From the NCBI RefSeq assembly GCF_024273195.1, contig NZ_JAMZCU010000003.1:582807-646806 (forward strand): a DNA stretch of 64,000 bases. The letters are read 5' to 3'. The notes beneath the pieces are model-generated. The model saw nothing but the letters and a program-made list of their open reading frames with translations. It did no database searches and was not told where the DNA came from. The position numbers and the translations under genes are program-made. Below, piece after piece: positions 1-64,000 of this stretch. The stretch comes from Devosia ureilytica. Lineage in GTDB: Bacteria > Pseudomonadota > Alphaproteobacteria > Rhizobiales > Devosiaceae. The stretch's first letter is position 1; each line of letters begins with the position of its first letter.

Positions 1-1
1 G

Positions 2-592
2 CAATTGATCAGCGATTTCGGCAAGCGCTATCCGCGACTGACGCTCGATATTTCGATCATCTCGTCCTCCGAAGTGGTGGAACGCCTCGTGGACGAACGC
101 ATCGACATCGGCCTGGGCTTCATTGCCAAGCCGCCGCGCCAGGTGGATGTCGCCTTCCGCCGCGATGTCTCCATCGGCGCAGTCATGGCACCCAACCACC
201 CCTTGGCCGGGGTCGAAGGCCTCACCATGGCACAATGCCTCGAACATCCGCTGGCTGTCGGCAAGCCGGAAATCTCGATCCGCGAGGTGATCGAACCCTT
301 CCTTAGATCCGCGGCCGGCATCAGCCCGCCCTTTGTGGAAGCCAATTCGATCCGGCTGCTGGTCGAACTGGCGTTGGGCGGCCACTATGCCGCGATCATG
401 ACCCCCATCGGCGCCCAGAACGAAATCGCCGCCGGGCGACTGGTTTTCCAGCCTCTCAACGATGGCGGACTGCCCACCAATCGCTTCGGCATCCTGGTGC
501 GCTCGGGCAGCGCGCTGCATCTGGCGCCCGCGATCTTTTTTGAACACGCCAAAGCCTATTTCGAGGGCCTGTCACTGCCTGGGGCCATTTAG
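2..592 (+). CDS. LysR-family transcriptional regulator, C-terminal part (5' end outside window)
   Basis: The frame is open from the first bases of the window to a TAG at 590-592. It encodes about 196 residues of a LysR substrate-binding (effector) domain, typical features being RYPRLTLDI, ERLVDERIDIGLGF, APNHPLAG and the closing FGILVRSG. The N-terminal winged helix-turn-helix lies upstream of the window, so the gene is cut by the window edge rather than broken. Neither the target genes nor the effector can be told from this fragment. A strong promoter for the next, separately regulated cluster starts 14 bases after the stop. Confidence 0.85.
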   Translation, partial: QLISDFGKRYPRLTLDISIISSSEVVERLVDERIDIGLGFIAKPPRQVDVAFRRDVSIGAVMAPNHPLAGVEGLTMAQCLEHPLAVGKPEISIREVIEPFLRSAAGISPPFVEANSIRLLVELALGGHYAAIMTPIGAQNEIAAGRLVFQPLNDGGLPTNRFGILVRSGSALHLAPAIFFEHAKAYFEGLSLPGAI

Positions 593-605
593 GAGGCCGA
601 CCCGC

Positions 606-661
606 TTGACATCCATTCATGATTGGCTATTGATTGCATTCATAGCCAATCATGAATGGAT
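606..661 (+). promoter_or_regulatory. Promoter and perfect 20-bp inverted-repeat operator of the arsR cluster
   Basis: Arms at 611-630 and 642-661 are exact reverse complements over 20 bases, with an 11-base spacer. A consensus -35 TTGACA at 606-611 runs into the left arm, and a poor -10 (TATTGA, 628-633) sits at its end, so a protein bound here would block RNA polymerase. The right arm ends 4 bases before the ATG of the ArsR-type gene. Autoregulation by that repressor is the natural inference; the repeat could also form a hairpin in the leader RNA. Confidence 0.75.
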
Positions 662-665
662 TGAC

Positions 666-989
666 ATGAATACGCATCAGGACGCCCTGTTTCGCTCGCT
701 CGCCGATCCGACGCGGCGCGCCATATTCGAGCAGCTTTGCCGGCAGGGCGAACAAACCGTCGGCACGCTGACCAGCGCGGCCGGGGTGGCCCAGCCCACG
801 GTCTCCAAACACCTCGCCGTGCTCAAGCAGGCCGGCCTGGTGCAGGACCGCCATGCCGGCCGGCAGACCCATTATTCCGCCCAGGTGCAGGCCCTCTCGC
901 CATTGATGGACTGGACCAGGGAAATGACCGGCTTCTGGGAGGCGCGGCTCGACGCCCTCGAAAATTTGCTCGAAAGGATAGACCAATGA
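666..989 (+). CDS. ArsR-family winged-helix repressor
   Basis: A 107-residue ArsR-type regulator. The N-terminal FRSLADPTRRAIFEQL segment and the recognition helix AQPTVSKHLAVLKQAGLV are family hallmarks. No metal-binding CxC motif (as in metal-responsive ArsR) is present, which fits the subgroup found next to SRPBCC/AHSA1 proteins rather than metal resistance. The ATG at 666 is preferred over the longer upstream frame because a palindromic operator lies just before it. The gene overlaps the next one by four bases (ATGA), so it heads a cluster with the small membrane protein, two DUF1801 proteins and an SRPBCC protein. It probably represses that cluster. Confidence 0.88.
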   Translation: MNTHQDALFRSLADPTRRAIFEQLCRQGEQTVGTLTSAAGVAQPTVSKHLAVLKQAGLVQDRHAGRQTHYSAQVQALSPLMDWTREMTGFWEARLDALENLLERIDQ

Positions 990-1204
990 CCCGCTTCATC
1001 CGCAGCTTTCATCGCTGGACCTCGATGGCCTTCACGCTGACCGTCATCGCCAACTTCGTCGCTATCGGTTTCATGGGCCAGGCCAGCGTGCCGCCCCTCG
1101 TCACCTATTCGCCGCTCCTGCCGCTGTTCCTCCTGCTTTTCTCGGGCCTGTTCATGTTCTTCCAGCCCTATTTCGCCCGCCGCCGGGCCAGCGTGGCGAG
1201 CTGA
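986..1204 (+). CDS. Small two-helix membrane protein
   Basis: 72 residues with two hydrophobic segments (about residues 14-32 and 41-62), the second ending in YFARRRASVAS, a positive tail that would face the cytoplasm. The start overlaps the arsR stop (ATGA), so it is translationally coupled to the repressor. Small membrane proteins of this kind often sit beside ArsR/SRPBCC pairs, but no function is known to me. The family cannot be named from sequence alone. Confidence 0.75.
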   Translation: MTRFIRSFHRWTSMAFTLTVIANFVAIGFMGQASVPPLVTYSPLLPLFLLLFSGLFMFFQPYFARRRASVAS

Positions 1205-1207
1205 GCC

Positions 1208-1657
1208 ATGGCCGAAGGCAAGCCGATACGCCCGCCGCTCAAACCCGGCCCCGATGGCGTGGTGCGCCTCTCCGGCGGCAACCCGCAGGTCGCCAAAGGC
1301 TATGGCAATGACATTGTGCAGAAATACATCGCCGCCATGCCCGGCTGGCAACGTGACGTCGGCGAAACGCTCGACGCGATCATCGAAGGCACAGTGCCCG
1401 GCGTTGAGAAGGCAGTGAAATGGAACACGCCCTTCTATGGCCTGGAAAAGGACGTCTATTTCGTCAGCTTCCACTGCATGAGCAAATACGTGAAGGTCGC
1501 CTTCCACAATGGCGCCGAACTCGACCCCCTGCCCCCGGGCACCTCGAAACAGGCCAGGGTGCGCTATCTCGACATCCACGAAGATGATGCCATCGACGAG
1601 ACCCAATTCGCCGACTGGGTGAAACAGGCCAGCCGGCTGTCCGGCGAAAAGATGTGA
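1208..1657 (+). CDS. DUF1801 (YdhG-like) domain protein
   Basis: 149 residues matching the DUF1801/YdhG fold. The AMPGWQRDVGETLDAII segment is followed by VEKAVKWNTPFYGL, where the KW.TPFYG pattern marks the family, and then VYFVSFHCMSKYVKVAFHNG. The domain is usually cytosolic and has no established enzymatic activity. The gene lies three bases after the previous stop and ten before a second, divergent DUF1801 gene, so the two probably act together in the ArsR-controlled cluster. The ATG at 1208 is the only sensible start. Confidence 0.85.
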   Translation: MAEGKPIRPPLKPGPDGVVRLSGGNPQVAKGYGNDIVQKYIAAMPGWQRDVGETLDAIIEGTVPGVEKAVKWNTPFYGLEKDVYFVSFHCMSKYVKVAFHNGAELDPLPPGTSKQARVRYLDIHEDDAIDETQFADWVKQASRLSGEKM

Positions 1658-1667
1658 GGACCTCGCT

Positions 1668-2090
1668 ATGACCTTTTCCAAGAACAGCGCCGCCGATCTC
1701 GCCACCGGAGCCACGCCAAAAGAGCTGATCGACAAGCGCATTGCCGACCTGCCCGACTGGCGCGGCCAAAAGCTTGCGCAGTTGCGCAGGGTCATCCACG
1801 AGGCCCTGCCCGACGTCGAGGAAGAATGGAAATGGGGCAAGCCGGTCTGGTCGCACAATGGGCTGCTCTGCACTGGCGAGGTCTATAAGGCCTCGGTAAA
1901 AACCACCTTCCCCAAGGGCGCATCGCTGGACGATCCTGACCACCTGTTCAATTCGAGCATGGAGGGCAATGTCCGCCGCGCCATCGACTTCTTCGAGGGC
2001 GAAATCATGGACGAGGCCGCCTTCAAGGACCTGATCAAGGCCGCTGCCACGGCCAATGGCGAAGCCGCCACCAAGAAAGCAAGTAAATAG
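1668..2090 (+). CDS. Second DUF1801 domain protein
   Basis: 140 residues. LIDKRIADLPDWRGQKLAQLRRVIHEA followed by EEWKWGKPVWSHNGLLC is the DUF1801 signature, with KWGKPVW in the place of KWNTPFY in its neighbour. The C-terminus is a basic, low-complexity tail (GEAATKKASK). It is preceded by a GAGG ribosome binding site and followed after 9 bases by the SRPBCC gene. The pair of DUF1801 paralogues next to an AHSA1 protein is a recurrent alphaproteobacterial arrangement; its biochemical role is unknown. Confidence 0.85.
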   Translation: MTFSKNSAADLATGATPKELIDKRIADLPDWRGQKLAQLRRVIHEALPDVEEEWKWGKPVWSHNGLLCTGEVYKASVKTTFPKGASLDDPDHLFNSSMEGNVRRAIDFFEGEIMDEAAFKDLIKAAATANGEAATKKASK

Positions 2091-2099
2091 GACCCCGCC

Positions 2100-2528
2100 A
2101 TGAGCACCGCCACACAAACCCGCTCCGTCATCGTCGAGCGCGAAATCGCCCAGCCGGCCGCCAAGATCTGGAAGGCGCTGACCCAGTCGCACCTGATTTC
2201 CGAATGGCTGATGAACAATGATTTCGTTGCTCAGGTCGGCCACAAGTTCAAGCTGCGCGGCGAATGGGGCGGCATACTCGATTGCGAAGTGCTGGCCATC
2301 GAGCCCGAGCGCTCGCTCTCCTACGCCTGGGACCACGCCAATGACGACCCGCTCTATGCTCTCAAGAGCGTCGTCACCTACACCCTGACTCCGACCGCCA
2401 CCGGCACGCATCTGCGCGTCGAGCAGGCCGGCTTCCGCCCCGAACAGAAACAGGCCTATGGCGGCGCTCATGCGGGCTGGAAGCAGTTTCTGGAAAAGCT
2501 GGAAGGGGTTGTGGACCAGCAGGCGTGA
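2100..2528 (+). CDS. SRPBCC/AHSA1-family protein
   Basis: 142 residues of the START-like helix-grip fold related to the Aha1 C-terminal domain. Family marks are VEREIAQPAAKIWKALT near the N-terminus, ISEWLMNNDF, and GTHLRVEQAGF ahead of the C-terminal helix YGGAHAGWKQFLEKLE. Such proteins bind hydrophobic ligands; no ligand can be assigned here. It is the last gene of the ArsR cluster and is followed by a repeat element rather than an obvious terminator. Confidence 0.88.
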   Translation: MSTATQTRSVIVEREIAQPAAKIWKALTQSHLISEWLMNNDFVAQVGHKFKLRGEWGGILDCEVLAIEPERSLSYAWDHANDDPLYALKSVVTYTLTPTATGTHLRVEQAGFRPEQKQAYGGAHAGWKQFLEKLEGVVDQQA

Positions 2529-2530
2529 AG

Positions 2531-2640
2531 TCACCCCACCCTCAGTCCCTCCCCATCGAGGGGAGGGAGGCGCAGGGTCGCGGCGGCAGGGTTCATCGTC
2601 TCCTTCCCCCTTGTGGGGAGGGATCAAGGGCGGGGGTACT
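2531..2640. repeat. Intergenic repeat, copy A (family shared with 14129-14236)
   Basis: The 199-base gap before puuE holds two G/C-rich hairpins: CCCTCCCC-atcga-GGGGAGGG near 2547-2567, and a CCCCCTTGTGGGGAGGG unit near 2605-2621. The order of motifs (CACCCCACCCTC, then ATCGTCT, then CCCCCTTGTGGGG, then AAGGG) recurs at 14129-14236 in the same orientation. This is a dispersed intergenic palindromic repeat. It may also act as a weak terminator for the SRPBCC gene. Confidence 0.6.
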
Positions 2641-2727
2641 GCGCAGGCAGAAGCGCTCTGCCTCTAGCGCCCCACCCCGCCTTCTGCTTACCATTGGTCT
2701 CCCACCCGACGTTGAAGAGACCCGCAT

Positions 2728-4146
2728 ATGTATCGTTACCCCCGCAACATGCATGGCTATGGCCAGACCCCGCCGCATGCCAATTGGCCCGGCGGCGCCC
2801 ATGTGGCGGTGCAGTTCGTGCTCAATTACGAAGAGGGCGGGGAGAACAATATCCTGCATGGGGACAATGCCTCCGAGGCATTTCTCGTCGATGTGCTGGG
2901 CGCCGCGCCCTGGCCAGACCAGCGCCATGCCAATGTCGAGAGCATGTACGAATATGGCGCCCGCGCCGGCTTCTGGCGGCTGCATCGCCTGTTCACCGAG
3001 GCCAACCTGCCGGTCACCATTTATGGCGTCGCAACGGCGCTGATGCGCGCCCCGGCCCAATTGGCGGCAATGCAGGAGGCCGGCTGGGAAATCGCATCGC
3101 ACGGTCTCAAATGGGTGCAGCACAAGGACATGCCGCCCGCCGAGGAAGCCGCCCAGATCGCCGAGGCGGTGCGGCTCCACACCATTGCCACGGGCGCCCG
3201 GCCGCTGGGCTGGTACACCGGGCGGTCGAGCCTCAACACGGTCGATCTGGTCGCCGACCACGGCGGCTTCGCCTATATTTCGGACACCTACGACGACGAC
3301 CTGCCCTATTGGAGGGTCATCGGCGGCAGGCCGCAGTTGATCATTCCCTATACGCTCTCGGCCAATGACATGCGCTTCGTCACCGCGCCCGGCTTTGACA
3401 ATGGCGAAGAGTATTTCACCTTCCTCAAGGACAGCTTTGACTGTCTCTATGCCGAAGGCCAGGCGGGCGCGGCCAAGATGATGTCGATTGGCCTGCATTG
3501 CCGGCTCGTCGGCCAGCCGGGGCGCTATCAGGGCCTCAAAAAGTTCGTCGACTATATCAGGGGCTTCGACAAGGTCTGGGTGCCGACCCGTCTGGAGATT
3601 GCCCAGCACTGGGCCCGCGAGCACCCCTATGTGGCGCCGGAGGTGATCCCCAGCCAACTCGACAAATCCGAATTCGTCGCTCGCTATGGCTCGATCTTCG
3701 AGCATTCCCCCTGGATCGCCGAGCGCGCCTGGGAAGCGGAAATGGGACCGGCCAATGATACCGCCATCGGTCTCCATTTTGCGCTCAGAACCCAGTTCCG
3801 CTTGGCAACAACCGAGGAACGCCTGGCCGTGCTCCGCGCCCACCCGGACCTCGCCGGCAAGCTCGCCGCCGCCAAGCGCCTGACCGCGGAATCCACCGCC
3901 GAGCAAGCCTCGGCCGGCCTTGACGCGCTGACCGATGCTGAGCGGGACAAATTCACCGCGCTCAACAATGCCTATGTCGAAAAGTTCGGCTTCCCCTTCA
4001 TCATCGCCGTGCGCGATCACACCAAGGCGTCGATTCTGGAGAATTTCGAGCAGCGCGTCGCCAATTCAGCGGCCGAAGAATTCGTCACCGCCTGCGCACA
4101 GGTGGAGAGGATCGCATTGCTGCGATTGCAAGCCGTTCTGCCCTGA
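2728..4146 (+). CDS. puuE: Allantoinase (PuuE type) fused to OHCU decarboxylase (UraD)
   Basis: 472 residues in two parts. Residues 1-300 are the cofactor-independent polysaccharide-deacetylase-like allantoinase PuuE, which hydrolyses allantoin to allantoate (YRYPRNMHGYG, FVLNYEEGGENNILHGD, SHGLKWVQHKDM, GWYTGRSS). Residues about 310-470 are UraD, which decarboxylates 2-oxo-4-hydroxy-4-carboxy-5-ureidoimidazoline to S-allantoin; H372 in HPDLAG and the TAESTAEQASAGLD segment are diagnostic. The single chain thus covers consecutive steps of urate breakdown. The linker near 300-312 is short. Uricase and transthyretin-like HIU hydrolase are not in the window; allE and allA follow 1.8 kb downstream. 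The start is set by alignment to the MYRYPRNMHGYG N-terminus. Confidence 0.93.
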   Translation: MYRYPRNMHGYGQTPPHANWPGGAHVAVQFVLNYEEGGENNILHGDNASEAFLVDVLGAAPWPDQRHANVESMYEYGARAGFWRLHRLFTEANLPVTIYGVATALMRAPAQLAAMQEAGWEIASHGLKWVQHKDMPPAEEAAQIAEAVRLHTIATGARPLGWYTGRSSLNTVDLVADHGGFAYISDTYDDDLPYWRVIGGRPQLIIPYTLSANDMRFVTAPGFDNGEEYFTFLKDSFDCLYAEGQAGAAKMMSIGLHCRLVGQPGRYQGLKKFVDYIRGFDKVWVPTRLEIAQHWAREHPYVAPEVIPSQLDKSEFVARYGSIFEHSPWIAERAWEAEMGPANDTAIGLHFALRTQFRLATTEERLAVLRAHPDLAGKLAAAKRLTAESTAEQASAGLDALTDAERDKFTALNNAYVEKFGFPFIIAVRDHTKASILENFEQRVANSAAEEFVTACAQVERIALLRLQAVLP

Positions 4147-4354
4147 TCGAGGCGATCAATCGTCGCGACGTGACTCACCAGGAGCGACGTCGTCGCGATC
4201 AAAGCCGAACACTATGGCCAGCACTGCCAGCCAGGGCAGGTTGTGCTGCACCCAATGGTGCGGTGAAACGCCGATACTCAACAACACTTGACGCATGATG
4301 GGCATCATCGCGCCAAGTGTTGAAGATTGCGTAACCCTATCGAAGCGCTAACGA
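4147..4354. other. Intergenic region with a long imperfect hairpin (4282-4322)
   Basis: 208 bases between the convergent puuE-uraD and SRPBCC genes. The arms CAACACTTG (4282-4290) and CAAGTGTTG (4314-4322) pair exactly and enclose a second pairing, ATGATG/CATCAT. There is no run of T on either side, so a classical terminator is not shown. Nothing protein-coding was convincing here. Confidence 0.5.
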
Positions 4355-4867
4355 CTACTTGTAAAAGCCCTCGCGCAGGTTGATGCCGTGCTCGAGATAC
4401 ACCTTCATGGCGCACAGCATGCCGGTCCAGCCTTCGCAATTGCCATAGGATGACTTGAGCCCGCCCGGGGTCTTGCGCCAGCCCGTTTCGGAAATCGTCA
4501 CCAGGGTCCGATTGTCTTCAAGCGCCGCGAACTCCATGGTTACGGTCGTCTTGTAGCCCACAGTCTGCGGCGCCTCGCCGGTGGTGCTGGGTTCAGTCGC
4601 CTCGCTCGCGTCCCAGCGCAACACAATGCGGCTGTCGGAAACCACCTCGACTACCTCGACGGGAAATGCCCCCGGAAAGTCGTGAAAATCCCAAGTGACG
4701 GTTGCACCGGTTTCCAGCCGCCCCTTGGCGCCTCCGGTGGTGAAATAACCTGAAAGCTGGGCCGGGTCGGCCACGGCCTCGAACACCTGATGGACGGGCT
4801 TATTGATCCGGCCCGAAACGCGGAATTTCAGTTCCAGATCGGTTTCCTTTGCGACAACGGCACGCAT
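4355..4867 (-). CDS. SRPBCC (AHSA1-like) domain protein
   Basis: 170 residues with the START-like fold: FRVSGRINKPVHQVFEAVADP, LSGYFTTGGAKGRL, TVTWDFHDFPG, the VVSDSRIVLRWD strand, and a C-terminal helix with GWTGMLCAMKVYLEHGINLREG. It is transcribed away from an ArsR-type gene across a 51-base region holding an 8-bp palindrome. Such divergent ArsR/AHSA1 pairs are common, and the repressor probably controls both. The ligand is unknown. Confidence 0.87.
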   Translation of the reverse strand: MRAVVAKETDLELKFRVSGRINKPVHQVFEAVADPAQLSGYFTTGGAKGRLETGATVTWDFHDFPGAFPVEVVEVVSDSRIVLRWDASEATEPSTTGEAPQTVGYKTTVTMEFAALEDNRTLVTISETGWRKTPGGLKSSYGNCEGWTGMLCAMKVYLEHGINLREGFYK

Positions 4868-4883
4868 TGAACATCTCCTTGCC

Positions 4884-4920
4884 TTGACGTCATCGATTAT
4901 ATGTTATATTTTTATAACAT
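4884..4920 (+). promoter_or_regulatory. Divergent ArsR/SRPBCC promoter with 8-bp inverted repeat
   Basis: ATGTTATA (4901-4908) and TATAACAT (4913-4920) are perfect inverted repeats with a four-base T spacer. A TTGACG -35 lies at 4884-4889 and an AT-rich -10 candidate overlaps the left arm (4905-4912). This places transcription start close to the ATG at 4919. The arrangement suggests an ArsR-family operator covering the promoter, with a leaderless or nearly leaderless message for the repressor. Confidence 0.65.
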
Positions 4921-5242
4921 GTCAAATGACGACGCAGATGACCTGATCTTCAAGGCGCTCAGCCACCGCGTGCGTCGGCGCATTCTCGATCTGCTCAAGA
5001 CTGAACCGCGCACCACCGGCATGCTCTGCGATCTCATTCCCGATCTTGATCGCTGCACGGTGATGCAGCATCTGGGCGTGCTCGAAGACGCGGGGCTGGT
5101 GGTGGCGGAAAAACGCGGCCGCGAGCGTTGGAACCATCTCGACGCCCTGCCCGTCCACGCCATTCACGAGCGCTGGATCGGTCCCTACGCGGCCTATGCC
5201 GCCGCCATGCTGAGCCGGCTCAAACGCGGCGTGGACGCGTGA
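4919..5242 (+). CDS. ArsR-family winged-helix regulator
   Basis: 107 residues from the ATG at 4919. The sequence contains IFKALSHRVRRRILDLLK at the N-terminus and a recognition helix CTVMQHLGVLEDAGLVVAEKRGRERW. No metal-binding cysteine pair is present. An in-frame ATG at 4901 would add six residues but lies inside the palindromic operator, so 4919 is preferred; no Shine-Dalgarno sequence precedes it. It is divergent from an AHSA1 protein, which it likely regulates together with itself. Confidence 0.85.
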   Translation: MSNDDADDLIFKALSHRVRRRILDLLKTEPRTTGMLCDLIPDLDRCTVMQHLGVLEDAGLVVAEKRGRERWNHLDALPVHAIHERWIGPYAAYAAAMLSRLKRGVDA

Positions 5243-5296
5243 CGGCTTGCGACGCGCCCCTGCCCCGCGCTACTCCCTAGGTGCAGGAGAAGACCA

Positions 5297-5983
5297 ATGC
5301 TCAAGCTCGTCATCGGCAACAAGAACTACTCGTCATGGTCGCTGCGCCCTTGGCTGGCGCTGCGCATGGCGGATGTGCCCTTTCAGGAGGAGCTTCAGCC
5401 CTTCGTCGATCATGGCAGCCACGACAAATTCCGCGCCTTTTCGCCCACAGGCCGCGTGCCGCTGCTCGTCGATGGCGCAACCAGCGTCTGGGACTCACTG
5501 GCGATCATAGAATATGTGGCCGAGACCCACCCTGGCCTATGGCCCAAAGACCGAGCCGCCCGAGCCTACGCGCGCTCGGTGGCAGCCGAGATGCATTCGG
5601 GGTTTTCCGAATTGCGCAATGTCTGCACCATGAATTGCGGTCTGCGCGTGCAACTGCACCGCCGCTCCCCCGCCCTGGACCGCGAGTTGGAGCGCATTGC
5701 CGAGATCTGGTCTACGGGCATTGAGCGCTTCGGCGGACCCTTCCTGGCTGGACCTCGCTTCACCGCGGCGGACGCCTTCTATGCACCCGTGGCCCTCCGC
5801 CTTCAGACCTATGGCATTAGGCTTGGAACCGTACCTGACGCATACGCGGCCCGCCTTCTGGCATTGCCGCCCATGGTCGAATGGTACCAGGCCGGCATAG
5901 CCGAAACCTGGCGCGAACCCGACCACGAGGCGGAAGCCCTTGCCGCCGGCACCATCATCAGCGATCTGCGCCGCAAGGCGTGA
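5297..5983 (+). CDS. Glutathione S-transferase family protein
   Basis: 228 residues. The N-terminal thioredoxin-fold domain (1-80) starts LVIGNKNYSSWSLRPWLAL, with the candidate catalytic serine in the NYSSWS segment, and carries the cis-proline and gamma-glutamyl binding region TGRVPLLVDGATSVWDSLAIIEYV. The C-terminal all-helical domain contains GPRFTAADAFYAPVALRL, the usual N-capping motif. Expected to be a cytosolic GSH transferase or related enzyme; the substrate is unknown. It lies between the ureide genes and the ArsR pair, 12 bases before allE, and could be cotranscribed with it. Confidence 0.9.
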   Translation: MLKLVIGNKNYSSWSLRPWLALRMADVPFQEELQPFVDHGSHDKFRAFSPTGRVPLLVDGATSVWDSLAIIEYVAETHPGLWPKDRAARAYARSVAAEMHSGFSELRNVCTMNCGLRVQLHRRSPALDRELERIAEIWSTGIERFGGPFLAGPRFTAADAFYAPVALRLQTYGIRLGTVPDAYAARLLALPPMVEWYQAGIAETWREPDHEAEALAAGTIISDLRRKA

Positions 5984-5995
5984 GCGGAGACCAAC

Positions 5996-6811
5996 ATGTC
6001 CACCTACGCCTCCCCCATTGCCGGCCTGCCTGACCAAATGGCCCTCCATACCGGCCGCGCCGTGTTCACCGAGGCCTATGCCCTTATTCCCCGCGGCGTT
6101 ATGCGGGACATCGTCACCTCCTATCTGCCCCACTGGCGTGATGCCCGCCATTGGGTGATCGCCCGGCCTCTGAGCGGCTTTGCCGAGACCTTTTCGCAAT
6201 ATATCGTCGAGGTCTTTCCCGGCGGCGGCAGCGAACGGCCAGAGGAGAACCCAGAAGCCGAAGGCGTGCTGTTCGTGGTCGCTGGACAGATGACGCTCAC
6301 CCTTGAGGGCAAGACACATTTGCTCAAGGAAGGGGGCTATGCCTTTCTGCCGCCTGGCTGCGCCTGGAGCCTGGTCAACAAATCCACCGAGCCGGCGCGT
6401 TTCCACTGGGTCCGCAAGCGCTACGAAGCCGTCGATGGGATCGAGACGCCCGCTGCCTTTGTTGCCAATGAGCAGGATGAGCCTATCATCTGGATGCCCG
6501 GCACCAACAACACCTGGGGCACGACGCGCTTCGTTGATCCGACCGATGTGCGCCACGACATGCACGTCAACATCGTCACCCTCGAACCCGGCGCCGTCAT
6601 TCCGTTCGAGGAAACCCATGTCATGGAACACGGGCTTTATGTGCTGGAGGGCAAGGCGGTCTATCGCCTCAATCGCGACTGGGTCGAGGTCGAGGGGGGC
6701 GATTTCATGTGGCTGCGCGCCTTCTGCCCGCAGGCCTGTTATGCCGGACCGCAGCGCTTCCGCTACCTGCTCTACAAGGACGTCAATCGTCACGCCAAGC
6801 TGCCGTTCTGA
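5996..6811 (+). CDS. allE: (S)-ureidoglycine aminohydrolase, bicupin
   Basis: 271 residues forming two cupin domains (about 65-125 and 180-255). It releases ammonia from (S)-ureidoglycine to give (S)-ureidoglycolate, the step after allantoate amidohydrolase. Family marks are YALIPRGVMRDIVTSYLPHW, EGVLFVVAGQ, GGYAFLPPGCAW, MHVNIVTLEPGAVIPFEETH, MEHGLYVLEGK and the terminal YLLYKDVNRH. The second cupin carries the likely Mn ligands (E and H in EETHVMEH). It is followed after two bases by allA, so the two form one unit. Confidence 0.93.
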   Translation: MSTYASPIAGLPDQMALHTGRAVFTEAYALIPRGVMRDIVTSYLPHWRDARHWVIARPLSGFAETFSQYIVEVFPGGGSERPEENPEAEGVLFVVAGQMTLTLEGKTHLLKEGGYAFLPPGCAWSLVNKSTEPARFHWVRKRYEAVDGIETPAAFVANEQDEPIIWMPGTNNTWGTTRFVDPTDVRHDMHVNIVTLEPGAVIPFEETHVMEHGLYVLEGKAVYRLNRDWVEVEGGDFMWLRAFCPQACYAGPQRFRYLLYKDVNRHAKLPF

Positions 6812-6813
6812 CC

Positions 6814-7326
6814 ATGGGCGAGCCGCGCAGCATTATTATTGAGCCTCTCACCGCCGACGCCTTTGCCCCCTTCGGGCAAGTGATCGAGCGACAGGGCGCG
6901 CATCACTATCCCATCAACGCCGGGATGACGGAGCGCTTCCACGACCTGGCACGCGTGGAACTGGGCGGGGTGCATTCGCGCCCACTGATTTCCATTTTCG
7001 AGGGCCGACCCTACGCCCTGCCGCTGACCCTAAAAATGGTGGAGCGCCACCCGCTCGGCAGCCAGGCGTTCTTTCCCCTTTCAGACGGGCCCTGGCTGGT
7101 GATCGTCGCCGAGGATGACGGCGGCAAGCCTGTTCGCCCACGCGCCTTCCGTCCCACACCCGGCCAAGGCGTCAACATCGCCATGAACACCTGGCATGGC
7201 GTTCTCAGCCCACTCGAACGCGACAGTGCCTATCTGGTGGTCGACCGTGGCGGCGAGGGAAACAATCTCGAAGAGCACTACTTCGACACCCCCTGGATCG
7301 TCCGCGACGCCCAGCCCGCGGCGTAA
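6814..7326 (+). CDS. allA: Ureidoglycolate lyase
   Basis: 170 residues of the AllA family, which splits (S)-ureidoglycolate into glyoxylate and urea. Recognisable parts are PLTADAFAPFGQVI, RFHDLARVEL, LISIFEGRP, MVERHPLGSQAFFPL and the C-terminal NTWHGVLSPLE, with the conserved H in WHGVL. The ATG at 6814 follows the allE stop by two bases, which rules out the longer in-frame alternative that would run into allE. With PuuE-UraD and AllE it completes urate-derived ureide breakdown to glyoxylate, ammonia and urea, except for allantoate amidohydrolase, which is not in the window. Confidence 0.92.
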   Translation: MGEPRSIIIEPLTADAFAPFGQVIERQGAHHYPINAGMTERFHDLARVELGGVHSRPLISIFEGRPYALPLTLKMVERHPLGSQAFFPLSDGPWLVIVAEDDGGKPVRPRAFRPTPGQGVNIAMNTWHGVLSPLERDSAYLVVDRGGEGNNLEEHYFDTPWIVRDAQPAA

Positions 7327-7399
7327 CCCTAAATACGCTGTTGTCTCGCAACCTTTTGCGACCTCAGGTAGTCTTGCTTGCACAGGGATGGAGACCAAC

Positions 7400-8158
7400 A
7401 TGCGCATGCAAAATCTCATCCGCGTCGTCGCGGCGCTTCTGGTCGGATTGGCGTCTCCAGTCTGGGCTGCGGGTGTCACCATTGATGGCAGTGTGAGCTA
7501 CCGCGAGCGCATGGCACTGCCGCCTGATGCCTGGCTGACGGTCACCCTGGTGACGCTGCCGACGGCAAGCCCCGTGGCCGGCGCCAGTGCGGACATACCT
7601 GCCAAGGGCCAGGTCCCCATCAGCTTTGTGCTCAATATCCACGATGCGCTCAATACCGCAGCCAGCTATGGCCTTGTTGCAGAGATCAGCAGCGGCGGCC
7701 GGGTCATCTTCCGCAATCCCGTCCCGACCCCGGTTACCCCTGGCGCCGGCCAGACCCCAACCATTGTCGTCAATTACGCGCCAGAGCGCCTTGAAGAGCC
7801 CCCTCCGCCGCTACCCGACACAGGCCTTGTGGAGATACTCTGGACCGTCACCAGCATAGGGGGCAAACCCGTGTCCGGCACACGCCCGCTAACCCTCTCC
7901 ATCGCCGCCGACCATCGCGCCGGCGGGTCGGGCGGGTGCAACAATTACTTCACTGAAGCCAGCATTACGGAAGACGGCATCAGCTTTGGCGCCACTGCCG
8001 CGACCCGCATGGCCTGTGCCCCACAGATCATGGATCAGGAGGCGGCCTATTTCACTGCGTTGGCCGCCGTGGCATCTTATGAACGCGATGAACAGGGATT
8101 GCGGCTGCATGATGCGGCAGGTGTCCCGCTCATCGGTCTGGTCGAGGCCACGGAGTAG
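7400..8158 (+). CDS. Secreted protein with YbaY-like and META (HslJ) domains
   Basis: 252 residues. A signal peptide (residues 1-23, ending ASPVWA) leads to a YbaY/YscW-type beta domain (about 25-125: GSVSYRERMALPPDAWLTV, VPISFVLNI) and then a META domain (about 140-250: GLVEILWTVTSIGGKPV, GSGGCNNYFTEA, ATRMACAPQIM). No lipobox cysteine follows the signal, so it is probably periplasmic and soluble. Both domains occur in envelope stress proteins. The start at 7400 has GGAG six bases upstream; the in-frame ATG at 7388 does not. The adjacent ureide genes are unrelated in function. Confidence 0.8.
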   Translation: MRMQNLIRVVAALLVGLASPVWAAGVTIDGSVSYRERMALPPDAWLTVTLVTLPTASPVAGASADIPAKGQVPISFVLNIHDALNTAASYGLVAEISSGGRVIFRNPVPTPVTPGAGQTPTIVVNYAPERLEEPPPPLPDTGLVEILWTVTSIGGKPVSGTRPLTLSIAADHRAGGSGGCNNYFTEASITEDGISFGATAATRMACAPQIMDQEAAYFTALAAVASYERDEQGLRLHDAAGVPLIGLVEATE

Positions 8159-8164
8159 ATCGGG

Positions 8165-8788
8165 TTGGACACTGCCGCATTGATTTCACGCCTTCTCGAC
8201 GTCATCGAGAGGGATGTCGCCCCGATGACCGCCAAAGGTGTCGCCCATGGCAACAAGCTTTTTGGCGCAGCAATCCTGAAAAAGTCCGATCTGTCGGTCG
8301 TCGTCGCGGAAACCAATAACGAGATCGAAAACCCGCTCTGGCATGGCGAAATGCACGCCATCAAGCGCTTCTTCGAAATCCCCGAAGACCAACGCCCGGC
8401 CACCAGGGACTGCCTGTTTCTGGCGACCCACGAGCCATGCTCGCTCTGCCTGTCGGGCATCACCTGGTCGGGCTTTGACAATTTCTACTATCTGTTCAGC
8501 CATCAGGACAGCCGCGACAGCTTCGCAATTCCGTACGATATCCAGATTCTCAAGGCCGTTTATGCCGTGCCTGAGCCCGAGACCGGCACGGTCTCGCCGC
8601 AGCGCGATCTCTACAACCGCCGCAACGACTTCTGGTCGAGCCATGGCATTCAGGACATGATTGCGGGCCTCGATCGCAGTAGCCGCGAAGCGCTGATGGC
8701 GCGCATCGACGATATCAATGCGCTCTATGCCGATCTCTCGGACCGCTACCAGAAGGACAAGGGCGCCAAGGGTATCCCGCTAGCCTAG
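8165..8788 (+). CDS. Cytidine/deoxycytidylate deaminase-fold zinc enzyme
   Basis: 207 residues with a zinc-dependent deaminase core: H-G-E in LWHGEMHAIKRFFE (zinc ligand and catalytic glutamate) and P-C-x-x-C in THEPCSLCLSGITWSGF. The class includes tRNA adenosine, guanine and cytosine deaminases. The HGE rather than HAE motif and the 207-residue length with a long C-terminal helical tail (ending YQKDKGAKGIPLA) do not identify the substrate. The start is TTG at 8165 with a weak upstream signal. Its TAG shares the sequence CTAG with the stop of the small gene on the opposite strand. Confidence 0.82.
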   Translation: MDTAALISRLLDVIERDVAPMTAKGVAHGNKLFGAAILKKSDLSVVVAETNNEIENPLWHGEMHAIKRFFEIPEDQRPATRDCLFLATHEPCSLCLSGITWSGFDNFYYLFSHQDSRDSFAIPYDIQILKAVYAVPEPETGTVSPQRDLYNRRNDFWSSHGIQDMIAGLDRSSREALMARIDDINALYADLSDRYQKDKGAKGIPLA

Positions 8789-8922
8789 TCCAGCGCGACA
8801 ACAGCAGGCAAATATTCGCTGCGCGGCGCCTCGGCAAAGGAGGCGGCGAAAGTCAAAAAGCTGATCGACAAGGCGAACAGCGCGGTGAGCAAAAGCTGTG
8901 ACATGATCTGAAGGACCCTCAT
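8785..8922 (-). CDS. 45-residue membrane or secreted peptide
   Basis: A short reading frame on the minus strand: start ATG at 8922, stop TAG at 8785-8787. It begins MRVLQIMSQLLLTALFALSI, continues hydrophobic to about residue 30 (SFLTFAASFAEA), and ends with a polar tail APRSEYLPAVVALD. This is either a signal peptide with a 15-residue mature part (cleavage after ASFAEA) or a single membrane helix. An internal ATG at codon 7 is an alternative start, with GAGGG further upstream. It converges on the deaminase gene with the two stop codons overlapping in one CTAG. No family recognised. Confidence 0.55.
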   Translation of the reverse strand: MRVLQIMSQLLLTALFALSISFLTFAASFAEAPRSEYLPAVVALD

Positions 8923-9055
8923 ATTGACGCTCGGCGGGATCGGATTGCCCCGCCCGCCTTGATGTCCTTCTAGCCATTGCCGTTTGAACCCCGCACCAAT
9001 GCCCCATTAACCTGCCGTTCATAAATCCCACTTGGCGCATGGCAGCCATGAGACG

Positions 9056-9080
9056 CGAACTTTTTGCCCCGCTCCGCGTT
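9056..9080 (+). promoter_or_regulatory. Probable EcfG-type (general stress) promoter of otsBA, one mismatch
   Basis: CGAAC (9056-9060), 16 bases, then CGTT (9077-9080), against the alphaproteobacterial general stress consensus GGAAC-N16/17-CGTT. It ends 37 bases before the otsB ATG. Trehalose synthesis under EcfG/RpoE2 control is known in rhizobia, and the EcfG locus is in this window. The first -35 base is a mismatch, so this is suggestive only. Confidence 0.45.
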
Positions 9081-9117
9081 AAAACCTGTGACCATCAAAG
9101 TAACCGAGGGGGTAGCC

Positions 9118-9930
9118 ATGCCCGAACCGACAGCACATCCCGGCGGCGCGGCACCATTGCTCGCCATTTTCACCGATTTCGACGGCACGCTCGTCGAGAT
9201 CGCCGAAACACCGGATGCCATTGAAATTCCCGCCGAACTGGCCGACCAGCTTGACCGCACGGCCCGCGATTTCGACCAGGCCTTCGCTGTGATTACCGGG
9301 CGGGAAATCGCCGACATCGACCGCTTTCTGTCGCCGCTCCATCTCGCTGTCGCCGGGGCTCATGGCGCGCAGCGCCGTCGTGCGGATGGCACGCTGCTTG
9401 AGCTGGACGAGGCGGTGAGCACCGCTGCCGACGCGATCGCCAAGTCCATCGCGCCGCTCGTGGCCGAGCACCCCGACCTCATCCTCGAGCCCAAGGACGG
9501 CGCAGTTGCTCTGCATTTCCGCCAAGCGCCTGACCTGGAGGAAGAGTGCCTTCTGGCCATGCAGGAAGCCATTGCCGAGCACCCCGATTTCACCCTTGTC
9601 CCAGGCAAGATGGTGATCGAGGCGCGGCCAGCCGGCTTCGACAAGGGGAGCGCCCTGCGCGCCTTCATGCAGGAAGAGCCGTTCGCCGGACGCACGCCGA
9701 TCTTTATTGGCGACGACACCACCGACGAGGACGCCTTCCGCGTGGCCCAGGAAATGGGGGGTATCGGCATCAAGCTGGGCGCGGGCGAAACCATTGCCCG
9801 CATGCGCATCGCCGATGTCGCTTCCGTGCACGCCCTGCTCAAGGGGCTGGCGGACATTGCCGCTCGCCCGCACGCCAGCAGCGGCGTCGCAGAGGAAGCG
9901 CCGATCCTAGCGGACTCCACCGCGCACTAA
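9118..9930 (+). CDS. otsB: Trehalose-6-phosphate phosphatase
   Basis: 270 residues of the HAD superfamily; it dephosphorylates trehalose 6-phosphate to trehalose. DFDGTL (residues 20-25) holds the nucleophile and acid/base aspartates, VITGRE is motif II, FDKGSALRAFM carries the motif III lysine, and GDDTTDEDAF (about 197-206) binds Mg. The ATG at 9118 is chosen because of its strong GAGGGGG ribosome binding site; an ATG at 9064 lacks one. It lies 30 bases upstream of otsA, and the two form the OtsAB route for making trehalose as a compatible solute. Confidence 0.95.
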   Translation: MPEPTAHPGGAAPLLAIFTDFDGTLVEIAETPDAIEIPAELADQLDRTARDFDQAFAVITGREIADIDRFLSPLHLAVAGAHGAQRRRADGTLLELDEAVSTAADAIAKSIAPLVAEHPDLILEPKDGAVALHFRQAPDLEEECLLAMQEAIAEHPDFTLVPGKMVIEARPAGFDKGSALRAFMQEEPFAGRTPIFIGDDTTDEDAFRVAQEMGGIGIKLGAGETIARMRIADVASVHALLKGLADIAARPHASSGVAEEAPILADSTAH

Positions 9931-9960
9931 TTTTGAAATAACCACGGGGGCACCAGTCGC

Positions 9961-11373
9961 ATGAGCCGCATCGTCATTGTATCGAACCGCACGCCCGGCA
10001 AGGGCCCCGCTGCAGGTGGGCTTGCCGTTGCCTTGCGCAAGGTGCTGGGCGAACGCGAGGGCTTCTGGTTCGGCTGGTCCGGCAAACTCACCGAGCAGCC
10101 TGCCAGGGCGGCACGGATCGAGGATATCGACGGGCTCGAAGTTGCCCAGATCGACCTCACCCGGGAAGATCACCACGCCTATTATGCGGGGTTCTCCAAT
10201 TCCATCCTCTGGCCCAGCTTCCACCTGCGGCTCGATCTGGCGACCATCGAGAGCCATTGGTACGAGGGCTATCGGCGGGTGAACCAGCAATTCGCCAGGG
10301 CCTTGTTGCCGCTGCTGAAACCCGACGACATCATCTGGGTCCACGACTATCACCTGATCCCGCTTGCCTCCGAACTGCGCCAACTGGGCGCCCGCAACCG
10401 CATCGGCTTTTACCTGCACATTCCCTTCCCCACCGCGGATGCGCTCTACGCCATTCCGCACCACGAGGAACTGATGCGCGACCTGTCGCGCTACGATCTG
10501 GTCGGCATGCAGGCCAAGCGCGACGTTTCCGCCTTCACCGAATTTGCCGAGCATCAGGCCCCGTCCACCTTTGGCGGGCACAAGGTGCAGGCCATTGATT
10601 TCAGCCGCACTGAAATCGAAGCGTTCCCCATCGGCTCGGACCCCGACGCCTTTGCGAGGCTTTCGATCAGCCCCGCTGCAACCAAGATGGTGCATCGCAT
10701 GAAGCGCGCGCTGGGGGACCAGCGGCTGATCCTGGGGGTGGACCGTCTGGACTATTCCAAGGGCCTGCCGCAGCGCATCGAGGCCTATGAAAAGCTGCTC
10801 GCCAATAATTCGCGCATGCGCCGCTCGGTGCATATGCTGCAGGTGGCGCCGCCTTCGCGTGACAGCATCAAGGAATACCAGGAGACCAGCGACACGCTCG
10901 ACGCCATCTGCGGCCGTGTCATGGGGCACTTCGCCGAACCCGACTGGCAGCCGCTGACCTATGTGAAGCGCGCCTATGGCCAGCCAAGCCTGGCCGGCCT
11001 TTACCGCATGGCCCGCGTCGGTCTCGTGACGCCGCTGCGCGACGGCATGAACCTGGTCGCCCATGAATTTGTCGGAGCCCAAGACCCCGACGACCCCGGC
11101 GCTCTGGTGCTCTCGCGCTTTGCCGGCGCGGCGGAGATTTTCCCCGAGGCGCTGCTGGTCAATCCCTTCGACACCGACGAAACCGCCGAAGCCCTGCGCA
11201 TGGCTCTGGACATGCCGCTCGACGAGCGCAAGGAGCGCTGGCAGGCGCTGATGGCCGCCGCGCGCAAATATAATGTCGATGACTGGGCGGTGAGCTTCCT
11301 TGCGCGCCTGGCCCCGGGAACGCTGGAAAAATCCAGCACCCGCGACGTGCTTTACCTGGCTTCGGTCGCCTGA
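9961..11373 (+). CDS. otsA: Trehalose-6-phosphate synthase
   Basis: 470 residues, family GT20, transferring glucose from UDP-glucose (or another NDP-glucose) to glucose 6-phosphate. Conserved elements are the N-terminal IVIVSNRTP and PAAGGLAVAL loop, WVHDYHLIPLA, the GVDRLDYSKGLPQRIEAYE donor-binding segment, TPLRDGMNLVAHEF and EALLVNPFDTDETAEAL. The length is normal for the family. The last 22 bases overlap the 3' end of the convergent panE-like gene. The cell both makes trehalose with this enzyme and imports it with the thu system at 22-30 kb. Confidence 0.96.
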   Translation: MSRIVIVSNRTPGKGPAAGGLAVALRKVLGEREGFWFGWSGKLTEQPARAARIEDIDGLEVAQIDLTREDHHAYYAGFSNSILWPSFHLRLDLATIESHWYEGYRRVNQQFARALLPLLKPDDIIWVHDYHLIPLASELRQLGARNRIGFYLHIPFPTADALYAIPHHEELMRDLSRYDLVGMQAKRDVSAFTEFAEHQAPSTFGGHKVQAIDFSRTEIEAFPIGSDPDAFARLSISPAATKMVHRMKRALGDQRLILGVDRLDYSKGLPQRIEAYEKLLANNSRMRRSVHMLQVAPPSRDSIKEYQETSDTLDAICGRVMGHFAEPDWQPLTYVKRAYGQPSLAGLYRMARVGLVTPLRDGMNLVAHEFVGAQDPDDPGALVLSRFAGAAEIFPEALLVNPFDTDETAEALRMALDMPLDERKERWQALMAAARKYNVDDWAVSFLARLAPGTLEKSSTRDVLYLASVA

Positions 11374-12257
11374 ACCCAGGGGCTGGCTGAGGCCGCCAAC
11401 AATGTCACCAGCATGCGGTTGGCCGGCGTGGGAATGCCGTGCTTTTCGCCCAGTCGCACGATGACGCCATTGCGCGCGTCCACCTCCATGGGATTGCCCG
11501 CCAGACGATCAGCGTGAATGGACCCGCCGACGCTGCCTTCCTTCATGCCCTGCATGGCGGCGACTGTGCTCTCGACCACGCTCTGGGCAATCTCGGCGCC
11601 TTCGGCACGACCGACGGCGGCGCATTCTTCTGCCAGCGCCCGGACAATGGCCTCCATGTCAGCGCTCCACACAGGTCCCGTTGCCCGCAGCGTCAACGCC
11701 GGAACAATGGACGCGCAATTGCCGCACAGCTTGACCCAGAGCTGGGAGACAAAATCGGCATGGGCCTTGGCCGCGATGTTCGTATGATCGAACAGCGCGG
11801 CAAAATCCTCTCCATTGGCGCCCGACGGAACCGCGATGATACCGTCACGGCTCTGCACGATCCGGCCCGGCGCGCTGCGGGCGGCGGGCAGGTTGATCAT
11901 CACCGGCACCAGCCGCTCGGCGGGCACCATGTGCTCGAACAGGCGCACCTGCTCCACCCCGTTCTGAATGATGGCCACGCGCGTTTGCGGCCCCACCAGC
12001 CGCTCGAGCCAAGGGCGGGTGGTGTCGGCGCTATAGGTCTTGGTCGCGATCAGCACCCAGTCCACCAGCTTAGCCTGTGCCGGATCGGTCCACACGGTCG
12101 GGGTGGCACGCAGCGTGCCTTGCGGCGTTTCGACCACCAGATCCACCAGCGGCGTCCGCGCACAAAGGGCGATCTCGAAACGCTTATCCTGCGACAGCCA
12201 GGCAGCAAGCGTACCGCCGATGGCGCCGGGTCCGACAATGGCAATGCTGGTCATCAC
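11352..12257 (-). CDS. 2-dehydropantoate 2-reductase family protein
   Basis: 301 residues of the ApbA/PanE family. It has an N-terminal NADPH-binding Rossmann motif (AIVGPGAIGGTLAAWL), then VLIATKTY, QNGVEQ and a C-terminal helical domain with the KLCGNCASIVPALT and GSIHADRLAGNPMEVDARNG segments. True PanE reduces ketopantoate for coenzyme A synthesis, but Hyphomicrobiales have several paralogues, and the neighbours (otsA, a helicase) give no pathway support. An oxidoreductase on another 2-oxo acid is equally possible. The start is either of two adjacent ATGs (12257 or 12254). Confidence 0.8.
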   Translation of the reverse strand: MMTSIAIVGPGAIGGTLAAWLSQDKRFEIALCARTPLVDLVVETPQGTLRATPTVWTDPAQAKLVDWVLIATKTYSADTTRPWLERLVGPQTRVAIIQNGVEQVRLFEHMVPAERLVPVMINLPAARSAPGRIVQSRDGIIAVPSGANGEDFAALFDHTNIAAKAHADFVSQLWVKLCGNCASIVPALTLRATGPVWSADMEAIVRALAEECAAVGRAEGAEIAQSVVESTVAAMQGMKEGSVGGSIHADRLAGNPMEVDARNGVIVRLGEKHGIPTPANRMLVTLLAASASPWVQATEAR

Positions 12258-12320
12258 TCAATCCCCTCAAACAAAATGGGCGACCCGAAGGCCGCCCATC
12301 CTTTTAACGAGATTCGCGCT

Positions 12321-13901
12321 TTATGCGCTGGCTGAACTACGACGCGCCCGGCCTGCCTCGCGCTGACCCTTGTTCCAGCGCGGCTTGCCGCTCTTGGCGC
12401 CCGCCGGACGATTGCCAACCGGCTTGCCGGTTTCGGGATCGCGGCGCACATGCTTGACCTGGCCGGACTTGCGTCCCTCGCCCTCGGCCACGGCAGCACC
12501 CTTGCCACCCAATTCCTTGGCAAACTCGGCAAAGGGACGACGGGGGCCCGCGGGACGGCGGGGCGCTTCGGCCTTGGGATTGCGCGCGCCACGCGGGCCG
12601 GGACGACCAGCATTGTTGCGCGGCTGGCGCGGGGCCGTGGCTTCCTCAACCATGTTGAGATCGCCAGAGACCGGCAGCGTGCGGCGGATCAGCCGCTCGA
12701 CATCGCGCAGCTTGCTCTTTTCGGTGCCATCGCAAAGCGTAATGGCAATGCCCGAGGCGCCATTGCGCCCGGTGCGGCCGATGCGATGCACATAGTTTTC
12801 GGGATCGTCGGGCAGATCATAGTTCACCACATGGGTGATGCCCTGCACGTCGATGCCGCGCGCCGCAATATCGGTGGCAACCAGAATGCGCACCGAACCG
12901 GCAGCAAAGCCCTTGAGCGCCGCCTGGCGGGCATTCTGGCTCTTGTTGCCGTGAATGGCAGCGGCATCATGGCCGTCGATTTCAAGGTTCTTGGTGACGC
13001 GGTCGGCGCCATGTTTGGTGCGGGCAAAGACGATGACCCGGTCCATGCCTTCCTTCTCGTCGGCAAGCAGGTCGTTGAGCACGCCGCGCTTGGCCTTGGA
13101 GCCGGAGAGGATGACGCGCTGGTCGATCTTGACCACGGTGGAGCCCTGCGGCGCCGCCTCGACCTTGATCGGGTCCTTCAGAAGCGTCTTGGCCAGATCT
13201 TCGACCTCGGCCGCCATGGTTGCGGAGAACAGCATGGTCTGGCGCTTGAGGCCGATCTGCTTGGCAATGGCGCGCACCGGGGCGATAAAGCCCATGTCGA
13301 GCATGCGGTCAGCTTCGTCGAGCACCAGCCAGCGCGTTTCATTGAGGCGGATCTTGCCGTCGTCGAGCAGATCCTTGAGGCGGCCCGGCGTGGCAACGAC
13401 CACATCGACGCCCTTGGCGATCTTCTGCACCTGGTGGTAGCGCGACACGCCGCCAAGGACGAGCACGGTATCGAGCTTCATCTTGGAGCCGGCGAACTTG
13501 CGGATATTTTCGTCGATCTGAACGGCCAGTTCACGCGTCGGCGCCAGGATCAGCGCGCGGGTGGTCATCGGGCGGGGGCGACCGGTGAGGCCAAGGAGGC
13601 CGGCAATGATCGGCAGGCCAAAGGCGGCCGTCTTGCCCGAACCGGTCTGGGCGATACCCAGCATATCCCGGCCCTCAAGGAGCTTGGGGATGGCCTGGGC
13701 CTGAATTTTTGTGGGCTCGGTGAAGCCGCCGGCAGTCAGGCTGTCGGTGATGATGGTCGGCAGGCCGAGCGAAATGAAATCGGTCAAACTTTTGTCTTTC
13801 GTGGTGCGCGAAACCGCGCGTGCGCCACGCCGCTCGTGCGACAGGCGCGTCTTCAACTTTGCAATCGAGCGATAGGGATTATCGCGCGGGTGCTGGCTCA
13901 A
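12321..13901 (-). CDS. DEAD-box ATP-dependent RNA helicase (RhlE/CsdA type)
   Basis: Up to 526 residues. All helicase motifs are present in order: Q motif (EPTKIQAQAIP), motif I AQTGSGKT, Ia PTRELA, II DEAD, III SAT, then the second RecA domain with ARGID (V) and HRIGRTGR (VI). The last 100 residues form a basic, Pro/Arg/Gly-rich tail (RQPRNNAGRPGPRGARN and similar) of the type that binds RNA non-specifically. The start is uncertain: 13901 is TTG, and the conserved part begins at SLTDFISLGL, where another TTG lies at 13787. Likely roles are ribosome assembly or RNA turnover, often in the cold. Confidence 0.9.
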   Translation of the reverse strand: MSQHPRDNPYRSIAKLKTRLSHERRGARAVSRTTKDKSLTDFISLGLPTIITDSLTAGGFTEPTKIQAQAIPKLLEGRDMLGIAQTGSGKTAAFGLPIIAGLLGLTGRPRPMTTRALILAPTRELAVQIDENIRKFAGSKMKLDTVLVLGGVSRYHQVQKIAKGVDVVVATPGRLKDLLDDGKIRLNETRWLVLDEADRMLDMGFIAPVRAIAKQIGLKRQTMLFSATMAAEVEDLAKTLLKDPIKVEAAPQGSTVVKIDQRVILSGSKAKRGVLNDLLADEKEGMDRVIVFARTKHGADRVTKNLEIDGHDAAAIHGNKSQNARQAALKGFAAGSVRILVATDIAARGIDVQGITHVVNYDLPDDPENYVHRIGRTGRNGASGIAITLCDGTEKSKLRDVERLIRRTLPVSGDLNMVEEATAPRQPRNNAGRPGPRGARNPKAEAPRRPAGPRRPFAEFAKELGGKGAAVAEGEGRKSGQVKHVRRDPETGKPVGNRPAGAKSGKPRWNKGQREAGRARRSSASA

Positions 13902-14242
13902 ACCCGGAGCGCTTGGAGCGTCTTCAGAAAAAGTGGGAACCGGTTTTTCGGTTCGAAGACACGACCACTAAGGCACTATCCGGGCTGACTTCGCCGCTCA
14001 CCGCTTGAGTAAGAAGAGAAGTCCATCAGCGGTCATTCTGCCGCGACGTGGCTTCCATATGGGCGAAACGACGCTAAAAGGCAAGCGCGGCAAGCGCATG
14101 GGTGATGTGCGGGGCAGGCCCTGCCTCTGTCACCCCACCCTCATTCCTTCCCCTCCAAGGGCAAGGAGGCGAAAGACCGTATCGCCCGTGCCATCGTCTG
14201 CCTCCCCCTTGTGGGGGAACCAAGGGCCGGGATCTCTGAGTG
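13902..14242. repeat. Intergenic region with two repeat elements (13920-13960 and 14129-14236)
   Basis: 341 bases upstream of the helicase and downstream of the molybdopterin oxidoreductase. At 13920-13960 the palindrome GTCTTC...GAAGAC encloses GAAAAAGTGGGAACCGG and TTTTTC, a motif I remember as a dispersed palindrome in Hyphomicrobiales genomes. At 14129-14236 lies a second copy of the element found at 2531-2640 (CACCCCACCCTCA, CCATCGTCTGCC, CCCCCTTGTGGGG). No gene is supported here; the helicase promoter must lie in the left part. Confidence 0.6.
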
Positions 14243-15034
14243 CTAAATCCCGCCATACCAGTCATAGCCATTGTCCGGCCAGTAGCCGCCCTTGCCCTGT
14301 CCGAAGGGCGAGAGGTCATCGACCAGTTCGATGGTGTGGAGATATTTGGGCTGCTTGTAGCCCAACGCCCGCTCGATGCGCAGGCGGATCGGCGCACCAT
14401 TGCTGACCGGCAGCACCGCGTCATTGAGGCCATAGGAGAGGATCGTCTGCGGGTGGTAGGCGTCCACCAGGTCCGAACTTTCATAATAGAGAATGTCGCC
14501 CGAGATGCTGCGCTGGATATTGTCGTAGCAGTGATAGACGCAATAGCGCGCACCCGGCTTCACCCCCGCCTGGTCCAGCACCGGGCCCAAGGCCGTGCCA
14601 GTCCATTTGGCGATGCAGCTCCACCCCTCTACGCAATCATGACGGGTGATCTGCGACCGCGCCGGCATGTTGCGCAATTCGGCCAGCGAAAAGCTCACCT
14701 CCTTGTCCACCATGCCCTTGATGGTCAGCCGGTAGGGCTCGAAATTCATGCCGCGCAGGAACATGTATTCGGCCGTGGTCGGCTCGGTTGAACCATTGGG
14801 CTTCATGCCCTGGCGGATTTCGCTGGCCGCGTATTCGCGCGCCAGCACCTGGTCACCGATCAGCGCCCGCTGCGCCTGATAGGTCAACACATTGGCCTGC
14901 TCGATCGCGTTGCGAATGGGGTTGTCTCGCTGCGCTAGGAAGTCAAACTGGCTACAGCCGGCAAGGGCCATTGTCGACCCCAGCGCGGCCGACCCCGTGA
15001 GAAAGCGACGGCGATCAATGATCAGGCGGCTCAT
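14243..15034 (-). CDS. Tat-exported molybdopterin-dependent oxidoreductase (sulfite oxidase/MsrP fold), lipoprotein-like
   Basis: 263 residues. The N-terminus has a twin-arginine signal (DRRRFLTG) and a lipobox-like LAGC at C27, so it is probably folded with cofactor, exported and possibly lipid-anchored in the periplasm. The SUOX/MsrP molybdopterin domain follows: FEPYRLTIKGMVD, SLAELRNMPARSQITRHDCVEGWSC with C134 the expected Mo ligand, PVLDQAGVKPGARYCVYHCYDN and GAPIRLRIERALGYKQPKYL. It is shorter than MsrP (about 330) and is paired by a four-base overlap with a cytochrome b, its probable electron partner. The physiological substrate is unknown; repair of oxidised methionine or sulfite oxidation are candidates. 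Confidence 0.87.
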   Translation of the reverse strand: MSRLIIDRRRFLTGSAALGSTMALAGCSQFDFLAQRDNPIRNAIEQANVLTYQAQRALIGDQVLAREYAASEIRQGMKPNGSTEPTTAEYMFLRGMNFEPYRLTIKGMVDKEVSFSLAELRNMPARSQITRHDCVEGWSCIAKWTGTALGPVLDQAGVKPGARYCVYHCYDNIQRSISGDILYYESSDLVDAYHPQTILSYGLNDAVLPVSNGAPIRLRIERALGYKQPKYLHTIELVDDLSPFGQGKGGYWPDNGYDWYGGI

Positions 15035-15879
15035 GGCTTGTCTCCCTTGGCGGCGAGCGTGCCGGGGCTGGTGCGATACCAGCCGGTGATCATGGAGCGC
15101 AGCTCGTTGAGCGGCCCGGCCAGCAGCACCATGATGATGTGGACAATAAAGAACAGCACCAGCAGCACCATGACCACAAAGTGGATGGTGCGCGCCGTCT
15201 GCCGGCCGCCAAACACGTCCAGCAGCCAGGGCCAGGCGGCATCCATGCCCGGGCTCATGGTCAATCCGGTCAGAATGATCAGCGGAAAAAGAATGAAGAA
15301 CACGGCGAAGTAGCTGAGCTTTTGCAGCGGCGTATAGGTTCGCCCGTGATGCAGACGGAATCTCGCATGATCGAGCGCATCCCTGGGCAGTCCGGCAAGA
15401 TCGGCGCCCTTGGGGATGATGTCGCGCCGCATATGGCCGTTTATGAAGCTGGCAAGGAACCAGATGAACAGCGCCCCAACGAATATCCAGCCAAAGAAGA
15501 AATGCACCACCCGCCCTGTCGCGAGGTCGCGGGTCGAAGGAATGGTCACGGCGCCAGGGAATCCCACGAACTGCGGGCGCTCCGCCGAGCCGCTCATGCC
15601 CAAAACGCCAGTGGTATCGAAAGTCTGTCCGAACACGGTGGTCTGCCCGCGCGGACCCTCGGGCGTATTGATCGCCCCGATGCGAAGGATCGAATTATTG
15701 AACTCAAAACCCGATTGCTGGCCGACATAGAGATTGGGATGCGCGTTGAAAATCTGCAGGCCCGAAAGCAACAGGAAGAACAGGCAGATGGCCCAGGTCC
15801 AATGGGTCAGCCGCGTCCAGATCGACTGGCGATAAACAAGCGGGCCACGCGTTGGCGGCAATTCCTGCGGCGGCGTCAT
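15031..15879 (-). CDS. Cytochrome b/b6-type membrane subunit
   Basis: 282 residues from the ATG at 15879 (GGGGAG eight bases upstream; the in-frame ATG at 15906 has none). Four main hydrophobic segments, with histidines in SIWTRLTHWTWAICLFFLLLS, RVVHFFFGWIFVGALF, LSYFAVFFILFPLIILTGL and TIHFVVMVLLVLFFIVHI, resemble the di-haem cytochrome b561/hydrogenase cytochrome b fold. It would pass electrons from or to quinone for the periplasmic molybdoenzyme, whose start codon overlaps its stop (ATGA). It is the first gene after a sigma-F-like promoter. Confidence 0.85.
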   Translation of the reverse strand: MTPPQELPPTRGPLVYRQSIWTRLTHWTWAICLFFLLLSGLQIFNAHPNLYVGQQSGFEFNNSILRIGAINTPEGPRGQTTVFGQTFDTTGVLGMSGSAERPQFVGFPGAVTIPSTRDLATGRVVHFFFGWIFVGALFIWFLASFINGHMRRDIIPKGADLAGLPRDALDHARFRLHHGRTYTPLQKLSYFAVFFILFPLIILTGLTMSPGMDAAWPWLLDVFGGRQTARTIHFVVMVLLVLFFIVHIIMVLLAGPLNELRSMITGWYRTSPGTLAAKGDKP

Positions 15880-15961
15880 GGTGTTCTCCCCAAGCTTGGT
15901 CCCCATTAGCTACGCTAGCCCGGCACACATGTGCTGGTCATCACTGAAATGTCATGGCTTA

Positions 15962-15987
15962 TTCGGTGGGAGCCGGCCTCTGGTTAC
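15962..15987 (-). promoter_or_regulatory. SigF-type promoter of the cytochrome b-molybdoenzyme operon
   Basis: Read on the minus strand, GTAACC (15987-15982), 16 bases, CGAA (15965-15962). This matches exactly the promoter pattern before the sigma factor gene on the other strand. The expected start is near 15955, giving a leader of about 75 bases to the ATG at 15879. The pattern agrees with what I recall for Caulobacter SigF targets. Confidence 0.75.
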
Positions 15988-16002
15988 AGTGGTACGGCTT
16001 GT

Positions 16003-16028
16003 GTAACCTTGATGCGTGACGCAACGAA
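16003..16028 (+). promoter_or_regulatory. SigF-type autoregulatory promoter of the sigma factor
   Basis: GTAACC (16003-16008), 16 bases, CGAA (16025-16028). The ATG at 16038 is only nine bases past the -10 element, so the message should be leaderless or carry a leader of very few bases. It is back-to-back with the identical minus-strand promoter, the two -35 elements being 15 bases apart. Confidence 0.75.
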
Positions 16029-16037
16029 TGGAATGCA

Positions 16038-16592
16038 ATGGTGAAGTCTGATCCGATCGAGGAGCGCCTGCGCAGCCTGATGCTGGCCTCGCTCGAGGGC
16101 GATGGTGCGGCCTATCGCGCGCTGCTGTCCGACCTCGGCCGTCATCTTCGCCCCTATTTTGCGCGGCGCCTGAGCGCCGCCCACGCTTCGCATGCGGAGG
16201 ATCTCGTGCAGGAAACCCTGCTGGCCGTCCATTCACGGCGCATGACCTATGATCGCACCCGGCCCTTCACGGCCTGGCTGCACGCGATTGCGCACCATAA
16301 ATTCGTCGATCACGTCCGCCGCCACGCCATTCGCCCCACCGTGCAGCTCGACGACGATGCGCCTGTCTTTGCCAGCGATGACAGCGCCCATGCCGCAGAT
16401 CGGCGCGATGTCGAAGCGGTTCTGGGCACCGTCCCCGACCGGACGGCCGACCTGATCCGCCAGACCCGTATCGAGGGCGCCAGCATTGCCGAGGCTGCAG
16501 CGCGCCACGGCATGACCGAAACAGCCGCCAAGGTCTCGATACATCGCGGCCTCAAGTCACTGATGGCGCGCTTTGCGGGAGGCGAGAAATGA
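16038..16592 (+). CDS. sigF: ECF sigma factor, SigF-like
   Basis: 184 residues. Sigma region 2 spans about 25-90 (HAEDLVQETLLAVHSRRMTYD, FTAWLHAIAHHKFVDHVRR) and region 4 about 120-180 (VPDRTADLIRQTRIEGASIAEAAARHG, KVSIHRGLKSL). It is followed with a four-base overlap by a DUF1109 membrane anti-sigma gene, the arrangement of Caulobacter sigF-nrsF. Its own promoter and that of the divergent redox operon share GTAACC-N16-CGAA, so it very likely controls itself and the periplasmic molybdoenzyme. The symbol is given by analogy. Confidence 0.88.
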   Translation: MVKSDPIEERLRSLMLASLEGDGAAYRALLSDLGRHLRPYFARRLSAAHASHAEDLVQETLLAVHSRRMTYDRTRPFTAWLHAIAHHKFVDHVRRHAIRPTVQLDDDAPVFASDDSAHAADRRDVEAVLGTVPDRTADLIRQTRIEGASIAEAAARHGMTETAAKVSIHRGLKSLMARFAGGEK

Positions 16593-17227
16593 CCGACGAC
16601 CTCATCGCCCGCCTCAGCACCGACCTGCAGCCCGTGCCACCGCGCGCGCTCGAACGGCGCCTGTGCCTGGCCCTCGCCATTGGCCTTGTGGCCACTTTGC
16701 TGGTCGGCCCGCTGGTGCTCGACCTGCTGGTTGGCCGCCCCTTTGGTGGCGCCTGGGGCAGTTCGATGTTCTGGGGCAAGCTCGCCTATACGATTGGCCT
16801 GGGGGGCCTCGGCCTTGTTGCGGTGCCAGCCCTTTCACGCCCCGACCGGCGCCTGGTGTGGCCCTTGCTGGCCGCCGGCGCCCTGGTGCTCCTTGCGCTT
16901 GGCGCAGGCACAATGGGCTGGATGCAGGCCGACTGGGCCATGCCCGTGTTGATGGGCGGCACCGCGCTCGTCTGCCCCTGGCTGATCATCCTGACCGCCG
17001 CGCCGCTGCTGGGCATGCTGCTGGGCACCATGCGCCGCTTCGCCCCCGCCTCGCCCACACTGGCGGGTCTGGCGGCGGGCCTTCTGGCCGGCGGTTTCGG
17101 CGCGGCCGCCTATGCCTTCTATTGCGGCGAGACCAGCATGATGTTCATGGCGGTCTGGTACTCGCTGGGCATTGCCCTGACCGCGCTGATCGGCGCGATC
17201 ATCGGGCGGGTCATGCTGCGCTGGTAG
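16589..17227 (+). CDS. nrsF: DUF1109 membrane anti-sigma factor (NrsF-like)
   Basis: 212 residues, with about 25 cytoplasmic N-terminal residues followed by six predicted membrane helices. The family is DUF1109, the anti-sigma partner of SigF. Cysteines at 129 (ALVCPWL) and 179 (AFYCGET) correspond to the conserved pair that, as I recall, is needed for stress sensing by Caulobacter NrsF. The start overlaps the sigma stop (ATGA), so the two proteins are made in fixed ratio. Expected role: hold SigF at the membrane until heavy metal or oxidative damage releases it. Confidence 0.88.
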   Translation: MTDDLIARLSTDLQPVPPRALERRLCLALAIGLVATLLVGPLVLDLLVGRPFGGAWGSSMFWGKLAYTIGLGGLGLVAVPALSRPDRRLVWPLLAAGALVLLALGAGTMGWMQADWAMPVLMGGTALVCPWLIILTAAPLLGMLLGTMRRFAPASPTLAGLAAGLLAGGFGAAAYAFYCGETSMMFMAVWYSLGIALTALIGAIIGRVMLRW

Positions 17228-17236
17228 CGGCGAAAC

Positions 17237-17887
17237 CTACTTGTCGCGCGCTGCCCAGTTGAGACCACGGCGCATGATCGTGGCCATGTTGGAATTCTCG
17301 AATTCCTTGGCCTGATGGCCCAGCGTCATGTGGAACACCCGGCCTTCGCCATAGCGATGCTTCCACACCACGGGCATCACGGCGCCCTCGATCCAGGGCG
17401 CGTGCTCGCCGGTGAAGGTCGTTGTGGCCAGCACCTCGATCATCGGATCGACATGCATGTAATACTGTTCGGACGTGTAGGGGAAACTGGACTTGATACC
17501 GGCCATGATCGGATCATCGGGCTTGGTCACATCGACCGTGTAGTCGATGATATTGCCCGGGTGCGCCACCCACTGGCCGCCCACCATGAACTGATAGTCC
17601 ACCGAATCGCGGAAAGCGTCACTCATGCCACCGTGGTGCCCGGCCAGGCCCACGCCGCCGCGCACCGCCTTGGTCAGGTTCTCCACCTCTTCCTTGGCGA
17701 TCTTGCTCATGGTGAAGATGGGGATGATCAGCGACAGATCGGCAATCGAAGGATCTGCAAAGGCACTGGTTTCGGTGGCGGTGCGCACCGAATAGCCATC
17801 CTCATGCAGCCAGCGCCGGTAAATGGTGGCGCATTCCTCCGGATCGTGACCTTCCCAGCCGCCATAGACAATCAAAGCACTGCGCAT
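17237..17887 (-). CDS. ThuA-like domain protein (paralogue 1)
   Basis: 216 residues from the ATG at 17887, which has GGGGA seven bases upstream; ATGs at 17893 and 17908 are in frame but poorly placed. The class I glutamine amidotransferase-like ThuA fold is shown by ALIVYGGWEGHDPEECATIYRRWL, GVGLAGHHGGMSDAFRDSVDYQFMVGGQW, DPIMAGI, MPVVWKHRYGEGRVFHMTLGH and a C-terminal MRRGLNWAARDK. The family acts on sugars (3-keto-disaccharide breakdown in the trehalose case). It is distinct from the operon copy at 23222-24010 and stands alone here. Confidence 0.87.
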   Translation of the reverse strand: MRSALIVYGGWEGHDPEECATIYRRWLHEDGYSVRTATETSAFADPSIADLSLIIPIFTMSKIAKEEVENLTKAVRGGVGLAGHHGGMSDAFRDSVDYQFMVGGQWVAHPGNIIDYTVDVTKPDDPIMAGIKSSFPYTSEQYYMHVDPMIEVLATTTFTGEHAPWIEGAVMPVVWKHRYGEGRVFHMTLGHQAKEFENSNMATIMRRGLNWAARDK

Positions 17888-17950
17888 GAGCATTTCCCCG
17901 CAAATCAAACGGCGCGGAGAATACCCTAGTGAGCTGGTATTGAAAGCCCA

Positions 17951-18586
17951 TCAGCTGCGATTGCTGTGCTCCAGCCGGCTGACAAAATGCAAATTGCGCT
18001 CAAAGGCCCAGCTTAGCGGAGCCGGGTAAAGCCGCAAATGCGCCTGACGTCGGGCCTCTGCCAGCCCCGCGCGCTCAAACGCCTTCGCCCACTGATCACT
18101 ATCAAGATAATTGTAGGGCAGGCGCACGTCGTGGCCCCGATTGCCCACCCAATCCATCAGCCGCAGCGTCGGCCCTGCCAGAACACCTTCGCGCAGATGG
18201 TCCTTGACCACGACGCTCAACCGCGCCACCCGGGCCGCTTCCGCCAAAACTGCGGCCGGGTCATCGGTGTGGTGCAGGACATCGACAATGGTCACATGGT
18301 CAAAGCTTCGGTCGGCAAAGGGCAGCACCGAGCCATCATATTGCGTCACCGGAATATGGGTCACCGGGCGCACCAGGACATCGACGCCTTCCAGGCGCAG
18401 GTCCGCCCGCCTTTGCATCAGCGCCACCGCCACCTGCCCATCGCCACAGCCCAGATCGAGCACGCGGCCCGGACCATCCGGGATAGCCTCGGCCAAGGCA
18501 TCGGCAATAGCCCTTACGCGCCGGCCGAAGATCAGCGCGCCATGCACAGCATTGAGAAGTTGCTTGCCCGCTTGCATGCCGCTCAT
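17951..18586 (-). CDS. Class I SAM-dependent methyltransferase
   Basis: 211 residues with a Rossmann methyltransferase core: motif I VLDLGCGDGQVAVAL (about 42-56), DGSVLPFADRSFDHVTIVDVLHH (motifs II-III), then a C-terminal helix-rich part. The type is methyltransf_11, common for small-molecule or lipid acceptors. It overlaps by four bases a GtrA-type membrane gene upstream, so the pair probably acts in one envelope or lipid-carrier process; the acceptor is unknown. A GtrA partner suggests polyprenol-linked sugar metabolism, but that is inference. Confidence 0.85.
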   Translation of the reverse strand: MSGMQAGKQLLNAVHGALIFGRRVRAIADALAEAIPDGPGRVLDLGCGDGQVAVALMQRRADLRLEGVDVLVRPVTHIPVTQYDGSVLPFADRSFDHVTIVDVLHHTDDPAAVLAEAARVARLSVVVKDHLREGVLAGPTLRLMDWVGNRGHDVRLPYNYLDSDQWAKAFERAGLAEARRQAHLRLYPAPLSWAFERNLHFVSRLEHSNRS

Positions 18587-19053
18587 GCGGGCACGGTCTC
18601 CAGGCGACGTTCAAAGGCAAAGGCCCAGCCCTTGAGCATCAGATAATTGACGCCCGACGTCAGCGCGATCACCAGCATGGCCGCCGGCAGGCTCGGCAGC
18701 GCCAGTGCACCGTAGAAGACAAAACCGAACAGGGTCGCGAGCACGAGCGCCATGGCCTGCACGGCCATATAGCGCGGCAACGCCTGGCGATGGGCCACGT
18801 CGGACGCAAAGGTGAAGCGCCGATGCAGCAGATAGACCGGCACGATATACGCTGCATAGCAAGTTGCACTCACCACCCAGCCCTCAAACATGGGCAGGAG
18901 GCCCACCAGGACGCTGCTGACCACGACAAAGCTGGCCGCGGCCCCGCCCCCGATCAGCAGGAAGGAGAAAATGCCCCCGCCGCGCCGCTCCACCGATGGG
19001 GTCGAAGGCGGCGCGCGCATCAGGCTTTCGAGGGCAAAACTCATCAACAGCAT
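18583..19053 (-). CDS. GtrA-family membrane protein
   Basis: 156 residues with four membrane helices (about 27-50, 58-75, 95-117, 122-142). The motif VPVYLLHRRFTFASD after helix 2 and the closing VNYLMLKGWAFAFERR are typical of GtrA, thought to flip or assist transfer of polyprenyl-phosphate-linked sugars. Its stop overlaps the methyltransferase start. The start could be 19053 or the ATG three codons on; neither has a strong ribosome binding site. Confidence 0.85.
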   Translation of the reverse strand: MLLMSFALESLMRAPPSTPSVERRGGGIFSFLLIGGGAAASFVVVSSVLVGLLPMFEGWVVSATCYAAYIVPVYLLHRRFTFASDVAHRQALPRYMAVQAMALVLATLFGFVFYGALALPSLPAAMLVIALTSGVNYLMLKGWAFAFERRLETVPA

Positions 19054-19295
19054 CCAGACAAAGCGAGCATTGGCATCAGCAATACGCTCTAACTCTTGCG
19101 GGCGGGTTTACGGACAACGCAAACGCGGCCGGTGCGCTGCATGTGTCAGGAAATTTGACCAAAAGGTCCACTTTTCAGTGTCACAATTACCTGATTAACT
19201 GTTCGTTGACGCAGCCGGCGGGGCCCTCAGGCGTCTGGGTCCGGTCTGGCAAGGATTAACGTCGATCTGAAAAAAGCAACAAAGGGACAACAGGG

Positions 19296-20900
19296 ATGAA
19301 GAAACTGCTTCTGGGCGCGACCGCGCTTACCCTCTGCGCCGGATTTTCCAGCGCCGCATATGCCGAGTTCACATTGAACATCCTGCATATCAATGACTTC
19401 CACTCCCGCTTCGACCCGATCACCGGCACCGATTCCAATTGCGACGCCGAGACCGATGCGGCCGGCGAATGCTTTGGCGGCATCGCCCGGCTCAAGACCA
19501 TCATCGACGACACGCGCGCCAAATACGAAGGCGGCAATTCGCTGCTGCTCTCTGCCGGCGACAATTTCCAGGGTTCGCTCTACTACACCACTTATAAGTC
19601 CAAGGTCGTTTCCGACTTTTTCAACCAGATGGGCTTTGACGTTGTCGGCACCGGCAACCACGAATTCGACGATGGCCCCGAGGAATTCCTGAAGTTCATC
19701 GAAGCTGCCGAATTCCCGATCATCGGTGGCAATTTCGACGTCTCCAAGGACCCCAGCCTGGCCGGCAAGATCAACGGCTCGATCGTTGTTGAAGTGGGCG
19801 GCGAAAAGATCGGCATCATCGGTGCCACCACCGAAGACACCCCCGACATCGCTTCACCCGGCCCCAATGTCGAGTTCACCGACGTTGTTCAATATGTCCG
19901 CGGCGCCTCCGAGGCGCTGGACGCGGCTGGCATCAACAAGATCATCCTGGTCAGCCACATCGGCTATACTGTCGATATGGAAGTGGCAGCCGCTCTCCCG
20001 CTGGTGGACGTGATCGTGGGTGGCCACAGCCATACCCTTCTCTCCAACACCGCGGAAAACGCAGCCGGCCCCTACCCCACCATGGTGACCAATCCTGCCG
20101 GGGTTGAAGTGCCGGTGGTTCAGGCCAATCAGTATGGCAAGTATCTTGGCGACATCGCCATCACCTGGGACGACGACGGCACTGTCATCAGCGCCGAAGG
20201 CGAACCCTACCTGATCGACGCCTCGGTTACCGGCAATGAAGACTTCAAGACCCAGCTGGCCGACCTTGCCGCGCCCATCCAGGAAGTGATGAACCAGGTC
20301 ATCGGCACCGCCACCGAGAGCATCGAAGGTTCGCGTGACGTTTGCCGTGCCATGGAATGTTCCATGGGCAACCTGGTTGCCGACGCCATGCTTGACCGTG
20401 TTGCCGACCAGGGCGTGACCATCGCCATCCAGAACGGCGGAGGCCTCCGCGCCTCCATCGATGCGGGCGAGATCACCATGGGTGAAGTCGTCACCGTCCT
20501 GCCCTTCTCCAACACGCTCGCCACCGTCGATCTCTCGGGTGCCGATGTGATCGAGGCGCTCGAAAACGGCGTCAGCGATGTCGAAAACGGTGCAGGTCGC
20601 TTCCCGCAGGTTGCCGGTCTCAAATACACCGCTGATCTGACCAAGCCCGCAGGCGAACGCATCAGCGATGTCATGGTTGGGTCGGGCGACAGCTTCGCGC
20701 CGATTGACGAAGACGCAACCTTCACCATCGTCACCAACAACTACATGCGTGGCGGCGGCGACGGCTATGGCACCTTTGCCGAAGGCGACAACCCGTATGA
20801 TTTCGGCCCGCCGCTGGAACAGGTCCTGGCCGACTACATTGCCAAGCAGGGCGGCGAATACACCCCCTATACCGATGGTCGCGTCACCATCGTGAAATAA
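19296..20900 (+). CDS. Secreted 5'-nucleotidase / 2',3'-cyclic phosphodiesterase family metallophosphatase
   Basis: 534 residues. The signal peptide ends AAYA at about residue 23. The N-terminal calcineurin-like domain has the two-metal motifs INDFHSRFD, SAGDNFQGS, GTGNHEFDDG, LVSHIGYT and VGGHSHT. The C-terminal 5'-nucleotidase domain carries AIQNGGGLRASI and the base-stacking region NNYMRGGGDGYG. Cysteines occur in two close pairs (NCDAETDAAGEC; DVCRAMEC) that can form disulfides. It resembles UshA and should hydrolyse nucleotides or sugar nucleotides in the periplasm for phosphate and nucleoside salvage. A good terminator follows. Confidence 0.92.
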   Translation: MKKLLLGATALTLCAGFSSAAYAEFTLNILHINDFHSRFDPITGTDSNCDAETDAAGECFGGIARLKTIIDDTRAKYEGGNSLLLSAGDNFQGSLYYTTYKSKVVSDFFNQMGFDVVGTGNHEFDDGPEEFLKFIEAAEFPIIGGNFDVSKDPSLAGKINGSIVVEVGGEKIGIIGATTEDTPDIASPGPNVEFTDVVQYVRGASEALDAAGINKIILVSHIGYTVDMEVAAALPLVDVIVGGHSHTLLSNTAENAAGPYPTMVTNPAGVEVPVVQANQYGKYLGDIAITWDDDGTVISAEGEPYLIDASVTGNEDFKTQLADLAAPIQEVMNQVIGTATESIEGSRDVCRAMECSMGNLVADAMLDRVADQGVTIAIQNGGGLRASIDAGEITMGEVVTVLPFSNTLATVDLSGADVIEALENGVSDVENGAGRFPQVAGLKYTADLTKPAGERISDVMVGSGDSFAPIDEDATFTIVTNNYMRGGGDGYGTFAEGDNPYDFGPPLEQVLADYIAKQGGEYTPYTDGRVTIVK

Positions 20901-20924
20901 GGTTCGGCATAGCCGAAACGGAAA

Positions 20925-20949
20925 GGGCGCCCATCGGGCGCCCTTTTTT
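20925..20949 (+). terminator. Rho-independent terminator of the 5'-nucleotidase gene
   Basis: A perfect GGGCGCCC-atc-GGGCGCCC stem at 20925-20943 is followed by a run of six T. It starts 24 bases after the stop codon at 20900. Confidence 0.92.
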
Positions 20950-20969
20950 CATGCGGCGAGGGTCGAGGC

Positions 20970-21221
20970 TCAGGCGCGCCGCGCAATTTGCCCCCAGGCG
21001 AGCAGAATAATGACAGCGCCGATAATGGCGCCGATGAAGTTGGCCCCGTCTCCCGGCCCATACCAGCCGATCTGCTGACCCAGCCATGTCGCCAGCACCG
21101 AACCCACGATGCCCAGCACCGTGGTGAGAATGAAGCCGCTCGGCTTTTTGTCGCCCGGTGTAATCCACTTGGCGATCAGTCCCGCGAAAAATCCAATGAT
21201 GATGGCCCAGACAATGCTCAT
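20970..21221 (-). CDS. GlsB/YeaQ/YmgE-type transglycosylase-associated membrane protein
   Basis: 83 residues with three hydrophobic helices and the family pattern: IIGFFAGLIAKWITPG, then GFILTTVLGIVGSVLATWLGQQIG, then NFIGAIIGAVIILLAWGQI. The ATG at 21221 has AGGAG seven bases upstream, so the longer in-frame version is rejected. These small inner-membrane proteins are usually stress induced, but their molecular role is not settled. No general stress promoter was seen upstream on this strand. Confidence 0.9.
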   Translation of the reverse strand: MSIVWAIIIGFFAGLIAKWITPGDKKPSGFILTTVLGIVGSVLATWLGQQIGWYGPGDGANFIGAIIGAVIILLAWGQIARRA

Positions 21222-21315
21222 GCGACGCTCCTTTTTCTGATCATAGAAATTGGTACGGCCCCGGCAGGTTGCAACGCGTCGAAAAAATAGAAAGCCGATT
21301 GTGATCGACCCGGTC

Positions 21316-21340
21316 GCAACCACAGCCGCCAGCGCTCGTT
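21316..21340 (+). promoter_or_regulatory. Possible EcfG-type promoter, one mismatch
   Basis: GCAAC (21316-21320), 16 bases, CGTT (21337-21340), 47 bases before the ATG at 21388. One -35 base differs from GGAAC. The gene behind it is a secreted protein of unknown function, so the assignment rests only on the pattern. Confidence 0.35.
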
Positions 21341-21387
21341 GTCTGACTGTTCAAGTGGGGGGCACATCCCACAACAGGAGCGAAACT

Positions 21388-21903
21388 ATGAAAAAGACTA
21401 TTATTGCAACCACTATCGCAGCACTTCTGGCATCGAGCGCGGTGCCGGCCATTGCACAGGACGCCGCAGTTGGTGTCGGCGTGGACGCTGGTGCAGGCGT
21501 TTCCGCTGAAACGCCCGCTCTGGATGCCAAGGCTGGTGCCGGCGTCGATGCGTCTGCAAATGCAGCCGCAAATGCCAGCGACATGGCCGACAACAACTAT
21601 GGCTCGGTCGTAGCCGCTCTCAAGAGCAACGCCGATTTCGACTTCACGGCAGTAACCGAAGACACCGAGATCACCATTGTGCTGCTCTCGTCCCTCAAGG
21701 GCGAAGCTGAAAACAATGCCGCCGCGCTCGACAATGAGCTTGCTGCCAATGCAGATGCCCAGGCCGACCTGAGCGCCAGCATTTCTGAAAATGCTGCCAT
21801 CATGGCCAAGCTCGAAGCCGAGGGCTATGCCGCCGAGGACGTGGTCACCCTCAAGACCAAGGCCGACGGTTCGGTTATCGTCTATGTCGACGACCGCGCC
21901 TAA
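21388..21903 (+). CDS. Secreted Ala-rich protein of unknown function
   Basis: 171 residues. The signal peptide ends AVPAIA at about residue 23. Residues 24-65 are low complexity with repeated GxGVDAGAGV/ KAGAGVDASA units. The C-terminal part (about 70-171) is acidic and helical: NYGSVVAALKSNADFDFTAV, EITIVLLSSLKGEAENN, and a final hydrophobic strand VIVYVDDRA. No enzymatic motif seen and no family recognised; a periplasmic structural or stress protein is plausible. The ATG has AGGAG upstream, and a strong terminator lies 19 bases after the stop. Confidence 0.75.
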   Translation: MKKTIIATTIAALLASSAVPAIAQDAAVGVGVDAGAGVSAETPALDAKAGAGVDASANAAANASDMADNNYGSVVAALKSNADFDFTAVTEDTEITIVLLSSLKGEAENNAAALDNELAANADAQADLSASISENAAIMAKLEAEGYAAEDVVTLKTKADGSVIVYVDDRA

Positions 21904-21922
21904 TTAGGCGACCAATGAGGAA

Positions 21923-21949
21923 GGCCCCGGCATTGCCGGGGCCTTTTTT
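21923..21949 (+). terminator. Rho-independent terminator
   Basis: GGCCCCGGC-att-GCCGGGGCC (21923-21943) followed by TTTTTT, downstream of the secreted protein gene at 21388-21903. Confidence 0.93.
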
Positions 21950-22057
21950 GTTGGGGTAAAACAGCACGCTGGCTCGCCCCGCTCTGGCCCTTGCGCTAGG
22001 CCCTGGCCTCGAGGGCGAATGTAACTCGCTTCGCCCTACGGACGTGGCCCGAGCCAG

Positions 22058-23101
22058 TCAGACCCGATGCTCTGTCCTGTCCCGATCGGTGACCGTCGCC
22101 AGATCCAGCACCTTCTGGATGTTGGTGGCATGCCGGAAACTGGGTTCCAGGTTCTGCCCCGAGCGGCACGCTTGGACAAAGCGCTCATAATTGGTGGGCA
22201 CAGGATCGACATCCACCTCGGTCCAGGTGCCGGTTTCGGCATCGTGCCCCAGGCAGGTGAACAACTTGGACCAGTCATGGCGATGCTGGATCTCCACCGA
22301 TCCCTTCTCGCCATACACCCGCAGCCGCAGCTCGTTGAAATGCCCGGTTGCCCAGCGCGAAGCATGCACCACGCCCAGAGCCCCGTTTTCGAGCTGCGCC
22401 GTCATGGCAAAGCTGTCATTGGCGTCGAGGTCATATTCCCCGATCCGGTTGCCCTCGGCCTTGTCGAAAGTTTCGAGACGACAGAACACTTTGGAAAAAT
22501 CGCTGCCTGCGCCATAGGCGGCAAAATCGAGGATATGCACGCCGATATCGCCCAAAACGCCGTTTGAGCCGTGCTTTTTCGACAGGCGCCACAGCCACTG
22601 GCTTTCGGTCCGCCAATCGCCCCAGGCCTTGGATACCAGCCAGCTCTGCAAATAGCTGGCCTCGAAATGCTTGACCGTGCCCACTGCGCCCGACTGCACG
22701 ATCTCGCGTGCCTTTTGTAGCTGCGCAACGTTGCGATAGGTCAGGTTGACCATGTTCACAAGGCCCAGCCGCTCGGCCGTCTCGGTCATTTCCATGGCGC
22801 GCGCATGGTCGGTCGCCAGCGGCTTTTCGCAGAATACGTGCTTGCCTGCGGCCAGCGCCGCCATAGTCGTGGGATAATGCACGCTGTCGGGCGTCACATT
22901 CGCCACCGCGTCGAACTCGCCCCAGGCGAGCGCCGCATCGAGCGAGCCAAAGCCGCGCTCGATGGAATGCGCCGCGCAGAATGCCTCGACCCGCGCCGGA
23001 TCGACATCGACGCCGCCAGCAAGGGTAACCCCTTCGATGCCCGCGAAATTCTTGGCATGTGTATTGGCCATGCCGCCGGTACCCAGAATGAGGATACGCA
23101 T
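22058..23101 (-). CDS. thuB: Gfo/Idh/MocA-family dehydrogenase, ThuB type
   Basis: 347 residues. The N-terminal NAD(P) Rossmann domain starts ILGTGGMANTHAKNFAG; the EKP motif in VFCEKPLATD marks the active site; the C-terminal beta domain contains SYLQSWLVSKAWGDWRTES and GVLGDIGVHILDFA, where GDIGVH..D supplies the catalytic His. In Sinorhizobium, ThuB oxidises trehalose-type disaccharides to 3-keto sugars. It is the last gene of the thuEFGKAB order here, 120 bases after thuA, with a strong hairpin in the gap. Confidence 0.88.
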   Translation of the reverse strand: MRILILGTGGMANTHAKNFAGIEGVTLAGGVDVDPARVEAFCAAHSIERGFGSLDAALAWGEFDAVANVTPDSVHYPTTMAALAAGKHVFCEKPLATDHARAMEMTETAERLGLVNMVNLTYRNVAQLQKAREIVQSGAVGTVKHFEASYLQSWLVSKAWGDWRTESQWLWRLSKKHGSNGVLGDIGVHILDFAAYGAGSDFSKVFCRLETFDKAEGNRIGEYDLDANDSFAMTAQLENGALGVVHASRWATGHFNELRLRVYGEKGSVEIQHRHDWSKLFTCLGHDAETGTWTEVDVDPVPTNYERFVQACRSGQNLEPSFRHATNIQKVLDLATVTDRDRTEHRV

Positions 23102-23183
23102 AATGTTATTCCTTCGGGGTCACCGCCCCGTCTAGATGTGCACGGGTCGATCCCGCCGCGGCGGAAGCCCTGTTTCAATCAAT

Positions 23184-23212
23184 GGAGGCCCCCGCCTGCG
23201 GCGGGAGCCTCC
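23184..23212 (-). promoter_or_regulatory. Intercistronic hairpin between thuA and thuB
   Basis: The arms 23184-23196 and 23200-23212 (GGAGGCCCCCGCC and its near-complement) pair with one wobble and a three-base loop. There is no T run, so it more likely stabilises the upstream message or marks a dispersed repeat than ends transcription. Confidence 0.6.
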
Positions 23213-23221
23213 GGGGGGAGA

Positions 23222-24010
23222 TCAGCTTTTCACCTGGCCGGCATGTTCGGACGACGACAGCTTGGCGCCGCGCTCCTCGATGGGCTCGATAGCTTGGGCA
23301 ACCGGCGTGTTCGGCGCCTTCATCAGATGGGAATGGCGGGTGCCGTCATAGGCCCAGTTCACCGCATTGCGCAGGACCTGCCCGACATTGGCGTCGTGAT
23401 AGGTGGGATAGGTCTCGTGGCCGGGGCGGAAGTAGAAGATATTGCCGGCGCCGCGCCGATAGGTGAGGCCCGAGCGGAACACTTCGCCACCCTGGAACCA
23501 GGAGACGAAAACGGTTTCGAGCGGCTCCGGCACGCTGAAGGGCTCGCCATACATCTCTTCGTATTCGAGCTCGAAATAGGGCGGCAACCCCTTGGCAATC
23601 GGATGGCCGGGATTGACCACCCACAGCCGTTCGCGTTCGCCCGCTTCGCGCCAGTGCAGGTTGGCGGGCGACCCCATCAGTCCCTTGAACACCTTGGAAT
23701 GGTGCCCCGAGTGCAGCACGATCAGCCCCATGCCCTGCCAGACATGCTCCATGACGCGCTTGACCACGACATCATCAACCTTGTCATGGGCCGCATGGCC
23801 CCACCAGACCAGCACATCCGTTTCGCTCAGCGCCGCCTCGCTGCAGCCATGCTCGGGCTCCTGCAGCGTCGTGGTCTTGACCGAGATATTGGCGTCCTCT
23901 TTGAGCAGCGCGGCAATCTGGTTATGCATGCCATTGGGGTAGTTGTCGGCGACGACCTTGTTCTTCTGTTCGTGAACGTTCTCGCCCCAGACCAGGGTAC
24001 GGATCGGCAT
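23222..24010 (-). CDS. thuA: ThuA trehalose utilisation protein
   Basis: 262 residues of the ThuA family. Conserved parts are [33 protein letters not shown], the [25 protein letters not shown] segment, [27 protein letters not shown] and [27 protein letters not shown]. Together with ThuB it breaks down imported trehalose through a 3-keto intermediate. The gene follows thuK after 174 bases that hold a hairpin and a palindromic repeat. The ATG has GGAG at a good distance. About 22 C-terminal residues are unconserved ([19 protein letters not shown]). Confidence 0.92.
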
Positions 24011-24070
24011 GATGGACTCCTAATATTCGTGCCCGGCAGGGAGTCGCCGGGGTAATGCCTGATTGTCTGC

Positions 24071-24179
24071 GTCATTCCCGCAAAATCGGGAACCCCCGTT
24101 TTCTCAACTGAGGTTCCCGCCGAGAGGGACACGGTGTTTGAAGAAGGTGACGGCCACATGGCCGCCACCCTAAGAAATC
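24071..24179. repeat. Palindromic repeat plus stem-loop between thuA and thuK
   Basis: At 24071-24133 lies a GTCATTCCCGC-type dispersed repeat with nested palindromes, including CGGGAACC (24087-24094) paired with GGTTCCCG (24112-24119). At 24156-24179 GGTGACGGCC-acat-GGCCGCCACC forms a ten-pair stem with one mismatch, directly after the thuK stop in reading direction. It may reduce or stabilise transcripts, so thuA and thuB may be expressed at a different level from the transporter genes. Confidence 0.6.
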
Positions 24180-24184
24180 AACGC

Positions 24185-25189
24185 CTAGCGGATCGGTTTG
24201 CCGGCCTCGTCAAAGCGGTGGACCTTGTCTTGCATGGGTGAAACCCTGAGGACTTCACCGCTCTTGTAGCGGGCAGCCCCTTCAAGGCGGACCACGACCG
24301 GCTCTTCGGCGCCCATTTCGAGATAGACATAGGCGTCAGCGCCCAGGTTTTCGGTGTGGATTACGGTGCCCTCCCAGATGCCGTCATCCTTGATCTGGAG
24401 GTGTTCGCCGCGAATACCCAGGGTCGAGCAATCGAAGTTGGCAGCCTTCTCCCCGGCAATAAAGTTCATTTTGGGCGAGCCAATAAACCCGGCAACGAAG
24501 ATGCTGTCCGGCTTCTCATAGAGCTCCATGGGCGTGCCCACCTGCTCGATCAGCCCGTCTCGCAGCACGCAGATGCGGTCAGCCAGCGTCATTGCTTCCA
24601 CCTGGTCATGCGTCACATAGACCATCGTGGTCTCGTGCATGCCCTCATGGAGCTTGGCGATCTCGATGCGGGTGGCAACGCGCAGCGCCGCGTCAAGGTT
24701 CGACAGCGGCTCGTCGAACAGGAACACCTTGGGGTCGCGGGTGATAGCCCGGCCGATGGCAACACGCTGGCGCTGGCCACCAGACAATTGCTTGGGAAGC
24801 CGGTCGAGATAGTCCCGGATCTGCAGCATGTCGGCGGCTCTTTCGACGCGCTTGCGGATGTCTTCCTTGTCCTTGCCCTTTTCGAGGGTCAGGCCAAAAG
24901 CCATGTTCTCGTAAACCGTCATATGCGGGTAAAGCGCGTAAGACTGGAACACCATGGCGATGCCGCGCTTGGACGGCGCCAGCGCATTGACGACCTTGCC
25001 GTCGAACAGCATTTCACCCGAGGTGATGTCCTCAAGTCCCGAAATCAGCCGCAACAGCGTCGACTTCCCACAGCCCGATGGGCCGACGAAAACCATGAAC
25101 TCGCCCTTGCGGATTTCGAGATCAACGCCCTTGATGACGTTCACGATGCCGAAGGACTTTCGGATGTTGCGAAGCTCGATGCTTGCCAT
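24185..25189 (-). CDS. thuK: Trehalose ABC transporter ATP-binding protein
   Basis: 334 residues of the MalK/UgpC group. Walker A is GPSGCGKST, the Q-loop lies in [22 protein letters not shown], the signature is [15 protein letters not shown], Walker B is [13 protein letters not shown], and the switch His is in [16 protein letters not shown]. The C-terminal TOBE/OB domain (about 240-334: [26 protein letters not shown]) is as expected for carbohydrate importers. It ends the transporter part of the thu operon, 12 bases after thuG. Confidence 0.93.
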
Positions 25190-25201
25190 TGTTGTTTCTC
25201 C

Positions 25202-26046
<845 letters not shown>

Positions 26047-26047
<1 letters not shown>

Positions 26048-27027
26048 CAGCGGTCTCCCCCATCAAAATTCACCTTGCCCAGCCAGATGTAGAGGATGGT
26101 GAACGCGGCGATGATCAGGAACAGCAGCGTCGATTGCGCCGATCCATACGCAAAGTTGTCGAAATCGAAGAGGTTTTCTCGCGCCAGCACCGACATGGTC
26201 TTGGTTGCGGCGCTATTGGGCGTCAGCACATAGATCAGGTCGAAGATGCGCAGGGCATCGAGCACGCGGAAGATGATCGCCACCATCAGCGCCGGACGCA
26301 CCAGCGGCAGGGTGATCTTGAAGAACTGCTTGACCGGATGCACGCCGTCGATGTCGGCGGCTTCATAGATGTCCTTGGGGATCATCTGCAGGCCGGCCAG
26401 GATCAGCAGCGCCATGAAGGGCGTCGTCTTCCAGATATCGACTACCAGCACCGCGGTCATTGCGGTTTCCGCCGTGGCAGTCCACGCAACTTTCTGGCTC
26501 AACAAGCCCAGGCGCAGGCCCAGGTCATTGAGAATGCCAAACTGATCGTTGAGCATCCAGCCCCACATACGGGCCGAAACGATGGTGGGAATGGCCCACG
26601 GAATGAGAATGGCGGCGCGCACAATGCCCCGGCCCCTGAACTCGGCATTGAGCACCAGCGCCACGATCATGCCCAGCACGGTTTCCCAAAGCACGGACCA
26701 GAAGGCGAAGCGCACGGTATTCCAGACCGCGTTCCACCATGCCGGGTCCACCAGCAGGCCGCGATAGCGCACCGTCCCGCTTTCGAGCACGGACCACCGC
26801 AGGTAATTGCCGAAACCGATCCACTCGGCGCCGTACAAATTGTTCAGCGAGGCGTCGGTAAAGGAGAAATAGATCGAACGCAGCAAGGGCCATCCGGCCA
26901 CAATCGCCAACGCGATCAGCATGGGAAGAAGGAACCAGCGCGCTGCGCGGACGCGCTGCTGCATCAGTTCCGATTTGATCTTGGCTCCGGCCGACACAAC
27001 CGGTGACGCCATTGTCTCAGTCGCCAT
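26047..27027 (-). CDS. thuF: Trehalose ABC transporter permease, ThuF type
   Basis: 326 residues of the MalF class of CUT1 permeases. A long cytoplasmic N-terminus (about 35 residues) precedes the first helix RWFLLPMLIALAIVAGWPLL. The EAA loop is DIYEAADIDGVHPVKQFFKITLPLVRPAL. A periplasmic loop of about 90 residues lies between helices 1 and 2. It follows thuE by 91 bases and overlaps thuG by one base. Confidence 0.93.
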
Positions 27028-27118
27028 CTCGTCCCCTACCCACTTATAATTGCTTGATCTTTACGCGAAGCGGGCGGCGGGAAACCCCGCCGTCCGCTCG
27101 CTTGGGCCCTGGGAGGAC

Positions 27119-28387
27119 TTACCAGGCGTCGCCCTTGAGGTCGGCCAGATCGGCCTCGAGCAGTTCAAGGTTCTCCGAAGCCGAACCATTGCCCGAAAGC
27201 GTGTTATGCACGGCGCTCCAGAACAGCGAGGAAACCTCGTTGTAATTGGTCTTGGTCGGAGCAGACGGACGCGGCACGGCGTTCTGGAAGATTTCCTTCC
27301 AATTGGCCATGAACGGGGACGCTGCCAGCACGTCGGCATCTTCGTAGAGAGCCTCGATGGTGGGCAGGTTCGACTGGTTGATCGCACGTTCCTTCTGGAC
27401 TTCAGGCGAAGCCAGGAACAGCGCCAGCTCGATTGCCGCATCGGGATCCTGCGAGTACTTGGACACCGCATAGTTCCAACCGCCCAGCGTTGCCGCCGAA
27501 CGTGCGTCCGGGCCTTCACCAGCCGGCAGCGGAGCAACGTCGAACTTGCCCTTCACCGGCGAGTCATCGCCATTGCCCAGCGAGTAGGCATAGGGCCAGT
27601 TGCGATGGAACACGGCATTGCCGAGCTGCCAGACGCCACGGCTTTCTTCTTCCATATAGGCCAGGTTGCCTTCTGGAGAGATGGTGCCGATCCAGCTTGC
27701 TGCCATCTCGATGGCCTTGGCAGCCTGCTCATTGTTGATCGAGATGGTGCCGTCGGCTTCCACGATCTGGCCGCCGCCATAGGACTTGACCCATTCCAGG
27801 GCATCGCAGGTCAGGCCTTCATAGGCATTGCCCTGGAACACGAAGCCCCACATGTCGGGATTGCCCGCAGCACGTTCGGCATCCATGATTTCCTGCGCCG
27901 TGGCAGTCATCTCGACCCAGGTGGTCGGGACTTCCTTGTTATACTTCTCAAGCAGGTCGGTGCGGTAGAACAGCGCCGGTGCGTCGGTAAAGGCCGGTAC
28001 GGCAACCAGACGGCCATCCACAGTCTGGGACTCGATGATCGAGGGGAAGTGCTGGTCAACGACACCTGCAGCGGCTTCGGTCAGATCGAGGAACTGATCG
28101 GCAAGCTGGGGAGCCCAGATCACGTCGGTGGTGTAAACGTCGATGTCGGTGTTGCCGGCAGCAAGCCACAAGCGGTACTGGCCGAACTGGTCGGTGGTCG
28201 AAGAGGGCATCGGCACCACAGTCACGGTGTGGCCGGTCTGCTCTTCGAACTTGTCGAGCTGGGACTGCAGGAACGCCAGGCCATTGCCGGTATCGCCCGA
28301 AACCACGGAGAGCTCGGCAGCCTGGGCGGAGCCCGCCACCAGCGTTACGCTCGTCAACAGACCGACGAGCAACTTGTTCATCTTCAT
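27119..28387 (-). CDS. thuE: Trehalose-binding periplasmic protein, ThuE type
   Basis: 422 residues; the signal peptide ends GSAQA at about residue 23. The solute-binding protein fold of cluster D (MalE-like) is shown by LDKFEEQTGHTVTVVPMPSSTTDQFGQYRLWLAAGNTDIDVYTTDVIWAPQL in outline, PAFTDAPALFYRTDLLEKY, and the C-terminal helix LSGNGSASENLELLEADLADL. It delivers trehalose (and perhaps maltose or sucrose, as in Sinorhizobium) to ThuFG. The ATG has GGAGGA six bases upstream. It heads the operon and is divergent from the LacI-type regulator. Confidence 0.92.
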   Translation of the reverse strand: MKMNKLLVGLLTSVTLVAGSAQAAELSVVSGDTGNGLAFLQSQLDKFEEQTGHTVTVVPMPSSTTDQFGQYRLWLAAGNTDIDVYTTDVIWAPQLADQFLDLTEAAAGVVDQHFPSIIESQTVDGRLVAVPAFTDAPALFYRTDLLEKYNKEVPTTWVEMTATAQEIMDAERAAGNPDMWGFVFQGNAYEGLTCDALEWVKSYGGGQIVEADGTISINNEQAAKAIEMAASWIGTISPEGNLAYMEEESRGVWQLGNAVFHRNWPYAYSLGNGDDSPVKGKFDVAPLPAGEGPDARSAATLGGWNYAVSKYSQDPDAAIELALFLASPEVQKERAINQSNLPTIEALYEDADVLAASPFMANWKEIFQNAVPRPSAPTKTNYNEVSSLFWSAVHNTLSGNGSASENLELLEADLADLKGDAW

Positions 28388-28757
28388 TGGAAATCCTCCC
28401 GAAAGAAACAGTTACGGGAGAGGCGCGTTGAACAGGCCCAGCGCGTTGACGCCGGACCGGGTCTCCTCCCCCTCAAAAGCACCCCACTGAACCGATTTTG
28501 TCGTTCAGTTTTAAAGCGCTTTGGAAGATAAGGAAACAGAGCCCCGAAAATCTGTCAAGCGCCACTCCATCTGATTTTTTGAAATTCTCGGCAAACGCCG
28601 CGATTTTCGTTTTATTTTCAATGCTTTAAAAATCCACAGGCTTTTGAGGCCGCGAAAATAGCGGCCCCGACCCTGATGTACGCACCTCATTTATCTGAAA
28701 CGATTTCGGCCTCTTGCTTCAAAATTTGAAATCGCTTTGAATAGCTTTAGGAGGAGA
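28388..28757. promoter_or_regulatory. thuE-thuR divergent control region with LacI-type operator candidates
   Basis: 370 AT-rich bases between thuE and the thuR leader frame. Three sites fit LacI-family half-sites around a central CG: AAAGCGCTTT (28513-28522, perfect palindrome), GAAACGATTTC (28697-28707) and GAAATCGCTTT (28728-28738). The first lies about 126 bases before thuE, and the other two lie just upstream of the thuR message. The spread of sites on both sides suggests looping repression by ThuR, relieved by trehalose or its phosphate. Confidence 0.6.
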
Positions 28758-28880
28758 ATGGCAGGAACCCCTGTTCAAAAGGGACTGCCTGCCCTAATGG
28801 CTGAACGAACCGGAATTTTCGCACCGCAAATCCCTTGTGGCCGGAGCGTCAGACCTTACGGGGCCGTATCGCCGCCATGA
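28758..28880 (+). CDS. Putative 40-residue leader frame coupled to thuR
   Basis: The ATG at 28758 follows TTTAGGAGGAG, the best Shine-Dalgarno sequence in the region. It opens a 40-codon frame whose TGA (28878-28880) overlaps the thuR ATG as ATGA. thuR itself has no ribosome binding site (its upstream bases are GTATCGCCGCC). The codon use (GCA, GGA, CCT, GTT, CAA, CTA) is poorer in G/C at third positions than nearby genes, so the peptide may not matter while its translation does. An inverted repeat GGCAGG/CCTGCC (28761-28766, 28788-28793) covers its first codons. No homologue recognised. Confidence 0.5.
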   Translation: MAGTPVQKGLPALMAERTGIFAPQIPCGRSVRPYGAVSPP

Positions 28881-29896
28881 GATTGAAAGACCTCGCCGAA
28901 CATCTCGGCCTGTCGCAAACCACGGTCAGCCGTGCGCTCAACGGCTATCCTGAAGTCAATGAAGCCACGCGCCTTCGCGTCGCCGAGGCCGCGAACACGC
29001 TTGGCTATCGCCCCAATGCCAGCGCACAGCGCCTGGCCACCGGCCGGGCCGGCGCCATTGGCCTTGTGCTGCGCGGCGCCGATGAGCTTGGTCCGCACAT
29101 GTCCGAATTTTTGTCCGGTGTTGGCAGCTATATGGCCAACCAGGAAATCGACATGCTGGTCTCGACAGTCGCCAACCACCAGGAGGAACTGGCCGCTTAT
29201 CGCCGTCTGGCCGCCAGCCAGAAGGTCGATGCGGTCATCCTCCATTCGCCCACGATCCGCGATGAGCGCGCCGAATTGCTGATGGATCTCAAGATCCCCT
29301 TCGTCCTGCACGGGCGCACCGATATCGGCAGGCCCGTTGCCTGGCTGGACATCGACAACACCAGCGCACTTGAACGCGCCACAAGCCACCTGCTTGACCT
29401 TGGACACCGGCGTATCGCCCTGCTCAACGGAGACAAGGGGCGCACTTTCGCCGAACATCGTGAAATGGGTTATCGCGCAGCGCTTTCCGCACGGGGCATT
29501 GCGGTGGATCGCGCGTTGATCGGCAATTCGGTTTTCACCGATGAAGTCGCCTTCCGTATCGCCCAGTCCATGCTGCAGCTGCGCCCCCATCCTACGGCCT
29601 TTCTGGCCGGCTCGATGATGACCGCGCTTGGCGTTTTCCGCGCCATTCGCCAGGCCGGAATGCAATTGGGCAAGGACGTCTCCATGATCGCCCATGACGA
29701 CGTATTCCCCTATCTCAATGCCGACAACATGTACCCGTCCATGTCGACGACGCGCTCCTCGATCCGCCAGGCCGGCACTCGCATCGCCGAGCTGATCATG
29801 CAGATCCTCGCCGGCAAGCCGCAGGCTGATGTGCATGAGCTCTGGCCAGTCGAGCTGGTGCTGCGCGAAAGCTCCGGCCCGCCACCGTCAATCTAG
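28877..29896 (+). CDS. thuR: LacI-family repressor of the trehalose operon
   Basis: 339 residues. The N-terminal helix-turn-helix and hinge are typical: LKDLAEHLGLSQTTVSRALNGYPEVNEATRLRV, then NTLGYRPNASAQRLATG. The periplasmic-binding-like effector domain spans about 60-330 (AIGLVLRGADELGP, GRPVAWLDIDNTSALERATSHLLDLGHRRIALL, PTAFLAGSMMTALGVFRAI). The arrangement, divergent from thuEFGKAB, is that of ThuR in Sinorhizobium. Its ATG overlaps the end of a short upstream frame and lacks its own ribosome binding site. A GGCTTCC/GGAAGCC hairpin (29896-29917) abuts the stop. Confidence 0.9.
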   Translation: MRLKDLAEHLGLSQTTVSRALNGYPEVNEATRLRVAEAANTLGYRPNASAQRLATGRAGAIGLVLRGADELGPHMSEFLSGVGSYMANQEIDMLVSTVANHQEELAAYRRLAASQKVDAVILHSPTIRDERAELLMDLKIPFVLHGRTDIGRPVAWLDIDNTSALERATSHLLDLGHRRIALLNGDKGRTFAEHREMGYRAALSARGIAVDRALIGNSVFTDEVAFRIAQSMLQLRPHPTAFLAGSMMTALGVFRAIRQAGMQLGKDVSMIAHDDVFPYLNADNMYPSMSTTRSSIRQAGTRIAELIMQILAGKPQADVHELWPVELVLRESSGPPPSI

Positions 29897-30274
29897 GCTT
29901 CCAGCAGGCGGGAAGCCCGTCACAATCTGTCCGGGTGCCGATTTCATCTGGTCTGCAAATGTCAATCCCAGCCCCCCGGACGTCGCTCGCAACAGCTCAC
30001 TCAATCCCGTCGAGGTGCAGGAAGCTTGGGATTTTTGACCATATGGACAACACTGTCACAATAGCGCACTGTCCCCTCGCAGCTGGGAGATGCGGGCAGA
30101 TGGACGAGGTGGACGCAAGCTGTTGAACCTCAGGGCGGGTTGACTGCTCAGGCAGCCACCGGCCTTGTCACCCAACCGTCATAGCGCTGTCATCTCACCT
30201 CTCTACTCCCTCACCGAGTTCGCCGGAGCGACCGACAATCGGGCGTCTGCGAAAGATCATCCAGGGAGTCAAAA
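29897..30274. promoter_or_regulatory. Intergenic region ahead of the AfuA-like operon
   Basis: 378 bases between thuR and the binding-protein gene. The left end is the thuR hairpin. The right end holds a three-repeat Pho box (annotated separately at 30165-30193) and GGGAG before the ATG at 30275. A further CTGTCAC/CTGTCCC pair near 30053-30075 has the wrong spacing for PhoB. The reading frames within look like noise. Confidence 0.5.
30165..30193 (+). promoter_or_regulatory. Pho box (three 7-bp direct repeats)
   Basis: TTGTCAC-CCAA-CCGTCAT-AGCG-CTGTCAT: three repeats matching CTGTCAT with 5, 6 and 7 of 7 bases, each separated by four bases, giving the 11-base period of PhoB binding. It ends 81 bases before the start codon of the binding-protein gene at 30275. 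PhoB usually activates from this position when phosphate is short. Confidence 0.72.
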
Positions 30275-31381
30275 ATGACCTTCAAGTCCGCCCTTACCAC
30301 GTCGGTCTCTCTTCTGACCGTTCTGAGCTTTTCCGCCCCGGTCTTCGCCCAGACCGATATCGACGCTCTCTATGAAGCCGCCAAGGCAGAGGGCATGCTG
30401 ACCACCATCGCCCTGCCCCATTCCTGGTGCGGCTATGGCAAGGTCATCGAAAGCTTCAAGGCCAAATACCCGGGCATCGAAGTCAACGAACTGAACCCCG
30501 ATGCCGGCTCGGCCGATGAACTTGAGGCCATCCGCGCCAATGTCGGCAACATGGGCCCGCAGGCGCCCGACGTGCTCGATATCGGCCTCGCCTTTGGCCC
30601 GCAGGCCAAGGAAGAAGGTCTGCTCCAGCCCTATATGGTCTCGACCTGGGACGACATTCCGGCCGACGCCAAGGACGCCGAAGGCTATTGGTATGGTGAC
30701 TATTATGGCGCCATGGCCATGCTGGTGAACACCGATCTGGTCTCGACCCTGCCCACCGACTGGTCCGACCTGACCAAGCCAGAATACGCCAACTCCGTTG
30801 CGCTCGCCGGCGACCCGCGCGCCTCCAACCAGGCCATCCAGGCCGTCTATGCCGCTGGCCTTGCCCAGACCGGCACTGACGAAGGCGCGGCCCAGGCCGG
30901 TCTCGACTTCTTCAAGGCGGTCAATGACGCCGGCAATTTCGTCCCCGTTATCGGCAAGGCCGCTTCGGTCGCCCAGGGCACCTCGCCGATTCTGATTGCC
31001 TGGGACTACAACCTGCTCGCCTGGCGCGACAGCTTTGAAGGCAATCCGCAGGCCGAAATCGTCGTGCCGGCCAATGGCGTTGTGGCGGGTGTCTATGTGC
31101 AGGCCATCTCGGCCCATGCTCCGCACCCCAATGCCGCCAAGCTCTGGATGGAATACCTCTATTCGGACGAAGGTCAGCTCGGCTGGCTCGAAGGCTATTG
31201 CCACCCGATCCGCTTCAATGCCCTGGCCGATGCCGGCGTGATCCCGCAGGACCTGCTCGACGCCCTGCCGCCCGCTGAGGCCTATGCCAAGGCCGCCTTC
31301 CCCAGCATCGAGCAGCAGAACGCTGCCAAGGACGTGATCACGTCCGGCTGGGACAGCACTGTCGGCGCCAACGTTCAGTAG
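30275..31381 (+). CDS. ABC importer periplasmic binding protein (AfuA/PotD-like)
   Basis: 368 residues; the signal peptide ends SAPVFA at about residue 25. The fold is that of the Fe(III)/polyamine/hexose-phosphate binding group (cluster D): LPHSWCGYGKVIESFKAKYPGIEV, PDVLDIGLAFGPQAKEEGLL, GYWYGDYYGAMAMLVNTDLV, SPILIAWDYNLLAW. The group is broad and includes AfuA for sugar phosphates and PhnS-type phosphonate proteins. A Pho box upstream makes a phosphate-containing ligand (sugar phosphate, phosphonate, glycerophosphodiester) more likely than iron or polyamine. GGGAG precedes the ATG. A strong stem-loop follows. Confidence 0.85.
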   Translation: MTFKSALTTSVSLLTVLSFSAPVFAQTDIDALYEAAKAEGMLTTIALPHSWCGYGKVIESFKAKYPGIEVNELNPDAGSADELEAIRANVGNMGPQAPDVLDIGLAFGPQAKEEGLLQPYMVSTWDDIPADAKDAEGYWYGDYYGAMAMLVNTDLVSTLPTDWSDLTKPEYANSVALAGDPRASNQAIQAVYAAGLAQTGTDEGAAQAGLDFFKAVNDAGNFVPVIGKAASVAQGTSPILIAWDYNLLAWRDSFEGNPQAEIVVPANGVVAGVYVQAISAHAPHPNAAKLWMEYLYSDEGQLGWLEGYCHPIRFNALADAGVIPQDLLDALPPAEAYAKAAFPSIEQQNAAKDVITSGWDSTVGANVQ

Positions 31382-31387
31382 CATCGC

Positions 31388-31414
31388 GAGGGGCCCGCGC
31401 CTTGCGGGCCCCTC
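31388..31414 (+). promoter_or_regulatory. Strong stem-loop between binding protein and first permease
   Basis: GAGGGGCCCGC (31388-31398) and GCGGGCCCCTC (31404-31414) form a perfect 11-pair stem with a five-base loop. No T run follows. Stems at this place in importer operons stabilise the binding-protein message and lower permease expression. Confidence 0.75.
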
Positions 31415-31431
31415 CACAGTCACGGCGCACA

Positions 31432-32310
31432 ATGACCGAAATCCCCGCTCCAGGACGACCGATCCGCCGCCTTAACCTTGAATGGCTCGGCGTTGCGCCC
31501 TTCATCATCTTTGCGGTGATGTTCCTCATTCTGCCCACGCTCTATCTGGTGAGCGCTGCCTTTGTCGGTCGCGACGGCCAGCTGACTTTCGACAATATCG
31601 CGGGCCTGTTCACCGACCAGATTCTGGCCGCCTACTGGATCTCCATCCGCATTTCGGCGACGTCGGCGGGGATCGGCGCCATTGCGGGCCTTGCCATCAC
31701 CCTGGCCATAATCCGCGGCCGCCTGCCCGATGCGCTGCGCTCCGCGATCATGACCTTTTCCGGGGTCGCCTCCAATTTTGCCGGCGTACCGCTGGCCTTT
31801 GCCTTCATCTCGACCCTGGGGCGGCTTGGCCTCGTCACCATTATTCTCAAGGCCCTGTTCGACATCGACATCTATCGCGCAGGGTTCAACATTCTCTCCT
31901 TCTGGGGCCTGACGCTGACCTATCTCTACTTCCAGATTCCGCTGATGATCCTGATGATCGCTCCGGCTGTCGACGGATTGAAGCGGGAATGGAGCGAGGC
32001 CGCCCAGACCCTTGGCGCGTCCTCCTGGCAATTCTGGCGCCATGTGGGCTTTCCCATTCTCTGGCCCAGTTTCCTCGGCACGCTGAGCCTGTTGTTTGCC
32101 AATGCCTTCGGAGCCATCGCTACCGCCTATGCGCTGACCGGCTCCTCACTCAACATCGTGCCCATCCTGCTCTATGCCCAGATCCGCGGCGACGCCCTGC
32201 AGAACCCCGGTCTTGGCGCCGCACTGGCCCTGGGGATGATCGTCATCACCGCCTGCGCCAATATCATCTACCTCGTCATTTCCGCCCGCGCCGAAAGGTG
32301 GATGCGATGA
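31432..32310 (+). CDS. ABC importer permease 1 (AfuB/PotB-like)
   Basis: 292 residues. Six membrane helices; the EAA-type loop is VDGLKREWSEAAQTLGASSWQFWRHVGFPILWPSF. A 20-residue polar N-terminus precedes the first helix VAPFIIFAVMFLILPTLYLV. The ATG at 31432 has no clear ribosome binding site, so translation may rely on the preceding stem-loop or on coupling. The stop overlaps the next start (ATGA). In this family two separate permease genes form the channel. Confidence 0.88.
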   Translation: MTEIPAPGRPIRRLNLEWLGVAPFIIFAVMFLILPTLYLVSAAFVGRDGQLTFDNIAGLFTDQILAAYWISIRISATSAGIGAIAGLAITLAIIRGRLPDALRSAIMTFSGVASNFAGVPLAFAFISTLGRLGLVTIILKALFDIDIYRAGFNILSFWGLTLTYLYFQIPLMILMIAPAVDGLKREWSEAAQTLGASSWQFWRHVGFPILWPSFLGTLSLLFANAFGAIATAYALTGSSLNIVPILLYAQIRGDALQNPGLGAALALGMIVITACANIIYLVISARAERWMR

Positions 32311-33098
32311 AGCCGAACAAGCTCTGGGCCTGGATTGTCTTCGGCATCGGCGCCGCCTATTTCCTCGTGCCGCTGATTGCCACCTTTGAGTTCTCCCTCA
32401 AGATGCGGCGGGGCTATTACAGCTTTGACAGCTATGCCTCGGTCTTCTCCGATCCGCGTTTTCAGACCACGTTCGGCTATTCCACGCTGATCGGCCTGTT
32501 TGCCATCGTCGTTGGCATTCTTGTCGTCGTCCCGGCGGTCTATTTCGTGCGCCTGCGCCTGCCACATCTCCGGCCGCTGATGGAATTCATCACTCTCCTG
32601 CCGCTGATCATCCCGGCCATCGTCTTGGTCTACGGCTATATTCGCCTCTATAACTCAAGCTCGATCATTCCCTTCACCGGCTCGGCGCTGGGCACCGACG
32701 TCCTGCTCACCTGCGCCTATGTGACCCTGGCCCTGCCCTATATGTATCGCGCCGTCGATACCGGCATGCGCGCCATCGACATCAAGACCCTGACCGAAGC
32801 CGCCCAGATCATGGGCGCCGATACAGCGCGCATCATCACCAGCATCATCCTGCCCAATATTCTGGTGGCCGTGCTGTCAGGCGCCTTCCTCACCTTTGCC
32901 ATCGTCATTGGCGAATTCACCATTGCCAGCCTGCTCAATCGCCCGGCTTTTGGTCCGTATCTGCAAAACATCGGGGCAAACCGCGCCTACGAGCCTTCGG
33001 CGCTGGCCATCATTTCCTTCATCATCACCTGGGGGGCGATGGGCATGATCCAGCTTCTGGCGCGTTTTGCGCCGCGCACCTCGGCCCGCACGGATTGA
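32307..33098 (+). CDS. ABC importer permease 2 (AfuB/PotC-like)
   Basis: 263 residues with six helices. The first helix starts at residue 8 (WAWIVFGIGAAYFLVPLIATF), and the EAA loop is IKTLTEAAQIMGADTARIITSIILPNIL. FTIASLLNRPAFGPYLQNIG is usual for PotC/PhnV-type permeases. The start overlaps the previous stop by four bases, and the ATPase begins four bases after its own stop, so the three are made as one unit. Confidence 0.88.
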   Translation: MKPNKLWAWIVFGIGAAYFLVPLIATFEFSLKMRRGYYSFDSYASVFSDPRFQTTFGYSTLIGLFAIVVGILVVVPAVYFVRLRLPHLRPLMEFITLLPLIIPAIVLVYGYIRLYNSSSIIPFTGSALGTDVLLTCAYVTLALPYMYRAVDTGMRAIDIKTLTEAAQIMGADTARIITSIILPNILVAVLSGAFLTFAIVIGEFTIASLLNRPAFGPYLQNIGANRAYEPSALAIISFIITWGAMGMIQLLARFAPRTSARTD

Positions 33099-33102
33099 CC
33101 CC

Positions 33103-34173
33103 ATGAGCGACGAACACTTCCTCCGCGTCGAAAACCTCACCAAGACCTATGGCACCACCACTGTGGTCAAGGGCGTCAGCTTCGACTTCGCCAAGGGCGA
33201 GTTCATCTCCCTGCTCGGTCCCTCCGGCTGCGGCAAGACCACCATCCTCAGGATGATCGCCGGCTTCGAGACGCCGAGCCGCGGGTCGATCACCGTCGAT
33301 GGCGAGAACATCACCGCCATCCCACCCAATCAGCGCCGTCTCGGCATGGTGTTCCAGGCCTATGCTCTGTTTCCCAATCTGAACGTGGGCGACAATATTG
33401 CCTTCGGCCTCAAGGTCGCTGGCATTGGCAGGGACGAGCGCCGCACCCGCGTCGAGGAAATGCTCAAGCTCATTGGCCTGCCCGGCTATGACAAGCGTTT
33501 CCCCTATGAATTGTCGGGCGGCCAGCAGCAGCGCGTCGCCCTCGCCCGCGCCATCGCCCCGCGCCCGCGCCTGCTGTTGCTCGATGAGCCGCTGTCCGCC
33601 CTCGACGCCAAGATCCGCGTATCCCTGCGCCAGGAAATCCGCGCCATTCAGCGTGAACTGGGCATCACGACGGTCTTTGTCACCCACGACCAGGAAGAGG
33701 CGCTGTCCATTTCCGACCGGATCGTGGTGATGAATGCGGGCGATATCGAGCAGCTTGGCACGCCCCACGACATTTACAATCGCCCCGCCACCCGCTTTGC
33801 CGCCACCTTTGTCGGGCAGCTCAATACCCTGCCTGCACGCATCTCGGACGCTGCCGCCGGTCAGGCCAACCTTGGGGGCCGCACCATCACCCTGCCCGGT
33901 CTGCCGTCAGGCATCGTGAATGGAGCCGAGATCGGCCTTGCCATCCGGCCGGAAATGCTGTCCCCCGTGCCGCGCGCCGAAAGCGATATCTCGCTTGATG
34001 GCACCATCCATGATGTCAGCTTTCTCGGCTCGGTGGTTCGGCTGCGGGTCGACCTGCAAGGAACCATGGTCAATGTGGATACGTTCAACGACCAGTCCGC
34101 TGTCCCGCCGAGCCGTGGCGATGCGGTTGCCGTTCATATGGCATCGCGCGACCTCATGATTCTGCCGCGTTAG
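33103..34173 (+). CDS. ABC importer ATP-binding protein (AfuC/PotA-like)
   Basis: 356 residues. Walker A GPSGCGKTT, Q-loop MVFQAYALFPNLNVGDNIAFGL, signature LSGGQQQRVALARAI, Walker B LLLLDEPLSALDA, switch FVTHDQEEALSISDRI. The C-terminal TOBE domain spans about 270-356 (AIRPEMLSPVPRAES, VSFLGSVVRLRVDLQG). The LSGGQQQR signature and VTHDQEEA are of the iron/polyamine/phosphonate group rather than the sugar group. The ATG at 33103 is chosen because it lies just after the permease stop. Confidence 0.9.
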   Translation: MSDEHFLRVENLTKTYGTTTVVKGVSFDFAKGEFISLLGPSGCGKTTILRMIAGFETPSRGSITVDGENITAIPPNQRRLGMVFQAYALFPNLNVGDNIAFGLKVAGIGRDERRTRVEEMLKLIGLPGYDKRFPYELSGGQQQRVALARAIAPRPRLLLLDEPLSALDAKIRVSLRQEIRAIQRELGITTVFVTHDQEEALSISDRIVVMNAGDIEQLGTPHDIYNRPATRFAATFVGQLNTLPARISDAAAGQANLGGRTITLPGLPSGIVNGAEIGLAIRPEMLSPVPRAESDISLDGTIHDVSFLGSVVRLRVDLQGTMVNVDTFNDQSAVPPSRGDAVAVHMASRDLMILPR

Positions 34174-34263
34174 CAGTCTGCTGTGTCCGGGTGCCGAATG
34201 GTGCTTGCCGCGGCACCATGCGCGGGGCTACCACCGTTTGGAACCCCGGCCCGGAGCCTGCCC

Positions 34264-35097
34264 ATGACCCCGCCCTTCGTCTCCACCGCCTGGTTGGCCG
34301 ACAATATGGCACGCCCCGACCTAGTCGTTGTGGACGCCAGTTGGCACCTCCCCAATGCCTCTCGCAATGCCCAGGCCGAATACCTGGCTGGGCACATTCC
34401 GGGCGCCGTATTCTTCGATATCGACGGCATTGCCGATACCTCCACCGACCTGCCGCACATGCTGCCCAGCCCCGCCGAATTTGCCCGCGCCGTCGGCGCA
34501 CTGGGCATTTCGGAGGACATGACCATCGTCGTCTATGACGAAATCGGCCTCTTCAGCGCGCCCCGCGTCTGGTGGACCTTTCGAGCTTTCGGCGCAAAGA
34601 ACGTCGTCATGCTGGAGGGTGGCGGGCCGAAGTGGCGGGCCGAGCGCAGGCCGCTGCAATCAGGACTCGTGAACCGCGAAAGAGTGCGCTTCGAGGCCAG
34701 CTTCGATACTCACACCACGGTCGATTTCGAGGCCGTTTTAGCCAATTTGCGCAGTCATGCGGCGCAGGTCGTTGATGCCCGACCCGCCCCGCGCTTCCAC
34801 GGCGAAGTCCCCGAGCCGCGCAGGGGCCTCAAACCCGGCCATATTCCCGATAGCCTCAATGTGCCGGTCAGCCTTCTGACCGAGGGTGGCCAGCTCAAAT
34901 CGCCCGACCAATTGCGCGCCCTATTTGCCGAGCGCGGCATTGATCTCGAAAAGCCCCTGATCACCTCCTGCGGCTCCGGCATCACCGCCGTGACCCTTGC
35001 CCTGGCGCTCGAACAGGCCGGCGCCAAGGACGTTGCCGTCTATGATGGCTCCTGGGCCGAATGGGGTGCCCACAAGGACGCCGAGATCGAAAGCTAG
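34264..35097 (+). CDS. sseA: 3-mercaptopyruvate sulfurtransferase / thiosulfate sulfurtransferase
   Basis: 277 residues, two rhodanese domains. The N-terminal inactive domain has STAWLADNMARPDLVVVDASWHLP, YLAGHIPGAVFFDID and YDEIGLFSAPRVWWTFRAFG. The C-terminal one carries the active cysteine in TSCGSGITA, where CGSG(I/V)T marks mercaptopyruvate rather than thiosulfate sulfurtransferase. The ATG at 34264 matches the family N-terminus. It follows the importer by 90 bases and may be cotranscribed; no functional link is apparent. Confidence 0.92.
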   Translation: MTPPFVSTAWLADNMARPDLVVVDASWHLPNASRNAQAEYLAGHIPGAVFFDIDGIADTSTDLPHMLPSPAEFARAVGALGISEDMTIVVYDEIGLFSAPRVWWTFRAFGAKNVVMLEGGGPKWRAERRPLQSGLVNRERVRFEASFDTHTTVDFEAVLANLRSHAAQVVDARPAPRFHGEVPEPRRGLKPGHIPDSLNVPVSLLTEGGQLKSPDQLRALFAERGIDLEKPLITSCGSGITAVTLALALEQAGAKDVAVYDGSWAEWGAHKDAEIES

Positions 35098-35153
35098 ACA
35101 CCGGGCGCCTGATTGCGACGGATTACGCGTCTCCAGCAAAGCAAGGAGTTCAC

Positions 35154-35561
35154 ATGATCGATCACACGGGTATCGTCGTCACCGACCTCAAGAAGGCCCG
35201 CCGCTTTTACGATGCCATCGCCGAAGCACTCGGCCTGCAGACCATCGACAATGGAACTGAAGCCTTCTTGTTCGGCAAGAGCGCCCAGGAACCCATCCCC
35301 TACCTCTGGATCGGCACCACCCGCCCCTCCTATTGGATCGAGGGGTCGCGCGCCGGCATCAACCAGATGCATGTTGCCTTCCAGGCCAGGGACCAGGCCA
35401 TGGTCCACGCCTTCTACGAAGCGGCCCTTGCGAACGGGGGCATGGACAATGGCGCACCAGGGCCGCGGCAGGGTGCAGGCGAATATTTCGGCGCCTTCGT
35501 GCTCGATCCTGATGGCAATAATATCGAAGCCTGCGCCCGCGGCGCGGCGTCCAAGTCCTAG
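35154..35561 (+). CDS. VOC-superfamily (glyoxalase-like) protein
   Basis: 135 residues: one glyoxalase/bleomycin-resistance/dioxygenase module with two beta-alpha-beta-beta-beta units. Motifs are MIDHTGIVVTDLKKARRFYDAI, INQMHVAFQARDQAMVHAFYEAAL and the closing FVLDPDGNNIEAC, with candidate metal ligands H4, H at the second unit and the terminal E. AAGGAG precedes the ATG. Its TAG shares a CTAG with the stop of the convergent methyltransferase. The substrate is unknown. Confidence 0.88.
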   Translation: MIDHTGIVVTDLKKARRFYDAIAEALGLQTIDNGTEAFLFGKSAQEPIPYLWIGTTRPSYWIEGSRAGINQMHVAFQARDQAMVHAFYEAALANGGMDNGAPGPRQGAGEYFGAFVLDPDGNNIEACARGAASKS

Positions 35562-36223
35562 GCGTATGCCACCCAGCCACGGAAATCGAAGGCCGCATAA
35601 AACAGACTCACGCCTTCAAACCCCGCTTCCGCCAGCATGGCCTCCTCGTCTTCGGGCGAGAGGAAATGCAGCCGATCCAGCATCATCTGCTGGGCCGCCT
35701 CAGCGCTGAGCGCGTCAACCCCGTTTGAAGCGGCAAAGGCCGCGTGGCGCTTTATCCAGAGCTTCCGGCTGGCGTCGTCCTGCGCAAAACTCATATGGGC
35801 CAGCACCAGCGGTGCCCCCGGCTTGAGGCGCTGCCGCATGGCCTTGAGGGTCGCCAACCTTTGCTCGCGTGGAATGAAATGGAACACCAGCAGGCAGGTT
35901 GCGCCGTCGAACGGCCCTTCCGGCGCCACCTCTATGGTGCCACGATGCAAATGCACCCGCTCTGCATGGTCAACCGTCGCGATCCGCGCCGCTTCCAGCA
36001 TTTCTGCCGACGGATCGACGCCGTCGAACTGCCAGCCCGAATGCGCCCCCGCCAGTGTCGTCAACTCCATGCCCCCGCCGGCCCCCAGCACCAGCACGCG
36101 ACCTGTTTCGGGCACTCGTTCGGCCAGCAGCAACTGCATCATCCGATGCAGGCCGGCCAGGCCCGGCACCTGCTTTGGCGGGCCCTCCGCATAGCTATTG
36201 GCAATATGTGCAAAGCCGCTCAT
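35558..36223 (-). CDS. Class I SAM-dependent methyltransferase
   Basis: 221 residues from the ATG at 36223 (GGGG six bases upstream; an in-frame ATG at 36229 has no room for a binding site). Motif I is VLVLGAGGGMELTTLA, followed by FDGVDPSAEMLEAAR, GPFDGATCLLVFHFIP and a C-terminal domain ending FRGWVAYA. The acceptor is unknown. A near-perfect 13-bp inverted repeat lies immediately upstream, so it is probably under a dedicated repressor, which is not encoded next to it. Confidence 0.85.
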   Translation of the reverse strand: MSGFAHIANSYAEGPPKQVPGLAGLHRMMQLLLAERVPETGRVLVLGAGGGMELTTLAGAHSGWQFDGVDPSAEMLEAARIATVDHAERVHLHRGTIEVAPEGPFDGATCLLVFHFIPREQRLATLKAMRQRLKPGAPLVLAHMSFAQDDASRKLWIKRHAAFAASNGVDALSAEAAQQMMLDRLHFLSPEDEEAMLAEAGFEGVSLFYAAFDFRGWVAYA

Positions 36224-36235
36224 GGACATCCCCAG

Positions 36236-36268
36236 CTCATAATGTAACTTTCATTGTTACATAATGAG
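36236..36268 (-). promoter_or_regulatory. Operator-like inverted repeat before the methyltransferase gene
   Basis: CTCATAATGTAAC (36236-36248) and GTTACATAATGAG (36256-36268) pair at 12 of 13 positions with a seven-base spacer. A TTGACG -35 candidate for the minus strand lies just outside (36279-36274), so the palindrome covers the promoter. The ATGTAAC-N7-GTTACAT core resembles TetR-type operators. Confidence 0.65.
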
Positions 36269-36336
36269 CTGCCCGTCAACCCCGAACTTCGGCGCTCTCA
36301 CATGGACGCAGGGCGCTAGCACCCACTTGAATAAAA

Positions 36337-36364
36337 AGGGCCGCCGGATCACTCCGGCGGCCCT
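36337..36364 (-). terminator. Terminator of the chvE-mmsAB-type operon
   Basis: AGGGCCGCCGGA-tcac-TCCGGCGGCCCT forms a perfect 12-pair stem. Read on the minus strand it is followed by TTTTTATT and lies 20 bases after the permease stop. Confidence 0.92.
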
Positions 36365-36384
36365 CAAATTCGGCTCCTGAAAGG

Positions 36385-37668
36385 TCAGGCCGAGCGGTTC
36401 TTGTTGTAGAGATCGAAGAACACGGCGGCGAGCAGAACCACGCCCTTGATCATCTGCTGCCAATCGATGTTGACGCCCATGATCGACATGCCGTTGTTCA
36501 TTACGCCCATGATGAAGGCGCCGATGACCGCGCCGGCCACCTGGCCCACGCCGCCCAGCGCCGAGGCGCCACCGATGAACACCGCCGCGATCACGTCCAG
36601 TTCCAGCCCCTGCCCGGCTTTCGGCGTCGCCGAATTGAGCCGCGCGGCATAGATCATGCCGGCCAGGGCCGCCAGCGCGCCCATGATGGCAAAGATGTAG
36701 AACGTGGTGCGTTCGGTCTTGATGCCCGAAAGCGCCGCGGCCTTGAGGTTACCACCCAGGGCATAGATGCGACGACCAAAGGTCATGCGCTTGGTCAGGA
36801 ACACAAAGACCGCGATCAACACGCCCATCACCACCAGCACATTGGGCAGCCCGCGATAGGACGCCAGCATATAGGCGAAGAACAACACCAGCGCCGCGAT
36901 CACCACATTCTTGATCACGAACAGGCTGAACGGCTCGACATCGTAGCCACGGGCCTTGCGACGGGCACGGGTGCGGATCGAGGAGAATGCCATGCCCACA
37001 ATCGCCAGAATGGCGATCACCATGGTGGTGGTGTGCAGGACCACGTTTTGACCATTTTCAGCCAGCCAGGGCAGCGTCGTCGGCCCGATCACATCGGGGA
37101 TGAAGCCGGCGGACAGCATCTGGAACTCAGCAGGGAACGGCCCGACCGACTTGCCGGCCAGGATTGCCAGCGACAGGCCCTTGAAGATCAGCATGCCGGC
37201 CAGCGTCACGATGAACGCCGGAACGCGGTGATAGGCGATGATATAGCCCTGTGCCGCGCCGATAGCCGCCCCAACAACCAGGCAGATAGCCCCCGCAATC
37301 AGCGGATGGGCGAGGAAAGCCAGCTCCGGCGGGAAGTCCCAGCCGACCATCAGCATGGCCGCCAGCGCCCCGACAAAGCCGGACACCGAGCCAACCGACA
37401 GGTCGATATGGCCGGCCACAATCACCAGCAGCATGCCCAGCGACATCACGATGATATAGCTGTTCTGCAGGATGATATTGGTCAGGTTCACCGGCTTGAA
37501 CAGCACGCCATTGGTGAAATACTGGAAGAACAGCATGATGAGGATCAGCGCCAGCAGCAGGCCGTAATCGCGCATATTGGCGCGCAACGCGCCCACCAGG
37601 CTCAACTCGTGGGACTGGGTCGGCTGGGCCGCCGCGCCGGGTCCGGTCGATGCAGTTTCGGTCGTCAT
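36385..37668 (-). CDS. mmsB: Sugar ABC transporter permease (MmsB/GguB/XylH type)
   Basis: 427 residues of the CUT2 branched-chain-permease-like family with about 10-12 hydrophobic helices. Marker segments are [53 protein letters not shown], and [45 protein letters not shown], all typical of this group. The length (over 400, with a central insertion near 220-270) fits the MmsB/XylH branch. The start overlaps the ATPase stop by four bases. It would form the membrane channel for an aldose such as xylose, arabinose, glucose or galactose. Confidence 0.9.
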
Positions 37669-39197
37669 GATGCTTTTCCTTCAGCGCGCACGATGGAGCG
37701 CATGATCTTTTCCTGGCTCGCTTCGCTTGTGGGCATTTCGCCCGCGATACGGCCCTCGTTCATTACATAGAGGCGGTCGGTGATGCCGAGCAGTTCGGGC
37801 ATTTCCGAAGAGATGACAAGGATCGCCTTCCCCTGTGCCGCCAGCTGATTGATGATCGTATAGATCTCATACTTGGCGCCCACATCGATGCCGCGGGTGG
37901 GCTCATCCAGGATCAGCACGTCCGGATTGGCATAGAGCCACTTGCTGAGCACCACCTTCTGCTGATTGCCGCCCGAGAGATTGCCCACCACCTGATAGAC
38001 GCTGGATGAGCGGATGTTGGTCTTCTTGCGGTAGTCATTGGCGGCATCGAGCTCGGCGAGGTCGTCAATGACCCCCCATTTCGATACGCCGATCAGATTG
38101 GCAATGGTGGTGTTGTGCTTGATGTGGTCGATCAGGTTCAGGCCGTAGGTCTTGCGGTCCTCGGTGGCATAGGCAATGCCATTGCGGATGGCCTTGTCCA
38201 CAGTGGACGTATCGATCTTCTGGCCGTTGACGAACACTTCGCCGGAAATCTTCTGGCCATAGGACTTGCCGAAAACGCTCATCGCGAATTCGGTCCGGCC
38301 CGACCCCATCAGCCCGGCAATGCCAACCACTTCGCCCTTGCGCAGGTTGATGCTCACATCGCGGATGATCTGCCGTTCGCGGTGCTGCGGATGATAGACA
38401 TTCCAGTTGCGGACCTCGAACACGACGTCGCCCACCTGGGGGGTGCGTGCCGGGTAGCGGTCATCGAGCGAACGGCCGACCATCGAGGTGATGATCCGGT
38501 CCTCGGTGATGTCCTGGGTGTCCATGGTCTCGATGGCCCTGCCATCGCGGATCACGGTCACCCGGTCGGCAACGCGGGAAATCTCGTTGAGCTTGTGGCT
38601 GATGATGATCGAAGTGATGCCCTGGGTCTTGAACTCGAGCAGCAGATCGATCAGTGCCTGGCTGTCTTTCTCCGAAAGCGAAGCGGTCGGCTCATCAAGG
38701 ATGAGCAGCTGCACCTGCTTGGAGAGCGCCTTGGCAATTTCGACCAGCTGCTGCTTGCCCACACCGATATTGGTGATCAGCGTGTCGGGGTCCTCGTTCA
38801 GGCCCACCATCTTGAGCAGCTTGCGGGCGCCATCGCGGGTCTCATCCCAGTCGATCACGCCGCCCTTGGCCTGCTCATTGCCCAGAAAGATGTTCTCGGC
38901 AATCGAAAGCAGCGGCACCAGCGCCAGCTCCTGGTGGATGATGACAATGCCCTTGTGTTCGCTGTCGCTGATCGACTTGAAGTGCTGCTCTTCGCCCTTG
39001 TAGACGATCTGCCCTTCATAGGACCCGGACGGATAGACACCGCTCAGCACCTTCATCAGGGTGGACTTGCCAGCCCCGTTCTCGCCGCAGATGGCGTGGA
39101 TTTCGCCTTCCCGCACGTCCAGATTGACATCGGACAGCGCTTTCACGCCGGGGAAGGTCTTGGTGATGCCGCGCATCTCCAGAATGGTCTTGGTCAT
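37665..39197 (-). CDS. mmsA: Sugar ABC transporter ATPase, two-domain (MmsA/GguA type)
   Basis: 510 residues with two fused ABC domains, as in AraG, XylG and MmsA. Domain 1: Walker [27 protein letters not shown], signature [13 protein letters not shown], Walker [12 protein letters not shown]. Domain 2 (from about 260): Walker A-like GLMGSGRTE, signature [15 protein letters not shown], Walker [13 protein letters not shown]. The degenerate second Walker A is normal for the family. It follows chvE by 170 bases with a hairpin in the gap and is coupled to the permease. Confidence 0.92.
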
Positions 39198-39328
39198 GCT
39201 GACCCTGTCATTTCAGTGACCTGTCATAGGCTCGACGAAAGGACCTGCCTCTCTACGAACCGGACCTCCCGATCACCCCCTTCAAACTAGAAGGTTGCGC
39301 GCGCGAGGTCTTGCGAAAAATCGAGAAA

Positions 39329-39353
39329 GGGGCCCCGCGCTTGGCGGAGCCCC
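39329..39353 (-). promoter_or_regulatory. Stem-loop between chvE and mmsA
   Basis: GGGGCCCCGC (39329-39338) pairs with GCGGAGCCCC (39344-39353) with one mismatch and a five-base loop. On the minus strand it lies 15 bases after the chvE stop and is followed by TTTCTCGATTTTT, so partial termination is likely. This would give more binding protein than ATPase and permease. Confidence 0.75.
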
Positions 39354-39367
39354 TCCATTCTTGCAGA

Positions 39368-40444
39368 TTACTGCAGTTCTTCAGCCTTGATGTAGCCCGA
39401 AGCGATCACGCGTTCTTCGTAATTGGTCGCGTCGACTTCATACGGGGTCAGCAGGATCGAGGGCACAACCTTGACGCCATTGTCATAGGTGGTGGTGTCC
39501 AGGCCGCCCGGCTCGTTGCCCGAAAGCACGGTGTCGATCAGCTGGGCAGTGTACTGAGCCAGTTCGCGGGTGTCCTTGAACACGGTCGAATACTGCTCGC
39601 CGGCAATGATCGCCTTGACCGAGGGGACTTCAGCGTCCTGACCGGTCACGATCGGCCAGGCGAGATCGCCCGAGCCATAGCCCACGCCGCGGAGCGACGA
39701 GATGATACCGCGCGACAGGCCGTCATAGGGGGCCAGAACGCCGTGGACGACCGAACCGTCGGAGTAGTTTGCCGACAGGATGTTGTCCATGCGGGCCTGT
39801 GCAACAGCACCGTCCCAACGCAGGGTACCAACCTGTTCCATGCCCATCTGGCCCGACTTGATGACGATGTCACCAGCGTCGATCATCGGCTGCAGGACGG
39901 CCATGGCGCCATCATAGAAGAAGAAGGCGTTGTTATCGTCCGGCGAACCGCCAAACAGTTCGACGTTCCAGGGCTTGTCGTCGCCGAAGCGCTCTTCAAG
40001 GCCCTTCACCAGGCTGTTGGCCTGAAGCACGCCCACCTGGAAATTGTCGAAGGTGGTGTAGTAGTCGACATTGCCGCTTTCGCGGATCAGACGGTCATAG
40101 GCAATGACCTTGACGCCCTGATCGGCAGCCTGCTGCAGCACGGCCGACAGCGTGGTGCCGTCGATCGAGGCAATCACCAGAGCCTTGACGCCCTTGGTGA
40201 CCATGTTTTCGATCTGGGCCAGCTGGTTCGGAATATCGTCTTCTGCGTACTGCAGATCGACGGTGTAGCCCATGCCTTCAAGGGCAGTCTTGAGCTCATT
40301 GCCGTCCGAGATCCAGCGCAGCGACGACTGCGTCGGCATGGCGATACCGACCTGGCCCTTGTCCTGGGCAAAGGCGCCAGTGGCAGCGGTGGCCAGAACG
40401 GCACCGGCAGCGACCAGCGTCGCGATTGATTTGAGAACCTTCAC
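39368..40444 (-). CDS. chvE: Multiple-sugar-binding periplasmic protein, ChvE type
   Basis: 358 residues; the signal peptide ends TGAFA at about residue 26. The type I binding-protein fold is close to ChvE/Xyl[112 protein letters not shown]. ChvE binds glucose, galactose, arabinose and xylose and, in Agrobacterium, also signals to VirA; that role is not implied here. The start is GTG with GGGAG seven bases upstream. Confidence 0.92.
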
Positions 40445-40860
40445 GTCTCGACTCCCTAAAAATATTCGAGATTGGTTGTTTTATGGTCTTCTGGGTTTGG
40501 GAAAATCAGGCAGCTGCTACGGACAGGCCGCCCTAAGCGTGGCCATCAGGCCACAACTTCGGACGCCGCTTGGCGCCGCATCTGGTCGGGTCGACACCCT
40601 GAGGCATCGCCGCTCGGATCTGCATGAAGTCCTCCGGCACGGACGACATTATTGTCGCCATGGACTCTCCCAAGCCCATAGGCCCGGACGCTAAGACAAT
40701 CAGATAGGCCTGTAAAGCATCGAGTTGCGTTGGCCGTATATTTTTTCGACTCATGCAATAAAAGGATACGCCCGCTTGCCGCCTCACTCAGCCATGGATA
40801 TGGTGCCCCAGCCTGAGGGAGGAGCCGTTGTCACGGGCCAAAAAAGAGCCCACAACAGCC
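40445..40860. promoter_or_regulatory. chvE upstream region, no convincing gene
   Basis: 416 bases before chvE, up to the gntR operator. A short GTGGCC-atca-GGCCAC hairpin lies at 40539-40554. A 73-codon minus-strand frame (40533-40754) has weak third-position G/C and no ribosome binding site, so it is not annotated. The chvE promoter must lie in the right two-thirds, but no clear -35/-10 pair stands out. Confidence 0.4.
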
Positions 40861-40881
40861 CAAAGGTATCAGATACCTTTG
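40861..40881 (+). promoter_or_regulatory. Perfect palindromic operator of the GntR regulator
   Basis: CAAAGGTATC-a-GATACCTTTG: ten-base arms, single-base centre. The GGTATC..GATACC core fits FadR-subfamily GntR operators. It ends on the first G of the GAGGAG ribosome binding site, so a bound repressor would block its own transcription. Confidence 0.72.
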
Positions 40882-40942
40882 AGGAGTTTGAACAATTACG
40901 TCCGGTGAATCCCGGCCCGATCAAACCAGCGCCGCCAGCACG

Positions 40943-41665
40943 GTGGCCGATGATCTGGCCAATGAAATCCTGAACGAGCTAGCGCCAGGCGCCAGCTTGC
41001 CGAGCGAGGCCGAACTGGCCGAACGCTATGCCGTGAGCCGACTGACCATCCGCGAAGCCGTCAAGCTTCTGGCGGGACGCGGGCTGTTGGAATTGTCGCG
41101 CGGCCGGCGCGCCATCGTGCGCGAACCCGACGGCGCCGCCTTCGCCGACTTCCTTACCTCTATGCTCAACAACGACTCCAAGGGCCTCTTTGACCTGGTC
41201 GAGGTCCGCTTGTCGCTGGAGGTGCAAAGCGCCACGCTTGCCGCCAAGCGCGCCAGCCGCGCCGGCATCGCCGCCGTGGAGAATGCCCTGCAAGGCATGC
41301 GCGATACCGTCGAGGCCGCCAGCGCCGAAGACCCGGAGGCCGACCGGCGTTTCCACGATTTCGACGTCGGCTTCCATGAGGCCATAGCGCTCGCCAGCGG
41401 CAATCGCGTCATGGGCTATCTCTTTGAGGCCATGGCGAGCCCACTGCGGCAAGGCATCCAGATCAGCCGGCGCGGCCATGCCAATCGCGGCCACACCTTG
41501 TTTGACACCATTCAGGCGCATCAACGCATTCTCGAGGCCATCCGCGATGGCAATGGCCGCGCTGCCGGGGAGGCCATGCGCCTCCACCTCAAGGACACCG
41601 AGCGCGACATCCGCAATGCACTCTCCAGCATGGCCGACCCGCCGACCCGACAGCGCACGCGGTAA
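40943..41665 (+). CDS. GntR-family (FadR subfamily) regulator; start uncertain
   Basis: 240 residues from the GTG at 40943. The winged helix reads ADDLANEILNELAPGASLPSEAELAERYAVSRLTIREAVKLLAGRGLLELSRG in outline; the FCD effector domain spans about 75-230 (LFDLVEVRLSLEVQSATLAAKRAS, DRRFHDFDVGFHEAIALASGNRVM, HQRILEAIRDGN). The GTG has no ribosome binding site. An in-frame ATT at 40895 does: GAGGAG ends eight bases before it and no stop intervenes, which would add 16 residues (ITSGESRP...). Standard starts are absent between the upstream stop and 40943. Likely target: chvE-mmsAB and itself. Confidence 0.83.
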   Translation: MADDLANEILNELAPGASLPSEAELAERYAVSRLTIREAVKLLAGRGLLELSRGRRAIVREPDGAAFADFLTSMLNNDSKGLFDLVEVRLSLEVQSATLAAKRASRAGIAAVENALQGMRDTVEAASAEDPEADRRFHDFDVGFHEAIALASGNRVMGYLFEAMASPLRQGIQISRRGHANRGHTLFDTIQAHQRILEAIRDGNGRAAGEAMRLHLKDTERDIRNALSSMADPPTRQRTR

Positions 41666-41686
41666 TCACCCTTGCGGCCAGCCGCG

Positions 41687-41705
41687 GTATCGGAATAATC
41701 GATAC
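41687..41705 (+). promoter_or_regulatory. Short inverted repeat upstream of the SorC-type regulator
   Basis: GTATCG (41687-41692) and CGATAC (41700-41705), seven-base AT-rich spacer, 20 bases before the ATG at 41726. The half-site GTATC also occurs in the gntR operator, so either regulator could bind. Weak evidence. Confidence 0.35.
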
Positions 41706-41725
41706 AACTTCTGGACGAGGGGCTG

Positions 41726-42679
41726 ATGGCTGCGCGAAACGACAATACTGCGACCCGGCTGGATGATGCGGCGCGCGCCGGCTGGCTCTACTATGTAGCA
41801 GGCAACACCCAGGAAGAGATTGCCGCCAAGATGGGGATCTCGCGTCAGTCCGCGCAGCGGCTGGTATCACTCTCGGTCACCGAGGGCCTGATCAAGGTGC
41901 GGCTCGACCACCCCATCGGGCACTGCCTCGACCTTGCCGAACGTCTGCGCACCCGATTTGCGCTCGACCACTGCGAGGTCGTCCCGTCCGACCCGGGCAG
42001 TTCCTCTACCACCATCGGGGTGGCCGAGGCCGGCGCCGCCGAAATCGAGCGCTGCCTGCGCGCCGCCGATCCCATCATCATGGCCATCGGCACCGGCCGC
42101 ACGCTCAAGGCGGCCATCGAGCAACTCCAGCCCATGGACTGTCCACACCACAAGGTCGTATCCCTCACCGGCAATATTGCACCCGACGGCTCTGCCGCTT
42201 TCTACAACGTCATTTTCAACGTCGCAGATACGGTCAAGGCACGCTCCTTTCCCATGCCGCTTCCGGTCATTGCCTCGTCGGCACAGGAGCGCGAAATGCT
42301 CCACACCCAACCGATGATCGCCTCGACCCTCGACCTGGCCGCCCACGCCAACATCACCTTTGTCGGCATCGGCCATCTCGGCGCCGACGCCCCCCTGCTG
42401 CTCGACGGCTTCCTGTCCGAAGCCGAGCACAAGGCCCTGCTGAAAGCCGGCGCCGTTGGCGAAATTTGCGGCTGGGTCTTTGATGCCGAGGGCCGGCTGA
42501 TTGATGGCCTCACCAATGAGCGCGTCGCCTCCGCCCCCATTCCCAGCCGTGAAAATGGTCTCGTTATTGCCCTCGCCATGGGGGACAAAAAGGCATCTGC
42601 CATCCGCGCCGCGCTGACACGCCGGCTGGCCAACGGCTTGATTACCGACGAACGCACGGCCGAATTGCTGCTGGCCTAG
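41726..42679 (+). CDS. smoC: SorC/DeoR-family sugar-binding regulator of the polyol operon
   Basis: 317 residues. The N-terminal helix-turn-helix is RAGWLYYVAGNTQEEIAAKMGISRQSAQRLVSLSVTEGLIKV; the phosphosugar-binding domain follows (about 60-315: IMAIGTGRTLKAAIEQL, KVVSLTGNIAPDGSA, ANITFVGIGHLGADAPLLLDGFL, IDGLTNERVASAP). It lies upstream and in the same direction as the polyol ABC operon, as smoC does in Rhodobacter and rhizobia. The effector is probably a polyol or sugar phosphate. The symbol is by analogy. Confidence 0.87.
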   Translation: MAARNDNTATRLDDAARAGWLYYVAGNTQEEIAAKMGISRQSAQRLVSLSVTEGLIKVRLDHPIGHCLDLAERLRTRFALDHCEVVPSDPGSSSTTIGVAEAGAAEIERCLRAADPIIMAIGTGRTLKAAIEQLQPMDCPHHKVVSLTGNIAPDGSAAFYNVIFNVADTVKARSFPMPLPVIASSAQEREMLHTQPMIASTLDLAAHANITFVGIGHLGADAPLLLDGFLSEAEHKALLKAGAVGEICGWVFDAEGRLIDGLTNERVASAPIPSRENGLVIALAMGDKKASAIRAALTRRLANGLITDERTAELLLA

Positions 42680-42882
42680 GCGCACCATCACTGCGCCTGC
42701 CGCCCTGCGATATTCCAAGCAATAGCCCATTGTCGGGCGCAACTGCCTGCGACCAACCGAACATGCCTTGACGCACGTGTAGCAAGAATTGCCGCACAAG
42801 CCCGCTTGACTCTTCCGCTCAGTTTGTGAACATTTGCCCATCGCTGAGGCAAATGCTCGCTTCGGCTTCTGGGAGGAAATAG
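42680..42882 (+). promoter_or_regulatory. Promoter and operator of the polyol operon
   Basis: TTGACT (42806-42811), 17 bases, AACATT (42829-42834) is a fair sigma-70 promoter. A perfect repeat CATTTGCC (42831-42838) and GGCAAATG (42848-42855) with nine bases between them begins on the -10 and covers the start site, so it is well placed for repression by the SorC-type regulator. GGGAGG lies six bases before the ATG at 42883. No gene in this 203-base stretch. Confidence 0.68.
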
Positions 42883-44193
42883 ATGAAACTGACACCGCTT
42901 TTCGCGGGCGCGCTTGTGCTCGCCCTGACCGGCGCCGCTTCTGCGCAGACGCTCACCATTGCCACCGTGAACAATGGCGACATGATCCGCATGCAGGGCC
43001 TGTCCGGCGCCTTCACCGAAGAAACCGGCATCGCGCTCAACTGGGTGGTTCTGGAAGAAAACACCCTGCGCCAGAACGTCACCACCGACATTGCCACCAA
43101 TGGCGGCCAGTATGACATCATGACCATCGGCACCTACGAAGCCCCGATCTGGGCCAAGCAGGGCTGGCTCACGCCGCTCGATGGCCTCGCCGCCGACGCC
43201 GAATATGACGTCGACGACCTGCTCCCGCCGATCCGCGACGGCCTCTCGCTCGATGGCAAGCTCTATGCTGCGCCGTTTTATGGCGAGAGCTCGTTCATCA
43301 TGTACCGCACCGATCTGATGGAAAAAGCCGGCCTTGAAATGCCGGAAGCCCCGACCTGGGAATTCATCGGTGAAGCGGCCCGCGCCATGACCGATCGCGC
43401 CAATGACATCAACGGCGTATGCCTGCGCGGCAAGGCCGGCTGGGGTGAAAACATGGCTTTCCTCACGGCCATGTCCAACTCCTTCGGCGCCCGCTGGTTC
43501 GACGAAAACTGGCAGCCCCAGTTCAACACGCCGGAATGGAAGGCAACGCTCGACACCTATCTCTCGCTGATGGCCGACGCCGGTCCCTCTGGCGCCTCGT
43601 CCAACGGCTTCAACGAAAACCTGACCCTGTTCCAGCAGGGCAAGTGCGGCATGTGGATCGACGCCACCGTCGCGGCCTCCTTCGTGACCAACCCCGATGA
43701 CTCCACGGTTGCCGACAAGGTTGGCTTTGCCCTGGCGCCCGATACCGGCCTTGGCAAGCGCGGCAACTGGCTCTGGGCCTGGTCGCTGGCCATCCCCGCA
43801 AGCTCGCAGAATGCAGAAGCTGCCGAACAGTTCATCGGCTGGGCAACGTCAAAGGCCTATCTCGAAATGGTGGCGGCCGAAGAAGGTTGGGCCAACGTGC
43901 CCCCCGGCACCCGTGTCTCGCTCTACGAAAACCCGGAATACCAGGCAGCAGCGCCCTTCGCTGAAATGACCCTGGGCTCGATCTACGCCGCTGACCCGAC
44001 CCAGCCATCGGTGAAGCCCGTGCCCTATGTTGGCGTGCAGTTCGTGGCCATCCCCGAGTTCGCAGGTATCGCCACCAATGTGGGCCAGCTGTTCTCCGCA
44101 GCCCTCGCCGGTCAGATGTCGGCCGATGACGCCCTGGCACAGGCCCAGGACGCCACCACCCGCGACATGACCCGCGCCGGCTACATCAAGTAA
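42883..44193 (+). CDS. smoE: Polyol-binding periplasmic protein (SmoE type)
   Basis: 436 residues; the signal peptide ends AASA at about residue 21. The MalE-like fold reads LTIATVNNGDMIRMQGLSGAFTEETGI, YDIMTIGTYEAPIWAKQGWLTPL, DGKLYAAPFYGESSFIMYRTDLMEKAGLE, GKCGMWIDATVAASFV. This branch binds sorbitol, mannitol or arabitol. It heads the transporter operon; the following gap of 266 bases has several G/C-rich hairpins but no gene. The ligand cannot be fixed from sequence. Confidence 0.9.
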   Translation: MKLTPLFAGALVLALTGAASAQTLTIATVNNGDMIRMQGLSGAFTEETGIALNWVVLEENTLRQNVTTDIATNGGQYDIMTIGTYEAPIWAKQGWLTPLDGLAADAEYDVDDLLPPIRDGLSLDGKLYAAPFYGESSFIMYRTDLMEKAGLEMPEAPTWEFIGEAARAMTDRANDINGVCLRGKAGWGENMAFLTAMSNSFGARWFDENWQPQFNTPEWKATLDTYLSLMADAGPSGASSNGFNENLTLFQQGKCGMWIDATVAASFVTNPDDSTVADKVGFALAPDTGLGKRGNWLWAWSLAIPASSQNAEAAEQFIGWATSKAYLEMVAAEEGWANVPPGTRVSLYENPEYQAAAPFAEMTLGSIYAADPTQPSVKPVPYVGVQFVAIPEFAGIATNVGQLFSAALAGQMSADDALAQAQDATTRDMTRAGYIK

Positions 44194-44459
44194 GGCTTCC
44201 TCCGAAGCTCCGGCGGCCGGACCTCTCCTCCCGGTCGCCAATCTCTGGGCCCGTGCACGGACCGCTAGTCCTCCCTTGCATCGTGTCCCGAACCGGAGCC
44301 GCCCGGCAAATCGTCCCCCTCAGGACGCCGGACGGCTCCATCCACCACCGATACAACACCTTGCGGACCTGATCCGATGGCCACCTCCCGCGTGGCGATC
44401 CGATGAGGACCGGCGGACCGGACAAAACCGGACCCGACGAACGGCCCTGGGAGGAATGG

Positions 44460-45332
44460 ATGGCAACCCGGCAGACCCGCACCCTGGCGCGCACCATGAT
44501 GGCACCGGCCGTCATCTTGCTTTTCATCTGGATGATCGTGCCGTTGGTCATGACCATCTGGTTCTCCTTCCAGAACTACAGCCTCATCAATCCGATGATG
44601 ACCGGCTTTGCCGGCTGGGGGAACTACGCCTATGTCATTGGCGATCCCAGCTTCACCCAAGCCCTGGTCAACACCCTGCTGCTCGTCGGCGGCGTGCTGC
44701 TGATCACCGTGATCGGCGGCACCTTCCTGGCCCTCCTGCTCGATCAGCCGATCTGGGGCCAGGGCATATTGCGCATCCTCGTCATCTCGCCCTTTTTCGT
44801 CATGCCCCCGGTGGCGGCCCTGATCTGGAAGAATGGCTTCATGCACCCCGGCTACGGCATGCTGGGACACCTGTGGAAGGCCTTTGGCCTGCAGCCGGTC
44901 GACTGGTTCGCGCAATATCCGCTGTTCTCGGTCATCGTCATTGTCGCCTGGCAATGGCTACCCTTCGCCACGCTGATCCTGCTTACGGCGCTCCAGTCCC
45001 TTTCCGAGGAGCAGCGTGAAGCCGCCGAAATGGACGGCGCCAAGGCCATCAACCGCTTTCGCTACATCATCCTGCCGCACATGGCCCGGGCGATCACCAT
45101 CGTGATCCTCATCCAGACCATCTTCCTGCTCGGTATCTTCGCGGAAATCCGCGTCACCACCGGCGGCGGCCCGGGCTATGCCTCGACCAATATCGCCTTC
45201 CTCGTCTTCCGCACCGGCATCCTGTCCAACGACATCGGCGCCGGCTCGGCAGGCGGCGTGGTGGCCGTCATCATCGCCAATGTAGTCGCCATCTTCCTGA
45301 TGCGCGCCGTGGGGAAGAACCTCGATGCGTAG
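44460..45332 (+). CDS. smoF: Polyol ABC transporter permease (SmoF type)
   Basis: 290 residues from the ATG at 44460, which has GGGAGGA upstream; the longer in-frame GTG/ATG options are rejected. Six CUT1 helices, the first at about 11-33 (MAPAVILLFIWMIVPLVMTIW). The EAA loop is SEEQREAAEMDGAKAINRFRYIILPHMARAI. It is separated from the next permease gene by a long inverted repeat instead of the usual tight spacing. Confidence 0.9.
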   Translation: MATRQTRTLARTMMAPAVILLFIWMIVPLVMTIWFSFQNYSLINPMMTGFAGWGNYAYVIGDPSFTQALVNTLLLVGGVLLITVIGGTFLALLLDQPIWGQGILRILVISPFFVMPPVAALIWKNGFMHPGYGMLGHLWKAFGLQPVDWFAQYPLFSVIVIVAWQWLPFATLILLTALQSLSEEQREAAEMDGAKAINRFRYIILPHMARAITIVILIQTIFLLGIFAEIRVTTGGGPGYASTNIAFLVFRTGILSNDIGAGSAGGVVAVIIANVVAIFLMRAVGKNLDA

Positions 45333-45356
45333 TGTCAGTCAATACAGGCCCCTCTT

Positions 45357-45484
45357 CACCTCTCCCTTTGGGGGAGAGGTCGCCCCCCTTGGGGCGGGTG
45401 AGGGGGCCTTCTCTCTGTCCGGTGCGTGGGCAAGGCCCCCTCACCCATCGCTTCGCGCCGACCTCTCCCCCAAAGGGAGAGGTG
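45357..45484. repeat. Long inverted repeat between smoF and smoG
   Basis: The outer arms 45357-45382 and 45459-45484 are perfect 26-base reverse complements. An inner pair, GGGTGAGGGGGCCTT (45396-45410) and AAGGCCCCCTCACCC (45432-45446), is perfect over 15 bases. The whole 128-base element could fold into one long hairpin. A degraded relative lies 900 bases downstream, between smoG and smoK. It fills most of the 187-base gap between two permease genes. Confidence 0.85.
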
Positions 45485-45519
45485 AGGCCGCGCACCACTC
45501 CAGCGTCAGGAGCTGAACC

Positions 45520-46350
45520 ATGGCCCGCACCGCATCCGTTCAGACCAAAATCGGCTTCACCATTCTGGCATGGGCCGTCGCCCTGCTGCTGTTCTCCCCG
45601 ATCCTGTGGACCATTGTCACGGCATTCAAGACCGAAGCGGAGGCCATTGCCGCCCCGCCCACCTTCCTGCCGCAAACTTTCACGCTCGAAAACTTCGCCG
45701 ATGTGCAGGGCCGCTCGGACTATATAAAGCACGCCTGGAACTCGATCCTGGTCTCGGTCGGCTCGACCCTGCTCGGCCTCGTCATCGCCATTCCGGCGGC
45801 CTGGTCCATGGCCTTCGCCCCCACAAAACGCACCAAGGACATTTTGATGTGGATGCTCTCCACCAAAATGATGCCCGCCGTGGGTGTGCTGATCCCGATC
45901 TACCTGATCTTCCGCGACCTGCGCCTGCTCGACACGGTGCATGGCCTGACGCTGATCATGACGCTCATCAACCTGCCGATCATCATCTGGATGCTCTACA
46001 CCTATTTCAAGGAAATTCCCGTCGACATCCTCGAAGCCGCCCGCATGGATGGCGCCGAGCTGTACGATGAGATCGTCCACGTCCTGGTGCCCATGGCAGT
46101 GCCCGGCATCGCTTCGACCCTGCTCCTCAACGTCATCCTCGCCTGGAACGAGGCCTTCTGGACCATCACCCTGACCTCGGGCCGGGCTGGCACGCTGACC
46201 GCCTTCATCTCGTCATTCTCATCGCCGCAGGGCCTGTTCCTCGCCAAGCTCTCCGCCGCATCCCTCCTCGCCATCGCCCCCATCCTGCTGCTCGGCTGGT
46301 TCAGCCAGAAGCAACTGGTGCGCGGTCTGACTTTCGGAGCGGTGAAGTGA
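45520..46350 (+). CDS. smoG: Polyol ABC transporter permease (SmoG type)
   Basis: 276 residues with six CUT1 helices of the MalG class. The N-terminal helix TKIGFTILAWAVALLLFSPILWTIVTAF leads to the periplasmic LENFADVQGRSDYIKHAWNS, and the EAA loop is VDILEAARMDGAELYDEIVHVLVPMAVPGI. CAGGAG precedes the ATG. It sits between two repeat elements, so its expression relative to smoF and smoK may be tuned by RNA structure. Confidence 0.92.
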   Translation: MARTASVQTKIGFTILAWAVALLLFSPILWTIVTAFKTEAEAIAAPPTFLPQTFTLENFADVQGRSDYIKHAWNSILVSVGSTLLGLVIAIPAAWSMAFAPTKRTKDILMWMLSTKMMPAVGVLIPIYLIFRDLRLLDTVHGLTLIMTLINLPIIIWMLYTYFKEIPVDILEAARMDGAELYDEIVHVLVPMAVPGIASTLLLNVILAWNEAFWTITLTSGRAGTLTAFISSFSSPQGLFLAKLSAASLLAIAPILLLGWFSQKQLVRGLTFGAVK

Positions 46351-46366
46351 TGGGCATCTCTTGCTT

Positions 46367-46473
46367 CACCTCTCCCCTTGGGGCGGGTGAGGGGGCCTTC
46401 CTCGAACCCGGCGCATGGAGAAGCCCCCCTCACCCGTCGCTTCGCTCCGACCGATCCCCCAGAGGGAGAGGTG
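46367..46473. repeat. Second, degraded inverted repeat between smoG and smoK
   Basis: The same element as at 45357-45484: CACCTCTCCCCTTGG, GGGTGAGGGGGCCTT (46385-46399), then AAGCCCCCCTCACCC (46421-46435), GTCGCTTCGCTCCGACC and GAGGGAGAGGTG. The outer arms are partly lost. It fills most of the 172 bases between smoG and smoK. Confidence 0.8.
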
Positions 46474-46522
46474 TGGTGCTCACCCCAACCTCCGCCGCCG
46501 GCCATCAAGAGGACCACTGAAA

Positions 46523-47527
46523 ATGGGCTCGATTACCCTCGAACACGTCAACAAGTCCTTCGGTGAAGTCGAAATCATCCCGGACATCTCGCTCGACATC
46601 AAGGACGGCGAGTTCGTCGTCTTTGTCGGCCCCTCGGGCTGCGGCAAGTCCACCTTGCTCCGGCTGATTGCCGGGTTGGAAGACACAACCTCGGGCCATA
46701 TCAAGCTCGATGGCCAGGACGTCACCGACGCGCCTCCGGCGCGACGGGGCCTCGCCATGGTGTTCCAGTCCTATGCGCTTTATCCGCACATGAGCGTGCG
46801 CGACAACATCGCTTTCCCGCTCAAGATGGCGAAAATGCCCCAGGCCGAGATCGACAAGAAGGTCGAATACGCCGCCCGAACCCTCAATCTCGGGTCCTAT
46901 CTCGACCGCCGCCCGCGCGCCCTTTCCGGTGGCCAACGTCAGCGCGTCGCCATTGGCCGCGCCATTGTGCGCGAACCCAAGGCGTTCCTGTTCGACGAAC
47001 CGTTGTCCAATCTGGACGCAGCGCTGCGCGTCAACATGCGGCTCGAAATCACCGAACTGCACCAGCAGCTCAAGACCACCATGATCTACGTGACCCACGA
47101 TCAGGTGGAAGCCATGACCATGGCCGACCGCATCGTGGTGCTCAATGCCGGCAATGTCGAACAGTTCGGCTCCCCGCTCGACCTCTACAAGAAACCCGCC
47201 AACCGCTTCGTCGCCGGCTTTATTGGCTCGCCCAGGATGAACTTCGTCGACGGCCCCGAAGCCGAAAAGCACAAGGCCCACTCCATCGGCGTGCGCCCCG
47301 AGCATTTCACGCTCTCGACCACCGCTGGCGCAGGCCAATGGTCGGGGACGGTCAATGTCGCCGAGCAATTGGGCAGCGATACATTCCTTCATGTCGAGGT
47401 CGATGGCCTTGGCCTGATGACGGTGCGTACCGACGGCGACCGCACCTTCGCGCATGGCGACAAGGTCTACCTGACGCCCGACCCCAATCGCATCTACCGC
47501 TTCGATGCAGCTGGCAAGGCGATCTAG
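46523..47527 (+). CDS. smoK: Polyol ABC transporter ATP-binding protein (SmoK type)
   Basis: 334 residues, MalK/UgpC group. Walker [11 protein letters not shown]-loop [22 protein letters not shown], signature [15 protein letters not shown], Walker [13 protein letters not shown], switch [16 protein letters not shown], and a C-terminal OB-fold domain ([33 protein letters not shown]). The ATG at 46523 has AGAGGA upstream; the longer frame reads into the repeat and is rejected. The 101-base gap to the dehydrogenase holds another short C-rich palindrome. Confidence 0.92.
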
Positions 47528-47628
47528 GTGTGCGCCCCTTCCACCCATGCGGCGGTTCCTGCGCCTTCCTCCCCCTTGGGGACGGAAATTTTTCACGGCC
47601 TGACCACTCCCTATCCGGGATCTAACCC

Positions 47629-49104
47629 ATGATCACCAAACTCTCCGCCGCCCACCTGCCCACCATCACCACCGCATCGGTGCCCGCCTATGACCGGACC
47701 AGTCTCCGCGCCGGCATCGTCCATTTCGGCGTCGGTAATTTTCACCGCGCCCATCAGGCGGTTTATCTCGATGCCCTGTTCAATCTCGGCCAAGACCACG
47801 ATTGGGCATTGATCGGCGCCGGCGTTCGCGAGGCCGACGAGGCCATGCGGCAAAAGCTGGGTGCGCAGGACTGGCTGACGACAGTGGTCGAGCAGGAGGC
47901 CGACACCAGCGCCGCTCATGTCACTGGTGCCATGGTGGATTACATCAAGCCCGGCGACAGCGCTGGTGTCATTGCCCGTCTCGCCGATCCGGCCATTCGC
48001 ATCGTGTCGCTGACCATCACCGAAGGCGGCTACTACATCGACCCGGCCAGCCAGAAGTTCGATCCGACCCATCCCGACATCGCCTATGACGCCGCCCACT
48101 TCGACGCGCCGAAAACCGCTTTTGGCCTGATCCTGGCCGGGCTGGTGAAACGCCGAGACGCCGGCATTGCGCCCTTTACGGTGATGAGCTGCGACAATAT
48201 CCCCGGCAATGGACACGTCACCGAAAACGCCGTTGCGGGCCTCGCCGCCCTGATCGATCCGGCCCTCGCCCAATGGATCAAATCCGCCGTGGCCTTCCCC
48301 AATGGCATGGTCGACCGCATTACCCCTGCCACCTCGGAGCGCGAGAAAAAGCTGCTGGCCGATCAATATGGCATTGACGATGCATGGCCGGTCTTTTGCG
48401 AGAATTTCAAGCAATGGGTGCTGGAAGACAATTTCCCCGCCGGCCGTCCGGCGCTGGAAAAGGTCGGCGTACAGTTCGTGCCCGATGTCGCGCCCTACGA
48501 GCACATGAAGATCCGCATCCTCAATGGCGGCCACGCGACAATCGCCTATCCGGCCGGCCTGCTCGATATCCATTTCGTCCATGAAGCGATGGAACACCCC
48601 CTCGTTTCCGCCTTCCTCAAGAAGGTCGAGGCCGACGAGATCCTTCCCGTCGTGCCGCCGGTGCCAGACACCAACCTCGATGACTATCTGGCCCTTTGTG
48701 AGCGCCGCTTTGCCAACCCCAAGATTGGCGACACGGTGCGCCGGCTAGCGCTCGATGGCTCCAACCGCCAGCCAAAATTCATCATCCCTTCGGCGCTGGA
48801 TCGCATCCGCGACGGCAAGGGCGTCACCGGCCTGGCGCTGGTTTCAGCCCTCTGGTGCCGCTACTGCTTCGGCACCACCGACAGCGGTGCAACCATCGAG
48901 CCCAACGACCCCAGCTGGGCCCGCCTCACGGCGCAGGCGCACAAGGCCAAAGATAATCCCAGGGCCTGGCTCGAAATGGCCGATATCTATGGCGATCTGG
49001 CAAAGGCCCCCGATTTCATCGCCGCCTTCACCAAATCCCTTCAATCCCTCTGGGCACGGGGGACCACCCGGACGCTCCAAGACTATCTGGCCGACACGCT
49101 TTGA
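47629..49104 (+). CDS. mtlK: Mannitol 2-dehydrogenase-family polyol dehydrogenase
   Basis: 491 residues, the long-chain mannitol dehydrogenase family, which oxidises polyols to ketoses with NAD (mannitol to fructose, arabitol to xylulose). The N-terminal cofactor domain has GIVHFGVGNFHRAHQAVYLD, then TITEGGYYIDP. The catalytic set is K294, N299 and H302 in HMKIRILNGGHATIAYP, one residue earlier than in the Pseudomonas enzyme as I remember it. The length matches that enzyme (493). It follows the transporter, so the imported polyol is oxidised first and then phosphorylated. Confidence 0.93.
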   Translation: MITKLSAAHLPTITTASVPAYDRTSLRAGIVHFGVGNFHRAHQAVYLDALFNLGQDHDWALIGAGVREADEAMRQKLGAQDWLTTVVEQEADTSAAHVTGAMVDYIKPGDSAGVIARLADPAIRIVSLTITEGGYYIDPASQKFDPTHPDIAYDAAHFDAPKTAFGLILAGLVKRRDAGIAPFTVMSCDNIPGNGHVTENAVAGLAALIDPALAQWIKSAVAFPNGMVDRITPATSEREKKLLADQYGIDDAWPVFCENFKQWVLEDNFPAGRPALEKVGVQFVPDVAPYEHMKIRILNGGHATIAYPAGLLDIHFVHEAMEHPLVSAFLKKVEADEILPVVPPVPDTNLDDYLALCERRFANPKIGDTVRRLALDGSNRQPKFIIPSALDRIRDGKGVTGLALVSALWCRYCFGTTDSGATIEPNDPSWARLTAQAHKAKDNPRAWLEMADIYGDLAKAPDFIAAFTKSLQSLWARGTTRTLQDYLADTL

Positions 49105-49218
49105 AGCGTTTTGCCCAGGGCCATGTTTTGGGAAGATGGCACCATGCGCCTGTCTCGGCCCCTAGCCCCGCCCCGAACCATCCGCTAAGGTCTCGCCGGA
49201 CCGAAAAGAGAGGGCGGC

Positions 49219-50805
49219 GTGTCGCAAAACCTCCTGGTGGGAGTGGACGTCGGAACCGGTAGTGCCCGGGCCGGTGTGTTCACGCGCGAGGGCCTGTTGC
49301 GGGGCCGCGCCGAATTCCCAATCGCCATGCGGCGCACCGACGCCAATTTCGCCGAACATGACAGCGAACAGATTTGGGCTGCCGTCAGCGCCGCCGTGCG
49401 CGGCGCCATGGCCGAGGCCGGGGCCGAGCCCGGCGCCGTGGTCGGCATCAGCTTTGACGCCACTTGTTCGCTCGTCGTTCGCGACGCCGCCGGCGCCCCG
49501 GTCACCGTCGCTCGGGACGGCGAAGATCGATGGGACACCATCGTCTGGCTCGACCATCGCGCGCTGGAAGAGGCAGACGAATGCACCCGCACCGGCCATG
49601 AGGTGCTGCACTATGCCGGGGGCGTCATGTCCCCGGAAATGGAAGTGCCCAAGCTCATGTGGCTCAAGCGCCACCTGCCGCAAAGCTGGGCCCGCGCCGG
49701 ACAGATGTTCGACCTGGCCGATTTTCTCTCCTGGAAGGCCACCGGCTCACGCGCCCGTTCGCAATCCACCCTCACCTGCAAATGGACCTATCTCGGCCAT
49801 GACGCAGATCCCTGGCGCCACGATTTCCTTGCCCGTGTCGGCCTCGATGATCTTATCGCCAAGGCCGCCCTGCCCGATCGGGCCAGCCCCGTTGGCGCCG
49901 ATCTTGGCCCCTTGACCAGCGCGGCCGCCGACCAACTTGGCCTCACGCCCGCCTGCCGGGTTGGCGCCGGGCTCATCGACGCCCATGCTGGCGCGCTGGG
50001 CGTTCTCGGCGCCTTTGCTGCCGATGTCGATACCATCGACCGACATCTGGCGCTGATCGCCGGCACCTCCAGTTGCGTTATGGCCCTCTCGGCCGAAGCG
50101 CGGCCCACCTCAGGCGTCTGGGGCCCCTATTTCGGCGCGGTCCTGCCGGGCGTCTGGCTCAACGAGGGCGGCCAATCGGCCACCGGCGCCCTGCTCGACC
50201 ATATCATTCGCTGGCATGGCGCAGGTGGCGAACCCAGCCGCGACAAGCACCTCGCCATCTGCGAGCGCGTCATGGAACTGCGCCAATCCGAAGGGCTTGC
50301 GCTGGCCGACCGCCTCCATGTCCTGCCCGATTTTCACGGCAATCGCTCACCGCTTGGCGATCCGTTTGCCCGTGGCGTTATTTCCGGCCTGACCCTCGAC
50401 AGCGATTTCGACAGCCTCTGTCGCCTCTACTGGCGCACCTGCGTTTCCATTGCCCTCGGCGTCCGCCATATCCTGGAAACCCTCAACACTCGCGGCTATG
50501 CCATCGACACGCTGCACATCACGGGCGGACACACCCGCAATCGGCTGTTGATGGAACTTTACGCCGACGCCACCGGCTGCACCGTGGTCGAACCGGCCAC
50601 GCCCGACGCCACCCTTCTCGGCATGGCCATGGTCGCCGCCAATGCCGCCGGCCTCTTTCCAAGCCTGGATCAGGCCTGCATCGCCATGCAGCAAGGCGGG
50701 ACCTCGCGCGCGCCCAATGCCGCCGCCCGCCCGCAGTTCGAGCGTGACTACCGCATCTTTCTCGAGATGCTGCGCCAACGTCAGGCAATTGACGCGCTGG
50801 AATAG
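49219..50805 (+). CDS. FGGY-family carbohydrate kinase, ribulokinase-like
   Basis: 528 residues, start GTG. The FGGY fold reads LVGVDVGTGSARAGVFTREG at the N-terminal phosphate loop, ISFDATCSLVV, DTIVWLDHRALEEAD, GVMSPEMEVPKLMWLKRHLP, SLTLTCKW-type substrate loop, AGLIDAHAGALGVLGAF, LIAGTSSCVMALS, GVWGPYFGAVLPG and the C-terminal LHITGGHTRNRLLMELYAD. This branch (D-ribulokinase, YpCarbK-like) is closer to ribulose kinases than to xylulokinase, although mannitol and sorbitol operons usually carry xylulokinase or fructokinase. The likely product is a ketopentose 5-phosphate. Confidence 0.88.
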   Translation: MSQNLLVGVDVGTGSARAGVFTREGLLRGRAEFPIAMRRTDANFAEHDSEQIWAAVSAAVRGAMAEAGAEPGAVVGISFDATCSLVVRDAAGAPVTVARDGEDRWDTIVWLDHRALEEADECTRTGHEVLHYAGGVMSPEMEVPKLMWLKRHLPQSWARAGQMFDLADFLSWKATGSRARSQSTLTCKWTYLGHDADPWRHDFLARVGLDDLIAKAALPDRASPVGADLGPLTSAAADQLGLTPACRVGAGLIDAHAGALGVLGAFAADVDTIDRHLALIAGTSSCVMALSAEARPTSGVWGPYFGAVLPGVWLNEGGQSATGALLDHIIRWHGAGGEPSRDKHLAICERVMELRQSEGLALADRLHVLPDFHGNRSPLGDPFARGVISGLTLDSDFDSLCRLYWRTCVSIALGVRHILETLNTRGYAIDTLHITGGHTRNRLLMELYADATGCTVVEPATPDATLLGMAMVAANAAGLFPSLDQACIAMQQGGTSRAPNAAARPQFERDYRIFLEMLRQRQAIDALE

Positions 50806-50922
50806 CCCGTCGGCCCCGCCTGCAAGACGAACGCGTTGCCGCCTATCCATCGGCCCAAATCCCCGTTAAGCTCCTTATCGGGAAGCCTATTTTCGTGGCC
50901 AAATAGCGAGCGACAAACCTGC

Positions 50923-53900
50923 ATGTCGATCAAAGCCGCCATCTACCATCTCACCCACTACAAATATGATCGTCCGGTGCACTTGCAGCCGCAGATCATT
51001 CGCCTGCAACCGGCGCCGCATTCGCGCACCAAGGTCCTGAGCCATTCGCTGCGGGTCAGCCCATCGCTGCACTTCGTCAATGTGCAGCAGGACCCCTATG
51101 GCAATTTCCTCACCCGTTTCGTCTTCCCCGAGCCGGTGACCGAGCTCAAGATCGAAGTCGATCTGGTGGCCGACATGACGGTCTATAACCCCTTCGACTT
51201 CTTCGTCGAGGAAAGCGCCGAAACCTGGCCCTTTGAATATCCCGAGGATCTGCGCGACGATCTCGCCATCTACCGGCAACCCGAGCCGGCCGGTCCCCTC
51301 CTGGCGCAGTTCCTGGGCAGTATCGACCGCACACCACAGAACACCGTCACCTTCGTCACAGGTCTCAATGCGCGGCTGCAAACCATCGTCAATTACATCG
51401 TGCGCATGGAGCCGGGCGTCTGGACGCCTGAGGAAACGCTGGGCAATGCCAAGGGCTCATGCCGGGATTCGAGCTGGCTGCTGGTCAATATCCTGCGCCA
51501 GCTCGGCTTTGCCGCGCGCTTCGTCTCCGGCTACCTGATCCAGCTCAAGCCCGACCTCGTCTCGCTCGACGGACCCGCTGGCACCGATCACGATTTCACC
51601 GACCTTCACGCCTGGTGCGAAGTCTATCTGCCCGGCGCCGGCTGGATTGGCCTTGACCCCACTTCGGGCCTCCTCACCGGCGAGAGCCATGTGCCGCTGG
51701 CGGCCACCCCGCATTACAAGAATGCCGCGCCCATTTCCGGCTTCGCCTCCTTTGCCGAAGTCGATTTCGCCTTCGACATGAGTGTGACCCGCGTCGCCGA
51801 GCATCCCCGCATCACCAAGCCGTTCTCCGACGAAAGCTGGCAGCGTCTCAATGCCTTGGGCAAACAGGTCGATGCCAAGCTTATGGAACAGGATGTCCGC
51901 CTCACCATGGGCGGCGAACCCACCTTTGTCTCCATTGATGATTTCGAGGCCGATGAGTGGAATGCCGGCGCAGTCGGCCCGACCAAACGCGGGCTGGCTG
52001 ATACGTTGATCCGCCGCCTGCGCCAGCGCTTCGCGCCCAATGGCATGCTGCATTACGGCCAGGGCAAATGGTATCCCGGTGAAACCCTGCCGCGCTGGAC
52101 CTTCTCGCTCTACTGGCGGCTCGACGGCAAGCCAGTGTGGAAAGACGAAAGTCTGGTTGCCCGTGAAGGGGTCAAGACCAGCGCCACCCACGAAGATGCC
52201 AAGCGCTTTCTCCACGCCTTTGCGCGCAACCTCGGCCTTGGGGGCGATACCATTGCCGAGGCCTATGAAGACCCTGGCCAGTGGCTGCTCAAGGAAGCCA
52301 ACCTCCCGGCCAATGTCGATCCGGCCAATTCCGAGCTTGCCGATCCCGAAGCACGCCTGCGTATCGCAAGGGTGTTCGAGCGCGGGCTGACCAATCCGAC
52401 CGGCTATGTCCTGCCGGTACAGCGCTGGAACGCCGCCGCATCCAGTCCCTGGCTGACCGAGATGTGGAAGACACGGCGCGGCAAATTGTTCCTCGCGCCG
52501 GGCGACAGCCCCGCCGGTTATCGCCTGCCGCTCAGTTCCCTCAAGCATCTCAACGCCACCGATTATCCGCATGTCGTCCCGCTTGATCCGGGAGCACCAC
52601 GCGTACCGCTGGCCGACCCCGACGATCTGCTGGCCTCCCGCCAGACCGGGCTTGAGGCGGACCCTCGCGCGCAGGCCACCACCGATTTTACTGCCGCCAC
52701 CGAGCAGCAGGACATCACCGAGCAGGAAATCAGCGAGATCGAAGGGCAGGTCCGCACCGCCGTCACCGCCGAAGTGCGCGATCACCGCCTCTGCGTCTTC
52801 CTGCCGCCGGTGGAAAAGCTCGAAGATTTCCTCGAACTGGTGGCCGCCACCGAAGCGGCAGCCAAGGAAATCGGCCAGCCCATCCATCTTGAAGGCTATG
52901 CGCCCCCGACCGATCCGCGCCTCAACGTCATCCGCGTCGCCCCCGATCCGGGCGTCATCGAGGTCAATATCCATCCCGCTGCCGGCTGGGACGATTGCGT
53001 TGCCACCACCGAAGCTGTCTATGAGGAAGCGCGCGCCTGCCGCCTCGGCGCCGACAAGTTCATGATCGATGGCAAGCATGTGGGCACCGGCGGCGGCAAT
53101 CACGTCGTCGTGGGTGGCGCAACGCCCCATGACAGCCCCTTCCTGCGCCGGCCCGACCTGCTCAAGTCCCTGGTGCTGCATTGGCAGCGCCACCCTTCGA
53201 TGAGCTACCTGTTTTCGGGCATGTTCATCGGCCCGACCAGCCAGGCGCCCCGCTTTGACGAAGCGCGTCACGACAGTCTCTACGAACTCGAAATCGCCAT
53301 GGCGCAAGTTCCGGCACCAGGCGAAGGCGAGGCACCCACGCCCTGGCTCACTGACCGCCTGTTCCGCAATCTGCTTGTCGATGTTACCGGCAACACCCAT
53401 CGCGCCGAGATCTGTATCGACAAGCTCTACTCTCCCGATGGCCCCACCGGCCGCCTTGGCCTTGTCGAATTCCGCGGCTTTGAAATGCCGCCCAATGCGC
53501 GCATGTCGCTGGCCCAGCAATTGCTGATCCGGGCGCTGATCTCACGCTATTGGGACAAGCCGCTGACCGGCGATTTCACCCGCTGGGGCACCGCCCTGCA
53601 CGACCGCTTCATGCTCTCGAGCTTTGTCTGGCAGGACTTTCTCGGCGTGCTCGCCGACCTGCGCGAACACGGCTTCGATTTCGAGCCTGAATGGTTCGCT
53701 GCCCAGCGCGAATTCCGCTTCCCCTTCTGCGGTGAAGTCAGCGTCGAGGACGTTAAACTCGAGCTGCACCAGGCTCTTGAGCCATGGCATGTGATGGGCG
53801 AACAGGGCGCTATCGGCGGCACGGTGCGCTTTGTCGACTCGTCGGTCGAGCGCCTGGAAGTGCGGCTCGAAACCGCCAATCCAGGCCGCTACATCGTCAG

Positions 53901-54270
53901 CTGCAACCAGCGCCCGGTGCCGCTCAAGCCGTCGACAACCAATGGCACCATGGTCGGCGGGGTCCGCTTCAAAGCCTGGCAGCCCGCCTCCGGCATGCAC
54001 CCGAACCTGCCGGTGCACGCGCCGCTGGTTTTTGACATCTATGACACCTGGACCGGCCGCGCCATCGGTGGCTGCACCTACCACGTTGCCCACCCCGGCG
54101 GCCGCAACTACGAAACCTTCCCCGTCAATGGCAACGAGGCTGAAGCGCGCCGCCTCGCCCGCTTCGTGCCGCACAACCACACCCCCGGCCCCTATCCCCT
54201 TCGCCCCGAAAAGCCTGCGGATGACTTCCCGTTGACGCTTGACCTCCGGCGGCCGCCACGGTTCACGTAA
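50923..54270 (+). CDS. Transglutaminase-like protein with C-terminal DUF2126
   Basis: 1115 residues. Residues 1-90 are a bacterial transglutaminase-like N-terminal beta domain ([22 protein letters not shown]). Residues about 150-260 form a papain-fold transglutaminase core with C180 ([15 protein letters not shown]), H229 ([17 protein letters not shown]) and D245 (LDPTSG). DUF2126 follows (about 290-1115: [97 protein letters not shown]). The ATG at 50923 fits [13 protein letters not shown]. It is the first of three tightly packed genes. Likely cytosolic; it may cleave or make an amide bond on a peptide whose identity is unknown. Confidence 0.92.
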
Positions 54271-54273
54271 TCC

Positions 54274-56685
54274 ATGAATTCGCGGAATCACCAGACCCGC
54301 GGCAAGCCCCCGGCCGGACCCAGCATCATCGCTGACTATCGGCTGCTACCAGGCGTGCCGGACGAGATGATCGACCCGTCCGGCAACATACGCCCGGGCT
54401 GGGACAAGCTCATGTCCGCTTTCGACGCTTTGGGGCCGACCGAGCTGGCCGCCCGCTTCGAGCGTGCCGATCAATATCTGCGCGATGCCGGCGTCTTTTA
54501 TCGCAAGTATGACGGCGCCGAGGGCAAGGAACGGGCCTGGCCGCTGGCCCATATTCCGCTGCTGATCGACGAAGCTGATTGGGTGCAGATTTCCCACGGC
54601 CTGACCCAACGCGCTGATCTGCTCGAGCGCATTGTCGCTGACATCTACGGCAGCAACACGCTGGTCCAGCAAGGCCTGCTGCCGCCCGAACTGATCGCCC
54701 AGAACGGCGAATTCCTCCGTCCCTTGGTTGGGGTGCAGCCGGTCAGCGGTCACTATCTGCACTTTTGCGCCTTTGAGCTTGGTCGCGGTCCCGATGGCGC
54801 CTGGTGGGTGCTGGGCGACCGCACCCAGGCGCCCTCCGGCGCCGGCTTTGCGCTGGAGAACCGCGTCGCCACCACGCGGGCGCTCAGCGATATCTACTCG
54901 GGGCTCAACATCAATCGCCTGGCCGGCTTCTTCCGCGGCTTCCGCGACGCGCTCTTTGCCCAGGCCCGCCGCGACGGGGGCCGGGTTGGCATCCTGACCC
55001 CGGGCCAGCTCAACGAGACCTATTTCGAACACGCCTATATCGCTCGCTACCTGGGCCTCATGCTGCTCGAAGGCGAGGACCTGGTGGTCGAGGATGGCCG
55101 GGTCATGGTGCGCACCGTGGCCGGCCTCAAGCCGGTCAGCGTGCTCTGGCGCCGGCTCGACGCCAGCTTCGCTGATCCCCTCGAATTGCGCTACGACAGC
55201 CATATCGGCACGCCCGGCATGGTCGAGGCCCTGCGCGGTGGGTCGATCTCGATGATCAACGCTCTGGGCACCGGCATCATGGAAACCCGCGCGCTGGCCG
55301 CCTTCATGCCGCGGCTGTGCAAGCATTTGCTCGGCACGGGCCTCGAACTGCCCGAAATCGCCACCTGGTGGTGCGGCCAGGGCGCCGAGCGCGAATTCGT
55401 TCTCGACAATTTCGACAGCCTGATGATCGGCCCGGCCTTTTCGACTGCGCTACCCTTCGACGACCTGCGCGGCACCGCGCTGGGCGCCAGCATGACTGCC
55501 GAACAGAAAGCCGACCTCAAGAACCGCATCGCCGCTGGGGGTAGCGCCTATGTCGGTCAGGAGCCGGTGCGCCTCTCGACCGCCCCCGTCTATACCGATG
55601 GCAGACTCGAACCGCGTCCGATCACCCTGCGCGTCTATGCTGCCCGCACCAACGAAGGCTGGACCATCATGCCGGGCGGCTTCGCCCGCGTCGGCTCCAC
55701 CACCGACACCACCGCCCTCGCCATGCAGCGCGGCGGTCAGGCCGCCGACGTCTGGGTCATGTCCTCCCAGCCGGTCGAACAGGTGTCACTGCTGCCGCGC
55801 GAAGGACAAAAGCTGGTCCGCAACTCGCCCGGCAGTCTGCCCAGCCGCGCCGCCGATAATCTCATCTGGCTCGGGCGTTATGCCGAACGCTGCGAAGCGA
55901 CCGTTCGCATCCTGCGCGCCTACAATGCCCGACTGGCGGAACTGTCCAAACCCGACCTACCGATCCTCGCGCATTGCGCCGCCTTTCTCGAAACCGTCGA
56001 TGTCGATGCAACCGAGGCCATGCCGATTGGCCTCCTCGCCTCCATCGACAGCGCCGTCCATAGCGCCGGGCAGATCCGCGACCGCTTCTCGCCCGATGGC
56101 TGGCTGGCGCTCAACGATCTGCAAAAGACCGCGCAGCGCTTTGCGTCCCGCATCAGCACCGGCGACGATTCCACGCGGGCCATGACCGTGCTCCTGCGCA
56201 AGCTGGCCGGGTTCTCAGGCCTGGTGCATGAGAACATGTATCGCTTTGCCGGCTGGCGCTTTCTCGAACTGGGCCGTCGGCTTGAACGCGCGATCCAGAT
56301 GGCGCGGGTCACCGCCTGGCTGACCGCGCCCGATGCGCCTGATGGCTCGCTCGAAATGCTGCTCGAAATCGGCGACAGCGTCATGTCCCATCGCCGCCGC
56401 TATTCGGTCAGCGCCGGTACCCAGAGCGTTGTCGACCTTCTGGTGCTCGACGCGCTCAATCCCCGCTCGGTGCTGTTCCAGCTGACCGAATTGCGCCACC
56501 AGGTAGAAACCCTGCCCGGCGGCATTCATGACGAACAGCTCTCGCCTGCCGCCAAGCTGGCCCTCGAAATCCACACGGATCTGGTGATTGCCGAACCCGG
56601 CGACATGACGCCCGAAAGGCTCGACGCCCTCGCCAATGACATCGGGATGCTGTCCAGTCTGATCGCTGCGGCCTATTTCACCTGA
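54274..56685 (+). CDS. Circularly permuted ATP-grasp protein fused to alpha-E domain
   Basis: 803 residues. The N-terminal two-thirds (about 1-480, DUF404/DUF407) is a circularly permuted ATP-grasp ligase: YRLLPGVPDEMIDPSGNIRPGWDKL, DAGVFYRKYDG, GVQPVSGHYLHFCAFELGRGPDG, RVGILTPGQLNETYFEHAYIARYLG, VDGRVMVRT-type and VNALGTG-type segments (here INALGTGIMETRALAAFMPRL). From about 523 comes the alpha-E domain (DUF403), starting SRAADNLIWLGRYAERCEATVRILRAY. ATP-grasp enzymes join carboxylates to amines, so it should make a peptide or amide. It starts three bases after the previous stop and ends four before the next gene. Confidence 0.92.
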   Translation: MNSRNHQTRGKPPAGPSIIADYRLLPGVPDEMIDPSGNIRPGWDKLMSAFDALGPTELAARFERADQYLRDAGVFYRKYDGAEGKERAWPLAHIPLLIDEADWVQISHGLTQRADLLERIVADIYGSNTLVQQGLLPPELIAQNGEFLRPLVGVQPVSGHYLHFCAFELGRGPDGAWWVLGDRTQAPSGAGFALENRVATTRALSDIYSGLNINRLAGFFRGFRDALFAQARRDGGRVGILTPGQLNETYFEHAYIARYLGLMLLEGEDLVVEDGRVMVRTVAGLKPVSVLWRRLDASFADPLELRYDSHIGTPGMVEALRGGSISMINALGTGIMETRALAAFMPRLCKHLLGTGLELPEIATWWCGQGAEREFVLDNFDSLMIGPAFSTALPFDDLRGTALGASMTAEQKADLKNRIAAGGSAYVGQEPVRLSTAPVYTDGRLEPRPITLRVYAARTNEGWTIMPGGFARVGSTTDTTALAMQRGGQAADVWVMSSQPVEQVSLLPREGQKLVRNSPGSLPSRAADNLIWLGRYAERCEATVRILRAYNARLAELSKPDLPILAHCAAFLETVDVDATEAMPIGLLASIDSAVHSAGQIRDRFSPDGWLALNDLQKTAQRFASRISTGDDSTRAMTVLLRKLAGFSGLVHENMYRFAGWRFLELGRRLERAIQMARVTAWLTAPDAPDGSLEMLLEIGDSVMSHRRRYSVSAGTQSVVDLLVLDALNPRSVLFQLTELRHQVETLPGGIHDEQLSPAAKLALEIHTDLVIAEPGDMTPERLDALANDIGMLSSLIAAAYFT

Positions 56686-56689
56686 CGCC

Positions 56690-57568
56690 ATGCTCTACGA
56701 CATCCGCCTCACGCTCGAATATGATTATGACGCCCCGGTGCATGGCGGCCGTCACCACATTCGCGTTGCGCCCGCCAACGTGCCGGGCGTTCAGCGCCTC
56801 ATCGCCTCTTCGCTCGCGGTCGAACCGGGTCCGTCGCGCCAAAGTGGCTTTCTCGATTTCTTTGGCAATTCGGTCACCGCCATCACCATGACCGAGCCGC
56901 ATGAGGCACTGACCATTCGCCTCTCCGCACGCGTGCAGGTCGAAGACCTGACCCCGCCCGCCGATCTCTCCCCGCCGCTGCCACAACTGGCGCGCGAGAT
57001 CGCCCAATACTGGTCGATTGCACCAGCCAGTCCGCAGCACTTCCTCGCTGCCTCGCCCCGCATCCAGATCGTGCCTGCCATCACCGACTATGTGCGTGAT
57101 GTGACAAGCGGGGAGCCCACGACACTGTCCATGGCCACCGCCCTTTGCATGGCAATCCACAAGGACTTTGAGTACGATCCCAAGGCCACCGATGTCGAAA
57201 CCCGCCCTGCCGAGGCCTTTGCCCTGCGCAAGGGGGTCTGCCAGGATTTTGCCCATGTCATGATCGCTGGCTTGCGTGGCCTTGGCATTCCGGCGGGCTA
57301 TGTATCGGGCTTCCTGCGCACCAATCCACCGCCCGGAAAGCCGCGCCTGGAAGGTGCCGATGCCATGCATGCCTGGGTGCGCGCCTGGTGCGGGCAGCAT
57401 GTGGGCTGGGTCGAGTTCGATCCCACCAATGCCATGATCGCGGGGCCTGATCACATCTCGATCGGCCATGGTCGCGACTATGCCGACATCTCGCCTATCG
57501 TGGGCGTCTTGCGCACCCATGGCTCGCACGAGACCAAGCAATCGGTCGATGTGCTGCGCGTCGAGTAA
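56690..57568 (+). CDS. Second transglutaminase-family protein
   Basis: 292 residues. The N-terminal beta domain (YDIRLTLEYDYDAPVHGGRHHIRV) is followed by the transglutaminase core with C184 (RKGVCQDFAHVMIAGLRGLGIPAGYVSG), H227 (GADAMHAWVRAWC) and D244 (GWVEFDPTN). DHISIGHGRDYADISPIVGV closes the domain as in the family. It is much shorter than the first protein of the operon and lacks DUF2126. The trio of transglutaminase-DUF2126, ATP-grasp-alpha-E and transglutaminase is conserved across proteobacteria and was described as a predicted peptide-modification system by Iyer and Aravind; its substrate is unknown. Confidence 0.92.
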   Translation: MLYDIRLTLEYDYDAPVHGGRHHIRVAPANVPGVQRLIASSLAVEPGPSRQSGFLDFFGNSVTAITMTEPHEALTIRLSARVQVEDLTPPADLSPPLPQLAREIAQYWSIAPASPQHFLAASPRIQIVPAITDYVRDVTSGEPTTLSMATALCMAIHKDFEYDPKATDVETRPAEAFALRKGVCQDFAHVMIAGLRGLGIPAGYVSGFLRTNPPPGKPRLEGADAMHAWVRAWCGQHVGWVEFDPTNAMIAGPDHISIGHGRDYADISPIVGVLRTHGSHETKQSVDVLRVE

Positions 57569-57577
57569 TCGCGCCAA

Positions 57578-57602
57578 GGAACCAAATCTTCTTCTCTCCG
57601 TT
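57578..57602 (+). promoter_or_regulatory. EcfG-type general stress promoter
   Basis: GGAAC (57578-57582), 16 bases, CGTT (57599-57602): an exact match. It begins nine bases after the transglutaminase stop and lies 71 bases before the small membrane protein gene at 57674. Confidence 0.78.
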
Positions 57603-57673
57603 CTTCTGACACGCGGTCCGCAAGGCGCTGCCAGGAAAAAGCCCGGCGATCCCGGGTTGCAGGAGACACGACA

Positions 57674-57844
57674 ATGAACCACAACCAGTCGAGCACGTAT
57701 GACCGCTCAGCCCGCGCCACCACCGCTGTGTGGAGCGACGACATGCTGAACCATCAGCCGCACTTTGCTGAAGTGGCCATGGCCCTCCTCCCGGCCTCGC
57801 TGATCCTGGCCGCAGCAACCGCCTTGTTGGTCGTGCTGGTCTAG
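57674..57844 (+). CDS. 56-residue single-helix membrane protein
   Basis: The polar N-terminus (MNHNQSSTYDRSARATTAVW) is followed by one hydrophobic helix at about residues 34-56 (VAMALLPASLILAAATALLV, ending VLV). GGAG lies about nine bases upstream of the ATG. It is too short to have been detected by a length filter of 60 codons. An exact EcfG promoter lies upstream, so it should be induced by general stress. No family is recognised. The next small gene starts 43 bases later and may be cotranscribed. Confidence 0.7.
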   Translation: MNHNQSSTYDRSARATTAVWSDDMLNHQPHFAEVAMALLPASLILAAATALLVVLV

Positions 57845-57887
57845 GGTCGAACAGCGCGCCGCATTTTCGAGTTTCTAGGAGGGTTTC

Positions 57888-58046
57888 ATGACGCTCGGCA
57901 CAATCCTGATCATCATTCTTATTCTGCTGCTCATCGGCGCATTGCCGAACTGGGGATATTCGCGTGGCTTCGGCTACTTCCCCTCCGGCATTCTCGGCGC
58001 CGTGCTGGTAGTGGTGCTGATCCTGGTCCTGATGGGACGGATCTAG
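57888..58046 (+). CDS. DUF3309 small membrane protein
   Basis: 52 residues: MTLGTILIIILILLLIGALP, then NWGYSRGFGYFPSG, then a second helix ILGAVLVVVLILVLMG. The LPxWxYSxxWGYxPSGxLG pattern is the DUF3309 signature; tiny proteins of this family are widespread in Alpha- and Betaproteobacteria. AGGAGGG precedes the ATG. It probably belongs to the same EcfG-driven transcript as the gene at 57674. Function unknown. Confidence 0.88.
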   Translation: MTLGTILIIILILLLIGALPNWGYSRGFGYFPSGILGAVLVVVLILVLMGRI

Positions 58047-58286
58047 CCAGCTCGAATTCAGAAACGGGCACGCCAGATCCCTCTGGAATTCCGGTTAATG
58101 GAATGTGCCCCTAGCGGACCGGTGGTCGCCCCCAAAATCGGTCCGCGCCCTTTGTCCCGGCAGGCTTGGCTTGTCGGGACATCTTTTTCGAGGTGCATTT
58201 CCACGGTGAAATGCTCTCGAGCCCGCTTTGGGGGAACTTGCCGCTAATGCGCCGCGTTATGCGGTCACGATTACAAGGAGCGTCCA
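58047..58286 (+). promoter_or_regulatory. Intergenic region with an exact EcfG-type promoter (58233-58258)
   Basis: GGAAC (58233-58237), 17 bases, CGTT (58255-58258) lies 28 bases before the ATG at 58287, and AAGGAG (58275-58280) is the ribosome binding site. The left part, 58099-58182, holds two imperfect G/C-rich palindromes (GGTCGCCCCCAAAATCGG and GTCCCGGCAGGCTTGGC regions), possibly a terminator for the DUF3309 gene. No gene seen in the 240 bases. Confidence 0.78.
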
Positions 58287-58661
58287 ATGGCGACCACTTC
58301 CGACATGGCCCCGAACCGTCGCAAGACGACGACGGCGACAACACCCCCCCAAAGCACCAAGCCCCCCCTCACCCGTGAAGAAGAACTTGAAGCGCAGGTT
58401 CACCAGCTTCAGAACGACCTCAAGGCCATCACCGACACGCTCGGCAAGCTGACCGGCGAAAAGATGGGCGAGGCCCGATCTCTGGCTACCACCGAGATGA
58501 AACACCTGCAGGCCAAAGGCCAGCAGATGCTCGGTGAAGCGCAGGATCAGGCGGGCGAAATGGAAAAGCAGATCAAGGACACCATCCGCGAAAAGCCCCT
58601 GACGGCCGTGGCAGCGGCCGCCGGCGTCGGCTTCGTCCTGGCCCTTCTCACCCGGCATTGA
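58287..58661 (+). CDS. DUF883/ElaB-YqjD-like membrane-anchored protein
   Basis: 124 residues. A Pro/Thr-rich disordered N-terminus (1-30) leads to a long amphipathic helix or coiled coil (31-100: EEELEAQVHQLQNDLKAITDTL, QQMLGEAQDQAGEMEKQIK) and a C-terminal helix REKPLTAVAAAAGVGFVLALLTR. In E. coli the relatives ElaB and YqjD anchor to the inner membrane by this tail and bind ribosomes in stationary phase. The gene has an EcfG promoter and is followed after two bases by a YqjE-like gene, like yqjDE. Confidence 0.88.
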   Translation: MATTSDMAPNRRKTTTATTPPQSTKPPLTREEELEAQVHQLQNDLKAITDTLGKLTGEKMGEARSLATTEMKHLQAKGQQMLGEAQDQAGEMEKQIKDTIREKPLTAVAAAAGVGFVLALLTRH

Positions 58662-58663
58662 CC

Positions 58664-59092
58664 ATGGGCCTGCTTGCCCCGCTCGCAGCGCTGCTCGGTT
58701 TGGAGGCAGGAAACCTGGTTTCCCACGCCAAATCGACAGCGCTGATCTATGGGCTGATCGCCCTGTTCAACTTTGCCGCGGCCGCGTTTCTGGTCGCCGC
58801 CGGCTATATGGCCCTGGCCGATATTTTCGGCGCCATCATAGCGGCGTTGATCTTGGCGGGTGTGTTTCTGCTGCTGGCGCTTGCGGTCTATCTGGGCTCC
58901 ATGATCGGCCGTGGCCGACACCAGCGGGATCTGGCCGAAAAGCGGCGCGCCAGCGAAAAAGGCGCCCTGATTTCGACCGCCGCCATCACGGCCCTGCCGC
59001 TGCTGGCGCGCACGCCCGGGCTCCTGCGGCTCGGCCTGCCGGCTGTGGCCATCGCCGCATTCCTGCTGTTGCGCGACAGCAAGGACGAATAG
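58664..59092 (+). CDS. Phage-holin-superfamily protein (YqjE-like)
   Basis: 142 residues with three hydrophobic segments (about 25-50, 52-80, 108-136) and a positively charged loop RHQRDLAEKRRAS. Its position right after the DUF883 gene corresponds to yqjE after yqjD. The ATG at 58664 is preferred over TTG 58658. The family has holin-like topology but no proven pore function; a membrane partner of the DUF883 protein is the most economical guess. Confidence 0.8.
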   Translation: MGLLAPLAALLGLEAGNLVSHAKSTALIYGLIALFNFAAAAFLVAAGYMALADIFGAIIAALILAGVFLLLALAVYLGSMIGRGRHQRDLAEKRRASEKGALISTAAITALPLLARTPGLLRLGLPAVAIAAFLLLRDSKDE

Positions 59093-59115
59093 CACCAAGG
59101 GGCGCGACGTCCGAT

Positions 59116-60036
59116 TTAGGCGTCGCGCTCCACATTATTTTGCGCCGGCCAGATCACCGACAGCCCACCCGGATGGACCTCCAGCATGACCTCGGCCGCC
59201 AGGTCGATCAATTCCCCATCGATCACCGCATGCGTACCGCGCTTGCGCTTTGGAAATCGCAGCACCAGGTCCTTCACTTCCGTTTCGCGCACCGCCGGAT
59301 TGGCACGCCAGCGCCCGGTCATCACATCGAGCGCCAGCCCAAGCAATTGATTGGTCGCAACGCTCCGGGCCACATAGACACCCAGCACTCCTGCATTCAG
59401 AGTGGCGGCCACCGGCACGGGACTGTCATCGAGCGGATTGTTCGAGATCGCCACGCCTGAAGCGATGAACCGCACGTCACCCTTGGAAGTGTGCAGTTCC
59501 ACCTCAAACCGCGGCGGATTGACGGCAGACGCCAGAATGGCGCGAAGGCTTGCCATCATCTTGCCGACGCGGCTGCTATAGACCATGCCATTGCGGATGC
59601 GCACCAGGCGCGCGTGGATGCCCACGCCGAACTGATGCACAAACGGGCGCCCATTGGCCGTGGCAATATCCACCTTGGTCACGCGCCCCCGCGCAATGGC
59701 GGCCAGCGCCTGATCGAGGTCGAGCGGCATGCCCAGGGCGCGGGCAAAAAGGTTCATGGTGCCCGCGGGCAGGATTGCCAGCGGCTTGCCGCTGGCAAAG
59801 GCCGAGGCCGCGGCTGCCGAGATCGTGCCGTCTCCCCCGCCGGCCAGCACCGCCTCGACCTCGGGATCGTCCGCCGCCGCGCGCAGCTCCGCCTCCACCG
59901 ATTGCCCCGCCACGATCCGGCACTCAAGGCCATGCCCCTCGCGCTCGAAAAGTTCGGCCGCCTTGGCGCAGAACGCGTCGAGTTCCATGGTGCGGAGCGT
60001 GCCTCCATCCCGGTTCAGAACGGCCCTGAATTTCAA
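59116..60036 (-). CDS. Diacylglycerol kinase-family lipid kinase
   Basis: 306 residues of the DgkB/YegS/BmrU family. The nucleotide-binding domain has the LAGGGDGTISAAA motif and KPLAILPAGTMNLFARALGMP; the C-terminal beta-sandwich contains RFIASGVAISNNPLDDSPVPVA, and IDGELIDL near the end. It phosphorylates diacylglycerol or a similar lipid at the membrane. The start is TTG at 60036, inside the end of the histidine kinase gene (four-base overlap), with GAGGAT eight bases upstream. That tight coupling to a sensor kinase is unusual. Confidence 0.9.
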   Translation of the reverse strand: MKFRAVLNRDGGTLRTMELDAFCAKAAELFEREGHGLECRIVAGQSVEAELRAAADDPEVEAVLAGGGDGTISAAAASAFASGKPLAILPAGTMNLFARALGMPLDLDQALAAIARGRVTKVDIATANGRPFVHQFGVGIHARLVRIRNGMVYSSRVGKMMASLRAILASAVNPPRFEVELHTSKGDVRFIASGVAISNNPLDDSPVPVAATLNAGVLGVYVARSVATNQLLGLALDVMTGRWRANPAVRETEVKDLVLRFPKRKRGTHAVIDGELIDLAAEVMLEVHPGGLSVIWPAQNNVERDA

Positions 60037-61466
60037 AGGTTTTGATCCTCGATTGATGGCATCGCCCGCCCCAGTTCCGGCATCTGAATGGTCACATCCA
60101 CCCCGCCGCCTTCGGGCACGCCATAGGCCGGCTCGCCGCCAAATTGTCCGGCGAGCTGCTGCACGATGAGCGAACCCAGTCCGGCCTCGGTTTCAGCCAT
60201 ATCCGGCGGCATCCCCACCCCGTCATCCTTGACGCTAAGCACCGGCACGCCGTCGTCATTGCGCCAGAGCGAGACGTTTATTTTGCCCTTGCGCTCGCCG
60301 GGGAAGCCATATTTGAGCGCATTGGTCACCAGTTCGCTCACCAGAATGCCCAGCGTCGTCGCATCCCGCGCACTGACCTCAATGGGGGACAATTCGCCCT
60401 GCAAGGTGATGCGTCCGCCATCGGTCTGCGTCTCTGCGATGTCCTCCAGCACAGCCGAGAGAAATTCGTCGGCACTCGCTGTTTCCAGGTCGTCGCCCAG
60501 CCGCAGTCGCCGATGTGCCGAGGCCACCGCGTGAACCCGCAGCCGCGCCGCTTCAAGCGCCAGGCGGACGGGCTCGGACTTGCTGCGCATCACTTGCAGC
60601 GCCAGAAGCGAGGAGACCGTGGCCAGCGAATTGCCGATCCGGTGATTGGTGTCCTGCAGCAGCGCTTCGACCCTTTGCCGCTCGCGTTCGGCATGGGCCC
60701 TGGCCTCTTCGATGTCGCGGGTACGCGCGGCCACCTCGATTTCCAGCGCCTCGTTCTGCGTCAGCAATCCGCGATGTCGCTGGGCCAGCGCACTGACCTG
60801 CTTCTGGGTTCGCTTCAACAGCGCATAGGCCAGAATAACCGCTGCGGCGAGGGCCGCGATCAGCGCCGCCACCAGCCCTGTGCGCGTCTCGTCGATGGCG
60901 TGGTTCCGATTGGCCAGCTTGCTATCTTCCTCGGCGATGAAATCTTCCAGGGTTTCATTCACCTCAGCCATCAGCCGCGCACCCATGCCGGTCTCGGTCA
61001 GGGTCTGCGCTTCGTCGCTGCGTTGCGACGTCACCAGCTCGACCGTGCGGTTCATTTCCGCCATCTTGCTCGATATATCGCCGGTAATACTTGTGACCCG
61101 CGCACTCTGTCCCGGATCATCCGCCGTCATTTCCATAAGCGCGGTGACGCGCCGGTCGAGACCGGAAACAGCCTCGCGATAGGGCCGCAGGAATTGTGGA
61201 TCGGCAGTGAGCAAATAGCCGCGCTGGCTGGCTTCGGCCTGGCTGAGCGCATGGGCCAGCTCCCGCGCCGCCGTGCGCACGGCATAGGTATCGGCGATGT
61301 CTCTGAGCTGCCGGTCGATGCCCTGCATGAGCAGCAGCGCGGCCACCGCGGCAAGACAGATCAGCCCCAGCGAAACCCACACGGCCAAGCGCCGTGTTAC
61401 GCGTCGTCCAGGCTTGGCAGCAATTGCGTTATGCGCCCCATCACTCAAAACGCTCATCTCCCGCAC
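60033..61466 (-). CDS. CHASE3-HisKA_2 sensor histidine kinase, candidate PhyR kinase
   Basis: 477 residues. Membrane helix 1 is at about 28-48; a periplasmic CHASE3 domain follows (55-195: LAHALSQAEASQRGYLLTADPQFLRPYREAV); helix 2 is at about 197-217; then a coiled coil, a HisKA_2 dimerisation domain with phospho-acceptor H275 (DTNHRIGNSLATVSSLLALQ), and a HATPase (LVTNALKYGFPG, VKDDGVGMPPD, GLGSLIVQQLAGQFGG). HisKA_2/HWE kinases of this type phosphorylate PhyR in the alphaproteobacterial general stress response. Its location 2.2 kb from phyR makes that likely. The start is GTG 61466 or ATG 61457. Confidence 0.88.
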   Translation of the reverse strand: MREMSVLSDGAHNAIAAKPGRRVTRRLAVWVSLGLICLAAVAALLLMQGIDRQLRDIADTYAVRTAARELAHALSQAEASQRGYLLTADPQFLRPYREAVSGLDRRVTALMEMTADDPGQSARVTSITGDISSKMAEMNRTVELVTSQRSDEAQTLTETGMGARLMAEVNETLEDFIAEEDSKLANRNHAIDETRTGLVAALIAALAAAVILAYALLKRTQKQVSALAQRHRGLLTQNEALEIEVAARTRDIEEARAHAERERQRVEALLQDTNHRIGNSLATVSSLLALQVMRSKSEPVRLALEAARLRVHAVASAHRRLRLGDDLETASADEFLSAVLEDIAETQTDGGRITLQGELSPIEVSARDATTLGILVSELVTNALKYGFPGERKGKINVSLWRNDDGVPVLSVKDDGVGMPPDMAETEAGLGSLIVQQLAGQFGGEPAYGVPEGGGVDVTIQMPELGRAMPSIEDQNL

Positions 61467-61534
61467 CCACCGGTATCAAGATCGTGAGCAGGACCAGCAT
61501 TGCCTGTCCGCCGTGGCAGCATTGAGGCTCCTCC

Positions 61535-62287
61535 CTAAATCAGTGGCCGGACGCGTTCGAACGGACCTTCCCACCCCGCGACGCGGCGCAATTCGAGCGC
61601 ATCAAGCACTTCACAACTGCGCCCCATCCAACGGATGAGGCCTTTATTGGTCAGCTTGCGCAGCGTCTTGTTGGTGTGGACGATGGATAGCCCCAGCGTA
61701 TCAGCCACATGCTGCTGGGTCAGCGGGATGTGCACGGTCCCGTTGCCCAGCCCGACGGACTGCGCCCGCTCGTGAAGAAACGCCAGGAGATAAGCGGCAC
61801 GCTCCAGCGCCGTGCGCCGTCCCAGGCTCAGCAGATGATCATCCAGCATCCGCTCTTCGCGCGCCGCCAGCCAAGTCACGTCGAAACCAAGGCCAGAATG
61901 GTGGCGGAACAACTCATCGAGCCTGTCGCGCTGGAACACGCAGAGCACCAGTGGCGACAGCGCTTCGACCGAGTGTTCCATTTCCCCGATCACCGAGCCT
62001 TGCAGGCCCACAAGGTCCCCTGGCAGCAGGTAATTCAGGATTTGCCTGCGGCCATCGTCGAGCATCTTGAATCGGAAGGCCCAGCCGGACAGCAATGTAA
62101 AAAGATGGGCGCTGTGAGCACCTTCCGAGAGGATCACCGCGCCGGCCTCGGCTGTCAGTTCGCCGGTTTTGAAGCTGGAAACGAATTTGAGTTCCGCCGC
62201 GGAAAAATCGCGGAAGGCCGCTCTCTTGCGCAAGGGGCACTGTTCGCAGGGCACCCGGCGCCCCGTGGAAGGAAGGACAAGACTCAC
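61535..62287 (-). CDS. Crp/Fnr-family regulator
   Basis: 250 residues, start GTG at 62287. A short N-terminus with a C14-x-x-C17 pair (VPCEQCPLRKRAAF), a cyclic-nucleotide-like beta-roll (about 40-130: GAVILSEGAHSAHLFTLLSGWAFRF, ILNYLLPGDLVGLQG), and a C-terminal HTH_Crp (VHIPLTQQHVADTLGLSIVHTNKTLRKLTNKGLI). Fnr normally needs four cysteines for its Fe-S cluster and only two are in this N-terminus, so oxygen sensing by a 4Fe-4S cluster is unlikely. It has an exact EcfG promoter, which places it in the general stress network. Confidence 0.88.
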   Translation of the reverse strand: MSLVLPSTGRRVPCEQCPLRKRAAFRDFSAAELKFVSSFKTGELTAEAGAVILSEGAHSAHLFTLLSGWAFRFKMLDDGRRQILNYLLPGDLVGLQGSVIGEMEHSVEALSPLVLCVFQRDRLDELFRHHSGLGFDVTWLAAREERMLDDHLLSLGRRTALERAAYLLAFLHERAQSVGLGNGTVHIPLTQQHVADTLGLSIVHTNKTLRKLTNKGLIRWMGRSCEVLDALELRRVAGWEGPFERVRPLI

Positions 62288-62321
62288 GAGTTTTCCTGAC
62301 GCTTGGTAAGTCGCTCAATCA

Positions 62322-62347
62322 AACGCACCGGCGCAACTGACTGTTCC
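62322..62347 (-). promoter_or_regulatory. EcfG-type general stress promoter of the Crp/Fnr gene
   Basis: On the minus strand: GGAAC (62347-62343), 17 bases, CGTT (62325-62322), an exact match, 34 bases before the GTG at 62287. Confidence 0.78.
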
Positions 62348-62351
62348 CGAC

Positions 62352-62804
62352 ATGTCAAAGTTAAATGACAGTTTGGTCCAAGCGGGCCATCAAGTGGGTT
62401 CACAAGCGGAAAGCGCGCTCATGCTCGACGGCCAAACGGTTCTCGTTGTCGAGACCGAATTTATTATCGCGCTGGGCATCCAGTCGGTACTGCAATCGCT
62501 GGGGGCCGCACAGGTTGTGCTCGCAACCGGCGCCGCAGACGCGCACAAACTGACACCATCCTGGACCACGGTCAGCCTCGCCATCATCGAAATGGAAGCC
62601 AATCGCCCCGAGCTGATCGAGTTGGCCCGCCAGGTGTCCCAGAGCGGCATCCCTGTGCTGGGCCTCAGCGCCGACGTCGGGCTGTCGAGCGGTGTGCCGG
62701 AACTGCCCGGCACACCCGTGATCATCAAGCCGATCCCCGATGAGGATTTGCGTGCGGCCATTCGGGGCCGCCTCCGTCAGAAACCGTTGCCCGACGTGAC
62801 CTGA
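62352..62804 (+). CDS. Atypical receiver-domain protein (phosphoacceptor Asp replaced by Glu)
   Basis: 150 residues, a single receiver fold from about residue 26 (MLDGQTVLVVETEFIIALGIQSVL) to 140. At the acidic pocket the usual E-D pair reads E34-T35. Where the phosphoacceptor aspartate is expected (SLAIIEMEAN) there is E80. The conserved lysine is kept (K126 in VIIKPIP). It should therefore not be phosphorylated in the normal way; a glutamate there can mimic the active state. The gene converges on ecfG with a 28-base overlap. The start could also be the ATG at 62421, near the start of the conserved domain. A modulator of the stress phosphorelay is plausible. Confidence 0.8.
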   Translation: MSKLNDSLVQAGHQVGSQAESALMLDGQTVLVVETEFIIALGIQSVLQSLGAAQVVLATGAADAHKLTPSWTTVSLAIIEMEANRPELIELARQVSQSGIPVLGLSADVGLSSGVPELPGTPVIIKPIPDEDLRAAIRGRLRQKPLPDVT

Positions 62805-63328
62805 GCGGACACGGCGTCCGGCCCATAATCCGATTCGCCGCTGATCTTGAGCAGTTCGGTCAGGCGCGTTCTGGCCCGGCTCACCCGGCTTTTCATCGTG
62901 CCCACGGCGCAATCACAGATGGACGCGGCTTCCTCATAGGAAAAGCCCGAAGCCCCGATCAGGATGATCGCTTCGCGCTGGTCATCCGGCAGCTTGGTCA
63001 GCGCGGCCTTGAAGTCCTCAAGATCCATGGAACCATATTGCGGCGGGTGAACCGACAGACGCTCGGTGAATACCCCATCGCTATCCTGCACTTCCCGGCC
63101 GCGCTTGCGCATCTGGCTGTAGAACTCATTACGCAGGATCGTGAACAGCCAGGCCTTGATATTGGTGCCCATTTCAAAGCTGGTCTGCTTGGCCCAGGCC
63201 TTCATCACGGTGTCCTGCACCAGATCGTCGGCCTTGTCATGCTTGCCGGTCAGCGAAACGGCAAAGGCTCGCAGGCTCGGCAAAGTCGCGAGCATCTCGC
63301 GCTTGAAGGAAGTTCCCTCGGCACTCAT
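62777..63328 (-). CDS. ecfG: General stress ECF sigma factor EcfG
   Basis: 183 residues from the ATG at 63328 (GGGGAG seven bases upstream). Region 2: LATLPSLRAFAVSLTGKHDKADDLVQDTVMKAWAKQTSFEMGTNIKAWLFTILRNEFYS in outline; region 4: LPDDQREAIILIGASGFSYEEAASICDCAVGTMKSRVSRARTRLTELL. This is the EcfG/SigT/RpoE2 type that reads GGAAC-N16/17-CGTT promoters. It is held by NepR, and phosphorylated PhyR releases it. It lies four bases after nepR, and divergent from phyR. Its 3' end overlaps the convergent receiver gene. Confidence 0.95.
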   Translation of the reverse strand: MSAEGTSFKREMLATLPSLRAFAVSLTGKHDKADDLVQDTVMKAWAKQTSFEMGTNIKAWLFTILRNEFYSQMRKRGREVQDSDGVFTERLSVHPPQYGSMDLEDFKAALTKLPDDQREAIILIGASGFSYEEAASICDCAVGTMKSRVSRARTRLTELLKISGESDYGPDAVSAQVTSGNGF

Positions 63329-63332
63329 GCCG

Positions 63333-63554
63333 TTACTCCCCACCCTGGTCGGTCGATTTGCCACCTTGGGCCTTTTCCGCATTGTCGAGCTTCTCGAGCA
63401 GATCGAGCAGTTGATCAGGAACGCCTTCGTCCTGAACCGCCCCATACAGCGCACGCAAACGCGAGCCGATATCGGTCGTAGGACCGAGCCCATCGTCTGC
63501 CCGCCCCGCCTGCATGCGCACACGTTGCTGGGTCACCAGATTATCCTTCTTCAT
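63333..63554 (-). CDS. nepR: Anti-sigma factor NepR
   Basis: 73 residues. The NepR core is TTDIGSRLRALYGAVQDEGVPDQLLDLLEKLD, two helices joined by the conserved V-P-D-(Q/R)-(L/F) turn; the flanking ends are disordered and charged. It binds EcfG in unstressed cells and moves to PhyR when PhyR is phosphorylated. The gene is first in the nepR-ecfG operon, divergent from phyR. A GGAAC-N17-CATT promoter (one mismatch) lies upstream, so the operon should be partly self-activated. Confidence 0.93.
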   Translation of the reverse strand: MKKDNLVTQQRVRMQAGRADDGLGPTTDIGSRLRALYGAVQDEGVPDQLLDLLEKLDNAEKAQGGKSTDQGGE

Positions 63555-63601
63555 GCCAGTTCGACCGATCAGTCTTGGAAATCGTTATCTTGCCAACCCC
63601 A

Positions 63602-63660
63602 AATGCGCGCTGGCGCAGAAAAGTTCCGCCTCTTTGGAACTTTTGTTGGACCCGCACGTT
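63602..63660. promoter_or_regulatory. Divergent EcfG-type promoters of nepR-ecfG and phyR
   Basis: Plus strand: GGAAC (63636-63640), 16 bases, CGTT (63657-63660), exact, for phyR at 63713. Minus strand: GGAAC (63627-63623), 17 bases, CATT (63605-63602), one mismatch, for nepR at 63554. The two -35 elements are eight bases apart. This is the expected feedback arrangement of a general stress locus. Confidence 0.8.
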
Positions 63661-63712
63661 TTGGGGCACTGTGAGGTTCAGAACCACAAGCGTCACCTGG
63701 GAGTAATCGTCT

Positions 63713-64000
63713 ATGTCATTGTCCACGCGGATCGCACCGCATTTGCCCTATCTGCGGCGTTTTTCCCGAGCCGTAACCGGCTCACAAACCTCCGGCGATG
63801 CCTATGTAGCGGCCACTCTCGAAGCCCTTATCGCCGACATCTCTTTATTTCCCGAAGCCTCAAGCGACCGGATCGCACTCTATAAACTTTTCTCGGCCCT
63901 GTTCTCATCCTCGGCCGTTTCCATCCCCGAACCCTCCTCAAGCTTTGCCTGGGAGCAGCGCGCTGCTGCCAACCTGGCCAATCTTGCCCCGCTTCCACGC
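63713..64000 (+). CDS. phyR: General stress response regulator PhyR (5' part; runs off the window)
   Basis: 96 codons from the ATG at 63713 to the window edge, without a stop. The N-terminus MSLSTRIAPHLPYLRRFSRA, followed by TGSQTSGDAYVAATLEALIAD, FPEASSDRIALYKLFSALF, is the sigma-factor-like domain of PhyR, which mimics EcfG region 2 to capture NepR; the C-terminal receiver lies outside the window. It is divergent from nepR-ecfG, with an exact EcfG promoter. It was not in any complete reading-frame list because it is cut at its 3' end. Confidence 0.93.
   Translation, partial: MSLSTRIAPHLPYLRRFSRAVTGSQTSGDAYVAATLEALIADISLFPEASSDRIALYKLFSALFSSSAVSIPEPSSSFAWEQRAAANLANLAPLPR

Follow-up and report, generated by a model that had tools for sequence, protein, structure and literature searches.

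The peptide-synthesis system predicted in 2009 by Iyer, Abhiman, Burroughs and Aravind is reportedly built from a circularly permuted ATP-grasp protein, a glutamine synthetase (GS)-like ligase, an Alpha-E domain, a transglutaminase-like peptidase, and an Ntn peptidase. Three papers that cite this work present it, in the portions consulted, as a predicted peptide-synthesis or tagging system (PMC6376114, PMC5666114, PMC3597751). A related arrangement is the Anbu operon, which groups genes for ATP-grasp, Alpha-E, transglutaminase (TG), and Anbu proteins. According to the excerpts at hand, the Y. bercovieri Anbu operon encodes an ATP-grasp protein able to release phosphate from ATP, and a pull-down gave no specific interactions among the Anbu-operon proteins (PMC6376114). 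For relatives, the published evidence indicates a link to nitrogen limitation: a B. cenocepacia cluster of DUF404/407, DUF403, TG, and large TG protein genes is NtrC/sigma54-dependent and is listed beside urease, nitrate reductase, and urate oxidase genes (PMC5491218), Anbu is raised in P. putida under nitrogen limitation (PMC5666114), and an association with urea domains is described in marine metagenomes (PMC3597751), each as given in the available parts of these papers. The system is widespread, and the literature searched, some of it in passages only, contains no proven substrate or product for the three-gene type described here.

This three-gene type (the trio) occurs in the window, that is, in the whole stretch of 64,000 nucleotides of Devosia ureilytica DNA that was analyzed (Table 1). 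The set to which it belongs is widespread and already predicted, with a TG-DUF2126 gene, a fused circularly permuted ATP-grasp/Alpha-E gene, and a TG gene in tandem, and the trio is its Devosia-type copy. It shares domains and operon style with the 2009 system, as that system appears in the citing papers, and differs from it in that the fused ATP-grasp is degenerate at the metal and ATP ligands, two operons are present in the genome, and no Anbu was found. The likeness to the Anbu operon lies in the homologous ATP-grasp (hhalign probability 100%), Alpha-E, and TG proteins and in a sister copy of that operon in the same genome; in contrast, the trio has a TG-DUF2126 gene, a fused ATP-grasp/Alpha-E gene, and no Anbu in any of 40 sampled order-level loci.

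Table 1. Coordinates of the trio and its domains in the window
Feature	Position	Strand	Basis
Gene 1: Bact_transglu_N + Transglut_core + DUF2126, 1115 aa	50923..54270	+	ORF + Pfam
Gene 1 transglutaminase core, aa 137-246	51331..51660	+	PF01841, E 6.9e-14
DUF2126 of gene 1, aa 278-1109, likely ATP-dependent maker	51754..54249	+	PF09899, 1315 bits
Gene 2: circularly permuted ATP-grasp type 2 fused to Alpha-E, 803 aa	54274..56685	+	Pfam CP_ATPgrasp_2/CP_ATPgrasp_1 + Alpha-E
Gene 2 ATP-grasp domain, aa 95-473, predicted inactive	54556..55692	+	Motif alignments
Codons of G181-D182-R183, at E-x-N metal-binding motif position	54814..54822	+	Alignment
Alpha-E helical domain of gene 2, aa 522-802	55837..56679	+	PF04168, E 1.2e-60
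Gene 3: stand-alone transglutaminase-like protein, 292 aa	56690..57568	+	Bact_transglu_N + Transglut_core

Organization and Conservation of the Trio

Gaps of 3 bases (genes 1 and 2) and 4 bases (genes 2 and 3) separate the reading frames, and the Pfam domain calls of all three genes lie above the cut-off; place, spacing, and domain make-up are as the original prediction described them. The trio is a conserved unit, far beyond chance, because 71 of 80 named loci have the full set and the genes recur, arranged alike, across 40 relatives sampled in the order (DUF2126 in 40/40, the ATP-grasp/Alpha-E gene in 40/40, and the last TG in 39/40, the one in which it was not found being L071). Frames are split in two relatives (L059 and L073). 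Among the incomplete loci, L125, L146, L148, and L179 have DUF2126 alone despite about 10 kb of downstream sequence read, and L142, L150, L159, L172, and L178 are cut by a contig end. Of 150 genomes sampled across the order, 63 have DUF2126, as do 84 of 299 sampled across the phylum. Among 14 control genomes, a DUF2126 match was obtained in Synechococcus elongatus only. These observations agree with the earlier description of a conserved type, predicted as a peptide system by Iyer and Aravind.

The catalytic residues of the two TG domains (C180/H229/D245 in gene 1 and C184/H227/D244 in gene 3) are also exactly those named before, and both sets form the Cys-His-Asp triad of the transglutaminase/papain fold. 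The gene 1 triad is invariant in a 37-row alignment, and that of gene 3 is intact in 40/40 rows (39 relatives and the window). Over residues 1-296 the gene 1 model resembles 3isr_A (Z 22.6).

The ATP-Grasp Domain of Gene 2

The gene 2 model (pLDDT 87.6) has a glutathione-synthetase-like circularly permuted fold; its best PDB match is 3n6x (Foldseek E 1.3e-31, with 2hgs at E 1.6e-10), to which residues 30-496 align with an E of 3.7e-66. Unlike the ATP-grasps of glutathione synthetase and glutathionylspermidine synthetase type that share this fold (3n6x, 2hgs, E. coli Gss, and YgiC), gene 2 is without the residues of an active ATP-grasp carboxylate-amine ligase, i.e., the E-x-N magnesium ligands and the ATP-binding Lys with its Gly-rich loop. 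In the window, G181-D-R183 stands in place of the ExN motif and the Lys/Gly loop is also replaced; because of these replacements the domain looks catalytically dead.

The loss of the ExN pair extends to all fused copies aligned. In an alignment whose rows include repeated genomes (some loci repeat a genome), the N of ExN and the loop Lys are each found in 0/126 fused rows versus 110/110 stand-alone rows, the E is found in 1/126 fused rows (L183, where the N is missing) versus 110/110 stand-alone rows, and E together with N in 0/126. The first Arg of RR and the Arg of DLR are kept in 126/126 fused rows. A second alignment reaches other classes and shares 3 of its 22 fused copies with the first; here E and N are both absent in 22/22, and a K still occupies the loop Lys column in 7/22, in an alignment that is loose around the Gly loop. 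The letters of the ExN motif were checked on E. coli Gss (E330/N332) and on YgiC. We take D318, E330, N332, K498, and K533 to be the ligand numbering of E. coli Gss, of which the letters alone were checked. When the two ATP-grasp profiles were compared to E. coli YgiC by hhalign, neither match was significant (probability 0.3% and 0.1%), and LEDN was set on the YgiC LENN for the stand-alone type only.

The original prediction regarded all three active sites as intact, which is wrong for gene 2, and cast its ATP-grasp as the enzyme that makes a small peptide or tag, which the two TG proteins would edit in a stress response. The intact TG triads and the phosphate release by the Y. bercovieri protein (PMC6376114) agree with such a model, but the assayed protein belongs to the Anbu operon and was probably of the stand-alone kind, since the paper, in the part available, lists its gene apart from Alpha-E. 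With the ExN pair missing from 126 of 126 and 22 of 22 fused copies, and with the proposed stress promoter reading away from the trio, this model is now very improbable. What remains of the maker with two editors is a ligase-plus-peptidase-like operon, for which another domain of the trio is the better candidate maker.

DUF2126 as a Candidate Ligase

The original prediction did not count DUF2126 as an amidoligase-type domain, although both its Pfam name and its fold match point to one. Its model aligns to glutamine synthetases (about 30 entries, Z 9.3-11.2, between roughly aa 295 and 1087) and to YbdK (Z 9.0), a GS-like match that is qualified by the moderate confidence of the model (pLDDT 75) and by Foldseek alone, in which glutamine synthetase is only 41st (E 0.12). 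DUF2126 differs from these enzymes in that it shares very little sequence with them (identity of 5-13% in rows of glutamine synthetases), is fused to a TG domain, and may be circularly permuted. Judged by these models, the GS-fold half of gene 1 is a likelier maker than the gene 2 ATP-grasp, and the maker role would shift accordingly.

The Sister Operon and Its Transglutaminase

The same genome carries a second operon of ATP-grasp, Alpha-E, and TG genes (C17 of the genome; locus L008). Its ATP-grasp has the E, N, and Lys intact, and in its TG the catalytic Cys is replaced by Ala. The Anbu Ntn-hydrolase that adjoins the TG in Anbu operons was not found here: a dedicated Anbu profile (E 1e-20) detected none in the window's genome, and the sole PF00227 match reads as HslV. 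The dedicated profile was used because PF00227 proved unsuitable as an Anbu test, giving one match of HslV size in genomes where the profile detects Anbu (e.g., G058). The “inactive transglutaminase” of vesicle formation (PMC12096838) was rejected as a parallel, since that protein, in the part of the paper available, carries seven fused membrane helices and is not one of the operon described here.

Across the order, the sister TG has lost its Cys in 18 of 53 genomes with DUF2126 versus 0 of 44 without it (97 genomes, i.e., 109 with a stand-alone or fused ATP-grasp match minus 12 in which no sister TG was read owing to contig ends or no TG found). On a 96-row tree (G134 left out) the loss amounts to 8 events, all in DUF2126-positive clades, a pattern that 2-3 of 20,000 random placements matched. 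This result argues against an explanation in which the two operons are independent and the Cys loss is lineage drift happening in DUF2126-bearing families. Both traits do cluster by family, as drift would have it, and an independent-pairs test of DUF2126 against Cys loss was not significant (median p 1; 12 supported pairs differ in DUF2126, of which an average of 1 also differs in Cys and none in the opposite direction). The dN/dS of the Cys-less TG is likewise raised, at 0.21 versus 0.04-0.10 for the five other genes of both operons, but it is still well below neutrality.

The trend recurs in other orders. Outside the order, where loci were read for 30 of the 40 genomes with a match, the Cys is lost in 3 of 4 sister TGs of genomes with DUF2126 versus 1 of 11 without, counting those with a stand-alone Alpha-E and a stand-alone ATP-grasp both beside (16 genomes, less the window's own; G042, of the window's order, was left out). 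A looser criterion of one stand-alone neighbor adds G153 and G184 (DUF2126, Cys kept) and G190 (no DUF2126, Cys kept), and the contrast shrinks to 3/6 versus 1/12. The one genome that lost the Cys yet has no DUF2126 (G161) carries gene 2 and gene 3; every Cys-less sister TG read so far comes from a genome with DUF2126 or with gene 2 plus gene 3.

Mixed layouts that combine genes of the two systems occur in some lineages. In family f44 (3 genomes read) ATP-grasp, Alpha-E, TG-DUF2126, and fused genes form one layout, in family f173 (4 loci read) DUF2126 is followed by Anbu, and in L343 a sister-type TG lies immediately 5' of DUF2126. In Pseudooceanicola pacificus (L139) the two systems are adjacent and divergent. 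Such mergers speak against independent operons, and together with the 8 tree events these make independence with drift rather unlikely.

A Proposed Two-Operon Pathway

Since its genome also has the sister operon, the trio may be only part of the system. One of the trio's ligases looks dead while the sister set has a live-looking counterpart, a pattern suggesting that both operons serve one pathway. Our preferred reading, tentative and a little short of probable, is a pathway spread over two operons, of which the trio forms the DUF2126 half; it would assemble and trim a peptide or polymer with amide links, with nitrogen supply as the likely setting. The lack of specific interactions in the pull-down of Anbu-operon proteins (PMC6376114) counts against this reading. 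The GS-fold DUF2126 would use ATP to activate a carboxyl group and form an amide, gamma-glutamyl-like, bond, and the TG domain of gene 1 and the free TG of gene 3 would cleave or transfer such bonds. Gene 2 would bind substrate on its ATP-grasp scaffold without ATP chemistry, coupled to Alpha-E. The sister operon would supply a second Alpha-E and an ATP-grasp whose ligands are intact, while its own TG has lost the catalytic cysteine and has no Anbu peptidase beside it. Chemistry, substrate, setting in Devosia ureilytica, and direction of flux are putative throughout this scheme.

A further reading, somewhat less likely than not, is that two paralogous operons decayed complementarily into one pathway. 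The trio would then have a dead ATP-grasp and live TGs, and the sister operon a live ATP-grasp and a TG that is repeatedly Cys-less. Under complementary decay both dead copies would persist as binding scaffolds, so that the pathway would need substrate-binding pseudoenzymes beside its GS-fold ligase. If the two operons are linked, the effect of deleting a single operon may be masked by the other.

Regulation and Flanking Genes

In the two-operon pathway, the role would be in building, tagging, or salvaging a nitrogen-rich peptide rather than in general stress. Sigma54-like sites scoring at least 9/10 occur upstream of 18/109 sister-type operons versus 1.7% of shuffles, and upstream of DUF2126 genes at 2/119 loci versus 1.0% of shuffles, which is no excess; the shuffles kept single-base composition only, and the related and few repeated genomes are not independent. 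None stands out upstream of the window trio (best 6/10), and the site search does not support nitrogen control of the trio itself. The excess at sister-type operons, the NtrC/sigma54 activation in B. cenocepacia, the rise of Anbu in nitrogen-limited P. putida, and the urea-domain association would also suit nitrogen-scavenging catabolism, in which TG-like amidases or isopeptidases would release amino groups of proteins or gamma-glutamyl compounds, while the ligase domains would do no more than activate or re-cap the substrate. Set against the lack of such an excess before the DUF2126 trios, catabolic scavenging of this kind is unlikely.

The stress role was proposed from a general stress promoter at 57578. 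The element (GGAAC-N16-CGTT) is present; however, its position is downstream, on the strand of the trio, and it reads away from the three genes, so the hint of a stress role falls. No match to the EcfG-type promoter consensus occurs in the 117 bases that separate gene 1 from the upstream gene of the window, where a promoter placing the operon in the general-stress (EcfG) regulon would lie. The same element is found 6 to 31 bases past the last TG in 5/5 Devosia-type loci checked (L121, L122, L123, L163, and L067).

As to genes that might always adjoin the trio, the flanks of 120 loci were clustered; among the clusters listed, the larger ones that include distant members are scattered in position, and most of the rest occur in close relatives only. 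In 13 loci a protein that we take to be Tad/pilus-like is encoded downstream of the trio.

Organization and conservation of the trio

Three adjacent genes encode a transglutaminase (TG) joined to DUF2126 (gene 1), an ATP-grasp protein fused to Alpha-E (gene 2), and a stand-alone TG (gene 3). Gene coordinates confirm the predicted spacings of 3 and 4 bases, and a residue check returned exactly the TG catalytic residues that had been claimed. An NCBIfam search of all three proteins gave no family at E 0.001 or better. The window's genome (3.8 Mb, 20 contigs) is 99% complete, and the three named loci closest to gene 1 are from Devosia (84-85% identity over the best segment). A pentulose kinase gene ends 117 bases upstream of gene 1; no link to the trio was seen.

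Positions of the trio and of neighboring features in the window
Feature	Position	Strand	Source
FGGY pentulose kinase	49219-50805		TIGR01315
Gene 1: TG N-region, TG core, DUF2126	50923-54270	+	Pfam
Gene 2: CP_ATPgrasp_2, Alpha-E	54274-56685	+	Pfam
Gene 3: TG N-region, TG core	56690-57568	+	Pfam
EcfG-like match	57578	+	
EcfG-like match	58233	+	
EcfG-like match	62322	-	
EcfG-like match	63636	+	

DUF2126 is present in 63/150 genomes drawn from the order, 17/115 in a class-wide draw, and 84/299 in a phylum-wide draw. Of the trio loci sampled in the order, all 40 contain DUF2126 and the ATP-grasp/Alpha-E gene, and the last TG was found in 39; two (L059 and L073) show split frames. At the latter (L073:10615-13999, genome G021), DUF2126 lies over two frames, which reflects either a genuine frameshift or a fault in the assembly. 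The C, H, and D of gene 3 are all kept in 40/40 rows (39 relatives plus the window). Among 80 named loci, 71 hold the complete trio, five have the trio region cut by a contig end, and four (L125, L146, L148, and L179) carry TG-DUF2126 without the other two genes in the roughly 10 kb read downstream. A search for genes always adjacent to the trio had been proposed; flank clustering of 120 loci revealed no trio-associated neighbor outside close relatives, and the trio therefore looks like a self-contained unit.

Degeneration of the fused ATP-grasp

Gene 2 shares a glutathione-synthetase-like fold with 3n6x (E 1.3e-31) and resembles human glutathione synthetase (E 1.6e-10). All three active sites of the trio were originally read as intact; for the ATP-grasp of gene 2, this reading fails. 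In a joint alignment of 126 fused rows and 110 stand-alone rows (the unfused kind, found in a sister operon), both ExN residues (E and N), the Gly-rich-loop Lys, and the TKDTW Lys are each kept in 110/110 stand-alone rows. In the fused rows, the ExN N, the loop Lys, and the second (TKDTW) Lys are each kept in 0/126, and the E survives in one (L183), there without the N. The first Arg of RR and the DLR Arg are present in 126/126 fused rows and the second Arg of RR in 114/126. When the profiles of fused and stand-alone rows are aligned with each other (probability 100%), LEDN falls on LGDR without a gap. In a second alignment reaching other classes, E and N are missing in 22/22 fused copies (three of which overlap the first set), the loop Lys column is K in 7/22, and 8/8 stand-alone copies are intact. 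The ExN motif presumably corresponds by numbering to Gss E330/N332, where the letters were confirmed as E and N. YgiC has a LENN motif resembling ExN, with an hhalign score that is not significant. Loss of the ExN and Lys residues suggests that gene 2 would bind substrate without performing ATP-grasp chemistry; alternatively, it may perform some different chemistry.

DUF2126 as a putative ligase

The Pfam name of DUF2126 is putative amidoligase. Gene 1 was modeled with AlphaFold on an alignment of 37 sequences (mean pLDDT 75), and the model was compared against the PDB. The top TG-fold match is 3isr_A (Z 22.6); leaving TG-fold chains aside, glutamine synthetases make up most of the 50 rows listed, with about 30 entries at Z 9.3-11.2 whose alignments cover 208-293 residues inside model residues 295-1087. 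YbdK matches at Z 9.0. The Z-score comparison is a second look at Foldseek's own candidates, and Foldseek alone ranks the first glutamine synthetase 41st (E 0.12). On the strength of the glutamine synthetase matches, an amide ligase of a second type, which the original prediction did not count, is probably part of gene 1.

The sister operon and loss of its TG cysteine

The same genome encodes separate ATP-grasp, Alpha-E, and TG-like genes in a sister operon (L008:4463-7972, contig C17). By the joint alignment, its ATP-grasp is intact at the ExN and Lys sites; in its TG, the catalytic Cys is replaced by Ala, with His and Asp retained. As judged from a dN/dS of 0.21 versus 0.04-0.10 for the other five genes (compared with genome G005), this Cys-less TG remains under constraint. 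Anbu, an Ntn-hydrolase peptidase, follows the sister-type TG in many other genomes, as in the published Anbu operon described in PMC6376114 and PMC5666114, and is present in 94/150 genomes of the order. A search of the window's genome at E 1e-20 found no Anbu, including 3' of the sister TG, and the genome's single PF00227 match reads as HslV.

The sister TG was readable in 97 of 109 genomes with an ATP-grasp match. Its Cys is lost in 18/53 genomes with DUF2126 versus 0/44 without (Fisher 6e-6, uncorrected for kinship). These losses form eight events on a 96-row ATP-grasp tree; with random branch placement, only 2 or 3 of 20,000 trials put all eight in clades made up solely of DUF2126 carriers. 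A stricter independent-pairs test was not significant, with too few informative pairs. Counting only TGs with both stand-alone neighbors visible, other orders show loss in 3/4 genomes with DUF2126 (G188, G241, and G192; Cys retained in G228) versus 1/11 without (G161); requiring one neighbor gives 3/6 versus 1/12. Genome G161 lacks a DUF2126 match but holds both the fused gene 2 and gene 3, the latter intact, so the presence of genes 2 and 3 may be the better predictor of Cys loss.

A proposed pathway across two operons

The two gene sets also merge. In the three genomes read from family f44, ATP-grasp, Alpha-E, TG-DUF2126, and fused gene 2 lie in that order on a single strand, and the sequence is cut after gene 2. 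Among 14 DUF2126 loci of other classes, read with 1.5 kb flanks, the fused gene adjoins DUF2126 in ten; in the other four (L342, L353, L354, and L355, all family f173), Anbu instead lies directly 3' of TG-DUF2126. At locus L343, a sister-type TG with its Cys retained is immediately 5' of DUF2126, and in Pseudooceanicola pacificus (L139) the trio and the Anbu operon adjoin divergently.

The favored reading is a single pathway spread across two operons: its anatomy, residue loss, fold match, association, and merged layouts are shown here, whereas we infer the substrates, direction, and role in the organism. DUF2126 and the sister ATP-grasp would be the makers, the TGs would cut or transfer, and gene 2 would serve as a binding scaffold, in a setting of nitrogen economy. 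This kind of system is known as a prediction since 2009, when a paper reportedly described it; in the portions of full-text literature available, outside which that paper falls, neither the dead fused ATP-grasp nor the sister-TG Cys loss was found stated.

Regulation

The stress promoter originally noted beside the trio at 57578 exists (GGAAC-N16-CGTT); the stress role that it hinted at does not hold, as it lies downstream of gene 3, with 9 bases in between, and faces the genes that follow. The window contains five such matches versus 1.3 expected, and the element recurs 6 to 31 bases past the last TG in five Devosia-type loci checked. None was found in the 117 bases upstream of gene 1. Four EcfG-like matches fall in the roughly 6 kb that follow the trio and may mark a general-stress gene cluster beside it, not in it.

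No sigma54-like site above background was found 5' of the trio. Upstream of sister-type ATP-grasp genes, sigma54-like sites (9 or 10 of 10) occur in 18/109 versus 1.7% of shuffles, including operons at L233, L238, and L254. PMC5491218 describes a Burkholderia cenocepacia H111 cluster of DUF404/407, DUF403, TG, and a "large protein containing transglutaminase-like domain", whose expression drops 6.0 to 9.4 fold when ntrC is mutated; we infer that the large protein is TG-DUF2126.
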